A stretch of DNA of 44,059 bases from Candidatus Flavonifractor merdavium (lineage in GTDB: Bacteria; Bacillota; Clostridia; Oscillospirales; Oscillospiraceae): assembly GCA_019119335.1 (NCBI GenBank), contig DWXF01000026.1, positions 1 through 44,059 of the forward strand. Reading direction: 5' to 3'. Below are positions 1-44,059 of the stretch, one piece after another. The translations under genes and the position numbers were made by a program. The stretch's first letter is position 1, and every line of letters begins with the position of its first letter. The notes below the pieces were generated by a model. It did not search any database, was not told the origin of the DNA, and saw only the letters and a program-made list of their open reading frames with translations.

Positions 1-579
1 GGCCTTGGTGAAGATGCCGCCGCCCACGCGGCCGAACAGTGCCATGAAGGAGGCGCCCATGCCGAACATAACCATGGTCTGAGCAATCTTGGTGGCCTCA
101 AAGCCGGCGATGTACTTCAGAATGTGGAACCAAATGGACACGTCCAGCAGGCCCAGGCCCACCACGGTGAAGCCCATGACCGCGCCGGAGGAGAAGGCTA
201 CATTCAGCCCCCGGTTCAGACTCTCATGGGCCGCGTTGGCGGTGCGGGCGTTGGCGGAGGTGGCGATCTTCATGCCGATAAAGCCGGCCAGACCGGAATA
301 AATGCCGCCGGTAAGGAAAGCGAAGGGGATAAACCAGTTATCCAGCATGCCTTGCCAGGCCAGGAGGAGCAAAATAATGAAGACAATAATAAAGATCTTT
401 GCGACAGTCGTATACTGGCGCTTAAGGTAGGCGTTGGCTCCCTTACGAATGGAAGCGGCCAGTTTTTGCATGAGTTCATTACCTTCTGAGAAGCTTAATA
501 CCTTCTTTGCTTGAATTAAGGCGAAGATTAGTGCTATTGCGGCACCCACTAAGCCAAGACAAAACAGGTTTTCCAACAA
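1..579 (-). CDS. hppA: Membrane-bound ion-pumping pyrophosphatase, N-terminal part
   Basis: This is the first 193 codons of a membrane pyrophosphatase, which couples PPi hydrolysis to Na+ or H+ export; the C-terminus lies beyond base 1. The translation opens LENLFCLGLVGAAIALIF, then reads SIRKGANAYLKRQY and FITGG-like helix segments, then SANARTANAAHESLNRGLN and FGRVGGGIFTKA, all typical of the family. I chose the TTG at 579 because AAAGGAG (595-589) lies 9 bases upstream; a second TTG follows at 576. No ATG occurs in frame nearby. The catalytic loops and the residue deciding K+ dependence are mostly outside the window, so the ion cannot be named. Family call is firm; start codon less so. Confidence 0.88.
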   Translation of the reverse strand, partial: MLENLFCLGLVGAAIALIFALIQAKKVLSFSEGNELMQKLAASIRKGANAYLKRQYTTVAKIFIIVFIILLLLAWQGMLDNWFIPFAFLTGGIYSGLAGFIGMKIATSANARTANAAHESLNRGLNVAFSSGAVMGFTVVGLGLLDVSIWFHILKYIAGFEATKIAQTMVMFGMGASFMALFGRVGGGIFTKA

Positions 580-648
580 CTTTCCCAACTCCTTTGTAGT
601 TCGGAAACCCTTGTAGCCCAACGGGTTCCCGGTTTTCCAGACAACATA

Positions 649-678
649 ATTTTAACGCAAGACACCACTCTTTGGCAA
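649..678 (-). promoter_or_regulatory. Putative promoter of hppA
   Basis: On the minus strand TTGCCA (678-673) and TAAAAT (654-649) are separated by 18 bases. Transcription would start near 642, giving a leader of about 60 bases before the TTG start of hppA. Assigned by inspection only. Confidence 0.5.
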
Positions 679-693
679 GTCCCATTCACAGAA

Positions 694-727
694 AGAAAGC
701 GTCAAATCCTAGGATTTGACGCTTTCT
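694..727 (-). terminator. Perfect 17-bp palindrome after trkH, probable terminator
   Basis: Bases 694-710 are the exact reverse complement of 711-727, with CTAG at the centre. On the minus strand the stem ends in GCTTTCT and is followed by TTCTGTG, so it can end the trkA-trkH transcript before it enters hppA. The T tract is short, so a role as a protein-binding palindrome is also possible. Confidence 0.55.
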
Positions 728-745
728 ACAAAGATGACTATGAAA

Positions 746-2182
746 TTAAGAGCGTTTCCATGCATTTCCGCTAAAGAGTACGAGTATGGGAAGTATTTCC
801 AAACGGCCCACAATCATACAGAGAGACAGGATTGTCTTGGAGAACAGGGAGAAGGAGGCGTAGTTGCCCATGGGACCCACCAGCTCCAGGCCGGGGCCGA
901 TATTGCCGATACAGGCCACCACGGCGGTAAAGGTGGAGCCAAAGGAGAAATTATCCACCGATATCAGCAGCGTTGCCCCCAGGGTGATGAAGATGTAGGC
1001 GGAGAAGAAAATGTGCACCGAGCGCAGGGAGCTCTCCTCCAGCACATGGCCGTCCAGCTTGACCACATTTACCGCCCTGGGATGGATTACCTGCCGGATC
1101 TCCCGGTGGATGCACCGGAAAATCAACAGGATGCGGGAGCATTTAATGGCGCCGCCGGTGGACCCGGCGCAGGCGCCGATGAACATGAGCAGTACCAGCA
1201 GGATCCGGGAGAACTCTGGCCACTGGTTGAAATCGGCGCTGGCATATCCGGTGGTGGAGATAATGGAGCCGACCTGGAAGGCGGCGTGCCGCACCGCTTC
1301 GCCAAGCGTGGCATAGAGATTCCGGATGTTTGCGGAAATCAGCGCGATGCTGAGAAAGACCACCACCAGGAAGAAGCGCAGCTCATCACTCTGAAAGACC
1401 TGCTTGATCTTTCCACGCAGCAGAAGGAAGTAGAGGGCAAAGTTCACCGAGAACAGCAGCATGAATATGGTAATGATGATCTCAAAGGCGGGGTTGTTGT
1501 AGGCGGCAATGGAGAGGTTCTTGACGGAAAAGCCGCCGGTACCCGCGGTGCCGAAGGAGTGAACCAGGCTGTCATACCAGGGCATGCCGGCCAGACGGAG
1601 GATAAGAACCTCGATGATGGTCAATCCGCAATAGATGCCGTAGAGGATCTTGGAGGACTGACTGCTCTTGGGTACCAGCTTGCTGACCACCGGGCCGGGG
1701 CTTTCCGCCTTCATCAGGTGGAGGGTGCGGGCCCCCAGGCTGGGCAGCAGGGCAATGGTGAGAATCAGCACGCCCATACCTCCCAGCCAGTGCATGAAGG
1801 ACCGCCAGAACAGGATCCCCTTGGGAAGGGGCTCCACCGCCGTCAGGATGGAGGCGCCGGTGGTGGTAAAGCCGGAGGCTGACTCAAAAAAGCAGTCGAT
1901 ATAGGTGGGGAAATAGCCGGAAAAATAGAAGGGGAGAGCCCCGGTGGCGCTGACCAGCAGCCAGATCAGAGCCACGGCGAAGAATCCCTCTCTGGGAAAG
2001 AAGTGGTCGTTGCTCTTCAGCAGAGAGAGGAGAAAGCCCACCACGATCAGCAGGGGAATGGTAAGCAGGAATGGGGTGGGATTTTCCCGGTAGTACAGGC
2101 AGACCGCCAGAGGCAGCAGCATGGTGGCGGCCTCCACCATCAGGGTTTTTCCCGTCAGCTTGAATACCAGTCTGAAGTTCAT
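746..2182 (-). CDS. trkH: Trk-type potassium uptake membrane subunit
   Basis: This 478-residue polytopic membrane protein is the ion-conducting subunit of a Trk/Ktr K+ uptake system. The four pore-loop selectivity-filter motifs of the TrkH/KtrB/HKT superfamily are readable in order: SASGFTTTGASIL, GTAGTGGFSVKN, IISTTGYASADF and CIGNIGPGLE. The start ATG overlaps the trkA stop in an ATGA arrangement (2179-2182), so the two are translationally coupled. Filter glycines are all present, which argues for a functional K+ channel-like transporter. Whether it belongs to the TrkH or the KtrB subgroup cannot be settled by eye. Confidence 0.93.
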   Translation of the reverse strand: MNFRLVFKLTGKTLMVEAATMLLPLAVCLYYRENPTPFLLTIPLLIVVGFLLSLLKSNDHFFPREGFFAVALIWLLVSATGALPFYFSGYFPTYIDCFFESASGFTTTGASILTAVEPLPKGILFWRSFMHWLGGMGVLILTIALLPSLGARTLHLMKAESPGPVVSKLVPKSSQSSKILYGIYCGLTIIEVLILRLAGMPWYDSLVHSFGTAGTGGFSVKNLSIAAYNNPAFEIIITIFMLLFSVNFALYFLLLRGKIKQVFQSDELRFFLVVVFLSIALISANIRNLYATLGEAVRHAAFQVGSIISTTGYASADFNQWPEFSRILLVLLMFIGACAGSTGGAIKCSRILLIFRCIHREIRQVIHPRAVNVVKLDGHVLEESSLRSVHIFFSAYIFITLGATLLISVDNFSFGSTFTAVVACIGNIGPGLELVGPMGNYASFSLFSKTILSLCMIVGRLEILPILVLFSGNAWKRS

Positions 2183-3570
2183 TGGGCCGCCCCCATGTCC
2201 AGCAGAGAGTCCTCAAAGATATCGTTGATATCCAGAATCCCGTGGTTGCGGGAAATCAGGATCACGATATCCCCGGAGGAGATGACAGAGGAGCCGTCGG
2301 GAATGATGATCTTGCCGTTGCGGACCAGCACGGCGATAAGGATGCCCTTTTTCAGCCGCAGATCCCGGAGGGGAATGTTCAGGTTATGGGTGGTCTCGTT
2401 GACCATGAACTCCATGGCCTCGGCCCGGCCGTCGGCAATCTTGTACAGGGCGTTCATCACGCTGCCCTTGGAGTTCTGCATGCCCCGCACCACCTGCAGA
2501 ATGTGGCTGGCGGTAATCATTTTGGGGGAAATGATGCTGTCCAATCCGGCGGCGTGGGCGATGCCCACATAGTTCTGCCGGTTGCACTTGGCCACTACCT
2601 TGGGGATACCCTGCTGCATGGCGTAGAGGGAGATGATGAGGTTGTCCTCATCCCGGTCGGTAAGAGCCACAAAAGCGTCGGTGGCGGACACATTCTCCTG
2701 CTCCAGCAGTTCCTGGTCGGTGCCGTCGCCGCAGAGGATCATGGCGTGGGGCAGCACTTCGCTGAGGTGGCGGCAGCGCTCCATGCTGCGCTCGATAATT
2801 TTGACGTGCATGCCGATGCGGTCCAGGATCACCGCCAGATAGTGGGCGATCCGTCCGCCGCCCACCACCAGCACGTCCCGGCTCTTGGGGGTGTGCCGGC
2901 CCAGCAGGCGGAAAAAGGAGGTCAGGCCCACAGGGTCGCCCACCAGATACAGGTGGTCGCCCACCTGGGGGACAAAGGAGCCGTCGGGAATGACGACCTC
3001 GCCGTTCTCCCGCTCCGCCGCGCACAGCAGCATGGACAAAGACTGAAGCTTGCGGCTCTGGGCGGACAGCGGCGCGCCTACCAGAAAATCTCCCTCCCGG
3101 ACCCGGAAACCGATGAGCTCCACCCGGCCCCGGCAGAAGGTCTCAATATTGGCGGCGGGGGGAAAGCGCAGCAGGCGGGAGATCTCCACCGCCGTGGCGT
3201 TTTCCGGATTGATGGCCAGGTCTACCCCCAATTCGTCCTTCAGGTGGGAAAATTCCATGGCGTATTCCACGTTGCGGACCCGGGCGATGGTAAATTTGGC
3301 CCCCAGCCGCTTGGCGGTGAGGCAGCATACCATATTCATTTCGTCCAGGTTGGTGGCGGCGATCACCACGTCCGCGGTTGAGACGCCCGCCTCTTCCAGG
3401 GGAGAAATTGCCGCGCCGTTCCCCTTGACGCACATCACGTCCAGCGCATCGGAGGCATGGCGCAGGGCCTCGTCATTGGTGTCAATCACCGTAACGTCAT
3501 GTTCCTCCTGCGAGAGGTGCTCCGCCAGGGTGAAGCCCACCTTGCCGTTGCCCACGATAATGATTTTCAA
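2179..3570 (-). CDS. trkA: Trk system potassium uptake regulatory subunit TrkA
   Basis: This 463-residue cytoplasmic protein gates TrkH. It has the double RCK architecture of full-length TrkA: an N-terminal Rossmann domain beginning MKIIIVGNGKVGFTLAEHL with GxGxxG, a TrkA-C domain (about 135-220), then a second Rossmann domain with DVLVVGGGRIAHYLAVIL and a second TrkA-C domain at the C-terminus. Acidic residues ending strand beta-2 (VIDTND) fit NAD(H) binding. It is the first gene of a two-gene operon with trkH. ATG at 3570 gives the usual family N-terminus; the SD (TGGAGC) is weak. Confidence 0.93.
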   Translation of the reverse strand: MKIIIVGNGKVGFTLAEHLSQEEHDVTVIDTNDEALRHASDALDVMCVKGNGAAISPLEEAGVSTADVVIAATNLDEMNMVCCLTAKRLGAKFTIARVRNVEYAMEFSHLKDELGVDLAINPENATAVEISRLLRFPPAANIETFCRGRVELIGFRVREGDFLVGAPLSAQSRKLQSLSMLLCAAERENGEVVIPDGSFVPQVGDHLYLVGDPVGLTSFFRLLGRHTPKSRDVLVVGGGRIAHYLAVILDRIGMHVKIIERSMERCRHLSEVLPHAMILCGDGTDQELLEQENVSATDAFVALTDRDEDNLIISLYAMQQGIPKVVAKCNRQNYVGIAHAAGLDSIISPKMITASHILQVVRGMQNSKGSVMNALYKIADGRAEAMEFMVNETTHNLNIPLRDLRLKKGILIAVLVRNGKIIIPDGSSVISSGDIVILISRNHGILDINDIFEDSLLDMGAAQ

Positions 3571-3689
3571 GCTCCAAACATCCTTTCCAAGCGCATCTCC
3601 AAGATGCTGTACACATTGGTAAAGCCAATCTTAACCCAAACGAAGCCCGGATGCAAGAGCTGATGCACATTATTTTGTCGGAAGAACGA

Positions 3690-3731
3690 GAAAACGCTCC
3701 CTTAGCCGGCGGCAGCCGGTTAAGGGAGCGT
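3690..3731 (-). terminator. Intrinsic terminator of the exported-protein gene
   Basis: A 16-bp stem (3694-3709 with 3716-3731, one G-T pair) with a 6-base loop. On the minus strand it is followed directly by TTTTCTCGTT. It separates the 3754-4440 gene from trkA. Confidence 0.8.
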
Positions 3732-3753
3732 GTTATGCCTGAAAGAATCGGTA

Positions 3754-4440
3754 TTATGTCGTCCATTCACTGTGGATGAGGCCTACCAGATACCACTCAT
3801 TCTGCCAGGGCTCAAACACCAGCTTGAGAGAGCACCAGTCGTAGCCGTTTTTGCTGGGATCGATGCCGGGAAAGTTGTAGTCCACGAAGCGGGCGGCGGG
3901 GTAGGCGTCGGACACATTTTCCAGAGCGTTGCCGCTCATCAGAACGGTGTCCACCCCTACCTCCGGCGCCTGGGCGTAGTCGGCGTTGTATACGAAACGG
4001 TCAAAATAGTCGCTGCAGGTGGAGCGGATCGGAGAGCCGGAGCCGTCCATAACACCCCACACATAGGTCTGCTGGTTATCCTCCAGCTCCGCCACGTCCG
4101 TCTGGGTCAGCGTGCGGTCGCAGCCTGTGGACACCGTGGAGAAGGGTGTGAGGGTAACCCCCTTTTGGGGATGGACCAGGCCGGACAGTGTGGAGTAATC
4201 CTTTTCCTTCAGCAGCTCCAGAACCGACCCCGCCCGTTCCAGAAGCAAGTCGTTATCCTCCGTGTTCAACGGAACCGGGGTGGAGCGGGCGGCTGTCATC
4301 TGCGCCTGAGCCATGGGCACACTGGCGCTGGCGGCACGGCTCAGCCCATGCCCGGCGCTGAAAAGTCCGCTGCCCAGCAGGGTGCCCAGAACCAAGCCTC
4401 CTACCAGGGCTGTGGACAGAAGTAGGATTGTTCTTCGCAT
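3754..4440 (-). CDS. Exported or membrane-anchored protein of unknown function
   Basis: This 228-residue protein has a positively charged start (MRRT) and a hydrophobic helix at about 5-27, consistent with a signal peptide or signal anchor; there is no lipobox cysteine. The rest is soluble and acidic. The stretch SVLELLKEKDYSTLSGLVHPQKGVTLTPF and the C-terminal WCSLKLVFEPWQNEWYLVGLIH resemble small extracytoplasmic proteins of Firmicutes that carry an NTF2-like fold, but I cannot assign a function. It has its own promoter and terminator, so it is monocistronic. The start is supported by GAGGATGAG just upstream of the ATG. Confidence 0.75.
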   Translation of the reverse strand: MRRTILLLSTALVGGLVLGTLLGSGLFSAGHGLSRAASASVPMAQAQMTAARSTPVPLNTEDNDLLLERAGSVLELLKEKDYSTLSGLVHPQKGVTLTPFSTVSTGCDRTLTQTDVAELEDNQQTYVWGVMDGSGSPIRSTCSDYFDRFVYNADYAQAPEVGVDTVLMSGNALENVSDAYPAARFVDYNFPGIDPSKNGYDWCSLKLVFEPWQNEWYLVGLIHSEWTT

Positions 4441-4482
4441 CGTCTCATCCTCACACGAACCGGGATTCTGTCACGACATGAT

Positions 4483-4511
4483 ATTTTAAAAGAAACGCAT
4501 AAAAAATACAA
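4483..4511 (-). promoter_or_regulatory. Putative promoter of the 3754-4440 gene
   Basis: Minus strand TTGTAT (4511-4506) and TAAAAT (4488-4483) are 17 bases apart, in an AT-rich patch upstream of the ATG at 4440. Confidence 0.5.
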
Positions 4512-4532
4512 CAACAAAAAGTTACAAACAGA

Positions 4533-4578
4533 AGATATATTTGTATATCTTGCAAAGAGGGGCGGAAACAGATATAAT
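4533..4578 (+). promoter_or_regulatory. Promoter of the nucleoside phosphorylase gene with palindrome at the -35
   Basis: TTGCAA (4550-4555) and a perfect TATAAT (4573-4578) are 17 bases apart. A palindrome AGATATA-TTTG-TATATCT (4533-4550) ends on the first base of the -35 box, where a regulator could act. Only the promoter is firm; the operator reading is inference. Confidence 0.65.
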
Positions 4579-4613
4579 AAAAACCATCAAACAGGAGAAA
4601 TGAGGTGACAGCC

Positions 4614-5381
4614 ATGCATCAGCATGAGCTTCAATTCCATATTCAATGCGGCCCCGGCGACGTGGGACGGTACTGCTTTCTGCCCGGCGACCCGGGCCGG
4701 TGCGAAAAGATCGCGGCCTACTTTGACAACCCGGTAAAGATTCAGAGCAACCGGGAGTACACAACCTATACCGGTACCCTGCTGGGGGAGAAGGTGAGCG
4801 TCTGCTCCACCGGAATCGGAGGCCCCTCCGCCGTAATCGCCATGGAGGAACTGCACAATATCGGCGCGGATACCTTTATCCGGGTGGGCACCTGCGGCGG
4901 TATTGCGCTGAAGGTGAAGAGCGACGACGTGGTGATCGCCACCGGTGCGGTGCGCCATGAGGGAGCCAGCCGGGAGTATGCCCCCATCGAGTTCCCCGCC
5001 GTGTCGGACTATGAGGTGCAGACCGCCCTGGTGCAGGCCGCTAAGAACCTGGGTAAGCCCTGGCACGCCGGAGTAGTCCAGTGCAAGGACTCCTTCTATG
5101 GGCAGCATGACCCGGCCAGGATGCCGGTAAGCCAGGAGCTGCTGTACAAGTGGGAGGCCTGGAAGCGGCTGGGGGTGCTGGCCTCCGAGATGGAATCGGC
5201 CGCCTTGTTCTGCTGTGCCGCCGCCCTGGGGGTGCGGTGCGGCTCCTGCTTCCACGTCATCTGGAACCAGGAACGGGAGGCCGCCGGGCTGGATCAGGCC
5301 GAGAGCCACGATCTGTCCGCCGCCCTGGAGGTGGGCATTGAGGCGGTCAAGCTGCTCATCCAGGCCGACCGGAACAAGTAA
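4614..5381 (+). CDS. udp: Nucleoside phosphorylase, uridine-phosphorylase-like
   Basis: This enzyme of the PNP/UDP family catalyses reversible phosphorolysis of a nucleoside (probably uridine) to base and ribose-1-phosphate. Visible family marks are the phosphate-binding [13 protein letters not shown] near the N-terminus, [17 protein letters not shown]-like [29 protein letters not shown], and the ribose-binding [21 protein letters not shown] near residue 195. I start at ATG 4614 because GAGGTGA (4602-4608) sits 5 bases upstream; a GTG at 4605 with AGGAG at 4593-4597 would add three residues. It is transcribed alone. Uridine specificity is inferred from the family, not proven. Confidence 0.85.
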
Positions 5382-5385
5382 CAGG

Positions 5386-5428
5386 AAAAAGGAAGGTCCG
5401 TCCCTCCGGGGACGGACCTTCCTCTGTT
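5386..5428. terminator. Bidirectional terminator between udp and the P-type ATPase gene
   Basis: A 13-bp perfect stem (5391-5403 with 5410-5422), loop CTCCGG. An A tract precedes it (T tract on the minus strand) and TCTGTTTT follows, so it can end both convergent genes. Confidence 0.85.
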
Positions 5429-5429
5429 T

Positions 5430-7283
5430 TCAGCTCTGTTTTGGCTGCCGCAGGCACCGCATGGCGTTGAGAATGGCGATAACCGACACCCCCACGTCCG
5501 CGAATACCGCCGCCCACATGGAGGCCCAGCCTGCGGCGCTGAGCACCAGTACCAGCAGCTTGACCGCCAGGGCAAAGACGATATTTTGCCGGACAATAGC
5601 CAGGGTGCGCCGGGCGATGGCGATGGCGTGGGCGATTTTGGAGGGCTTGTCGTCCATCAGTACGATGTCGGCGGCCTCAATGGCGGCGTCGGAGCCCAGA
5701 CCGCCCATGGCGATGCCCACATCCGCCCGGGAGAGCACCGGGGCGTCGTTGATGCCGTCCCCCACAAAGGCCAGCGCCCCCTTGGAGGAGACCTGCTTCA
5801 GCAGGGTCTCCACCTGCTCCACCTTGTCGGCGGGGAGCAGCTGGGTGTGGACCTCGTCCAGACCCAGGCGGCCGGCCACATCCTCGCCCACCTCCCGGGC
5901 GTCGCCGGTGAGCATCACGGTTTTGCGCACGCCCTGGGCTTTCAGGGCGGCAATGGCCTCTTTGGCGTCCGGCTTCACCTGGTCGGAAATGACGATGTGG
6001 CCCAGGTACACCCCGTCGGCCGCCACGTGTACGGTGGTACCCACCCGGTGGCAGGGGTGCCAGGACACGCCGATGTCCTCCATCAGCTTGTCGTTGCCGG
6101 CGCAGACGGTATGACCGTCCACAACTGCCCGCACGCCCCGGCCGGACAGCTCCTCCGCCTCTGATACCCGGGCGGAATCCAGCTCCTTGCCGTAGGCCTC
6201 CTTCAGGGAGCGGGAGATGGGGTGGTCGGACCAGGATTCGGCCAGGGCGGCCAGCTCCAGCAGCTGCCCCTCTGAGCAGTCGTCGGGATGGATGGCGGTG
6301 ACGTTGAAGACCCCCTGGGTCAGTGTGCCGGTCTTGTCGAATACCACGATTTCCGTCCGGGCCAGCACTTCCAGATAATTGCCCCCCTTCACCAGGATCC
6401 CGTCCCGGGAGGCTCCGCCGATGCCGCCGAAAAAGGACAGGGGTACCGAGATCACCAGGGCGCAGGGGCAGGAGACCACCAGGAAGTTGAGGGCCCGATG
6501 GATGGACTCCACCCACTGGATAGATGTAAACAGGGGAGGCAGAAAGGCCAGCGCCACCGCGGCCAGCACCACAATGGGGGTGTAATACCGGGCGAATTTG
6601 GTGATAAAGTGTTCCGCCTTGGCCTTTCGCCCCGAGGCGTTCTCCACCAGGTCCAGGATCTTGGACACGGTGGATTCCTCAAAGGGCCGGGTGACCTGCA
6701 CCCGCAGCAGGCCGGACAGGTTGACGCAGCCGGAGATCACGTCGTCTCCCGGCCCCGCCTCTCTGGGAAGGGACTCGCCGGTGAGGGCGGCGGTGTCCAC
6801 GGTGGTGGAGCCCTCCAGCACCACCCCGTCCAGGGGGATCCGCTCCCCAGGCTTGATGACAATGGTATCTCCCACGGCCACGTCCTCCGGGTCCACCTGT
6901 TGGAGCTGGCCGTCCACCTCCATATTGGCATAGTCGGGGCGGATGTCCATGAGGGCGGTGATGGATTTGCGGGACTGGTCCACGGCGTAGCTCTGGAACA
7001 GTTCGCCCACCTGATAAAACAGCATGACGAACACCGCCTCCGGATATTCCCCGGTGGCCAGCGCCCCGATTGTGGCCAGGGCCATCAGAAAGTTCTCGTC
7101 AAATACCTGCCCGTGGGCGATGTTGCGCACCGCCCGCCACAGCACATCCCAGCCTACCACGGCGTAGGGGAGCAGGAACACCGCCAGGCGGGCCAGGCCC
7201 GTCAGCGGCAGCGGCAGGGCGGCCGCAAAGAGAACGGCAGCGGCCACCAGCCGCGCCAGCATCCGCTTTTGCTTCTTGGACAT
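5430..7283 (-). CDS. zntA: P1B-type heavy-metal translocating ATPase (Zn/Cd/Pb export)
   Basis: This 617-residue pump exports divalent soft metals using ATP. Visible motifs in order: TGES (168-171, actuator), SCPCALVIS (271-279, metal-binding CPC in TM6), DKTGTLT (316-322, phosphorylated Asp), SDHPIS (nucleotide-binding HP), and VGDGINDAPVLS (hinge). The last helix contains FADVGVSV, whose Asp with the CPC motif points to the Zn/Cd/Pb subgroup (P1B-2). There is no N-terminal HMA domain; that domain is encoded as the separate gene just upstream. ATG at 7283 is preferred since GGAAGGAG lies 8 bases upstream; longer in-frame readings run into the neighbouring HMA gene. Cd or Pb could be the real substrate, so the symbol is tentative. 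Confidence 0.92.
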   Translation of the reverse strand: MSKKQKRMLARLVAAAVLFAAALPLPLTGLARLAVFLLPYAVVGWDVLWRAVRNIAHGQVFDENFLMALATIGALATGEYPEAVFVMLFYQVGELFQSYAVDQSRKSITALMDIRPDYANMEVDGQLQQVDPEDVAVGDTIVIKPGERIPLDGVVLEGSTTVDTAALTGESLPREAGPGDDVISGCVNLSGLLRVQVTRPFEESTVSKILDLVENASGRKAKAEHFITKFARYYTPIVVLAAVALAFLPPLFTSIQWVESIHRALNFLVVSCPCALVISVPLSFFGGIGGASRDGILVKGGNYLEVLARTEIVVFDKTGTLTQGVFNVTAIHPDDCSEGQLLELAALAESWSDHPISRSLKEAYGKELDSARVSEAEELSGRGVRAVVDGHTVCAGNDKLMEDIGVSWHPCHRVGTTVHVAADGVYLGHIVISDQVKPDAKEAIAALKAQGVRKTVMLTGDAREVGEDVAGRLGLDEVHTQLLPADKVEQVETLLKQVSSKGALAFVGDGINDAPVLSRADVGIAMGGLGSDAAIEAADIVLMDDKPSKIAHAIAIARRTLAIVRQNIVFALAVKLLVLVLSAAGWASMWAAVFADVGVSVIAILNAMRCLRQPKQS

Positions 7284-7320
7284 CACAAACCACTCCTTCC
7301 GGCTGGGGGGGCCGGAGCAT

Positions 7321-7539
7321 TTACAGTACGATGGTGCAGTCGGGCTCCACCTTCTTGCAGAGCTTGGCCGCCTGTTGCAGAATTTCCTCAAACCGGGCGT
7401 CGTCGGCGTCCAGGGTCAGCTTTTGGGTCATGAAGCTGACCGTGGCGTCATGGACCCCATCCAGCTTCTTGATGGCCTCTTCCATCTTGGCGGCGCAGTT
7501 GGCGCAGTCCAGGTTGAGCAGCTTGAAACGCTTTTTCAT
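7321..7539 (-). CDS. Free-standing heavy-metal-associated (HMA) domain protein
   Basis: A 72-residue ferredoxin-like HMA protein. The metal-binding loop is LDCANCAAKME (residues 10-20), that is CxxC preceded by Asp as in Zn/Cd-type HMA domains. Its length equals a single domain. It lies between the ArsR-type repressor and the ATPase that lacks such a domain, so it most likely acts as a detached metal-delivery or sensing domain of that pump. AGGAGG lies upstream of the ATG. Copper binding is less likely because of the DCANCA loop and the partner pump. Confidence 0.88.
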   Translation of the reverse strand: MKKRFKLLNLDCANCAAKMEEAIKKLDGVHDATVSFMTQKLTLDADDARFEEILQQAAKLCKKVEPDCTIVL

Positions 7540-7561
7540 ATCGGGTTCCTCCTTTATCCTT

Positions 7562-7945
7562 TTATAAAATATGCAGGGGCAGCAATTCCGCCACGTGCTC
7601 GATGCCCTGGTCCAGAATGGCGCGCACGTGGCCGTCGGCCAGGGAGTAAAACACGGTTTTCCCCTCCCGCCGGGCCTTCACCAGACGGCACTGCTTCAAA
7701 GAGCGCAGCTGGTGGGAGATGGCGGACTGGGTCATGCCCAGCAGCTGGGCGATGTCGCAGACACACATCTCCGAGGCAAAGAGGACGTACAGGATCTTGA
7801 TGCGGGTGGAGTCGCCAAAGATCTTGAACAGCTCGGCCAGGTCGTACAGCACTTCCTCGTCGGGCATATCCCGCTTGACCTGATTCACAATATCCTCGTG
7901 GACGTGCATATATTCGCAGCGCTCCACATCTTTGGGCTCGGGCAT
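7562..7945 (-). CDS. ArsR/SmtB-family metal-responsive repressor (CadC/CzrA-like)
   Basis: A 127-residue winged-helix repressor of the metal efflux operon. The recognition region reads CVCDIAQLLGMTQSAISHQL (61-80). Both known metal sites of the family can be seen: the alpha-3 CxC (Cys61, Cys63, with Cys10 at the N-terminus) as in CadC, and the alpha-5 dimer-interface pattern Asp104, His106, His117, Glu120 (DxHx10HxxE) as in SmtB/CzrA. Metal binding would release DNA. I start at ATG 7945, which has AAAGGAAG 7 bases upstream; an upstream ATG (7969) lacks an SD and lies inside the operator. First gene of the operon arsR-HMA-ATPase. Confidence 0.9.
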   Translation of the reverse strand: MPEPKDVERCEYMHVHEDIVNQVKRDMPDEEVLYDLAELFKIFGDSTRIKILYVLFASEMCVCDIAQLLGMTQSAISHQLRSLKQCRLVKARREGKTVFYSLADGHVRAILDQGIEHVAELLPLHIL

Positions 7946-7967
7946 CCGGCCACTTCCTTTCTTAAAC

Positions 7968-8018
7968 ATATGATCTATTGCTCATATATAATTATATGCA
8001 CGATTGTTCAAATGTCAA
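7968..8018 (-). promoter_or_regulatory. Metal-regulated promoter and ArsR-type operator
   Basis: Minus-strand TTGACA (8018-8013) and TATAAT (7996-7991) are 16 bases apart. Just downstream, over the expected start of transcription, is the inverted repeat ATATGA-8-TCATAT (7968-7987), which fits the AT-rich imperfect 12-2-12 repeats bound by ArsR/SmtB repressors. This supports autoregulation of the operon. Confidence 0.8.
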
Positions 8019-8038
8019 TACCTGCTTGAAACTTTTTC

Positions 8039-8067
8039 TTGCGGAATGGGCTGCGGCGCATTATGAT
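8039..8067 (+). promoter_or_regulatory. Putative promoter of the PNPOx-fold gene
   Basis: TTGCGG (8039-8044) and TATGAT (8062-8067), spacing 17. The predicted start leaves only about 16 bases of leader, just enough for the SD. It is divergent from the metal operon promoter. Confidence 0.5.
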
Positions 8068-8089
8068 AGGGAAAAAAGGAGGGAGCGCT

Positions 8090-8542
8090 GTGAAGCGGGA
8101 GGAACATCGGGAAGAAGGACTGAAGGCGCTGGACCAGTGCGAGTATATGGTGCTGGCCATGACGGATCTGGCGGGGGAACCCTATTGCGTGCCGCTCAAC
8201 GCCGTGCGGGTGGGAGAGGCGATCTACTTCCACTGTGCCAGAGCGGGGGAGAAGCTGGACTGCCTGCGGGCGCATCCGGCGGTGTGTCTCACGGCGGTGG
8301 GGGAGCAGCATGTGGTCCAGGCGGAATATACCACCCATTTTACCAGCGCCGTGGTCCGGGGCAGGGCGGCGGAGGTCACCGACCCGTCGGAGATACGGCG
8401 GGGGTTAAGGGCCATCTGCGCCAAATATACCCCCGATTGTCCGGGCCGGGTGGAGGAGGTCATTGAGAAGTATCTGCCCGCCGTCTCGGTGTGGCGGGTG
8501 GACCTTACCTCGGTCAGCGGCCGGAGGAAGGAGAACGGCTGA
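8090..8542 (+). CDS. Pyridoxamine 5'-phosphate oxidase-fold flavoprotein
   Basis: A 150-residue protein of the split-barrel FMN-binding family (NimA / PNPOx-like group). The pattern DQCEYMVLAMTDLAGEPYCVPLNAV, then IYFHCARAGEKLDCLRAHPAVCLTAVG, is typical of this family, where the first strand pairs and the KLDCLR region contact FMN phosphate. The reaction is unknown; relatives reduce nitroimidazoles or flavin-linked substrates, and many are uncharacterised. Start is the GTG at 8090, since AGGAGGG (8077-8083) is 6 bases upstream; longer in-frame starts have no SD. Monocistronic, divergent from the metal operon with no evident functional tie. Confidence 0.85.
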   Translation: MKREEHREEGLKALDQCEYMVLAMTDLAGEPYCVPLNAVRVGEAIYFHCARAGEKLDCLRAHPAVCLTAVGEQHVVQAEYTTHFTSAVVRGRAAEVTDPSEIRRGLRAICAKYTPDCPGRVEEVIEKYLPAVSVWRVDLTSVSGRRKENG

Positions 8543-8588
8543 AAAGGGCCCTCCGGACCGTCATACAGACGGTCCGGAGGGCCTTTTT
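8542..8588. terminator. Strong bidirectional terminator
   Basis: A 16-bp perfect GC-rich stem (8547-8562 with 8568-8583) with a 5-base loop, AAAA before and TTTTT after. It serves the PNPOx-fold gene and the convergent esterase gene. Confidence 0.92.
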
Positions 8589-8595
8589 GTCGGTA

Positions 8596-9558
8596 TCACA
8601 GGGTTTCCAGCAGGAAACGGCCGATGCTCTCCATGGCCTCGTTGGCCTTTTTCATGGGGAACATCTGGAACACATGCCACAGGTCGGACCACACCTCCAG
8701 CCGGCAGGGAACGGCGGCCTGGATCAGCCGGTCCCGCAGGCGGACGGAGTCGGAGAGCAGAATCTCGTTGGTGCCCGCCTGGATCAGGGTGGGAGGGAAG
8801 TCGGTAAAGTCTCCAAACAGGGGGGACAGGCAGGGATCGGACAGATCCTGGCCCCTGGCGTAGGCGTCCCGCACAGCGTAGATATAGTTCAGAGTGAGTA
8901 CCGGGTCAATGTCCTCCCGCTCCTGGTAGGATTTTCCGCTGGCCGTCATGTCCGTCCAGGGGGAGAGGAGGATCAGGGCCCGGGGCAGCCGCCGTCCGGC
9001 CTTTTTCAGCAGATGGGTGAGCACCAGGGCCAGATTGCCTCCGGCGGAATCGCCGGCCACCACCACGTCCCGGGCGCCGTAGCCCTGGTACATCAGGTAA
9101 TCCCAGGCCTTCATGGCGTCTTCCACCGCGGCGGGGTAGGGGTGTTCGGGGGCCAGACGGTACTCAAAGGAGAGCACCTGCCAGCCGGTGACGTTGGACA
9201 GCTTGGAGGCCAGAATACGGGAATAGCCCAGGTTGCCGCTGGTGTAGCCGCCCCCGTGGCAGTAGAGCACGGCCCGCCGACGGTCATGACCCCGGTGGGG
9301 CCGCACCCAGGCGCAGGGCATGTCCTCCAGGGAAAAGGGCTCCCAGCTCATGCCGGCCATGGGGGCCACCAGACGGCCCAGCAGCTGCTGGCCCTTGCGC
9401 TGCTTTTCCAGGTCCTCCAGATTCATGGTCTCCGGCGTGGCGGCGCTGTGGATGGCCCGCAGGGCCCGGAGAAAGGGGTCCAGCCGCTGGGTCTCGGCGG
9501 CGGTCCGGGGTTTGGGGGCGAGGCCCTGAAGCTTGATGTGGATCTTGTCCTGGTCCAT
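8596..9558 (-). CDS. Alpha/beta hydrolase of the hormone-sensitive-lipase (esterase) family
   Basis: A 320-residue esterase or deacylase without signal peptide, so cytoplasmic. Oxyanion-hole motif HGGGY (101-105) and nucleophile motif GDSAGG with Ser171 (169-174) are clear; the catalytic His is in DLWHVFQMF (about 295). The acid position reads AGTNEILLSDS, where this subfamily has Glu instead of the usual Asp. ATG 9558 is chosen for the SD GGAAGGAG 7 bases upstream rather than the in-frame ATG at 9579. It is divergent from the HxxxD acyltransferase at 9702 with 143 bases between the two starts, which suggests a linked role (transfer and removal of an acyl group), but the substrate is unknown. 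Confidence 0.88.
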   Translation of the reverse strand: MDQDKIHIKLQGLAPKPRTAAETQRLDPFLRALRAIHSAATPETMNLEDLEKQRKGQQLLGRLVAPMAGMSWEPFSLEDMPCAWVRPHRGHDRRRAVLYCHGGGYTSGNLGYSRILASKLSNVTGWQVLSFEYRLAPEHPYPAAVEDAMKAWDYLMYQGYGARDVVVAGDSAGGNLALVLTHLLKKAGRRLPRALILLSPWTDMTASGKSYQEREDIDPVLTLNYIYAVRDAYARGQDLSDPCLSPLFGDFTDFPPTLIQAGTNEILLSDSVRLRDRLIQAAVPCRLEVWSDLWHVFQMFPMKKANEAMESIGRFLLETL

Positions 9559-9701
9559 GGGGGATCTCCTTCCTGACAAATTGAGACATAAAATATTATA
9601 CCACGGCGGCAGGGAAAAGGAAAGCGGTGAGAGCCGTCAGCCTTCCCCTTGTGACCGGGGTGGGAATGTGGTATGCTATCCTTATATAAGGAGGGGATGT
9701 C

Positions 9702-10988
9702 ATGCCTGAGAAAGCGGGCGCCTCGGAGTGGTACCGGCTGGACAACGCGGGCGTGCTCTACTCTGCCCTGCAGAAGGAGACCTATTCCGCCATTTACCGC
9801 TTCTCCGCCGTCATGGACCAGCCGGTGGACCGGCAGGCGCTCCAGCGGGCGGTGGATCAGACCATGCCCCGGTTTCCCACCTTTCGGGTGCGGATCAAAA
9901 AGGGGGCCTTCTGGTATTACTTTGAGCCCAACGACGCCCCCGGCCCCTTTGTGAAGGAGGACATTTCCAATCCCTGCCAGCCGGTGCGCTTTCGGGAGGA
10001 CAACGGCTGGCTGGTACGGTTTTATTACTATGAACACCGCATTTCGGTGGAGGTGTTTCACGCCGTCAGTGACGGCGGCGGGGCGCTGGTGTTTTTCAAG
10101 ACCCTGCTGGCGGTCTATCTGCGGGAGCTGGGGCATAAGATTGGAAATACCCACGGCATTCTGGATATTGGGGAGCCGCCCCGGCGGGAAGAGCTGGAGG
10201 ACGCCTATGGGAAATACGCCCAGGGCAAGGGCCGGCGCTGGAAGGAGCGGGAAAAGGCCTACCAGAACACCGGCACGCCGGAGCCCTTTTATACCCTGAA
10301 CGTGACCATGGGCTTCTGCTCGGTGTCCCAGCTGAAGCAGAAGGCCAAGGGATACGGCGTGTCCATCACCGAATATCTGGCGGCGGTGCTGATACAGGTG
10401 ATCCTGGAGAAGCAGCACCGGGAGCGGCCCCGGAAGGAGCGGCCGGTTGCCCTGGCCATTCCCATCAATCTGAGGGCCTGGTTCCCGTCAGAGACTCTGC
10501 GCAACTTTATTCTCACCGTCCGGCCGGTTATTGATCCGAGCCTGGGGGAATATACCTTTGAAGAGGTGCTCAGTCAGGTCCATCATACCTTCCGGCTGAA
10601 GATCAACCGCCAGCGGATGCGGGCGGAGCTGACGGGCAACGTGCGCTTTACCAAAAACCGGCTGCTGCAGATTGTGCCCATTGTGCTGAAAAATCCGGTG
10701 ATGGCCCTGGGCTACCGGATCGCGGGGGTGCGGCCCTACTCAGGCACCTACACCAATCCGGGAGCTTTTTCCGTGCCGCCGGAGATGGAGCCCCACATCC
10801 GGCGCATGGAGGTCATTCTGGGGCAGGCCACCAATCCCCGGGTCCACTGCGCCTCCATCAGCTATGGGGATTTGATGGAGATTACCTTTGCGGGCACCCA
10901 GCGGGAGAGCGACACCGAGCGGGATTTCTTCCGCTTCCTGGTCCGGGAGGGCATCCACGTCAAGGTGGAGAGCAACCGGGCGGAATGA
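9702..10988 (+). CDS. HxxxD-type acyltransferase (condensation / alcohol acetyltransferase-like)
   Basis: A 428-residue protein of the CoA-dependent acyltransferase superfamily (NRPS condensation domain, PapA, alcohol acetyltransferase-like). The active-site motif HAVSDGGG has His120 and Asp124, and FHAVSDG follows a beta strand as expected. The second half carries a typical bridging region (NLRAWFPSETLRNFI), corresponding to the structural N-x-R and D-F-G-W-like region of such folds. No carrier domain is attached, so it likely acts on a small molecule or lipid. SD AAGGAGGGG precedes the ATG. It is followed 19 bases later by the zinc-ribbon membrane protein, probably in one operon. Exact donor and acceptor cannot be told. 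Confidence 0.8.
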   Translation: MPEKAGASEWYRLDNAGVLYSALQKETYSAIYRFSAVMDQPVDRQALQRAVDQTMPRFPTFRVRIKKGAFWYYFEPNDAPGPFVKEDISNPCQPVRFREDNGWLVRFYYYEHRISVEVFHAVSDGGGALVFFKTLLAVYLRELGHKIGNTHGILDIGEPPRREELEDAYGKYAQGKGRRWKEREKAYQNTGTPEPFYTLNVTMGFCSVSQLKQKAKGYGVSITEYLAAVLIQVILEKQHRERPRKERPVALAIPINLRAWFPSETLRNFILTVRPVIDPSLGEYTFEEVLSQVHHTFRLKINRQRMRAELTGNVRFTKNRLLQIVPIVLKNPVMALGYRIAGVRPYSGTYTNPGAFSVPPEMEPHIRRMEVILGQATNPRVHCASISYGDLMEITFAGTQRESDTERDFFRFLVREGIHVKVESNRAE

Positions 10989-11007
10989 GAAAAAAGGGGA
11001 CGTTTTT

Positions 11008-11712
11008 ATGCCGTATTGTGTCCACTGCGGGGTGGAGCTGGATGCCACAGCCACTTTCTGCCCTCTCTGCCATACTCCGGTGGCGGATCCGAATCAGCCG
11101 CCGGACCTGAGCGCGCCCAAGCCCTTTCCCACCCAGCGGGGAGAGGTGGCCCCCGCGTCCAAGCAGGAGCTGGCGCTGCTGGTCACCGCCATGCTGGCCT
11201 GTGTGGCCCTGTGCTGCGGGCTGCTCAACGTGTTCCTCAAGCCGGAGCGGGGGTGGTCCCTGTATGTCATCGGCGCGGCGGCCATGCTGTGGCTCTGGCT
11301 GGTGCCCCCGCTGCTGGCCAGGGGGATGCACCTGCTGCTGCGGCTGCTGGTGGATGTGGCGGCGGTGGCGCTCTACGTCTATCTGATTTCCATGGACCTG
11401 AACGGGAAAGCCTGGTTCTGGGGGCTGGCCGCGCCCATCATCTTTTGGGGCGGCGCCGTTCTCCTGCTGCTGGGCCTGGTGCTGCGGGTATACCGCCGCT
11501 CGCTCATCACCAGCCTGACCATCCTCATCGGCAGCCTGGGGGTGTTCCTGTTCGGGGTGGAGTATCTGATTGATCTGTGGCTCTACGGCCGATGGGACCC
11601 CTCCTGGTCTCTGGTGGTGCTCACCATCTGCGTGGGTCTGGTGATCCCGCTGATTATTGTACGCCGGATTCCCTCCCTCCGGGAAGAGGCCCGCAGGCGG
11701 TTTCATGTATGA
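11008..11712 (+). CDS. Zinc-ribbon polytopic membrane protein (DUF6320-like)
   Basis: A 234-residue protein with an N-terminal zinc ribbon, CVHCGVELDATATFCPLCHTP (Cys-x2-Cys and Cys-x2-Cys, residues 4-24), then a Pro-rich linker and about six to seven hydrophobic helices from residue 50 on. The order zinc ribbon then membrane core matches the family I know as DUF6320, whose function is not established. ATG 11008 is preceded by an AAAAAAGGGGA purine stretch. It directly follows the acyltransferase, and I read them as one transcription unit. The family number is from memory and should be confirmed by a profile search. Confidence 0.78.
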   Translation: MPYCVHCGVELDATATFCPLCHTPVADPNQPPDLSAPKPFPTQRGEVAPASKQELALLVTAMLACVALCCGLLNVFLKPERGWSLYVIGAAAMLWLWLVPPLLARGMHLLLRLLVDVAAVALYVYLISMDLNGKAWFWGLAAPIIFWGGAVLLLLGLVLRVYRRSLITSLTILIGSLGVFLFGVEYLIDLWLYGRWDPSWSLVVLTICVGLVIPLIIVRRIPSLREEARRRFHV

Positions 11713-11722
11713 CCGGTATGAC

Positions 11723-11751
11723 TTGACGATTGAGTGAGAGTGTCGTATAAT
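11723..11751 (+). promoter_or_regulatory. Promoter of the small membrane protein gene
   Basis: TTGACG (11723-11728) and TATAAT (11746-11751) with exactly 17 bases between; leader of about 60 bases to the ATG at 11818. Confidence 0.75.
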
Positions 11752-11817
11752 GCAGAAAGCAGAATGTTCCTCGATTGGAAATACATTTTGCGGATAAGAG
11801 AGAAGGGAGTTGTTGTT

Positions 11818-12093
11818 ATGTCGCAGGATAATGGTAAGGGACTGGCTACCGCCAGCATGGTGCTGGGTATTGTGGGCCTGGTATTCACCTTCTTTATCAA
11901 TGGGCTGATCGGTCTGATTTTGGGCATTATTGGCCTGGTTCTGGCCAGCAAGTCCAAGCAGCAGGGCTTCGTGGGTCCCATCCGCACCGCCGGCTTTGTG
12001 ATGAGCCTGATCTCCGTGATCGTGGGCGTGCTGGCCTTCGTGCTGGTGCTGGCCTGCGCCGCCACCATCGGCGCCATGGGCCTGAGCCTGTAA
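11818..12093 (+). CDS. Small two-to-three helix membrane protein (DUF4190-like)
   Basis: A 91-residue protein. After MSQDNGKGLATASMVLGIVG there are three hydrophobic segments; the pattern of small residues, ASMVLGIVGLV, then GLILGIIGLVLASKS, then GPIRTAGFVMSLISVIVGV, is that of DUF4190-type membrane proteins of unknown role. It has its own promoter and terminator. AGAAGGGAG lies 9 bases before the ATG. Confidence 0.75.
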   Translation: MSQDNGKGLATASMVLGIVGLVFTFFINGLIGLILGIIGLVLASKSKQQGFVGPIRTAGFVMSLISVIVGVLAFVLVLACAATIGAMGLSL

Positions 12094-12116
12094 GCGAACC
12101 GTACATGACATGACAC

Positions 12117-12156
12117 AAGCGCCGCGGCGCCCCGTCAAGGGACGCCGCGGCGCTTT
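12117..12156 (+). terminator. GC-rich hairpin terminator
   Basis: Stem 12117-12129 with 12143-12155, extended by CCC/GGG pairs inside, followed by only TTTG. Probable terminator of the 11818 gene; it sits only 6 bases before the SD of lgt. Confidence 0.7.
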
Positions 12157-12176
12157 GCCTGAGAGGAGGAAACGGC

Positions 12177-12962
12177 GTGCTGCCCTACGTCACCCTGTTC
12201 GGACACACCCTGTCCACTTATAGCGTTCTGGCGATCCTGGGCTTTCTGGCCGGCCTGCTGCTGGTGGTGCTGGCCAGCCCCCGCTTTGCCCTGAACAGAG
12301 ATGACAGCGTGTACCTCTATGTCTTTTCCTTTGCCGGGGTGCTGGTGGGGGCCAAGCTCCTGTCTCTGCTGCCGCTGCTGCCCCGGCTGGCGGCGGACCT
12401 GCCCATGCTGTGGACGGGGGAATGGGAGCAGTTTGTGCGCACCTATCTCACCAGCGGCATGGTATACTATGGCGGTCTGGCGGGGGCGGTGGTGGGCGCA
12501 TGGCTCACCGCCCGCTATTTCTCCCTGTGCCTGAGCGATTTTTTCCCCGTCCTGGTCCCTGCCATCCCCCTGTTCCACGCTTTTGGCCGGGTGGGCTGCT
12601 TCTGCGCCGGCTGCTGTTGCGGCGTGGAGGCCCCGGAGCCCTGGGGGATTGCCTTCACCCACGCCGTGGCCGGTCCCAACGGGGTGCCCTTGCTGCCGGT
12701 GCAGCTGTGGGAGAGTGGGGCGGAGCTGGTGATCTTCGTCATCCTGCTGTGGTATGCCGCCAGAACGAAGGCACGGGAAAGGCTGCTGCCGGCCTATGTG
12801 CTGCTCTACGCCCCCACCCGCTTTGTGCTGGAGTTTTTCCGGGGAGATCCCGCCCGGCGGCTGTACGGGCCCCTCTCCACCTCCCAGTGGCTCAGCCTGG
12901 CCGCGATCGCGGCGGCGTTCTGGCTGCTGTACCGGCGCAAAAACCATGAATATTCACAATAA
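12177..12962 (+). CDS. lgt: Prolipoprotein diacylglyceryl transferase
   Basis: A 261-residue integral membrane enzyme that moves diacylglycerol from phosphatidylglycerol onto the lipobox cysteine of prolipoproteins. Seven hydrophobic segments are visible. Signature region HAFGRVGCFCAGCCCGVE is the clostridial version of the Lgt signature, with the essential Gly-Arg, and TRFVLEFFRGDP near the C-terminus is the conserved Arg-Glu-Arg cluster. GTG 12177 is the start, with AGGAGG (12164-12169) 7 bases upstream. The lipoprotein encoded inside 36978-39437 is the kind of substrate it would modify. Confidence 0.93.
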   Translation: MLPYVTLFGHTLSTYSVLAILGFLAGLLLVVLASPRFALNRDDSVYLYVFSFAGVLVGAKLLSLLPLLPRLAADLPMLWTGEWEQFVRTYLTSGMVYYGGLAGAVVGAWLTARYFSLCLSDFFPVLVPAIPLFHAFGRVGCFCAGCCCGVEAPEPWGIAFTHAVAGPNGVPLLPVQLWESGAELVIFVILLWYAARTKARERLLPAYVLLYAPTRFVLEFFRGDPARRLYGPLSTSQWLSLAAIAAAFWLLYRRKNHEYSQ

Positions 12963-12983
12963 AGTGAATATTATGCATATTAT
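12947..12983 (+). promoter_or_regulatory. ArgR-like half-site cluster upstream of argG
   Basis: The inverted repeat ATTCAC-6-GTGAAT (12952-12969) and the run TGAATATTATGCATA (12965-12979) resemble ArgR boxes (TGMAT-W4-ATKCA) but with a 3-base instead of a 4-base centre. It lies at the end of lgt and about 95 bases before the argG start of transcription. Weak on its own; context gives it weight. Confidence 0.35.
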
Positions 12984-13007
12984 CGGAAAAATGCACCAGA
13001 GAAATGG

Positions 13008-13045
13008 GGGGAAATTCGCATATTTATGCGAATTTCCCCTTGCTT
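13008..13045 (+). terminator. Perfect 15-bp hairpin, lgt terminator and possible ArgR box
   Basis: Bases 13008-13022 pair perfectly with 13025-13039 and are followed by TTGCTTTTT, so it is a good intrinsic terminator for lgt. Its core CGCATATTTATGCG (13017-13030) matches the ArgR consensus TGMATWWWWATKCA in 12 of 14 positions, and its T-rich tail is the -35 box of argG. It may act both as terminator and operator. Confidence 0.7.
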
Positions 13046-13068
13046 TTTCCACAGGGCTGTGCTACACT
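13040..13068 (+). promoter_or_regulatory. Promoter of the arginine operon
   Basis: TTGCTT (13040-13045) and TACACT (13063-13068), spacing 17. Transcription would start near 13075; CGGAGG (13087-13092) precedes the argG ATG. Confidence 0.7.
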
Positions 13069-13100
13069 ATCTCCAACAAGAACAAACGGAGGTTTTTACC

Positions 13101-14321
13101 ATGGCTGATATCAAGAAAGTAGTGCTCGCCTATTCCGGCGGTCTGGATACATCCATCATCATCCCCTGGCTGAAGGAGAACTACAACAATCCCGAGATCA
13201 TCGCCGTCTCCGGCAACGTGGGCCAGGCCGACGAGCTGGAGGGCCTGGAGGAGAAGGCCATCAAGACCGGCGCCTCCAAGCTGTACGTGGAGGACCTGGT
13301 GGACGAGATGGTGGACGACGTGATCATCCCCTCCATGCAGATGGGCGCCAAGTACGAGGACTACCTGCTGGGCACCGCCTTTGCCCGGCCCATCATTGCC
13401 AAGCGTCTGGTGGAGATTGCCAAGGCCGAGGGGGCCGACGCCATCTGCCACGGCTGCACCGGCAAGGGCAACGACCAGATCCGGTTTGAGCTGGCCATCA
13501 AGCGGTTTGCCCCCGAAATGAAGATCATCGCCCCCTGGCGTGAGTGGGACATCAAGAGCCGGGACGAAGAGATTGACTACGCCGAGGCCCACAACGTGCC
13601 TCTGAAGATCTCCCGGGAGACCAACTACTCCAAGGACAAGAACCTGTGGCACCTGAGCCACGAGGGGCTGGACCTGGAGGACCCTGCCAGCGAGCCCCAG
13701 TACGACAAGCCCGGCTTCCTGGAGATGGGCGTGTCTCCCGCCATGGCGCCCGACCAGGCTACTTATGTGACCATCGACTTTGAGAAGGGCTGGCCCGTGG
13801 CGGTGGACGGGGAGAAGATGAAGGCCTCCGACGTCATCCGCAAGCTCAACGACCTGGGCGGTAAGAACGGCATCGGCCTGCTGGACATCGTGGAGAACCG
13901 GATGACCGGCATGAAGGACCGGGGCGTGTACGAGACTCCCGGCGGCGCCATTCTGTACCGGGCCCACGAGGTGCTGGAGATGATCACCATTGACAAGGAC
14001 ACCGCCCACATGAAGAGCAAGCTGGCGGTGGACTTCGCCGATCTGGTGTACAACGGCAAGTGGTTCACCCCCCTGCGGGAGGCTCTCACCGCCTTTGCCA
14101 CCGAGACCCAGAAGCACGTCACCGGCACCGTGAAGCTGAAGCTGTACAAGGGCAACATCATCACCGCCGGCGTTACCTCTCCCGACACCCTCTATTCCGA
14201 GGAGATCGTCACCTTCCAGGAGAGCGATTACAACCAGAACGACGCCACCGGCTTCATCAATCTGTGGGGCCTGCCGGACACCGTGCTGGCGCTGCGGGAT
14301 CAGGGCAAGCTGAACAAGTAA
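13101..14321 (+). CDS. argG: Argininosuccinate synthase
   Basis: A 406-residue cytoplasmic enzyme joining citrulline and aspartate with ATP to argininosuccinate, step seven of arginine synthesis. The N-type ATP pyrophosphatase loop SGGLDTS is at residues 12-18, followed by GNVGQ and the conserved [14 protein letters not shown] segment (about 115-128). Full length for the family. ATG 13101 is chosen by CGGAGG 8 bases upstream and by the family N-terminus [14 protein letters not shown]. First gene of argGHCJBDF, in which every arginine-specific step from glutamate is present. Confidence 0.97.
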
Positions 14322-14334
14322 TTTTCAAATGTTC

Positions 14335-14393
14335 TGCGGGCGGCCGCAGGCTGACCCTACCGAAACCGTAGGGACAACCTGCGGTCGCCCGCA
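14335..14393. repeat. Large nested inverted repeat between argG and argH
   Basis: Outer stem 14335-14350 with 14378-14393 (16 bp, one G-T pair) encloses an inner 6-bp stem 14355-14360 with 14368-14373. There is no T tract on either side, so it is unlikely to be a terminator within the operon. The size and GC-rich nested design fit a REP/BIME-type intergenic element or an mRNA-processing hairpin that adjusts argG against argH levels. Confidence 0.65.
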
Positions 14394-14416
14394 ATCCAAA
14401 TAGGGAGCGATTGACT

Positions 14417-15802
14417 ATGAAACTTTGGGCCGGACGGTTCCAGAAAGAGACCGACACCCTGGTGAATGACTTTAACTCTTCCATTACGTTTGACGCCCGG
14501 ATGTACAAAGAGGACATCACCGGCTCCATGGCCCACGCCGCCATGCTGGGCAAACAGGGCATCATCGAGGCGCATGAGGCGGAGAAGATCATCGAGGGAC
14601 TGAAGGTGATCCTGGCCGATATCGAGGCCGGACAGGTGGAGTTCTCCATGGAGAACGAGGACATCCACATGAACATTGAGACTATGCTCACCCAGCGCAT
14701 CGGCGACACGGGCAAGCGGCTCCACACCGCCCGCAGCCGCAACGACCAGGTGGCGGTGGATTTCCGGCTCTATGTGAAGGGGGAGATCCCCAAGATCATC
14801 GGTATGGTGCTGGAGCTGGAGAAGGTGCTCGTCAAGAAGGCGGAGGCCAACCTGGAGACCGTCATGCCGGGCTATACCCACCTCCAGCGGGCTCAGCCCA
14901 CCACCTTCGGCCACTACATGATGGCTTACGCCAATATGCTCCGCCGGGACGTGACCCGGCTGGAGGACTGTCTGAAGCGCATGGACGAGTGCCCCCTGGG
15001 AGCGGGCGCCCTGGCCACCTCCACCTATCCGGTGGACCGGTTCCAGACCGCCGCTGCCCTGGGTTTCCAAAAGCCCACCGACAACTCCATGGATTCGGTG
15101 TCCGACCGGGATTTCGCCATTGAGTTTCTGTCCGCCTGCTCGATCCTGATGATGCACCTGTCCCGGTTCTCCGAGGAGATCATCCTCTGGTGCTCCTGGG
15201 AGTTCAAATACGTGGAGCTGGACGACGCCTACTCCACCGGCTCCTCCATCATGCCCCAGAAGAAGAACCCCGACGTGGCCGAGCTGGTCCGGGGCAAGAC
15301 CGGCCGGGTGTACGGCTCCCTGATGACCCTGCTCACGGTCATGAAGGCCCTTCCCCTGGCCTATAATAAGGACATGCAGGAGGACAAGGAGTGCGTCTTT
15401 GACGCCATCGACACGGTGGAGATGTGCCTGCCGGTGTTTACCGCCATGCTGGACACCCTCACCGTCCTGCCCAAGAATATGCGCGCCGCCGCCTCCGGCG
15501 GCTTCATCAACGCCACCGACTGCGCCGACTACCTGACCAAGAAGGGCATGCCCTTCCGGGAAGCCTATATGATCGTGGGCCGGCTGGTGAATATGTGCAT
15601 CAAGGCGGGGGAGACCCTGGATACCCTGCCTCTGAAGGACTTCCGCTCCATCTCCAACCTGTTTGACGCCGACGTGTATCAGGCCCTGGAGCTGAAAACC
15701 TGCGTCAACGGCCGGAAGGTCTACGGCGGCCCGGCCAGGGAGGCCGTGGAGCAGCAGATTGCCAACATCAAAGCCTTTGTGGAGGCGCGGGAACATGAGT
15801 AA
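14417..15802 (+). CDS. argH: Argininosuccinate lyase
   Basis: A 461-residue enzyme of the fumarase/aspartase superfamily that splits argininosuccinate into arginine and fumarate, the last step. MKLWAGRFQKETDTLVNDF is the usual start, ARSRNDQVAVD and GYTHLQRAQPTTF are conserved substrate regions, and the superfamily signature GSSIMPQKKNPD (275-286) carries the catalytic Ser loop. ATG 14417 with GGGAG 9 bases upstream is preferred over a TTG at 14411. It ends 8 bases inside argC. Confidence 0.97.
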   Translation: MKLWAGRFQKETDTLVNDFNSSITFDARMYKEDITGSMAHAAMLGKQGIIEAHEAEKIIEGLKVILADIEAGQVEFSMENEDIHMNIETMLTQRIGDTGKRLHTARSRNDQVAVDFRLYVKGEIPKIIGMVLELEKVLVKKAEANLETVMPGYTHLQRAQPTTFGHYMMAYANMLRRDVTRLEDCLKRMDECPLGAGALATSTYPVDRFQTAAALGFQKPTDNSMDSVSDRDFAIEFLSACSILMMHLSRFSEEIILWCSWEFKYVELDDAYSTGSSIMPQKKNPDVAELVRGKTGRVYGSLMTLLTVMKALPLAYNKDMQEDKECVFDAIDTVEMCLPVFTAMLDTLTVLPKNMRAAASGGFINATDCADYLTKKGMPFREAYMIVGRLVNMCIKAGETLDTLPLKDFRSISNLFDADVYQALELKTCVNGRKVYGGPAREAVEQQIANIKAFVEAREHE

Positions 15803-16736
15803 GCCAAAGGTATTTATTGACGGCCAGGAGGGCACCACCGGCCTGCAGATCCACGAGCGGCTGGCGGGCCGGGACGATATTGAGCTGCTGGCCATTGACC
15901 CTGACAAGCGGAAAGACCTGACCGAGCGGAAAAAGCTCATCAATGCCGCCGACCTGGTGTTCCTCTGCCTGCCTGACGCGGCGGCGGTGGAGGCGGTGGG
16001 GCTGATTGAAAATTCCCGTACCCGGGTGATCGACGCCTCCACCGCCCACCGTACCGCACCCGGCTGGGTGTACGGCTTCCCGGAGCTCTATAAGAAGCCG
16101 GAGGAGGTCATCGGGACCGCCCGGTTTGTGGCCAATCCTGGCTGCCATGCCACCGGCTTTCTGGCCTCGGCGGCTCCGCTGGTGTCCATGCGGATTTTGC
16201 CCCGGGATTACCCCCTGACCTGCTGCTCCCTCACCGGCTACTCCGGCGGGGGCAAGAAGATGATCGCCCAGTATGAGAGCAAGGATAAAAGGGAGGACCT
16301 GTGCAGTCCCAGAGTGTACGGCACCACCCTCAAGCACAAGCATCTGCCCGAAATGCAGAAGATCTCCGGCCTGGACAACCCGCCGGTGTTCACCCCGGTG
16401 GTGGACGATTACTATAAGGGCATGGCCACCACCATCTACATCCACAACCGCTACCTGGTAGGTCAGCCCACCGCCAAGGAGCTGAGCCTGATCCTGATGG
16501 CCTACTATGCCGGACAGCCTCTGATCTCTGTGGCCCCCTACACGGAGGAGCCGGCCTATCTGGCGGCCAACGCCCTGGCGGGCACAGACAAGCTGGAGCT
16601 CACCGTCAGCGGCCATGAGGGGCAGAGCGTCATTACCGCCCGGTTTGACAACCTGGGCAAGGGAGCCTCCGGCGCGGCGGTGCAGAACATGAACCTGATG
16701 CTGGGCTTTGAAGAGACCCGCGGCCTGGCGCTGTAA
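15795..16736 (+). CDS. argC: N-acetyl-gamma-glutamyl-phosphate reductase, short (type 2) form
   Basis: A 313-residue NADPH-dependent reductase making N-acetylglutamate semialdehyde. The N-terminus KVFIDGQEGTTGLQIHERL is the nucleotide-binding GxxGxxG variant of the type 2 subfamily, and the catalytic cysteine lies in ANPGCHATGF. The length (about 310 rather than 345) and FIDGQEGTTGL confirm type 2. The ATG overlaps the argH stop by 8 bases, with GGAGG upstream inside argH, implying translational coupling. Confidence 0.95.
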   Translation: MSKPKVFIDGQEGTTGLQIHERLAGRDDIELLAIDPDKRKDLTERKKLINAADLVFLCLPDAAAVEAVGLIENSRTRVIDASTAHRTAPGWVYGFPELYKKPEEVIGTARFVANPGCHATGFLASAAPLVSMRILPRDYPLTCCSLTGYSGGGKKMIAQYESKDKREDLCSPRVYGTTLKHKHLPEMQKISGLDNPPVFTPVVDDYYKGMATTIYIHNRYLVGQPTAKELSLILMAYYAGQPLISVAPYTEEPAYLAANALAGTDKLELTVSGHEGQSVITARFDNLGKGASGAAVQNMNLMLGFEETRGLAL

Positions 16737-16755
16737 GGAAAGAGGAGTGAAGGAT

Positions 16756-18018
16756 ATGAAACAGATTCCCGGCGGTGTCACTGCCCCCAAGGGTTTTACC
16801 GCCTCCGGCGTCCACTGCGGCGTGAAAAAGGGCAAGGGAGACGGCAATCAGCCTCCCATGAGCAAGATGCCCGAGGTGCTGGAGGGCAAGAAGGATCTGG
16901 CCCTCATCGTGTCCGAGCAGCCCTGCGTGGCGGCGGCGGTGTACACCATGAACCGGGTGAAGGCCGCCCCCCTGTATGTGACCATGGACCACCTGGAAAA
17001 CGGGGAGGCCCAGGCCATTGTGGCCAACTCCGGCAACGCCAACGCCTGCGCTCCCAACAGCCATGAGCACGCCGAGGAGATGTGCCAGCTGGCGGCCCAG
17101 GCCACCGGGCTGAAGGCCAGCGACTTTGTGGTGGCCTCCACCGGCGTCATCGGCCAGGAGCTGAACATCGAGGCCATTGCCAAAGGCATGCCCGCCGCCG
17201 CTGCCGCCCTGTCCAAGAACGGCTCCGACGATGCGGCCAACGCCATCATGACCACCGACACGGTGAAGAAGGAGCTGTCGGTGACCTGCTCCATCGGGGG
17301 CAAGACGGTGACCATCGGGGCCATCGCCAAGGGTTCCGGCATGATCCACCCCAACATGGGTACCATGCTGTGCTTTGTCACCACCGACTGCGCCATCACC
17401 CACGAGATGCTCACCGAAGCCCTCCATGAGATCGTTCCTCGTACCTTCAACCGGGTAACTGTGGACGGGGACACCTCCACCAACGACATGTGCGTGGTGC
17501 TGGCAAACGGTATGGCGGAAAATGAGCTCATTGAGTGGAAGGACGACAACTATACGGTGTTCTATAAAACACTCCACTACGTCTTTGAGCAGCTGGCCCG
17601 GAATATCGCCGCCGACGGCGAGGGGGCCAGCAAGCTGATCACCTGCACCGTGTCCGACGCCCGCAGCGAGGAGAGCGCCGAGCGCCTGGCCAAGGCGGTG
17701 GTGGGCTCTGCCCTGGTGAAGGCCGCCATGTTCGGCGCTGACGCCAACTGGGGCCGGGTGCTGTGTGCCATGGGCTACTCCAAGGCCCCCTTCCGGCCGG
17801 AGTTTGTGGATGTGAAGTTTGCCTCCGCCGTGGGGGAGATCCTGGTGTGCCGTCAGGGCGCCGGGGTGGACTTTGACGAGGAGGCCGCCAAGAGCATCCT
17901 GTCCCAGGACGAGGTGATCATCCTGGTGGACCTCCACGAGGGCGAGCACCTGGCTACCTGCTGGGGCTGCGACCTGACCTATGACTATGTGAAAATCAAC
18001 GGCGATTACCGGACATAA
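16756..18018 (+). CDS. argJ: Bifunctional ornithine acetyltransferase / N-acetylglutamate synthase
   Basis: A 420-residue enzyme that recycles the acetyl group from N-acetylornithine to glutamate, and may also use acetyl-CoA. It self-cleaves before a threonine nucleophile in the motif KGSGMIHPNMGTML (192-205): Thr203 is present, but the residue before it is Gly202 where most family members have Ala. STGVIG (128-133) forms the oxyanion-side loop. AGGAG (16743-16747) precedes ATG 16756. With no argA or argE in the operon, the cyclic acetyl pathway is implied. Family certain; bifunctionality not decidable by eye. Confidence 0.95.
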   Translation: MKQIPGGVTAPKGFTASGVHCGVKKGKGDGNQPPMSKMPEVLEGKKDLALIVSEQPCVAAAVYTMNRVKAAPLYVTMDHLENGEAQAIVANSGNANACAPNSHEHAEEMCQLAAQATGLKASDFVVASTGVIGQELNIEAIAKGMPAAAAALSKNGSDDAANAIMTTDTVKKELSVTCSIGGKTVTIGAIAKGSGMIHPNMGTMLCFVTTDCAITHEMLTEALHEIVPRTFNRVTVDGDTSTNDMCVVLANGMAENELIEWKDDNYTVFYKTLHYVFEQLARNIAADGEGASKLITCTVSDARSEESAERLAKAVVGSALVKAAMFGADANWGRVLCAMGYSKAPFRPEFVDVKFASAVGEILVCRQGAGVDFDEEAAKSILSQDEVIILVDLHEGEHLATCWGCDLTYDYVKINGDYRT

Positions 18019-18033
18019 GAGGTGTGGAAGATC

Positions 18034-18888
18034 ATGTCCTATTCCCATGTGGAGCGGGCCCAGGTGCTGGCCGAGGCCCTGCCCTATATCCAGAAATATA
18101 ACGGCAAGACCGTGGTGGTGAAATATGGCGGCAACGCCATGATCTCCGACGAGCTGCGCCAGGCGGTGATCTCCGACATCATCCTTCTCCATCTGGTGGG
18201 GGTACGGGTGGTGGTGGTCCACGGCGGCGGGCCGGAGATCACCGAGATGCTCAAGAAGATCGGCAAGGAGTCCAAATTTGTGGACGGCCTGCGCTACACC
18301 GATCAGGAGACCATGGATATCGTCCAGCAGGTGCTGTGCGGCAAGGTGAACAAGAACCTGGTGGCCACCCTGAACCGCCTGGGCGGCAAGGCCGTGGGCC
18401 TGTGCGGCATGGACGCCGGCCTGTTCCAGGCCAAACAGCTGGACGAGAAGTACGGCCTGGTGGGTGAGATCACCGCCGTGGATCCCAAGGCGGTGGAGGA
18501 CTGCCTGGAAAACGGCTATATCCCCGTGGTGTCCACTGTGGCCCAGGGGATGGATCAGGAGACGGCCTACAACATCAACGCCGATACCGCCGCCGCCAAG
18601 CTGTCCATGGCCCTGAAGGCGGAGAAGCTGATTTTGCTCACCGACGTACGGGGGCTGATGATGGACCCCACAAACGAAAATACGCTGCTGCCGGTGGTGA
18701 AGCTGTCCCAGGTGCCCGGTCTGGTGAAGGACGGGGTAATCAAGGGGGGCATGATCCCCAAGGTGGACTGCTGCGTGGAGGCGGTGCGCTCCGGCGTGAA
18801 GGACGCGGTGATCCTGGACGGCCGGATCCAGCACTCCATCCTCATCGAGCTGCTCAGCGACGAGGGCATCGGCACCATGCTGCTGTAA
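18034..18888 (+). CDS. argB: Acetylglutamate kinase
   Basis: A 284-residue amino-acid kinase phosphorylating N-acetylglutamate. The phosphate-binding VVKYGGNAM (29-36), VVVHGGGPEI and NINADTAAAKLSMAL segments are the family marks. The N-terminal helix VERAQVLAEALPYIQKYNGK is of the kind found in arginine-inhibited hexameric enzymes, so feedback control by arginine is likely but inferred. ATG 18034 is taken since GAGGTG lies about 9 bases upstream; a GTG at 18022 would add four residues but overlaps that SD. Confidence 0.95.
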   Translation: MSYSHVERAQVLAEALPYIQKYNGKTVVVKYGGNAMISDELRQAVISDIILLHLVGVRVVVVHGGGPEITEMLKKIGKESKFVDGLRYTDQETMDIVQQVLCGKVNKNLVATLNRLGGKAVGLCGMDAGLFQAKQLDEKYGLVGEITAVDPKAVEDCLENGYIPVVSTVAQGMDQETAYNINADTAAAKLSMALKAEKLILLTDVRGLMMDPTNENTLLPVVKLSQVPGLVKDGVIKGGMIPKVDCCVEAVRSGVKDAVILDGRIQHSILIELLSDEGIGTMLL

Positions 18889-18901
18889 GGAGGGAAGGCA
18901 C

Positions 18902-20080
18902 GTGAATCATGAAGAGCTGGTCGCGCTGGACCACCAGTACGCCATGCAGACCTACGGCCGCTTTGACGTGGATATCGACCACGGCAAGGGGGCTACCCTG
19001 TATGATCTGGCGGGGAAGGAGTACATCGACTTCTCCTCCGGCATCGGGGTGAATTCCATCGGCTACGGCAACGAGAAGTGGGTGGCGGCCATCACGGCCC
19101 AGGCCCAGAAGCTGGGCCACATCTCCAACCTCTTTTACTCCCAGCCCTACGCCCAGCTGGCCCAGACCCTGTGTCAGCGCACCGGCATGGCGGCGGCCTT
19201 TTTTGGCAACTCCGGCGCGGAGGCCAACGAGGGCATCATCAAAATGGCCCGGAAATACTCCTTTGACAAGTACGGCAAGGGGAGAGGCACCATCATCACC
19301 CTGAAAAACTCCTTCCACGGCCGCACCATCACCACCCTGACCGCCACCGGCCAGGATGTGTTCCATAACTATTTCTTCCCCTTCACCGACGGCTTCCGGT
19401 ATGCCCAGGCGGGCAGCATCGACGCTATCCAGGAGGTGGCGGGCCATGATGTGTGCGCCGTCATGCTGGAGCTGGTCCAGGGGGAGGGGGGCGTCTACCC
19501 CATGGACCCGGAGTACGTCCACAATCTGGCGGTGCTGTGCGCCGAGCGGGACTGGCTGCTGCTGGTGGACGAGGTGCAGACCGGCGTGGGACGCACCGGC
19601 ACTCTGTTTGCCTTCCAACAGTACGGTATCATCCCCGACGGCGTATCCTTCGCCAAGGGCATTGCCGGCGGCCTGCCTATGGGCGGTTTCCTGGTAAACG
19701 AGCGGTGCCGGAACGTACTGGGTCCCGGCACCCACGCCACCACCTTCGGCGGCAACCCCATCTGCGCCGCCGCCGCTCAGGTGGTGCTGGATACCCTGGA
19801 CGAGGACGCCCTGGCCGCCGTGAAGGAAAAGGGCAACTATATCCGCACCCGCATCGCCCACATGGGCCTGTCCAGCCTGGGCGAGAGCCGGGGGCTGGGC
19901 CTGATGATCGGGGTGGAGGTCAAGGGAGAGGAGAGCAACAGGGTACTGGCCGCCCGGCTGATCCAGCAGGGTCTGCTGGTGCTCACCGCCGGTACGGCGC
20001 TGCGGCTGCTGCCCCCGCTGACCATTACCATGGCTGAAATCGACAAGGGGCTGGCGATTCTGGAACAGACCCTGGTTTAA
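18902..20080 (+). CDS. argD: Acetylornithine aminotransferase
   Basis: A 392-residue class-III PLP aminotransferase forming N-acetylornithine from the semialdehyde and glutamate. GNSGAEANEGIIKMAR and the PLP-lysine region SFAKGIAGGLPMGGF (Lys252) are clear, and LVDEVQTGVGRTG carries the PLP-contacting Asp. Start is GTG 18902 with AAGGAGGG 6-7 bases upstream, 13 bases after argB. It may also serve as succinyldiaminopimelate aminotransferase, as family members do. Confidence 0.96.
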   Translation: MNHEELVALDHQYAMQTYGRFDVDIDHGKGATLYDLAGKEYIDFSSGIGVNSIGYGNEKWVAAITAQAQKLGHISNLFYSQPYAQLAQTLCQRTGMAAAFFGNSGAEANEGIIKMARKYSFDKYGKGRGTIITLKNSFHGRTITTLTATGQDVFHNYFFPFTDGFRYAQAGSIDAIQEVAGHDVCAVMLELVQGEGGVYPMDPEYVHNLAVLCAERDWLLLVDEVQTGVGRTGTLFAFQQYGIIPDGVSFAKGIAGGLPMGGFLVNERCRNVLGPGTHATTFGGNPICAAAAQVVLDTLDEDALAAVKEKGNYIRTRIAHMGLSSLGESRGLGLMIGVEVKGEESNRVLAARLIQQGLLVLTAGTALRLLPPLTITMAEIDKGLAILEQTLV

Positions 20081-20101
20081 TCTGTTGTGAGGTGAACTGA
20101 A

Positions 20102-21019
20102 ATGCAAAAAGACCTGCTCAAGCTGCTGGATCTGACCCCCGCGGATATCACCAAGATTCTGGATACCGCCGACCAGATGAAATACAACCAGAAGCACAGC
20201 CTGACCCACCACTATCTGGAGGGAAAGACCCTGGCGATGATTTTTGAGAAGAACTCCACCCGTACCCGGGTCTCCTTTGAGACCGGCATGTACCAGCTGG
20301 GAGGCCACGCCCTGTTCCTCTCCGGCAAGGAGAGCCAGATCGGCCGGGGGGAGCCCATTGAGGACACCGCCCGGGTGCTCAGCCGCTACTGCGACGGCAT
20401 CATGATCCGCACCTACGGCCAGGAGGAGGTGGAGACCCTGGCCAAGTATGCCTCCATCCCCGTCATCAACGGCCTCACCGACTTCGCCCATCCCTGCCAG
20501 GTGCTGGCTGACCTGATGACCATCCGGGAGCACAAGTCCCGGCTGGAGGGCCTGAAGCTGTGCTACATCGGCGACGGCAACAATATGACCAACTCCCTGA
20601 TCGTGGGCGGCCTGAAGGTGGGCATGGAGGTGTCCGTGGCCTGTCCCGAGGGCTACGATCCCGACCCCAAGGTGCTGGAGTTTGCCCAGAACTGCGGCGG
20701 CAAGTTCACCCTCTGCCGGGATCCCAAGGAGGCCGCCGCAGGCGCCGACGCCATGTTCACCGACGTGTGGGCCTCCATGGGTCAGGAGGGCGAGGCCCAG
20801 GCCCGCCGGGCGGTGTTTGAGGGCGTCTATCAGATCAACAGCGAGCTGATGGCCCTGACCAACCCCGGCTGCATGGTGCAGCACTGCCTGCCCGCCCACC
20901 GGGGAGAGGAGATTACCGCCGAGGTGTTCGAGGCCCATGCCAACGAGATCTTTGACGAGGCGGAGAACCGCCTTCATGCCCAGAAGGCGGTCATGTACCT
21001 GCTGATGGGCGAACAGTAA
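20102..21019 (+). CDS. argF: Ornithine carbamoyltransferase
   Basis: A 305-residue transferase making citrulline from ornithine and carbamoyl phosphate. STRTR (52-56) binds carbamoyl phosphate, HPCQ (about 128-131) and HCLPAHRGEE (about 261-270) are the substrate motifs. The operon context gives an anabolic role. It is the last gene and is followed 15 bases later by a strong terminator. GAGGTGA precedes the ATG. Confidence 0.97.
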   Translation: MQKDLLKLLDLTPADITKILDTADQMKYNQKHSLTHHYLEGKTLAMIFEKNSTRTRVSFETGMYQLGGHALFLSGKESQIGRGEPIEDTARVLSRYCDGIMIRTYGQEEVETLAKYASIPVINGLTDFAHPCQVLADLMTIREHKSRLEGLKLCYIGDGNNMTNSLIVGGLKVGMEVSVACPEGYDPDPKVLEFAQNCGGKFTLCRDPKEAAAGADAMFTDVWASMGQEGEAQARRAVFEGVYQINSELMALTNPGCMVQHCLPAHRGEEITAEVFEAHANEIFDEAENRLHAQKAVMYLLMGEQ

Positions 21020-21033
21020 GCGTATATATACCC

Positions 21034-21070
21034 AAACCGGCGCACAGCAAAGGCTGTGCGCCGGTTTTTT
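21034..21070 (+). terminator. Terminator of the arginine operon
   Basis: A 15-bp perfect stem (21034-21048 with 21053-21067) with loop AAAG and a T tract through 21070. Confidence 0.93.
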
Positions 21071-21073
21071 GTC

Positions 21074-21122
21074 TTGACACAAGAGGTTTGTTCTGATAAA
21101 CTAGCCTCATAAAAGAGGTTTA
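21074..21122 (+). promoter_or_regulatory. blaI promoter with two direct repeats as candidate operators
   Basis: TTGACA (21074-21079) and TAAACT (21097-21102) with spacing 17. AAGAGGTTTG (21081-21090) lies between the boxes and AAGAGGTTTA (21113-21122) just after the start point, 32 bases apart, about three helical turns. Autorepression by the BlaI-type product is inferred. Confidence 0.6.
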
Positions 21123-21155
21123 TCCAAACAAACCAAACGAAAGGCGGGGTGCAAG

Positions 21156-21524
21156 ATGGAAGATTTCAAGCTGTTCGACGCGGAGTACAGGCTGATGGAG
21201 CTGCTGTGGGAGCGGCAACCCATCAACTCCACCGCGCTGTCCAGGCTGTGTCAGGAGAAGCTGGGGTGGAAGAAGTCCACCACCTTTAACCTGGTGCGTA
21301 AGCTGGGGGAGCGGGGGATTTTAAAGAACGAAAACGCCACCGTCACAGCCTTGATCCAGCGGGAGCAGGTGCTCCGCCGGGAGAGCGAGGCGGCGGTGGC
21401 CAAGTCCTTCGGCGGCTCCCTGCCCAACTTCGTGGCCGCCTTTCTCAGCGGCAAAAAGCTCTCCCACCAGGAGGCGGAAGAGCTGCGGCGGCTGATTGAC
21501 GAGAGTGAGGCGCGCCATGACTGA
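21156..21524 (+). CDS. BlaI/MecI-family transcriptional repressor
   Basis: A 122-residue winged-helix protein. LFDAEYRLMELLWERQPINSTAL and the recognition region KKSTTFNLVRKLGERGIL match the BlaI/MecI/CopY fold, with a C-terminal dimerisation half (SKSFGGSLPNFVAAFLSGKKLS) like that in which BlaI is cleaved. The next gene is an M56 metallopeptidase overlapping by 8 bases, the classic repressor/sensor pair. In most gut Clostridia such pairs are not tied to beta-lactamase, and none is seen here. Confidence 0.9.
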   Translation: MEDFKLFDAEYRLMELLWERQPINSTALSRLCQEKLGWKKSTTFNLVRKLGERGILKNENATVTALIQREQVLRRESEAAVAKSFGGSLPNFVAAFLSGKKLSHQEAEELRRLIDESEARHD

Positions 21525-23889
21525 GCTGCTGGCAGCGGTAGGGGGCATGAGCCTTACCGCCGGACTTACCGCCCTGGTGGTGCTGGTTCTGCGGTGGGCG
21601 TTGGTGCGGCTGAGGGCCCCGGCCTTTGTGCGGCTGCTGCTGTGGGTGGTGGTGCTCTTCCGCATGGTGTGCCCTGTCAGCTTCACCAGCCCCTGGGGAG
21701 CCGCCGCCCTGGTGGAAGAAGCGCTGCCCACCACGGCCCAGGTGCAGACCACCAGGGAGCCTGTACAGCAGCCGGGTACGGCGGGCGTCCCAGGTATCTC
21801 CCCAGCGGAGCCCCTGCCGGAGGACGCCGTGGTGGAGCTTACACCCATGGAGTCGTCGGAGGTGCCGAAACCCCGGATTTCCCCCATGCTGCCGCTCTCC
21901 TTTTTGTGGCTGCTGGGGGTGACTGTACTGTGGGGCTGGTGGCTGTATACCCACCGGAAGCTGAAAAAGCGGATGGAGACGGCGGTGCGGGTGGCGCCCG
22001 GGGTGCTGGAGAGCGACCAGCCCGGTCCGCCCTTCGTCCTGGGCTTTTTCCCGCCCAAAATCTACCTGCCCCGGGGGCTGGAGGAGCCTCACCGGAACTA
22101 TGTCCTCTCCCATGAGCGGTTCCACCTGCGCCGGGGGGATTTTGTGTGGAAACCCCTCTTCTTCCTGGCGGCGGCGGTCCACTGGTTCAACCCGGTGCTG
22201 TGGCTGGCCTGGCGGCTGTTCTGCCGGGATCTGGAGGCCTCCTGCGACGAGGGGGTGCTGAGAAATCTGCCGGAAGGGGAGCACGCCGGCTACGCCCGGG
22301 CCCTGCTGGCCCTGGCCGCCCCCGAGACCAGCCGCCTGCCCGCCGCTTTCGGAGAGCACGACGTGTCCCGCCGGGTGAAGGGGGCCTTGGCCTACCGCAG
22401 GCCTGCCGTCCTTGCGGCAATCATTCTGGCGGTTTCCGCTGTGGGCGTCGGCTTGTGGCTGGCGGCGGATCCCACTGGAGGGGCGGGCCTGCCCCAGTCG
22501 CCGCCTGCTATCACGCTGTCCATCGACAGCCGTGAGGCAAAGCTGACCGCTGCCAGTTGGGATGGGGAAAATCCCGCCGACCCGGCGGCCCTGCTGGCGG
22601 ACGCTCCGCGCTTCACCGATGACTACGCCTGGTCCCACAGTGTGGACATGAGCTTTGGAGACCAGCCCCGCCCTGCGGAAGGGACCTACACCGACTACCT
22701 GCTTCAGGATGGCCAGTGGGTGGAAGGGCACAGCGGCTTTATGACGTATACAATCGCCCTCCAGCCCCGGGTGGATTCGGCAGAGAAGGGGACAGAGGAG
22801 CGGGGGGTGGTCTTTACCTATACCTGGAAGGAGGGCTTTGCCACCCGCTCAGCCACCTATGCCTACCGCCTTCTGGTGCCCTCCGTGCGGGAGGACCAGA
22901 TGCTGGAGGAGCCGCTGATGGTTTCCGGCGGCACCATCCTGCCGGTCTGTGAGGGCGGGCCGTCGGAGTTTGGCTCCCTGATCGTGCAAGGGAATCTGTG
23001 CACCCTGCCCATGAACGCCATTCTCACTGTCAACGACCTCTCGGAACCCTTCCAGTCCACCGAAACGACGCTCTATCTGCTGGACAGTACCGGTACGATA
23101 CTGGAGCAGGCCTTTGTGGGGGGCAGCGGAGGAGGCGGTGAGCGGGAACAGGTGCGCTCCGCCTTTGGCTTTCCCCTGAACCTGGAGGAAAAGGGCTGGT
23201 GGAACGGAGAGGATCTGCTGCTGGGGGTGACGGTGGCATATACCTGGCCGGATGGGACCCAGACCCAGTGGAGCACCGCCTTTTGGGCGGTGCCGGAGGA
23301 GGAACTGCCCGGTCAGCCTGCCGCCGGGGAGGAGATTATCGTGCGCCTGTGGCCGGATCCCGCCCAGGGGGAGGACGTCACCGGTGTGTCCATCTACGTG
23401 CGCAATGACCCGGAGCAGGAGACCAGCCAGATGGGGGTGTGGGTGAATGGCGTGACTTCCTGGTTTGATGCAGGCGCACTCCTGTCCGGTCAGCATGCCT
23501 GGGCAACTCCAGGCTGGGCCGACCTGGACGGGGACGGAACGAACGAGCTGGCCATTACCCGGTATGACGGACACGGCACGGGGGCGAGCCTCGAAGCGCT
23601 CCATGTGCTGGAACCGGGTGAGAGCGGCGGCTATACCCTGGCAGCCACCTTCACCCTGGGCCAGGCGGAGATGGAGCAGGTGGAGTCCATGCTGGAGGAA
23701 CTGGGGCTGGATCAGCTCTCCTGCGGCTATATCTGCCATTTTCCTGATCCCTTTACCGTAGATATCGGGATCTGCGACCCGGTCAACGGCCCGCCCCTGG
23801 GCAATTATGTGGGTACACTTACCTGTACTCTAGCATACGACGGCGAAAGCCTTACTTTGACGGAGCCGGTGTATGTCCCGTCGGTTTGA
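21517..23889 (+). CDS. M56 (BlaR1-type) membrane metallopeptidase with large sensor domain
   Basis: A 790-residue membrane sensor. N-terminal part: helices at about 3-30, 36-55, 125-143 and 305-325, with the zinc motif LSHERFHLRRGD (HExxH at 199-203) and the downstream ECDE-like EASCDEGVLR. This part should cleave the BlaI-type repressor. After residue 330 comes about 460 residues of extracytoplasmic sequence that is not the penicillin-binding domain of BlaR1; no SxxK-serine signature was found. Near residue 672 DLDGDGTNELAITRYDG is a calcium-loop, FG-GAP/VCBS-like repeat. The ligand is unknown. ATG 21517 is chosen over 21496 for its position at the blaI stop. Its 3' end overlaps dinB. Confidence 0.85.
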   Translation: MTELLAAVGGMSLTAGLTALVVLVLRWALVRLRAPAFVRLLLWVVVLFRMVCPVSFTSPWGAAALVEEALPTTAQVQTTREPVQQPGTAGVPGISPAEPLPEDAVVELTPMESSEVPKPRISPMLPLSFLWLLGVTVLWGWWLYTHRKLKKRMETAVRVAPGVLESDQPGPPFVLGFFPPKIYLPRGLEEPHRNYVLSHERFHLRRGDFVWKPLFFLAAAVHWFNPVLWLAWRLFCRDLEASCDEGVLRNLPEGEHAGYARALLALAAPETSRLPAAFGEHDVSRRVKGALAYRRPAVLAAIILAVSAVGVGLWLAADPTGGAGLPQSPPAITLSIDSREAKLTAASWDGENPADPAALLADAPRFTDDYAWSHSVDMSFGDQPRPAEGTYTDYLLQDGQWVEGHSGFMTYTIALQPRVDSAEKGTEERGVVFTYTWKEGFATRSATYAYRLLVPSVREDQMLEEPLMVSGGTILPVCEGGPSEFGSLIVQGNLCTLPMNAILTVNDLSEPFQSTETTLYLLDSTGTILEQAFVGGSGGGGEREQVRSAFGFPLNLEEKGWWNGEDLLLGVTVAYTWPDGTQTQWSTAFWAVPEEELPGQPAAGEEIIVRLWPDPAQGEDVTGVSIYVRNDPEQETSQMGVWVNGVTSWFDAGALLSGQHAWATPGWADLDGDGTNELAITRYDGHGTGASLEALHVLEPGESGGYTLAATFTLGQAEMEQVESMLEELGLDQLSCGYICHFPDPFTVDIGICDPVNGPPLGNYVGTLTCTLAYDGESLTLTEPVYVPSV

Positions 23890-25120
23890 TCTCCTCCGGC
23901 GGCCCCGGCGGGATGGGCCGCCGGTCTCCCCGCCGGAGATTGGAGGCGGAGGAGATGGCCTCCCGGCCGAATTTGTCCCGGATGCCGTCCATGGCCTTTT
24001 CCAGTTTCTCCAGCTTATCCCGCCGGGGAGCGGCGTTGGCGGCGAACAGGTTGAGCTGTTCTCCCGCGTCTCCCTCCTCCACCAGATTCTGGGCGGTGAT
24101 GGTGAGGGCCCGCACCGGGGCCTTCTCGTTCCACGCCGCCCGCACCAGCGCCATGGCCGCCTCCACCAGGTCCCTTGAGACGTAGGTGGGGGCGGCCAGC
24201 CGCGTCTGGCGGCAGATATCCTTGAAATTGGGGTCCCGGATGGTGACCTGGATTGTGGTACACTTGAGGGCGTGCTTGCGCAGCCGGGCGGCCACCTCGT
24301 CAGCCAGCTCGGATAGGGCGGTGCGCAGCTCCGCCCACCCCACCAGATTCCGGGGGAAGGTGAGGCCGTTGCCCACCGACTTGGGCCCCGGCATGTCCCG
24401 GGCGGGGATCACCGGGCTGTGCTCCGCTCCGGTGGCGTAGTCGTGGAGGGTGTAGCCCCCCTTGCCCAGGATCTCACCCAACGCCGCCCGGTCAAACCGG
24501 GCCAGGTCCCCGATGGTGTGTACCCCATAGCCCGCCAGCACCCGGGCCGCCGCCCGGCCCACAAACAGCAGATCGGTCACCGGCAGGGGCCACAGCAGCT
24601 CCTGATAATTGTCCCGGGAGACGACGGTGGTGGCGTCCGGCTTTTTGTAGTCGCTGCCCATTTTGGCAAAGACCTTGTTGAAGGACACCCCAACCGACAC
24701 GGTAAGCCCCAGCTCCTCCCGCACTGCCCGGCGGATCCGGTCGGCCAGCCCCTTGCCGTCGGTGTGGAACAGGTGGAGGGTGCCCGTCACGTCCAGCCAG
24801 CTCTCGTCGATGGAAAAGGGCTCCACCAGGTCAGTGTACCGCTCATAGACGGCGTTGACTTTCCTGGAATATTCCCGGTACTTGCCGTGGTGGGCGGGGA
24901 GAAGGATCAGGTCGGGGCACTTCCGGCGGGCCTGCCAGATGGTCTCGGCGGTCTGGACCTTGAATGCCTTGGCAGGCTCATTTTTGGCCAGAATGATGCC
25001 GTGGCGGCTATTTGGGTCGCCGCACACCGCCACCGGCTTGTCCCGCAGCTCCGGGTAGTCCAGCAGCTCCACCGAGGCGTAAAAGCTGTTCAGATCGCAG
25101 TGGAGAATCACCCGCTCCAT
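23852..25120 (-). CDS. dinB: Y-family DNA polymerase (DinB / Pol IV type)
   Basis: A 422-residue translesion polymerase. Catalytic acids are Asp9 in HCDLNSFYASVE and Asp105/Glu106 in PFSIDESWLDV; the little-finger domain follows at about 240-350. A beta-clamp binding peptide EQLNLFAAN lies near residue 364. The Pro-rich C-terminal tail is encoded across the end of the convergent M56 gene, an overlap of 38 bases. AAAGGGGGTGA lies just before the ATG. A LexA-type box covers the promoter, so SOS induction is expected. It could also be called an ImuB-like or UmuC-like member, but length and clamp motif fit DinB. Confidence 0.92.
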   Translation of the reverse strand: MERVILHCDLNSFYASVELLDYPELRDKPVAVCGDPNSRHGIILAKNEPAKAFKVQTAETIWQARRKCPDLILLPAHHGKYREYSRKVNAVYERYTDLVEPFSIDESWLDVTGTLHLFHTDGKGLADRIRRAVREELGLTVSVGVSFNKVFAKMGSDYKKPDATTVVSRDNYQELLWPLPVTDLLFVGRAAARVLAGYGVHTIGDLARFDRAALGEILGKGGYTLHDYATGAEHSPVIPARDMPGPKSVGNGLTFPRNLVGWAELRTALSELADEVAARLRKHALKCTTIQVTIRDPNFKDICRQTRLAAPTYVSRDLVEAAMALVRAAWNEKAPVRALTITAQNLVEEGDAGEQLNLFAANAAPRRDKLEKLEKAMDGIRDKFGREAISSASNLRRGDRRPIPPGPPEEIKPTGHTPAPSK

Positions 25121-25141
25121 CCCGTCACCCCCTTTGCCTCT

Positions 25142-25181
25142 AGGATATCACGCTTCTGTCCGGAAGTCAAACAAACGTTCT
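25142..25181 (-). promoter_or_regulatory. dinB promoter with LexA (SOS) box
   Basis: Minus-strand TTGACT (25170-25165) and TATCCT (25147-25142) are 17 bases apart. The sequence AGAACGTTTGTTTG (25181-25168) fits the Gram-positive LexA consensus CGAACrnryGTTYC in the key GAAC-4-GTTT positions and overlaps the -35 box, as repression needs. It also overlaps the stop codon of the upstream DUF2812 gene. Confidence 0.8.
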
Positions 25182-26367
25182 AATTCTGGAAGGAGGATAG
25201 TTCTTCCGGCAGCTCCGGGCGGCAGGTCAGGTCCTGATTGCCGGAGTAGCTCAGGTAGACCACCACATTGCCCTTTTGGAGAAAGAGACGCTGGCCGGGC
25301 CATTGGCTGTCGGTGGCCAGTACCGCCCGGTCAAAGCCGGGAAGGCTGATCTCCTCCACATCGTACTCCCCGGGAGCGTAGTTGTACCGGGTGTACTGGT
25401 ACACCAGCTCATCCAGCAGCGGGGAGGCCAGGAAGGGGAGGGAGAGCCGGTACCAGCGGGTTGTCAGCCGGGGTTCATAGTCTCTGCCGTCGGTGAGCTT
25501 TTGGACGATCTCATACTGCTCCGGGGCCACCGGCGTACAGGTAAAGGAGACATAATTGTTTCGATCCTGTCCGTCGGCCCAGCGGCCGTCCACCAGTGGT
25601 TCCAGCGCTAGATTATGTTCCAATTCCGCAAGGGACAGGGTGGGGACGGGCTTGCTCAGGCCGTCCAGCTGACCCTCCCAGGAGCGGGAGGTGGTGACTA
25701 TCAGAACGGTGGCGTAAACAACCGCCAGAGCCAGACCGGTCCAGTTCAGCACTTGCTGCCAACGAACGGCGGATTTCCAGCTTCCGTCCCGGCGGGGCGG
25801 CTGCCCCTCCTCCAACCGCTTGCGCAGCCGGAAAAAGGAACGGTATGCCTGGACAGTCATGGCGGTAGAGAGCAAATCCAGGAGGATCACAAGTAGGTTG
25901 CCGCTGGTGGGGCTCTCTACCAGCCAGGTAAGAATGGGGGTGGAGAAAAGGAAAAAGGGCAGAAGGACGGCGGCCAGCATCACCAGGGTCAGGGCGGTCA
26001 GCAGGATACAGGTTCGCTTGGCCCGGTTTGCCACCTGTTCCAGGGCGTAGCTCTGCACCACCGGGTCGGTGTGCAGCTCCGGGGCCTCCGAGTCCCGGTT
26101 GACATACAGGTCGAAATACCTTCCCACCTGGCACACGAATTCCCAGCCCAGGGATTTACAGTAGTTTTGGTCCTCTCGGTTCCACAGGCTTCCGGCGGGG
26201 TCCAGCCGGTAGCGGACGCAGGCGGGTTCTCCCCGGCGGAACACGATACCCAGGGCCCAGGTGCGTTCAAAGAACAGGCCCTTTCGCGCCATGGTTTCCA
26301 GCCAGCCCTCAAAGTGATCCATGTCGATGGGATCCAGACGCATCCATTTCCGCACCGTATCCTTCAT
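25180..26367 (-). CDS. DUF2812-type membrane protein with C-terminal domain
   Basis: A 395-residue protein of unknown function. Residues 1-90 are the DUF2812 unit (MDHFEGWLETMARKGLFFER, then FRRGEPACVRYRLDP), followed by two helices (about 115-165), the basic linker FFRLRKRLEEGQPPRRDGSW, one more helix (about 210-230) and about 160 residues of soluble sequence outside the membrane. It is the last gene of a PadR-DUF2812-DUF2812 unit, and families of this kind often sit beside a PadR repressor. ATG 26367 follows GGGAGGAATCACC; an in-frame ATG at 26382 is less well placed. Confidence 0.82.
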   Translation of the reverse strand: MKDTVRKWMRLDPIDMDHFEGWLETMARKGLFFERTWALGIVFRRGEPACVRYRLDPAGSLWNREDQNYCKSLGWEFVCQVGRYFDLYVNRDSEAPELHTDPVVQSYALEQVANRAKRTCILLTALTLVMLAAVLLPFFLFSTPILTWLVESPTSGNLLVILLDLLSTAMTVQAYRSFFRLRKRLEEGQPPRRDGSWKSAVRWQQVLNWTGLALAVVYATVLIVTTSRSWEGQLDGLSKPVPTLSLAELEHNLALEPLVDGRWADGQDRNNYVSFTCTPVAPEQYEIVQKLTDGRDYEPRLTTRWYRLSLPFLASPLLDELVYQYTRYNYAPGEYDVEEISLPGFDRAVLATDSQWPGQRLFLQKGNVVVYLSYSGNQDLTCRPELPEELSSFQN

Positions 26368-26406
26368 GGTGATTCCTCCCATGCTCTTGAAAATTGAGCG
26401 CTCAGA

Positions 26407-27072
26407 TCAGGACAGATGCAGTGCCGCCAGGAGCCCCAGCTCCAGGAGCAGCACGGTCAGACCTACCAGGATGGGGAGCGTTCTCCACTGCATGCTCCGA
26501 CGCCAGCTGCCGTCCCGCTGAGGCGGCATACCCTCTGCCAGCTGGCGCCGCAGCCGGAAGAAGGAGACGCAGGTCCGTATCTCTTGGGCCAATACGGACA
26601 GGTCAAAGACCAGCAGGCACAGATTAGGAAAATTGACGATCTCTTCCTGCCGGGTAAGGACAGGGAAGAGGACGGCGGCCAGCAGCAGCAGGGTCAGAGC
26701 GGCCAGCCCTCCCAGGAACCAGCGCAGCCGCTTGCCCAGCAGGTCCAGCGCGTAGCTCTGCACCACCGGGTCGGTGTGGAGCTCCGGGGCCTCCGGGTCG
26801 GGGTTGGCGTAAAGTTCAAAATGCTGCCCCGCCTGACCCAGATAGTCCCAGCCCAGCTCTTTGCAGTAGTCCTTGCTCTCCCGGGTCCACAGCCGCCCGG
26901 CGGGCTCCAGCCGGTAGCGTATGGCGGCGGGCTCCCCCCGGCGGAACACCACGCCCCAGTAAGACATCCGCTCAAACAGCAGCCCCTTCCGGGCCATCTC
27001 CTCCAGCCAGCCTTCAAAGTGGTCCATGTCCAGCGGCTCAATATAGACCAACTTGCGTATGCTGTCTTTCAT
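26407..27072 (-). CDS. DUF2812-type membrane protein, short paralogue
   Basis: A 221-residue protein. It matches the first ~230 residues of the neighbour closely (MDHFEGWLEEMARKGLLFER, APELHTDPVVQSYAL, FFRLRRQLAEGMPPQRDGSW) and lacks the C-terminal domain, so the pair arose by tandem duplication and truncation or extension. Three to four hydrophobic helices. The ATG overlaps the padR stop by 4 bases, hence coupling. Function unknown. Confidence 0.85.
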   Translation of the reverse strand: MKDSIRKLVYIEPLDMDHFEGWLEEMARKGLLFERMSYWGVVFRRGEPAAIRYRLEPAGRLWTRESKDYCKELGWDYLGQAGQHFELYANPDPEAPELHTDPVVQSYALDLLGKRLRWFLGGLAALTLLLLAAVLFPVLTRQEEIVNFPNLCLLVFDLSVLAQEIRTCVSFFRLRRQLAEGMPPQRDGSWRRSMQWRTLPILVGLTVLLLELGLLAALHLS

Positions 27073-27380
27073 TGCCCTTCCTCCTCCGCGTCGCTCAGGC
27101 AGGCCCGCAGCCGGGCCACCTCCTCCAGATAGCGCTTACGGCCCTCCTCTGTCAGGGTGTAGGTCCGCCGCCGGCCGTCCACTGCCGTCTCCCGGATCAG
27201 GTTCTCCTCCTGAAACTTGGCCAGAATGGTGTACAGGGTGCCGGGGCCCAGCCGGACCCGGCCTCCGGTGCGCCCCTGCACCCAGTCGGCCATTTCGGTG
27301 CCGCACCGGTCCTCCCGCAGCAGGGACATGAGCACGTAAAACATGGACTCGGTCAGCAGCTCCAGGGTCTTGCGGCCCAT
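27069..27380 (-). CDS. PadR-family transcriptional regulator
   Basis: A 103-residue winged-helix repressor: TLELLTESMFYVLMSLLREDRCGTEMADWV, then RVRLGPGTLYTILAKFQEENLI and the wing GRRRTYTLTEEGRKRYLEEVARL. This is a short (subfamily 2) PadR without a long C-terminal domain. I start at ATG 27380 with AGGAGGTGAGG just upstream; longer in-frame readings (to 27452) would run across the promoter and operators. It very probably controls its own operon with the two DUF2812 genes. Confidence 0.92.
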   Translation of the reverse strand: MGRKTLELLTESMFYVLMSLLREDRCGTEMADWVQGRTGGRVRLGPGTLYTILAKFQEENLIRETAVDGRRRTYTLTEEGRKRYLEEVARLRACLSDAEEEGQ

Positions 27381-27394
27381 CTTCCTCACCTCCT

Positions 27395-27452
27395 GATATC
27401 GAGACTCGATATCGTCTGTGGATATTATAATATCGTCCCTCGATATTGTCAA
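27395..27452 (-). promoter_or_regulatory. Consensus promoter with two PadR-type operators
   Basis: Minus-strand TTGACA (27452-27447) and TATAAT (27429-27424) with spacing 17, both perfect. Operator 1 (27430-27446), ATATCG-5-CGATAT, fills the spacer exactly. Operator 2 (27395-27413), GATATCGAGACTCGATATC, is a perfect 9-1-9 palindrome between the start of transcription and the SD. Shared half-site CGATAT. Strong autorepression is expected. Confidence 0.85.
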
Positions 27453-27483
27453 GAAAAAAGCCGGGCCGGCAATCCGGCCCGGT
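27453..27483 (-). terminator. Terminator of the HAD phosphatase gene
   Basis: Minus-strand stem of about 10 bp with loop ATTG, arms near 27461-27470 and 27474-27482, followed by TTTTTTC. The T tract abuts the -35 box of the padR promoter. Confidence 0.8.
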
Positions 27484-27492
27484 GATAAAGCG

Positions 27493-28143
27493 CTAGTTCA
27501 ACAAGAGGGCTGCCAGTTCCTCCCGGGTGGCCACGATTGTGGCGGCCCCGTGATCCTGGAGGAAAGCCTCGTCCCGGAACCCCCAGCTCACCGAAATACA
27601 GGGCAGACCGGCATTTTGAGCAGTCTGGATGTCCACATCGGAGTCGCCGATGTACACGGCTCCTTGGGGCTGCGCCCCCAGTTCGGCCAGGGCGCGGAAC
27701 ACAGTGTCAGGGGCGGGCTTGCGTTCCACGCCCTGGGATTCCCCGATGGCCACTTCCACCCGGTCTCCGAAATAGGCCTGGCACAGGCCCTTCACCGCGC
27801 CGTCAAACTTATTGGATACCACCGCCGTCCGGACTCCCGCCGCCTGGAGCCGGTCCAGCAGCTCCAGCACCCCGGGATAGGGGGCGGTCTTGTGCTCCAT
27901 GTTCACCAGGTAGTGGGCCCGGAAATCGGCCAGTACCTGATGCTCCAGGGCCTCGTCCGTGCCCTCCGGCACCGCCCGGTGGATCAGCAGCCCCACGCCG
28001 TTGCCCACAAAACGGCGGATCTCCTCCACCGTGCGGGTGGGCAAGTGGTGGAGCGCCAGGGCGTAATTGGTGCTGTCGGCCAGGTCCTGCAGGGTGTCCA
28101 GCAGGGTGCCGTCCAGATCAAAAATGGTGGTATGATACTTCAT
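27493..28143 (-). CDS. HAD-superfamily phosphatase, phosphoglycolate-phosphatase-like
   Basis: A 216-residue cytoplasmic hydrolase. Motif I FDLDGTLLDT (8-17) holds the nucleophile Asp, motif II is VVSNK, motif III the Lys in RKPAPD and motif IV GDSDVDIQTAQNAG. The helical cap lies between 18 and 85, as in Gph/PGMB-type enzymes. Substrate may be phosphoglycolate, pyrophosphate (PpaX) or another small phosphate; sequence alone does not decide. SD AGGAGG lies upstream. It follows the PiT gene by 56 bases on the same strand. Confidence 0.88.
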   Translation of the reverse strand: MKYHTTIFDLDGTLLDTLQDLADSTNYALALHHLPTRTVEEIRRFVGNGVGLLIHRAVPEGTDEALEHQVLADFRAHYLVNMEHKTAPYPGVLELLDRLQAAGVRTAVVSNKFDGAVKGLCQAYFGDRVEVAIGESQGVERKPAPDTVFRALAELGAQPQGAVYIGDSDVDIQTAQNAGLPCISVSWGFRDEAFLQDHGAATIVATREELAALLLN

Positions 28144-28199
28144 AAAAGGTCGCCTCCTGTCCCATAACGGGGAATTCCCGCGGAAGGCAGTATATCATA

Positions 28200-29192
28200 T
28201 CAGCGGCCAAAGAGAAAGAGCTTTGCCAGGAAAAAACCCAGCAGGCCGCAGCCGGGGAAGGTGAACAGCCAGGTCAGCGCGATCCGGCCGGCCACCCGCC
28301 GGTCGGCCCTGGAGCCGGCCCCCAGAACGGCGGCGGTTTTGGCGTGGGTGGTGCTGACGGGCAGGCCCAGCAGAGTGCAGGCCAGCAGGCAGGTTCCGCC
28401 ACCCAGGTCGGCGGCCAGCCCCTGCCTGGGGTTCAGGCACACCATCTCCCGGCCCACCGTGTCGATGATCCGCCGGCCGCCCAGGGCTGTACCCGCCGCC
28501 ATGACCCCGGCGCACAGCAGGGTCAGCTCCGGAGGAATGGAGAGGGCCCCCTGCTGAGGCAGAACGGGGGAGAGGGAGAGTCCCAGCAGCAGGATACCCA
28601 GACATTTCTGGCCATCCTGGGCGCCGTGGAGGAAGGCCATGGCCGCCGCGCCTCCCACTTGTCCCCGGCGGCACAGGGCGGGGGATGGGCGCAGCCGGGT
28701 CAGAGCCAGCCGGAACAGCCGTCCGGCCAGCCAGCCCAGGCCCACCGACAGGGCCAGGCCCAGCAGGATCCTGGCCCAGGGGCCAGGGTGTACCGTGCCG
28801 CCGGACAGAGCCAGGGCGGCGCCGGTGACGGCGGCGGCCAGACCATGGCTTTCGCTGGTGGGGATGCCGAAGCGCCAGGCGGCGGTGGACCATAGCACCA
28901 CAGCGCACAGCCCGGCGCACAGGGCGGAGCGGGCGGCGGGTATGTCCGCCCCGAAGCCGGCGATGGAAAACAGGGTTTCCGCTACCACCGGGGAGAAGGC
29001 CACAGCCCAGCCCAATCCCAGCAGATTGCACAGGGCGGCCAGCCCCACCGCCCGCCGGAAGGACATAGCCCCGGTGCACACTGCCGTGGCGATGGCGTTG
29101 GGCGCGTCGGTCCAGCCGTTGACCGCCACCACCGCCAGCACCAGCAGGCAGGTCAGGGCGGTCACCGGATGGGACAGGATCGCAGTCAGCAT
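28200..29192 (-). CDS. PiT-family inorganic phosphate transporter
   Basis: A 330-residue membrane transporter. The two inverted PHO4 signatures are present: NGWTDAPNAIATAVCTGAM near the start and LPVSTTHAKTAAVLGAG near the end, with GIPTSESHGLAAA and AFLHGAQDGQKC between. It imports phosphate (as metal-phosphate) with H+ or Na+. ATG 29192 is the only start that gives the family N-terminus, with GGGGGTGA a few bases upstream inside a hairpin. The shortest PiT forms, like this one, lack the long cytoplasmic loop. The usual PhoU-like partner is not adjacent. Confidence 0.9.
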   Translation of the reverse strand: MLTAILSHPVTALTCLLVLAVVAVNGWTDAPNAIATAVCTGAMSFRRAVGLAALCNLLGLGWAVAFSPVVAETLFSIAGFGADIPAARSALCAGLCAVVLWSTAAWRFGIPTSESHGLAAAVTGAALALSGGTVHPGPWARILLGLALSVGLGWLAGRLFRLALTRLRPSPALCRRGQVGGAAAMAFLHGAQDGQKCLGILLLGLSLSPVLPQQGALSIPPELTLLCAGVMAAGTALGGRRIIDTVGREMVCLNPRQGLAADLGGGTCLLACTLLGLPVSTTHAKTAAVLGAGSRADRRVAGRIALTWLFTFPGCGLLGFFLAKLFLFGR

Positions 29193-29198
29193 AACATC

Positions 29199-29228
29199 AC
29201 CCCCGTCCCATTTTACTGGAACGGGGGT
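29199..29228 (-). repeat. Inverted repeat covering the PiT ribosome-binding site
   Basis: Arms 29199-29210 and 29217-29228 pair at 11 of 12 positions around TTTTAC. On the minus strand the 3' arm contains the SD GGGGGTGA of the PiT gene. It may be the terminator of the glycosyltransferase gene or a translational control hairpin; there is no T tract. Confidence 0.5.
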
Positions 29229-29242
29229 GGGGATATGCGTGG

Positions 29243-30316
29243 CTAATACAGGCCGATGGCGGTCAGAATGCGGGTGACCTGCTGGGCCCGGACCGACCAG
29301 GCGGCGCTGGCGCCGTGCTCCTGGCGGCGCAGGCGGGCCCAGTCGCCGGTCTCGGCCAGGGCCCGGCGGCACAGACGGGCAAATTCCTCCGGGGAGTGGG
29401 CGCCGTAGACCACATCGGGGAAATGCTCCACCTGTTCGGGGTAAAACATGGACACGGTGGGCTTGCCGGAGGAGAGGTATTCGTATACCCGGGTGGGAAT
29501 GACGTCGTCATACCGCTCCGACTTGCGTCGGAGGTTAAGGCAGACGTCAAAACGGGCCAGGTAGTCGGGCACCTCCACCGGCGGGCGGCGTCCCAGAAAG
29601 CGCACATTGGGGAACCGCTCCAAATGGCGGACCATGGAGCTGTCCTCCACCCGGCCCAGAAAGACAAAGGTGCAGCCGGGCAGCTCTCCGGCGGCGGCGG
29701 CTACCGGGGTCAGGTCCAGGTCCTCCCACACCACTCCGCAGTAGCCCAGCACCGGGCCGGGAATTCCCGCCAGCTCCCGGGGACACTCCGCGTCGGGACG
29801 GGTAAACATCAGGTGGTTGACCCCGTTGGGCAGCAGGGCGATATTGTCGTTGCAGGGGGCCAGGTGGTGCATCAGCCCCGGGGAGGCGGCGAAGATCACG
29901 TCCGCGGCCAGAGCCAGATCGCTTTCCCACACCGGAGAAAAGTCCTCCCAGTCCCGGTAGCAGTCGTACACCACGCCCCGGTGGGGCAGATATTCCAGCA
30001 GGTGGACCTGCTCCGGGGAGGTACACCACAGCAGCGGCTCCCGGAACCGGTGCCGGTCCATCCGCCGCTGGATATAGCTGGCTAATTTTCGATAGTGGCG
30101 TCGGAACAGCAGTCGGTGCCGTTCCTCCGCCTCCAGCACCGGCGGGAGGGCGTAGACCGTCAGGCCGGGCCGCATGTTCCGGCCCGGCTCCTTCCAGTGT
30201 CTGGCCGGCGGCTCAAAAAAGAGAACCTGGGCGTCCTTCAGCCGGATCATCAGCTGCTGGGTACGAGTGGGAATGGTGCGCCAGGGGGTACAGGAGAGGC
30301 AGAGGATCTGTTTCAA
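29243..30316 (-). CDS. Glycosyltransferase (GT4-like)
   Basis: A 357-residue GT-B fold glycosyltransferase. LLPNGVNHLMF and the C-terminal region VIPTRVYEYLSSGKPTVSMF, with the family Glu-rich donor-site segment, are recognisable. It lacks membrane helices, so it works at the cytoplasmic face. It follows the GT4-CsaB fusion gene by 6 bases, so the two belong together, probably in secondary cell-wall polysaccharide or exopolysaccharide assembly. The sugar is unknown. Confidence 0.85.
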   Translation of the reverse strand: MKQILCLSCTPWRTIPTRTQQLMIRLKDAQVLFFEPPARHWKEPGRNMRPGLTVYALPPVLEAEERHRLLFRRHYRKLASYIQRRMDRHRFREPLLWCTSPEQVHLLEYLPHRGVVYDCYRDWEDFSPVWESDLALAADVIFAASPGLMHHLAPCNDNIALLPNGVNHLMFTRPDAECPRELAGIPGPVLGYCGVVWEDLDLTPVAAAAGELPGCTFVFLGRVEDSSMVRHLERFPNVRFLGRRPPVEVPDYLARFDVCLNLRRKSERYDDVIPTRVYEYLSSGKPTVSMFYPEQVEHFPDVVYGAHSPEEFARLCRRALAETGDWARLRRQEHGASAAWSVRAQQVTRILTAIGLY

Positions 30317-30322
30317 GGCCGC

Positions 30323-32545
30323 TCACCTCTCCAGGAGCTTGCGGGCGGTCTCGCTGTTGCGCTCCTCTACCCGGCGCAGCCGGTCCACTCCTCCGGACAG
30401 AAATTCCTGGTCCCCGATGCGGGCGCACGCACCGTCGATATAGTGCCGGAGCCCCTCCGCCGTAACCTCGTTCAGGTCGGTATAGAGATCCTGCCCGATA
30501 TAGGAGAGGAAGGAGCTGATTTTCTGGTCGTATACCACCCCCACCAGCGGGACGCCCTGCCCCGCGGCGAACACCAGGGCGTGCAGGCGCATGGACACCA
30601 CCACCTGCATTCGGGCGAACAGGCCGATGGTATGGCTGGAGCTGCCCGTCTCCTGCAGGATATAGTGGGGGGCCTTCATATACTGGGCGGCGGAGCGGGC
30701 GGCGGCCACGTCCAGCCGCCGCTCAATGGGTAAAAAGACCGGAGTCAGGCCATACTTCTCGTAGGCATAATCCGCCGCGGCGGCAAAGATGCGGGCCTTA
30801 TCCTCAAAGCCCGGCCAGGGCCGCAGGGCAAAGCCGATATACTTCCCCTTGGGGTCGATGCCCTGACTCTCCAGAATGCCGTCGATGGCCTGTTCGGGAG
30901 CGGGGGGGAGGATGACGGTGGGGTCGGCGGAGAGGATGATCTCCGGCGTGGTGACCTTCATGTCCTCCAGCTCATCCTTGGAGTGGGTGTCCCGGAGGGT
31001 GATGGCGTCCACGCTCTTCTGAAGAACCCGGGAGGCCCGCCGGCGGTTGGCGGGGGAGTGGATGGGACCGATGCCGCAGCCGTACATCATCACCTGGTTG
31101 CCCAGGCGCTTGGCCCAGGAGATGGTGAACAGATAGAACCACAGGGAGCGGTGACTGGTCACATCCTGCATCAGGGAGCCGCCGCCGTTGATATACAGCT
31201 TGGTCTTGCGCATCCGCCACAAAAATTTGGGGAAGGCAAAGGTGTAAATGGAGTTGACCCGGTAGGTGAGCCGGGTGCTCTCAGGATTGCGGGAGAGCAC
31301 CCACACCGGCAGGTCGGGGTCTACCTGCCGCAGCTCGGTGACAATGGCCTCCAGAATGGCGTCGTCTCCGGCATTGCCCCGGCCGTAGGCCCCGCACACC
31401 AGGGCCCCGTCCCGGCGGCCGGTTTTACGGCCCTGGCGGCGGAGAATGGCCTGGTAGATGGAGAGCTGCCGCTGAAGCGTGCTCTCCAGGGAGTAGTCCT
31501 CCCTGGCCCGCTGGTAGAGACGCTGGCCGATGTGGCGGCGCAGCTCCGGATCCTGGGCCAGGGTGATCAGGTGACGGGCCAGGGCCTGATAGTCTCCCGC
31601 CTCAAAGAGAAAGCCGTGGACGCCGTGCTCGATGAGGTAGGGCACGCCCCCCACCCGGCTGGCCACCGTGGGCAGTCCTGCCCGGGCCCCCTCGGTGAGG
31701 GAGTAGGGGAAGGTCTCGGACAGGGAGGTGAGGGTGTTGATGTCCAGGGCGTTGTAGAAGCTGTCAGTGTCGGTGACCCAGCCGGCAAAGCACACCTGCT
31801 CCGCCACCCCCAGCTCCCGGGCCAGGCTTTTGAGCATGTCCATCTGCTCGCCGTCGCCGGCGATGAGCAGACGCAGATCGGGGCAGGTCTCGTGGGCCAG
31901 GGCGAAGCCCCGCACCAGGGTGGCGATGTCCTTCACCGGGTTGAGCCGGGCGGCGATGCCCACCACCACGCTGTGTTCGTCCGCCTGCAGCCCCACGCTT
32001 TTCCAGTAGGCCTCCCGGGTCATGGCGGGGGTACGGGGGGTGAAGTCCAGGCCGTTGTAGATGGTGAACAGCTTGTCCGGGTCAAACTTCCGGGAGATCA
32101 GCAGGTTGGTCATGGCGTCGGACACCCCGATGCGGTAGTCCAGCCGCCGCAGCGCGATGGTGTTGATGGTGCCGTAGGAGACACGGGAGAAGGGGCGGCC
32201 CAGATAGTCCAGCCGGTAGTCGGAGTGGACGGTGGTGACCACCGGCAGGCCGGTGGCCTTCCGCAGCAGGGCGCCCATCATGTTGCCCCGGGCGCCGTGG
32301 CAGTGGATGATCTGGTAGCCGCCCTCCAGGATCATCTGCTTCAGGGTGCGGAAGGTGCGCAGCAGATTGCGCCCGGGCAGAACTACGGTGGAAATGCCCA
32401 GCTCCCGGGCTTCCTGGGCGAAAGGACCCTCCATAAAGCACACCATGGTTACCTCAATGGTGCGGGAGAGATTTTGAAGCAGCGAATGGACGTGGGTCTT
32501 GGCCCCGCCGCTGTCGCCGCCGGAGATCAGATGGATGACCTTCAT
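30323..32545 (-). CDS. Fusion of GT4 glycosyltransferase and CsaB polysaccharide pyruvyltransferase
   Basis: A 740-residue two-domain enzyme. Residues 1-370 form a GT4 glycosyltransferase: LISGGDSGGAKTHVHSLL at the start, IAARLNPVKDIATLV, and the EX7E donor motif from Glu277 to Glu285. A short basic linker (RRQGRKTGRR) leads to residues 380-740, a CsaB-type pyruvyltransferase starting ALVCGAYGRGNAGDDAILEAIV, with YINGGGSLMQD and VSMRLHALVFAAGQGVPLVG. CsaB adds ketal pyruvate to cell-wall polysaccharide, the ligand of SLH-domain S-layer proteins. ATG 32545 follows GGAGG by 10 bases. No frameshift or stop lies between the domains, so the fusion is real in this sequence. Confidence 0.9.
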   Translation of the reverse strand: MKVIHLISGGDSGGAKTHVHSLLQNLSRTIEVTMVCFMEGPFAQEARELGISTVVLPGRNLLRTFRTLKQMILEGGYQIIHCHGARGNMMGALLRKATGLPVVTTVHSDYRLDYLGRPFSRVSYGTINTIALRRLDYRIGVSDAMTNLLISRKFDPDKLFTIYNGLDFTPRTPAMTREAYWKSVGLQADEHSVVVGIAARLNPVKDIATLVRGFALAHETCPDLRLLIAGDGEQMDMLKSLARELGVAEQVCFAGWVTDTDSFYNALDINTLTSLSETFPYSLTEGARAGLPTVASRVGGVPYLIEHGVHGFLFEAGDYQALARHLITLAQDPELRRHIGQRLYQRAREDYSLESTLQRQLSIYQAILRRQGRKTGRRDGALVCGAYGRGNAGDDAILEAIVTELRQVDPDLPVWVLSRNPESTRLTYRVNSIYTFAFPKFLWRMRKTKLYINGGGSLMQDVTSHRSLWFYLFTISWAKRLGNQVMMYGCGIGPIHSPANRRRASRVLQKSVDAITLRDTHSKDELEDMKVTTPEIILSADPTVILPPAPEQAIDGILESQGIDPKGKYIGFALRPWPGFEDKARIFAAAADYAYEKYGLTPVFLPIERRLDVAAARSAAQYMKAPHYILQETGSSSHTIGLFARMQVVVSMRLHALVFAAGQGVPLVGVVYDQKISSFLSYIGQDLYTDLNEVTAEGLRHYIDGACARIGDQEFLSGGVDRLRRVEERNSETARKLLER

Positions 32546-32571
32546 GGATTGGAAACCTCCAAAGAAAGTAC

Positions 32572-32620
32572 TTGTCGGGCTGTGGGGAGATATGGTACAA
32601 TACCCAAGTACCATTGTACC
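32572..32620 (+). promoter_or_regulatory. Divergent control region between csaB fusion and DUF4330 gene
   Basis: TTGTCG (32572-32577) and TACAAT (32596-32601), spacing 18, could drive DUF4330. Two overlapping inverted repeats are present: GGTACAAT (32594-32601) with ATTGTACC (32613-32620), and ATGGTAC (32592-32598) with GTACCAT (32608-32614). The symmetry suggests one regulator for both directions. Confidence 0.5.
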
Positions 32621-32659
32621 AACGATACCGTCAATTTACAACCTCGGAGGCTACAAAAG

Positions 32660-33169
32660 ATGATAGACGAAAAGGGAAGACTCTTTGGAAAGATCAACAT
32701 TGTGGATCTGCTGGTAATTCTGGTCATTGTAATTGCCGCGGCGGTGCTGGGCGTCAAGTTCCTGGGCCCCAACAGCACCGTGGCCGTCAATCCCAAGACC
32801 ACTCAGGTGACCTATAAGGTGCTGGTGGAGAGCGTTCAGCCGGAGGTCTATGAGAATATCCAGCAATATATTCCCTCCACCCTGATGGCCTCCGGCGAAC
32901 TGCTGGACGGTCAGGTGATTGCGGTGGAGGCCAAGCCCCATACCACCAACGCCACCGTCAGCGCCAGCGGGGACATGCTGCTGGTGTCCACCGACAAGGG
33001 GCTGCTGGACCTGACCTTTACCGTCCAGTGCAACGTGGTCAACACCATCACCTCGGAGATCGGCACCCAGGAGGTCCGCCTGGGCAAGAGCCACATTGTC
33101 AAGACTGATAAGTTTGAGATGAGCTCCGGCACCATTACCTACTGCGTGTGGGGCGACGAGGCGGAATAA
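32660..33169 (+). CDS. DUF4330-type membrane-anchored protein
   Basis: A 169-residue protein with an N-terminal cytoplasmic KGRLFGKINIVDLLVILV entry into one transmembrane helix (about 15-35), then an extracytoplasmic domain of mainly beta character. The start MIDEKGRLFGKINIVDLL is typical of DUF4330, commonly found beside csaB and wall glycosyltransferases in Clostridia. It is divergent from the GT4-CsaB fusion. ATG 32660 follows CGGAGG by 9 bases; a much longer open frame runs upstream but has no coding sense. Function unknown, probably in envelope polysaccharide assembly. Confidence 0.85.
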   Translation: MIDEKGRLFGKINIVDLLVILVIVIAAAVLGVKFLGPNSTVAVNPKTTQVTYKVLVESVQPEVYENIQQYIPSTLMASGELLDGQVIAVEAKPHTTNATVSASGDMLLVSTDKGLLDLTFTVQCNVVNTITSEIGTQEVRLGKSHIVKTDKFEMSSGTITYCVWGDEAE

Positions 33170-33181
33170 TTTGACACCAGA

Positions 33182-33214
33182 CAGGGGCGGCAGATACGCC
33201 GCCCCTGATTTTTT
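33182..33214 (+). terminator. Terminator after the DUF4330 gene
   Basis: Ten-bp stem CAGGGGCGGC (33182-33191) with GCCGCCCCTG (33198-33207), loop of six, followed by ATTTTTT. Confidence 0.9.
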
Positions 33215-33228
33215 ATAGGAGGATTGCT

Positions 33229-33798
33229 ATGCCGGAATGGTTTCTCGCAATAGACGGCGGCGTGCTGCTGTGGATTCAGGAGACGCTGCGCTGCGCCGTG
33301 TGCAACAGTATTCTGAGCGTGTATACAAAGCTGGGCGACGCGGGCATGCTGTGGATCGCGCTGTCCGTGCTGATGCTCTGCTTTCGGAAGACCCGCAAGG
33401 CGGGACTGGCCAGTCTGCTGGCCATGGTGCTGGGGCTGCTGTGTACCAATGTGGCCCTCAAGCATCTGGTGGGCCGGGCCCGGCCCTGGCTGTCGGTGGA
33501 GGGACTGGTGCCGCTGGTGGCGGAGCACGACCCCAATTCCTTCCCGTCGGGTCACACCTGCGCCGCCTTTGCCGCCGCCTCCGCCTGGTGCCGCACGCTG
33601 CCCCGGCGGTGGATGAAGGTGACCGCCGTGGTATTGGCCGCCCTGATGGGATTTTCCCGACTGTACCTGGGGGTTCATTTCCCCAGCGATGTGCTGGCGG
33701 GCATGGCGGTGGGTTTGCTGTGCGGCTGGCTGGCCTGCCTGCTGTGGCGGCAGGTGCCCGCCTGGCGGAGGCTGGAGCCGCCTTGCCAAAGGGACTGA
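33229..33798 (+). CDS. PAP2-family membrane phosphatase
   Basis: A 189-residue membrane phosphatase with about five helices. All three PAP2 motifs are seen: KHLVGRARP (78-86), PSGH (106-109) and SRLYLGVHFPSD (143-154), with catalytic His150. Likely substrates are undecaprenyl pyrophosphate (BcrC-like role) or a phosphatidyl lipid; this cannot be told. AGGAGG precedes the ATG directly after the DUF4330 terminator, so its expression may rest on readthrough or an unseen promoter. Confidence 0.9.
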   Translation: MPEWFLAIDGGVLLWIQETLRCAVCNSILSVYTKLGDAGMLWIALSVLMLCFRKTRKAGLASLLAMVLGLLCTNVALKHLVGRARPWLSVEGLVPLVAEHDPNSFPSGHTCAAFAAASAWCRTLPRRWMKVTAVVLAALMGFSRLYLGVHFPSDVLAGMAVGLLCGWLACLLWRQVPAWRRLEPPCQRD

Positions 33799-33811
33799 GT
33801 TATGTTACACT
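33783..33811 (+). promoter_or_regulatory. Promoter of the DtxR-family gene
   Basis: TTGCCA (33783-33788) and TACACT (33806-33811), spacing 17. The -35 box lies within the last codons of the PAP2 gene. Confidence 0.65.
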
Positions 33812-33844
33812 GTAAAAAAACTCCTGCTGGAAAGGAGAAGGGCC

Positions 33845-34222
33845 ATGAACATTTACGAGTCCGCCGAAAATTATCTGGAGACCATCCTCAGCCTGCATGA
33901 GACCCAGGGGCTGGTGCGGTCCATCGACATCGCCAACCACCTGCATTTTTCCAAGCCCAGCGTCAGCGTGGCTATGAAGAAGCTGCGGGAGAGCGGCTAT
34001 ATTGAGGTGGACAAGGAGGGCTATATCTCCCTGTTGCCTGCCGGGGAGGAGATTGCCCGCCGGATCTATGAGCGGCACAAGCTGCTCACCCAATTTTTCA
34101 TTCATCTCGGCGTAAGTCCCGACGTGGCGGCGGCAGACGCCTGCAAGATTGAACACGACCTCAGCGAGGAGACCTTTCAGAAGATCAAGGAGCACGCCCT
34201 GGGCAGAGCGGCCCAGGCATAA
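33845..34222 (+). CDS. DtxR/MntR-family metal-dependent regulator
   Basis: A 125-residue protein with winged helix (1-62) and dimerisation domain, without an SH3-like third domain, the size of MntR. Metal-site positions by analogy: Asn9, Glu12, His78, Cys100, Glu103, His104. CxxEH is the DtxR/IdeR (iron) version, whereas MntR has ExxEH; Asn9 replaces the Asp of MntR and the Met of DtxR. So the metal may be iron or manganese. The context offers no metal transporter downstream except the B12-controlled importer at 36 kb, which is a separate unit. ATG 33845 follows AAAGGAGAAGG. Confidence 0.87.
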   Translation: MNIYESAENYLETILSLHETQGLVRSIDIANHLHFSKPSVSVAMKKLRESGYIEVDKEGYISLLPAGEEIARRIYERHKLLTQFFIHLGVSPDVAAADACKIEHDLSEETFQKIKEHALGRAAQA

Positions 34223-34335
34223 AAAAAGGACGCGGAAGGGCTACTCCTCACAAGGACATCTTGAGATTAACCCAAGAATGACCGATTGAGAGAAGCCCTG
34301 GGGTGTCTGCCCCAAATGTTTCAAATGGGGAAATA

Positions 34336-34375
34336 GCCGCAAGCCACAACAAGATGGCTTGCGGCCATTATTTAT
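34336..34375 (+). terminator. Hairpin after the DtxR-family gene
   Basis: Perfect 11-bp stem 34336-34346 with 34355-34365 and a loop of eight; followed by CATTATTTAT, a poor T tract. Probably ends the regulator transcript. Upstream, GGGG/CCCC/GGGG runs (34300-34330) allow alternative small hairpins. Otherwise nothing is seen in 34223-34440. Confidence 0.55.
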
Positions 34376-34445
34376 ATCATAGGCATGATAGAAATCGAAA
34401 CAAGTCAATTTGTTGGTTTTGCGCTGTACTGGGATATAATTATGC

Positions 34446-34474
34446 TTGCAATCAGCAAAAGATTGCGGTATACT
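34446..34474 (+). promoter_or_regulatory. Promoter of the structured leader region
   Basis: TTGCAA (34446-34451) and TATACT (34469-34474), spacing 17, with the inverted repeat GCAATC-7-GATTGC (34448-34466) lying across the -35 and the spacer. No gene follows for 500 bases, so it drives the RNA elements below. Confidence 0.7.
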
Positions 34475-34480
34475 AAAAAA

Positions 34481-34690
34481 GTATAAAGTAAATATCAAGC
34501 AGATACGATGAGAAACTTGTGTGACACAGGTGCTCTTTATCATAAGCCGGTGAGAGTCCGGCGCGAAAGGCCGTGTTCGTCGTAAGACATCAGCCGGCAG
34601 TGATCGTACATCAGGGAGCACCCTCTTGGGAGTCGTAGGCTGTTTTGTATCCATGCGGTCTTTCCGAAGAGGAAAGACCGTTTTTTATGC
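34481..34690 (+). ncRNA. Structured leader RNA of unassigned class
   Basis: A predicted transcript of about 205 bases that ends at an intrinsic terminator. GGTGCTC (34529-34535) can pair with GAGCACC (34616-34622) as a closing stem. Inside is the hairpin GCCGG-TGAGAGT-CCGGC (34546-34562), whose loop has the TGAGAxT pattern also seen in the cobalamin riboswitch 190 bases downstream, but the rest of the cobalamin core and its B12 box are missing. It may be a diverged riboswitch in tandem, another aptamer class or a small RNA. The ORFs across this stretch have no coding character. Confidence 0.45.
34656..34686 (+). terminator. Intrinsic terminator of the leader RNA
   Basis: Perfect 10-bp stem 34656-34665 with 34671-34680, loop GAAGA, then TTTTTT. 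Confidence 0.92.
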
Positions 34691-34705
34691 CAGAATAAAA
34701 TATAA

Positions 34706-34908
34706 CTTTTTGTGGCCGCAGAGGAAGATTCGGGCGGCTGAACAAGGGAATCGGGTGAGAATCCCGGACGGTAACCGCCGCTGTATGCGTGATGTCCGCT
34801 GCTCGTCAACGAAAGTTCGCCATTGGGGACGTGCCCTGAGAAGGCAAAGCAGACCGGCGAAGGCAGGAATACCCTGCTCCAAGCGCAAGTCAGAAGACCT
34901 ACAAAAAG
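34706..34908 (+). promoter_or_regulatory. Cobalamin (B12) riboswitch
   Basis: Class-I type cobalamin aptamer. Closing stem CTTTTTGT (34706-34713) with ACAAAAAG (34901-34908); core AAGGGAATCGGGTGAGAATCC (34744-34764) with the following ACGGTAACCGCCGCTGT (34768-34784), and the B12 box AGTCAGAAGACC (34888-34899), which differs from the usual AGTCAGGAGACC by one base. Together with the terminator downstream this predicts shut-off of the operon at 35008-42108 when cobalamin is plentiful. Confidence 0.9.
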
Positions 34909-34953
34909 AGACCGGCCAGGTGTGGGACGCTGCACTTGGCATTCGTTACGCAG

Positions 34954-34992
34954 AAAAACGGCTGTGGATCTCAGGATCCGCAGCCGTTTTTT
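34954..34992 (+). terminator. Riboswitch expression-platform terminator
   Basis: Stem 34954-34970 with 34975-34991 (one G-T pair), loop TCAG, then TTTTTTC, only 15 bases before the first ATG. A second hairpin GCCAGGTG/CACTTGGC (about 34915-34940) lies between aptamer and terminator and may serve in switching. Confidence 0.9.
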
Positions 34993-35007
34993 CAGGGAGG
35001 GATAGGA

Positions 35008-36012
35008 ATGGCGGAAGAAATCAACAAAAATCAGCTGCTGGAGCAGAAAAAAGCGGTGTTCGACATGATCGTGGAAGGCCCCAAGCTCACAGGAGAGGCG
35101 GAGGCGAAAGAGGACGATCAGTACTCACTGGACACCGAGCGAGGCGCGCAGCTCTACGCATCCTTTTCTGATGACGAGCTGCTGGAACTTCTGCGCGGAA
35201 GCGCCCAGTATCTGGGACATTCTCCCTCTCAGGGAGAGGTGCATTGGATCCTGCGTGCATATCTCAAAGCTCGTTTCAAAAATTGGCCGAGGGCATTGCG
35301 TGCAGCGGGATTGAGCCGGTCGGCGGGTCGGGGCGGAATGTCCTCAGAGCAGATGTCTCAGAAGAACGAGGAGTACCAGCAGATGCTCAATCAAATTCGA
35401 GGTATGGCGGAACAGCTGGGCCGAATCCCACACCCGTCGGAGCTACCTGAGATATGCCGGAAACTGAAAAAACGCCATCGTACCTGGGGCGAGGTTTTAG
35501 CTGCTGCCGGAGTTGAGGAAGCAGTGGCTGTCCATCTGCAGAAAGAAGAAAACCTAAAGAATGATGAGCTGTGTATACTCCGGGAATTGAGAGCCCTTGC
35601 GGAAAGGCTGAATCGCTCGCCTCTTCGGGGTGAAGTGGAGCAAAGCCTGCGGGAATCCCTGCTCCGGCGTTTTGGATCGTGGCGGAACGCACTCTATCAG
35701 ATCGATCTGGAACCGGTTCGGCGCATCACCCCCTTTGTGAATGCTCCGCTGCAGCGGGAAAAAGACAAGCAGAGGGCAACCCACCGGCAGGAACTGTACG
35801 ACTGCCACTACCGGCTTTTAAAGCTGGATCCCCAAACGCAAGCAGATTTGGCGTTGGTACGGAAACTGGCGCAGCAGCTTGGGCATCCTCCCGGCCGCAG
35901 AGAGGTACCGGCGGAGGTTCGCATGCGCCTGCAAAAGGTCTGCGGCTCCTGGTCAAACGCCCTGTTTCAACTGGGGTTACAGGAAAAGCGCGGCAGATTG
36001 CGGCAGCGTTGA
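35008..36012 (+). CDS. Protein of four homing-endonuclease-associated repeats, no nuclease domain
   Basis: A 334-residue, charged, cytoplasmic protein. Four units of about 45 residues are seen at 55-102, 124-168, 187-234 and 278-324. Each has a helix ending in LG or LN, then a xxPxxxE(V/L) turn, and closes with a W-x3-L-x3-GL type pattern: YLGHSPSQGEV..NWPRALRAAGL, QLGRIPHPSEL..TWGEVLAAAGV, RLNRSPLRGEV..SWRNALYQIDL, QLGHPPGRREV..SWSNALFQLGL. This is the HNH/homing-endonuclease-associated repeat, thought to bind DNA. No HNH, LAGLIDADG or GIY-YIG motif was found. It is the first gene behind the B12 riboswitch and 21 bases before the permease. It may be a regulator of the operon; its job is unknown. 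ATG 35008 follows GGGAGGGATAGGA. Confidence 0.82.
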   Translation: MAEEINKNQLLEQKKAVFDMIVEGPKLTGEAEAKEDDQYSLDTERGAQLYASFSDDELLELLRGSAQYLGHSPSQGEVHWILRAYLKARFKNWPRALRAAGLSRSAGRGGMSSEQMSQKNEEYQQMLNQIRGMAEQLGRIPHPSELPEICRKLKKRHRTWGEVLAAAGVEEAVAVHLQKEENLKNDELCILRELRALAERLNRSPLRGEVEQSLRESLLRRFGSWRNALYQIDLEPVRRITPFVNAPLQREKDKQRATHRQELYDCHYRLLKLDPQTQADLALVRKLAQQLGHPPGRREVPAEVRMRLQKVCGSWSNALFQLGLQEKRGRLRQR

Positions 36013-36033
36013 TTTGCTTTTGCGAGGTGAGGA

Positions 36034-36981
36034 ATGCAGATGAAACGAAAAATAAGCTACCGGCTTGCCCATATTTTTCTGGTGCTGCTGGGCGTCAGCT
36101 TTTTAAGTTTTCTGCTGATGTATGTGTCGCCGGGCGATCCAGTCCGGGCCATGTACGCTGTCAGCGGCAGTATCCCGTCGGAGGAAGTGCTGGAACAGAC
36201 CAGAGAGGAACTGGGACTCAACGATCCGTTTTTCATCCAGTACGGCAACTGGATTTCCAACTGCCTCCGGGGAGACTTCGGCACATCCTACTCAAAGGGC
36301 GAAGCGGTAGCGACCCTTTTGATGGAGCGGGTCATGCCCACCATTCAACTGGCGCTGCTGTCCCTGGTGATCATGGTTCTTGTGGCCGTACCCATCGGCG
36401 TATACTCCGCTTTGCTACAGAACAGCATACTGGACTATCTTTTGCGGGGTACCACATTTATCAGCATTTCCATGCCTAATTTCTGGGTGGGATTGCTGCT
36501 GCTCTATGTGGTGGCCATGAAGCTGGGATGGCTTCCGGTGGTGTCCAACCAAATGAACTTCCAGCGGTTGATTCTGCCAGCCGTGACATTGGCCATTGCC
36601 ATGGCGGGGAAATACGCCCGACAGGTTCGGGCGGCTATTTTGGAGGAATTGCGTCAGGACTATGTGGCAGGCGCCAGGGCCCGGGGGCTGTCGGAACGAT
36701 GCGTGCTCTGGTGCCATGTGCTTCCAAACGCTGTTTTGCCTCTTATCACTATGCTGGGGCTGTCTTTGGGCTCTCTGCTGGGCGGAACCGCCGTGGTGGA
36801 AGTCATCTTTTCCTATCCGGCACTGGGCAGCCTGGCCATCTCCGCCATTACCTCCAGAGACTATCCGCTGATCCAAGGCTATGTACTGTGGATCGCTCTG
36901 ATCTATATGGCGGTCAATCTGGTGGTGGATCTCTCTTATAACCGGCTGGATCCCCGGCTGAGAAAGGAGCTGCAGGCATGA
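36034..36981 (+). CDS. ABC importer permease, DppB/NikB type
   Basis: A 315-residue membrane protein with six helices. LAHIFLVLLGVSFLSFLLMYVSPGDPVRAMY is the standard start of the family; the EAA loop is EELRQDYVAGARARGLSERCV (about 209-229) which contacts the ATPases. Family 5 importers of this type carry peptides, nickel, opines or other small solutes. GAGGTGAGG precedes two close starts, ATG 36034 and ATG 36040. It overlaps the next gene by 4 bases. Confidence 0.93.
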   Translation: MQMKRKISYRLAHIFLVLLGVSFLSFLLMYVSPGDPVRAMYAVSGSIPSEEVLEQTREELGLNDPFFIQYGNWISNCLRGDFGTSYSKGEAVATLLMERVMPTIQLALLSLVIMVLVAVPIGVYSALLQNSILDYLLRGTTFISISMPNFWVGLLLLYVVAMKLGWLPVVSNQMNFQRLILPAVTLAIAMAGKYARQVRAAILEELRQDYVAGARARGLSERCVLWCHVLPNAVLPLITMLGLSLGSLLGGTAVVEVIFSYPALGSLAISAITSRDYPLIQGYVLWIALIYMAVNLVVDLSYNRLDPRLRKELQA

Positions 36982-39437
36982 CCGCTGCGAAAAAGCGTTT
37001 TTTGGTGTTTGGCCTGATGGCCCTGGCCATACTTCTTGTGGCGGTGCTGGCCCCTGTCATTGCCACCCATGATCCCAACAGCTCCGTTCTGGCGGATGCG
37101 GTGCAGCCCCCCAGTGGGGAACACTGGTTTGGGACAGACAAAATGGGGCGGGATCTGTTCTCCCGTGTCATTTATGGTACCAGAACCTCCATTTTATCCA
37201 CCATGGTGCTGGTGCTCAGCATTCTGCTTTTGGGCGGCGCCCTGGGCATCGTGGCCGGTTATGTCGGCGGCATAGTGGAAACCATCATCATGCGCGTTGC
37301 CGACATGATGGTCTCCTTTCCCGGTATGGCTCTTGCCATTGCCCTGGCCGGTATGCTGGGGGGCAGTATGACCAGCGCCATCCTGGCCATTATGGCGGTA
37401 AGCTGGACGAAATATGCCCGTCTGGCCCGCAGCCTGGTGCTGAAGATCAAGCACCAGGACTATGTGCTGGCTGCCCGGATCTCCGGGACCCGGGAGCGGG
37501 ACATCCTGCTGCGCTATATGGTGCCGTCAGCCCTTCCCACCCTGGTCATCACCGCTGCCACCGATGTGGGAGGGATGATGCTGGAGCTGGCCGGCTTCTC
37601 CTTCCTGGGCCTGGGTGCCCAGTCTACCTCCATTGAGTGGGGATATATGCTCAATGAGGGACGGGCCTATATGGAATCGGCGCCGTGGCTGATGGTATTT
37701 CCAGGACTTGCTATCTTTCTGACTGTGGTGATCTTCAACCTGCTGGGGGACAGCCTGCGGGATATCCTGGATCCCAGAGAGGATGAGGCGCAGCCCCATT
37801 CAAAATCAAAGAAAAGAGGAGACAAGATGAAGCGTTTGAAACATGTATCCACAAAGGCTGCCGCCCTTCTGGTTGGAGCGATGCTGCTCTCCGGTGTACT
37901 CACCGGCTGTGGCGGCACTCCGTCCGCGGAACAGACGGAGCAGACTCACCTGAACTTCGGCTGTTACAGTTACTCTGACTCTCTGGACCCCATTACCACA
38001 GTCAATTCCAGCTGGGCCGGCATGCGCTACGGCATCCTGGAGTGTCTGTTCCGGTTTGACGATCAGATGGTGGCACAGCCCTGGCTCTGTGATGCCTACG
38101 AGGTCTCCGACGACTATACCGCCTGGATCCTGCACATCCGGGAGGGCGTGCAGTTCTCCAACGGAAATCCTGTGACTCCTTCCGCCGTCCAGGCCGCCTT
38201 TGAGCGGCTGTACGCCGAGACCGACGCCGACCGGGGCGGCACCGGCAACTCCAATCCCGAGGTCTATCTCCCTGAGCCGGAGCTGACCGCCGATGACGAG
38301 GCAGGTACTCTCACCGTGGTCTGCCAGCGCCCCACTGGAAATCTGCCCGGTATCCTGGCCTATCCCTATTTCTCGGTGATCGATGTGTCGGTGGTGGAGC
38401 AGGGCATCGTCAGCACCGGCCCTTATAAGCTGGACAGTATGCAGGCCGGTGTGGGCGCTGAACTCTCCCGCAATGAGTACTACTGGAATGGAGAAGTTCC
38501 CTACGATACCGTTTCTATCCTTTTCATCGAGGACAGCTCCACCAAGGCCATGGCGCTCCAGAGCGGGGACGTGGATCTGGTGGAAAATATCACCACCGCC
38601 AGCGATCTGGAGAAGCTGGAAGCGGATGACCGCTTTTATGTTTCCACCGCCGCAGGTGTTCGCACTGGCAACTCCTACATGAATTTCAACGGCCCCCTGG
38701 CAAACGACGCTTTGCGGCAGGCGGTTCTTATGGCGCTGGACCATGAGACCATGTGCAATGTAACGGTGGCAGGTATGTACACCCCGGGCTTTGCGGCACT
38801 CCCCTCCTCTCTGGCCTACAACTACGACCAGCTTACCAATCCCTATCCCTATGATGTAGAAAAGGCCAAGGAGACTCTGGATGAGGCTGGGATCGTGGAC
38901 ACCGATGGGGACGGCATCCGGGAACTGGACGGCGAGAACATTGATCTGGTCTATCTGGCCTACACCAGCCGTAACCTCAACGATTTTGCCCAGGCCATTG
39001 CCCTCCAGCTGGAGGAGATCGGCATCGGCGTTACGCTGAATGTCAGCGACTATGACACCATCACCGCACTCCAGAACGCCGGTGAGTTTGACCTGGTTAC
39101 CGCCAACACCACCACTGTGGGAACCGGAGATCCCCAGGATTTTTTGGGTGGATGGTACTCCGGAAATTCTCAGAACTACGGATATTACCACAATGAGGAG
39201 TACGATGCCTGCTTTGAGGAGCTGGAGGTGACCACCGATCAGGCACGGAGACTGGAACTGATCACCCGGATGCAGCAGATCCTCATCGACGATGCGGCCA
39301 CCATCATCCACGGCTATTATAATAGCCGGATGATGAGCTGGGCGGATCGGGTCACCGGCGCGGAGATCGCCACCATCGACTACTATTGGCTCACCAGTGA
39401 TATTGCACCCGCGGCGGAGGAAAGCAGCAATGCTTGA
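36978..39437 (+). CDS. Fused DppC-type permease and lipoprotein substrate-binding protein
   Basis: One open frame of 819 residues carries two usually separate subunits. Residues 1-283: DppC/NikC permease with GTDKMGRDLFSRVIYGTR and EAA loop VLAARISGTRERDILLRYM. Then the linker DPREDEAQPHSKSKKRGDK and, from Met284, a complete family-5 substrate-binding lipoprotein: signal helix, lipobox LTGC (GVLTGCGG), DPITTVNSSW, and the signature-like DAYEVSDDYTAWILHIREGVQFSNGNPVT. An internal SD, AGAGGAG, lies 5 bases before the ATG of Met284 (37827), so free binding protein of 536 residues can also be made. The topology allows a true fusion, as the permease C-terminus is cytoplasmic. No stop or frameshift separates the parts in this sequence. 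Ligand unknown. Confidence 0.9.
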   Translation: MTAAKKRFLVFGLMALAILLVAVLAPVIATHDPNSSVLADAVQPPSGEHWFGTDKMGRDLFSRVIYGTRTSILSTMVLVLSILLLGGALGIVAGYVGGIVETIIMRVADMMVSFPGMALAIALAGMLGGSMTSAILAIMAVSWTKYARLARSLVLKIKHQDYVLAARISGTRERDILLRYMVPSALPTLVITAATDVGGMMLELAGFSFLGLGAQSTSIEWGYMLNEGRAYMESAPWLMVFPGLAIFLTVVIFNLLGDSLRDILDPREDEAQPHSKSKKRGDKMKRLKHVSTKAAALLVGAMLLSGVLTGCGGTPSAEQTEQTHLNFGCYSYSDSLDPITTVNSSWAGMRYGILECLFRFDDQMVAQPWLCDAYEVSDDYTAWILHIREGVQFSNGNPVTPSAVQAAFERLYAETDADRGGTGNSNPEVYLPEPELTADDEAGTLTVVCQRPTGNLPGILAYPYFSVIDVSVVEQGIVSTGPYKLDSMQAGVGAELSRNEYYWNGEVPYDTVSILFIEDSSTKAMALQSGDVDLVENITTASDLEKLEADDRFYVSTAAGVRTGNSYMNFNGPLANDALRQAVLMALDHETMCNVTVAGMYTPGFAALPSSLAYNYDQLTNPYPYDVEKAKETLDEAGIVDTDGDGIRELDGENIDLVYLAYTSRNLNDFAQAIALQLEEIGIGVTLNVSDYDTITALQNAGEFDLVTANTTTVGTGDPQDFLGGWYSGNSQNYGYYHNEEYDACFEELEVTTDQARRLELITRMQQILIDDAATIIHGYYNSRMMSWADRVTGAEIATIDYYWLTSDIAPAAEESSNA

Positions 39438-40209
39438 GATCAATGGGCTGACGGTTGCTTATGGAGAGCGCCTGGCATTGCGGAATTTCTCTCTTTCCAT
39501 GCAGGAGGGAGAGATCGTAGCCCTGGTAGGTGAGAGCGGCAGCGGCAAGACCACCGCCATCCGCTCTGTTCTGGGGCTTCTGCCGCCGGGAGGAGCCGTG
39601 ACCGAAGGAACGATCTCTTTTGAAGGCCAGCAACTGCAGGGACTTTCACCCCGGGAGTGGAAATCGCTGCGGGGGAAGAAACTTTCCATGATCTTTCAGG
39701 ATTCCGGCGCCATGCTCAATCCCATCCGCACCATAGGCTCCCAATTCTGTGAATATATCCGTACCCACAGCAGTCTGTCCAAAAAAGAGGCGGGGGCGCT
39801 GAGCCAGGAAATGCTGGAACGGATGGGGCTTTCCGACCCGGAGAGTATTTTGGGTGCCTATCCCTTTCAACTCAGCGGAGGTCAGCGCCAGCGGGTGGGC
39901 ATCGCTATGGCCATGACCTTCCAGCCAAAGCTCCTGTTGGCGGATGAGCCTACCAGCGCATTGGATGTGACCACCCAGGCGCAGATCGTCCGGCAAATGC
40001 TGGAGTTGCGGGATACCTATGGCACGGCTATTCTTCTGGTGACCCATAACCTGGCGGTGGCTGCCTACATGGCCAGCCGCATCCTGGTTATGCGCAACGG
40101 CAGCACTGTGGAACAAGGCGACCGGGAGAGCCTTCTGCGAAGTCAGGAGCCATACACCCGCCAACTGCTCCAGGCGGTTCCGGATCTGGGAGGGAAGCGT
40201 TATGTCTGA
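39430..40209 (+). CDS. ABC importer ATPase, DppD/NikD type
   Basis: A 259-residue ATPase with Walker [10 protein letters not shown] (34-42), signature LSGGQRQR (about 155-162), Walker [13 protein letters not shown] and the switch His in LVTHNL. Shorter than usual DppD because it lacks the C-terminal oligopeptide extension. ATG 39430 has GGAGG upstream and overlaps the previous stop by 8 bases. Confidence 0.93.
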
Positions 40210-41155
40210 ATGCATTTTGGAGGGGCGGGGGCTTACACGCCGTTACCGGCGACCGGATGGGCGAATTCTGACCGCCTGCCAGCAGATTGATCTTCGCCTT
40301 TATCCCGGAGAGACACTGGGAATCGTAGGGGAAAGCGGCTGCGGCAAGAGCACGCTGCTACGGATGTTGTCCCAGCTGGAGCGGCCTGATGAGGGACAAT
40401 TGCTGTTTCGTGGGGAAGATGTGACCGGCTGGAAGGGCGAAAACCTGCGCCGGCACCGCAGGCATATCCAGATGGTCTTTCAGGACCCTGCCGCCGCCTT
40501 TTTCCCACGAATGCGGGTATGGGATGCCGTGACGGAACCGCTGCGCAACTATTCCTCCTGCTCCAGAGGAGAGTTGCGGGAGAAAGCCAAGCAGTTACTG
40601 GAAATGGTAGAACTCCCACAGGAGTTTCTGGACCGGTATCCCCACTCCATGAGCGGCGGCCAGCGCCAGCGGCTGGGCATTGCCCGGGCCCTGGCGCTGG
40701 AGCCCGAGGTGCTTTTATGTGATGAGGCCACCTCTGCTCTGGATGTCTCCACCCAGGATCAGTTGGTAGAACTGCTGGTGGAGCTCCAGCGGCAGCGGGA
40801 GCTTGCCATCCTGTTTGTCTGCCACGATCTGGCCTTGGTCCAGTCCCTTTCCCACCGGATCATGGTGATGTATCTCGGCGTAGTGGTGGAGTCGCTCCCC
40901 AGCAGCTGTCTTGCAAAAGACGCCCTTCACCCCTATGCAAAGGCCCTTCTGGAGTCTGTCTTTTCTCTGCATGACAACCATGAGAGACTCATTGTCCCTC
41001 TCTGCGGGGAGGTGCCAAGTCCCATTGACCGTCCTGCCGGCTGCCCCTTCCACACCCGCTGTTCCCACTGCACAGAGCTTTGCCGTACCAGAATGCCGCA
41101 AATGACCGCTGTGGGACCGGAGCATTGGGTGGCCTGCCACCGATACAGCGATTGA
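40202..41155 (+). CDS. ABC importer ATPase, DppF/OppF type
   Basis: A 317-residue ATPase with Walker A GESGCGKST (43-51), signature SMSGGQRQRLGIARAL, Walker B VLLCDEATSALD and switch His in VCHDLAL. It keeps the C-terminal oligopeptide-transporter extension with four cysteines, CPFHTRCSHCTELC, which in relatives can hold an Fe-S cluster. Overlaps the preceding gene by 8 bases; completes the importer with one permease, one permease-binding protein fusion and two ATPases. Confidence 0.94.
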   Translation: MSECILEGRGLTRRYRRPDGRILTACQQIDLRLYPGETLGIVGESGCGKSTLLRMLSQLERPDEGQLLFRGEDVTGWKGENLRRHRRHIQMVFQDPAAAFFPRMRVWDAVTEPLRNYSSCSRGELREKAKQLLEMVELPQEFLDRYPHSMSGGQRQRLGIARALALEPEVLLCDEATSALDVSTQDQLVELLVELQRQRELAILFVCHDLALVQSLSHRIMVMYLGVVVESLPSSCLAKDALHPYAKALLESVFSLHDNHERLIVPLCGEVPSPIDRPAGCPFHTRCSHCTELCRTRMPQMTAVGPEHWVACHRYSD

Positions 41156-41172
41156 TTTTAGGAGGAATCGCC

Positions 41173-42108
41173 ATGCAGATAACAGATAGGAAAGAGTGGG
41201 AGGCCGGTCGGATCACCGGCACACTGCCCGTACAGGGCGGCCCAGGCTTGCCGGTATGGATGATTTGCGGAGCATCGGGCGGCCCAACTCTGGTGCTGAC
41301 CGCAGGCGTCCATGGCTGTGAATATGTGGGCATCATGACGCTACGGCGGCTCTTTGCTCAACTGGCTCCGGCCCAGATTCGGGGGCGGGTGATCCTGCTG
41401 CCGCTGGTCAATAGCGAGGGCTTTTATGCCGGAAGCAAACAGGTGGTGCCAAGCGATGGAAAGAATATCAACCGGGTCTTTCCGCCTCCGGAGGAGGGTA
41501 CGATAGCCCAGGAGATCGCCCGGACTGTGGTGGAGCAGATCTACCAGGAGGCCGACTTTCTTCTGGACCTCCACGGCGGAGATGTAAATGAGGCGATGAC
41601 GCCCCTTGTCTTTTACCCGGCCACGGCTGCGCCGGAGGTGACGGCACAGGCCCGGGAGGCCGCACAGCATCTGGAAGTTCTGTACCGCATCCCCTCCACC
41701 GCCCAAAACGGATTGTACAGCTATGCAGCCCAATGCGGTATTCCCGCTCTGCTGATGGAGGTGGGCGGCATGGGTCTCTGGACGGAGGAGCAGGTGGAGC
41801 TGGAACTGCGCAGCATACAGAGTCTGATGGGATATCTGGATATGGGTTCGGCTCCTGTTAAAAACAACCGTCAGCAGGAAGCGGAGGAAATGTGTTATGC
41901 AGAGGCAGAGGTCTCGGGTTTTTGGTTTCCTGAGATTAAGACAGAACAGAAGATTTCCGCTGGGCAGATGCTGGGAAGAATCGAGAATCTGGAGGGCCGC
42001 ATCCTCCAGACGATCCGCGCCCGCTGGGATGGCATGGCGCTATACCATACGGTTTCCTTGGGCGTGACAACAGGAGATGCCCTTGTGGCATACGGGAAGA
42101 TAGGATAA
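41173..42108 (+). CDS. M14-family zinc hydrolase, AspA/AstE (aspartoacylase-like)
   Basis: A 311-residue cytoplasmic amidohydrolase. Zinc ligands are His47 and Glu50 in GVHGCEYVG and His134 in LLDLHGGD; DGKNINRVFP (95-104) is the substrate-binding N-x-R region typical of the aspartoacylase / succinylglutamate desuccinylase group. The C-terminal third is a small beta domain. It is the last gene of the B12-controlled operon, 17 bases after the ATPase, with AGGAGG before ATG 41173. Likely removes an acyl or amino-acyl group from the imported solute; the solute is unknown. Confidence 0.88.
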   Translation: MQITDRKEWEAGRITGTLPVQGGPGLPVWMICGASGGPTLVLTAGVHGCEYVGIMTLRRLFAQLAPAQIRGRVILLPLVNSEGFYAGSKQVVPSDGKNINRVFPPPEEGTIAQEIARTVVEQIYQEADFLLDLHGGDVNEAMTPLVFYPATAAPEVTAQAREAAQHLEVLYRIPSTAQNGLYSYAAQCGIPALLMEVGGMGLWTEEQVELELRSIQSLMGYLDMGSAPVKNNRQQEAEEMCYAEAEVSGFWFPEIKTEQKISAGQMLGRIENLEGRILQTIRARWDGMALYHTVSLGVTTGDALVAYGKIG

Positions 42109-42275
42109 ACGAACCGCAATGACAATTTGCTGCAATAATTCAGAGTTCTTTTTAGTAAAGCATCTATTTTCCTGTTCCTTACCCAAGCAAGATAATTTAC
42201 TGTATAAAGATAAAAGACCAGTAGATATGTTGGACGTCTTGTGGTATTGTGTGTTGCTACCAGGAGGTGCAACGC

Positions 42276-42596
42276 ATGAACAAACTACTGAAAGACATCT
42301 ACGACTGCTTCTATACCCCGCCTGAGTTTTCGGAGCAGAAGCAGGAAGTGGAAGAATGCCACCAAGCACTGATCAAAGCGTTGGAAATGCCAGAACGGCG
42401 GCTGGTGCTTCGAATCATGGATGCCCTGGGTCTGATGGCAGAGGAACGCTCCATCGACAGCTTTATCTCTGGATTTGAGCTGGCGTGGCAGCTCTCCATG
42501 GAACTGAATCAATATGAAAAAGAGCGCTCAGTCTCTCGCTGTACGGCGAGGAGATCGGGCGCTCTTTCCATGTCCGGAAAGGAGGAAGCAACATGA
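42276..42596 (+). CDS. Small helical protein, DUF6809-like
   Basis: A 106-residue, mostly helical acidic protein. MNKLLKDIYDCFYTPPEFSEQKQEVEECHQALIKAL with RIMDALGLMAEERSIDSFISGFELAWQLSMEL is the pattern I know from small proteins in clostridial conjugative elements (DUF6809). The family number is recalled, not looked up. A perfect AGGAGGTG lies 7 bases before the ATG. It overlaps the next start by 4 bases. The 167 AT-rich bases before it (42109-42275) hold no gene and may mark the border of the element. Confidence 0.72.
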   Translation: MNKLLKDIYDCFYTPPEFSEQKQEVEECHQALIKALEMPERRLVLRIMDALGLMAEERSIDSFISGFELAWQLSMELNQYEKERSVSRCTARRSGALSMSGKEEAT

Positions 42597-43042
42597 AGAA
42601 ACGAATCATCACTGCCGCAGCGTTCGCCGCCTGTTTGGCTCTGTGTGCCGCTGTGTGGCCACAGCAGCAACCAGCCGGGGAAACACCCGCACTGCCCACG
42701 CCAGCCGTTGTAATCGCCACACAGCCCGAAATTCCGGAGATAGCAGAGATGGAAGAAGTCATATCGCCAGAGGAAGAAAAGACGGAAGCAACACTGCCGG
42801 AACTGGTCGAGGAAGCTGACATTGTCCCGGAGCCATCGCCTGCTCAAACGCCCCCAGAGAGCGAAGTACAGGCTCCCTCTGAACAGGATGCCACACCACA
42901 GCAAGAACCGGAGCCTGCCCCGGCACCGGACAACATGGTCTATGTGCCAGGCTTTGGCTGGGTAGAAAGCCAAGGACCCAACCATGCGGAATACGCAGAG
43001 GATATGTACGAGAACGGCAACAAAATCGGTATCATGGGATAA
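42593..43042 (+). CDS. Exported Pro/Glu-rich protein, DUF6550-like
   Basis: A 149-residue protein with a signal peptide (KKRIITAAAFAACLALCAAV), a long disordered Pro/Glu/Ala-rich middle (30-120) and a compact conserved tail, MVYVPGFGWVESQGPNHAEYAEDMYENGNKIGIMG. The tail and layout match small exported proteins of clostridial integrative elements (DUF6550, from memory). Translationally coupled to the preceding gene. Function unknown. Confidence 0.72.
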   Translation: MKKRIITAAAFAACLALCAAVWPQQQPAGETPALPTPAVVIATQPEIPEIAEMEEVISPEEEKTEATLPELVEEADIVPEPSPAQTPPESEVQAPSEQDATPQQEPEPAPAPDNMVYVPGFGWVESQGPNHAEYAEDMYENGNKIGIMG

Positions 43043-43048
43043 ATGAAA

Positions 43049-43088
43049 AGCAGTACGGTATCAGGACAAAGCCTGGTGCCGTACTGCT
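43049..43088. terminator. Bidirectional terminator between convergent element genes
   Basis: Stem 43049-43065 with 43072-43088 (17 bp with two G-T pairs), loop ACAAAG. Minus strand continues TTTTCATTT; plus strand continues TATTCT. Confidence 0.8.
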
Positions 43089-43831
43089 TATTCTGTTTCC
43101 TGCTCCAACGCGTCGCTGAACATCTCATGGACGTGGATCAGCGAAACAACTTCACAGAGAAACCGCTCCGTCAGTTCCTTTTCGTCCAGCCAGGTGGTCT
43201 GCGGCGGCACATAGTAGCCGGAATCAGCTTCTGCCTCCGCTCTGGCCTTGAGAATGGCTTTCTGGATGGAGAGCCACTGGCTGTAAGTGCCGCCGTTCAA
43301 CTGCTTTCTCAGTTTCCGGATGGCAGCCTTATATGCTTTCTCCGCACCGCTGGGGCCGTTGTAGTTGAGCCGGATAGCCAGTTCCTGAAAGGTCATGCTC
43401 TGCTCGTTGGGTTGGCCAATTCCCAAATAACAGCGCACCAAATTCAACTCTCTGGGGCTCAGCACCTCCCCCATGCGCTGGAGGAGCAGCGTCCGGCGCA
43501 TGAAGCGGTCGTAGGCCCTGGCGGGGTCACCACCACAACTAAGGTCAAAGACACGCTCACCCAGAGACTCGATCTGAAACACAGTACGGTATTCTTCCAG
43601 CAGACGCTTGGCTACTTTGGCGGAGACTTCCAACTTCTCTTGAATGACAGTCAGCAAATCTTCTTCGGCATTCTCCTGCTCGTGTATGGCATAGAGAAAT
43701 GCCACCTGGCGCAGCTGGCGGTAACGGTTCAGCGGGAACGACAGAGAGAAAGAACCCTGGGCGGCGCAGTCCCGCATGGCTGTCTCAATGGCGGGGGTCG
43801 CATAGGTCAGCAGCTTTGTTCCATAGACCTG
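43088..43831 (-). pseudogene. Sigma-factor-like gene, N-terminus missing at an IS110 border
   Basis: About 248 codons remain. Upstream of the first ATG (43777) the frame continues with QVYGTKLLTYATPAIETAMRD, clearly sigma region 2-like (compare the usual KGTKFLTYA), and is then cut by TAG at 43834-43832. The C-terminal half is a good sigma region 4: LSPRELNLVRCYLGIG and SMTFQELAIRLNY, then KAYKAAIRKLRKQL. So the start of the gene is lost, and the sequence beyond it belongs to an IS110-like end. A shorter product from ATG 43777 (229 residues) could still be made. Such sigma-like regulators are common in clostridial conjugative elements. Confidence 0.7.
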
Positions 43832-44059
43832 CTAACAAAAGTCAAGTAGAAATTTCAGATTTGGGGGAGCGGCAAAAAGACAACACAAAATCAAGCCGCT
43901 GAGCATCTCAAAATCGAAACGGCGGCCAGCCAGATGGTATGACACGAAAATTAGTTGTGCTCCAGAGAATCCAAATAGTTTTTCACAGAGGCGTAGTAGA
44001 TGCGCAGGAACTTGTTGGCGGATGCCATCATGTAGACACGGTATGGCTTGCCCTCAGAG
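43832..44059 (-). mobile_element. End of an IS110-family insertion sequence (partial)
   Basis: From about 43832 the sequence no longer continues the sigma-like gene. It holds about 120 noncoding bases and the 3' end of a transposase gene. IS110 elements lack clear terminal repeats and target duplications, so the precise end cannot be fixed from one side. The border is set by loss of sigma-factor homology. Confidence 0.55.
43951..44059 (-). CDS. IS110-family transposase, C-terminal fragment
   Basis: The last 35 codons read SEGKPYRVYMMASANKFLRIYYASVKNYL and end at TAA (43953-43951). The pattern GK-x-Y-x-V-x-M-x-A-x-A-N-K-x-LRI-x-YA fits the end of the Transposase_20 domain of IS110/IS1111 transposases. 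The rest is outside the window. Family call rests on this short stretch only. Confidence 0.6.
   Translation of the reverse strand, partial: SEGKPYRVYMMASANKFLRIYYASVKNYLDSLEHN

Follow-up and report, generated by a model that had tools for sequence, protein, structure and literature searches.

What is an importer of the nickel/peptide family, accompanied by a repeat protein and a metallohydrolase, doing behind a cobalamin riboswitch in Candidatus Flavonifractor merdavium? We addressed this question in a stretch of 44,059 nucleotides (contig DWXF01000026.1, hereafter the window), for which an earlier note, made from the sequence alone, had described such an operon. The operon with a B12 riboswitch at its head is real. 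We consider it rather probable that it encodes a NikBCDE/Opp2-type importer that is repressed by B12 and takes up chelated cobalt; its regulatory head is unusual.

A covariance search, which the earlier note had named as a possible refutation, accepted the riboswitch. RF00174 matched positions 34693–34920 of the forward strand, on which all features given below lie (82.4 bits, the gathering score being 31.5; E = 6.3e-19; model positions 1–189), and this full-length aptamer was the sole Rfam match in the window at gathering thresholds. Orthologous matches scored 86–89 bits in G001, G007, G014, G015, and G018. An intrinsic terminator (18-bp hairpin followed by T, about 34954–34992) separates the aptamer from the operon, as had been described, and the named gene set was borne out by Pfam and NCBIfam scans. 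The proposed start of the unit at 34706 did not hold. Further upstream lie a second structured RNA that had been overlooked (R1, 34500–34646), its own intrinsic terminator (34655–34687, an 11-bp stem, present in 6/6 aligned genomes, with a run of T behind it), and a promoter-like TTGCAA-17-TATACT (34446–34474). The latter, found by a consensus scan that yields such matches about as frequently by chance, is the presumed transcript start. DNA similarity to the loci L019, L021, L022, L057, and L058 starts at 34434–34446, at or just before the promoter-like site, while similarity to G001 starts only at 34491.

The type of the importer was assessed via curated model cut-offs. The earlier note had called it Dpp-type; the family stands and the dipeptide type does not, as both permeases pass NCBIfam nickel-transporter cut-offs: the NikB-type (NikB/DppB-like) permease (36034–36981) that of Opp2B (392.8 versus 350 bits), and the NikC-type permease (36978–37826) that of Opp2C (307.1 versus 300 bits). 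Older NikB and NikC models were not passed (313.4 versus 447 and 286.1 versus 358.45). The family 5 solute-binding lipoprotein (37827–39437; SBP_bac_5, E = 2.1e-72) scored below the Nik cut-offs (Opp5A_nikA, 228.3 versus 600; nickel_nikA, 143 versus 393), and so did the ATPases (nickel_nikD, 231.2 versus 318.7; nickel_nikE, 241.2 versus 332.55). The former is the best NCBIfam match of the NikD-type ATPase (39430–40209); the NikE/DppF-type ATPase (40202–41155) carries PF00005 and oligo_HPY and scored 317 bits with PRK11308, below its cut-off of 408. The solved chain nearest to the binding protein is 3t66 (E = 7e-38), called a nickel-binding protein. An importer of the NikBCDE/Opp2 kind may transport nickel or cobalt, a possibility that draws indirect support from the riboswitches of the transporter clade and from the distribution of CbiC and CbiM (see below). 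NikC and the binding protein form one unbroken frame (36978–39437), in which the binding protein has retained its own ATG, ribosome-binding site, and lipobox. A stop is present at the junction in the relatives G044, G124, and G332. A sequencing error is an unlikely source of the fusion, because every one of the four loci with this type of operon (G000, G007, G014, and L058) has an open junction.

B12 control extends across the clade to which this transporter belongs. Among the seven clade loci outside the genus, the riboswitch scored above the curated threshold in five, which represent five other genera (G030, G136, G132, G124:C48, and G332), and below it in one from a sixth genus (G044, 26.8 versus 31.5 bits, E = 0.0038); the remaining locus (G124:C36) is cut by a contig end. 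Identities within the clade are 38–51% for the binding protein and 55–69% for the permeases. The search for homologous operons behind cobalamin matches that the earlier note had suggested thus recovered the transporter clade, and in G030 the hydrolase as well. B12 control is not exclusive to the clade, an idea that we dropped, since operons of types B1 and B2 and the C58 operon lie outside it and are also led by riboswitches. Nor are Nik importers foreign to B12 regulation, as the earlier note had assumed for Dpp and Nik systems: Zhang et al. (2009, PMC2667541), drawing on previous work, place NikABCDE behind a predicted cobalamin riboswitch in C. tetani and D. hafniense and read it as cobalt uptake. 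Those systems likewise combine a nickel/peptide-family ABC importer with a predicted cobalamin riboswitch. The present operon, set apart from them by description rather than by sequence, differs in the fusion of NikC with the binding protein, the added hydrolase, and the HNH_repeat gene and atypical RNA in front. A B12-controlled Nik-type importer is therefore of a known kind; the head, comprising both RNAs and the HNH_repeat gene, is new.

The transporter clade tends to occur together with the de novo synthesis of corrin, not with its absence. CbiC, a marker of this synthesis, was found in four of five clade genomes outside the genus (G332 not being counted) compared with 30 of 124 other outside-genus genomes (Fisher p = 0.017, in a small post hoc comparison that ignores kinship). 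CbiC was present in G030 and G124, and neither had a CbiM match, so the importer may be the cobalt route of these two genomes. There was no CbiM match in G044 and G332 either, and no CbiC match in G044, the genome of which is 83% complete. The genome of the window has CbiM, and another cobalt route thus exists there.

The last gene encodes an AspA/AstE-type metallohydrolase (M14-like, 41173–42108). AstE_AspA_cat (PF24827) was the only Pfam match (102.9 bits versus a cut-off of 25, E = 2.1e-29). The nearest solved relatives are 3cdx and, among others, DoeB (6twm). HGxE, DGxxINR, and DxH, which we take to be the zinc- and substrate-holding stretches, align with 3cdx; with the DoeB model, the protein scored 84.6 versus a cut-off of 402.7. 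The catalytic domain is thus shared with the DoeB, AstE, and AspA deacylases, but those act in ectoine or arginine breakdown, whereas the gene here sits in an importer operon. Homologues were located near Opp/Nik genes in nine of 14 loci. The hydrolase of G030, from another genus, is also part of a B12-controlled operon, at a different gene position. On the tree, the copy in the window groups with G017, G307, G316, and G414 (support 96/95), apart from that of G030; on this tree, therefore, the hydrolase entered a B12-controlled operon at least twice. It was missing from five of the six outside-genus clade loci with a visible downstream side, corresponding to four of five other genera. Judged from these neighbourhoods, the hydrolase is an optional partner of the operon.

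R1 was compared with the cobalamin riboswitch by means of covariance models. The region 34480–34690, including the R1 terminator, folds with z = -4.7. The Rfam cobalamin model gave no match to R1 at E ≤ 10, let alone at the RF00174 gathering threshold. A covariance model of R1 matched six of 149 genomes (its own included), all within the genus, and had no match at E ≤ 1 in 16 further loci, most of them from other genera. A second covariance model (R2), for which short cobalamin elements were used, matched R1 at 34505–34624 (17.3 bits, E = 0.06) and also in the four variant-B loci (23–28 bits, E = 1.7e-4 to 2.5e-3). R1 shows only weak internal covariation: across seven distinct sequences, both sides changed in three pairs, which belong to a single 3-bp helix; the structure therefore leans mainly on cross-matches with the short cobalamin elements. 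These R1/R2 cross-matches point to a distant but detectable homology to the cobalamin core. R1 keeps the hairpin GCCGGUG-GA-UCCGGC but has AGCCGGC where the short elements have AGCCAGG, and its P3 is, in our reading, longer. The AGCCAGG/AGCCGGC stretch presumably lines the ligand site. From this relatedness, we infer that R1 may sense a corrinoid.

The first gene of the operon (HNHrep, 35008–36012) encodes four HNH_repeat units (PF18780, 139.4 bits versus a cut-off of 26, E = 4.7e-41, four stretches). In the literature covered, PF18780 appears in the table of one paper, as a structure-modelling target. Contrary to the family's naming, Pfam and NCBIfam scans of HNHrep found no nuclease domain, and thus not the HNH domain expected of a homing endonuclease, and the gene sits before B12-controlled uptake genes. 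There was no match among PDB sequences at E ≤ 1. The AlphaFold (AF2) model was all-helical and too poor for fold assignment (pLDDT 68.6; 61.9 for a single repeat), and a fold search against the PDB returned nothing at E ≤ 0.001 (best E = 1.4). A LexA-like fold was set aside, its matches having E-values of 4.7 or worse. The earlier reading had missed the wider tie of this protein to B12 genes. In Flavonifractor, R1, the riboswitch, and the HNHrep gene form one DNA-conserved block found on three transporter types. In two other genera (G058 and G430), relatives belong to clusters for B12 uptake and are likewise preceded by cobalamin-type RNAs, so that this protein family accompanies such RNAs in three genera from two families. 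HNHrep probably regulates B12 or cobalt uptake genes by binding DNA or RNA.

Which cargo the importer carries depends on how this evidence is weighed. It may be argued that the transporter takes up a corrinoid or a fragment of one (cobinamide, a cobyric acid conjugate, or a ribazole conjugate) and that the hydrolase is a CbiZ-like remodelling amidohydrolase. Besides the B12 control, this would agree with the clusters of HNHrep relatives, in which SLH/DUF4430 surface proteins and ECF-type genes are taken as B12 capture, and with G022, where FecCD, ATPase, and Peripla_BP_2 genes come after the hydrolase, a set of the class that we take to import corrinoids and siderophores. We regard it as unlikely, given the nickel-type permeases, the association of the clade with corrin synthesis, and the lack of the hydrolase in most other genera where it could have been seen. 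An ordinary nickel or peptide importer under incidental B12 control, its cargo being needed, for example, for a B12-alternative pathway, would suit both the nickel name of the permease models and the many cargoes of family 5 binding proteins, whose solved members related to ours include peptide, heme, and nickel binders; the retention of B12 control in six genera (one below threshold) and again the link to corrin synthesis make it distinctly improbable. Cobalt, not a corrinoid, is thus the likeliest cargo. Of the cargoes suggested in the earlier note, complexed cobalt is supported indirectly, via the B12-controlled transporter clade, and an amide-linked corrinoid or ribazole weakly.

The head raises a comparable choice. 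R1 could be a functionless, decayed duplicate of the riboswitch, with HNHrep a remnant of a homing or mobile element riding on the leader. HNH_repeat is named after homing endonucleases, the phage family phrog_22655 matches HNHrep (E = 4e-14), the block switches transporter and neighbourhood, and a stop interrupts one of the G430 copies. We nevertheless regard this reading as quite unlikely: R1 has a mean column identity of 86% over eight loci, compared with values down to 60% for the adjoining HNHrep, which together with the conserved terminator stem looks like constraint; the relatives found in three genera are all in B12-riboswitch or ECF settings; and in addition to the nuclease domain not being detected, phage and plasmid collections, consulted for signs of descent from a homing or mobile element, gave no match. 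More tentatively, R1 and the short elements before other HNHrep genes might constitute a hitherto undescribed cobalamin-type riboswitch branch, the core of which is altered in R1; it might respond to a different corrinoid, to a precursor, or to cobalt status, and it would be dedicated to HNHrep as a B12-gated nucleic-acid-binding regulator. RNA and protein would then make up a portable head placed before at least three cobalt or B12 importers.

Under the favoured reading of a B12-repressed cobalt importer, both switches would act as repressors. At low cellular corrinoid, both aptamers would be empty, neither terminator would form, and the polymerase would enter the operon. HNHrep would be made first and would control B12 or cobalt uptake genes by binding DNA or RNA. 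The binding protein tethered to NikC would take a cobalt chelate, such as a cobalt–amino acid or cobalt–peptide complex, for import by NikBCDE, and the hydrolase might then cut the chelator at an N-acyl or amide bond, releasing cobalt for the corrin pathway.

How bacteria regulate uptake and synthesis genes in response to B12 has mostly been described as the work of riboswitches alone. In the mostly non-subscription literature covered (on HNH_repeat, Flavonifractor B12, hydrolases and cobalt, tandem cobalamin RNAs, riboswitch variants, and B12–nickel transporters), the present set is undescribed. The second B12-type RNA and the repeat protein, moving together among importers, appear to form a layer of B12 regulation that has yet to be described. 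If this is true, HNHrep and a portable RNA–protein head common to different importers would extend that regulation by a protein layer, and R1 would lend itself naturally to testing how a riboswitch drifts to a new ligand. Concrete candidates for cobalt supply in gut Clostridia that make B12 but have no CbiM match come from the transporter clade itself.

The riboswitch, terminator and tightly packed six-frame operon claimed in the earlier note were all present in the window, and a covariance search confirmed the cobalamin riboswitch (34693-34920; 82.4 bits against a gathering threshold of 31.5), with a strong terminator downstream of it. The first frame encodes a protein with four copies of HNH_repeat (Pfam PF18780; hereafter HNHrep). 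Both permeases exceeded the NCBIfam cut-offs for Opp2B and Opp2C (nickel transporter permease); the family 5 solute-binding lipoprotein (SBP) and the ATPases scored below the NCBIfam Nik cut-offs. The fused NikC-SBP frame was free of stops in all four loci of the window's operon type, and a stop was present in genomes G044, G124 and G332. The SBP half of the fusion retains a ribosome-binding site and a lipobox. The completeness of the window's genome (G000) was 81.6%.

The transporter clade was delineated by searching with the SBP and inspecting the neighbourhoods of the matches, which gave seven loci in six genera outside the genus, with permeases 55-69% identical. A cobalamin riboswitch above threshold lay directly upstream of the transporter in five of them (G030, G136, G132, G124:C48 and G332). 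The G044 locus had a match of 26.8 bits (E 0.0038), under the threshold of 31.5, and the G124:C36 locus begins at a contig end that falls within the SBP. The window's gene order, B-C-SBP-D-E, recurred in G124:C48, G332 and G044. These riboswitches argue that B12 control has been kept across the clade. Less similar SBPs (32-37% identity, E ≤ 1e-60) were found in seven places, of which G133, G386:C27, G013 and G396 were inspected and G128, G478 and G124:C4 left out; none of the four inspected transporters had a riboswitch directly upstream. Such control is not exclusive to the clade, since two unrelated-looking transporters, types B1 and B2 (SBP about 25% identical to that of the window), and, within the window's genome, an operon carried by contig C58 likewise lie behind cobalamin riboswitches. 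In G136 (L105:10075-10285) and G132 (L106:6780-6903), a further cobalamin riboswitch, scoring 56 and 73.6 bits respectively, lies on the other strand, back to back with that of the operon. G136 also has a Moco riboswitch (RF01055, L105:16869-17001, 39.4 bits), truncated where the locus ends, some 7 kb away from its B12-controlled operon. Three genomes carry a methyltransferase-like gene, judged by sequence start only, upstream of a distant Nik-type importer (L110:4887-5687, L111:3246-3962 and L112:11302-12105; SBP 34-36%) without a riboswitch directly upstream.

The AspA/AstE-type hydrolase was compared across 14 homologous loci, three of them of the window's operon type. It lay close to Opp/Nik genes in nine and away from such genes in G307, G316, G461, G437 and G474; its neighbours in G022 were FecCD, ATPase and Peripla_BP_2 genes. 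Two hydrolase lineages were B12-controlled, namely the window's group, where it is the last gene, and G030, where it is the first gene, directly behind a 112-bit riboswitch. No riboswitch was found in the stretches fetched around the other ten loci, among them G386, which is cut by the contig start. On the hydrolase tree, the window's group clustered with G017, G307, G316 and G414 (support 96/95), apart from G030, most deeper forks being weak. Given this separation, the B12-controlled importer most likely acquired an enzyme of this kind on two or more occasions. Six of the clade loci outside the genus have a visible downstream side, and among them only the one in G030 carries the hydrolase, which is therefore an accessory of the transporter.

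Directly upstream of the full riboswitch lies a second structured RNA, R1 (34500-34646), overlooked in the earlier note. The fold of R1 with its terminator (34480-34690) had a z-score of -4.7, and none of 200 shuffles was equally stable. An Rfam search at E ≤ 10 over R1 returned no cobalamin or other credible match, the one snoU61 match scoring 14.3 bits against a gathering threshold of 55. About 280 bases upstream of R1 is the 3' end of a DtxR/MntR-type metal-dependent regulator gene (33848-34222) that scores below the MntR cut-offs. A DNA search detected R1 in six of 119 genomes, including the window's own, and a covariance model built from these six recovered the same genomes and none further among 149. 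Pattern scanning of named genomes yielded 15 loci, seven with R1: five relatives already found and two new ones (L057 and L058). A cobalamin riboswitch followed R1 in all eight loci, counting the window.

Short HNHrep paralogues in G004, G014:C264, G015:C40 and G016 are each preceded by a short RNA element, assigned by Rfam to the cobalamin riboswitch in G004 (46.1 bits) and G016 (45.4 bits) and under the Rfam cobalamin threshold in the other two. The R1 model matched all four elements (14.8-16.5 bits, E 0.017-0.045). Conversely, a model built from them, R2, matched R1 in all eight loci, at 23-28 bits (E 1.7e-4 to 2.5e-3) in the four variant-B loci, with lower scores (15-17 bits, E 0.06-0.19) in the four type-A loci, including the window. 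All 18 R2 matches, as placed by us, coincided with R1 or a known cobalamin riboswitch, or lay just upstream of an HNHrep gene. Base-pair evidence within R1 by itself was thin. From the reciprocal matches and the stretch AAGCCGGUG-GA-UCCGGCGC common to R1 and the short elements, we conclude that R1 is a strongly diverged cobalamin-type element.

HNHrep was searched for in 149 genomes (E ≤ 1e-8) and 295 genomes of the order (E ≤ 1e-6); with the addition of L057, L058 and a weak G013 relative, 17 loci were counted, two of them doubtful members (the G013 protein, 17.1 against a Pfam cut-off of 26, and the G015:C20 protein, with no Pfam match at E ≤ 0.001). Full-length HNHrep stood behind R1 and the riboswitch in eight loci, and the short form behind the short element and upstream of a full riboswitch in four. 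One full riboswitch preceded the G013 relative, and a tandem pair of them preceded the intact G430 copy. R2 also matched upstream of the broken G430 copy (24.3 bits) and of the G058 gene (18.4 bits). A similar-looking element with a terminator was seen by eye only in G015:C20, where no model matched. A model-supported cobalamin-type RNA thus lay directly upstream in 16 of the 17 loci; R2 matches at the four short-form loci would hold by construction, as the model was built from those elements, and the others are independent. The short-form clusters inspected contain SLH and DUF4430 surface proteins, the latter domain being presumably transcobalamin-like, and ECF-type genes. Both DUF4430 and transcobalamin are mentioned in PMC4350170. 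In G014 (L064:1953-3486), three cobalamin-type RNAs surround one short HNHrep gene, in the order full, short, gene, full. The broken G430 copy (L085:5978-6320) has an internal stop codon and has retained a short cobalamin-type element and terminator upstream.

R1, the riboswitch and the HNHrep gene form a head found upstream of three transporter types: type A in G000, G007, G014 and L058, type B1 in G018, G015 and L057, and type B2 in G001. In comparisons with G018, G015, G001 and L057, the DNA similarity of the window starts at 34434-34491 and breaks off at 35976-35990, covering just this block. In the comparison with G014, similarity starts at 34441 and continues as far as position 42103, where the hydrolase gene ends, and none was found in the flanks. 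The B2 operon is 82-88% identical to the C58 operon, where a separate cobalamin riboswitch (47.2 bits) was present and HNHrep gave no match. One head before three transporters, together with a B2-like operon lacking an HNHrep match, indicates that the head is exchangeable between transporters.

The head, an atypical cobalamin-type RNA with HNHrep, is the part for which we found no description in literature searches on HNH_repeat, Flavonifractor B12, hydrolases with cobalt, tandem cobalamin RNAs and riboswitch variants. The transporter part is conserved and belongs to a known kind, and the added hydrolase is a recurrent accessory. As a published precedent, NikABCDE of C. tetani and D. hafniense lies downstream of a B12 riboswitch predicted there (PMC2667541).

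Regarding the cargo, CbiC was detected in 54 of 149 genomes, including the window's own and every one of the 20 genomes of the genus. Among genomes from outside the genus, CbiC was present in 4 of 5 with a clade transporter and in 30 of the remaining 124 (Fisher p = 0.017, post hoc and ignoring kinship). CbiM was detected in 16 of 22 genomes checked, the window's own among them. CbiC is a late corrin enzyme and CbiM the usual cobalt ECF component. G030 and G124 have CbiC and a clade transporter and no CbiM match; G044 matched neither, and G332 had no CbiM match. Contig C50 of the window's genome, with CbiC and CbiM matches, carries two further cobalamin riboswitches (L028 and L027). On balance, the distribution of CbiC and CbiM fits a transporter that would supply cobalt, and the hydrolase would most simply process a metal chelator.
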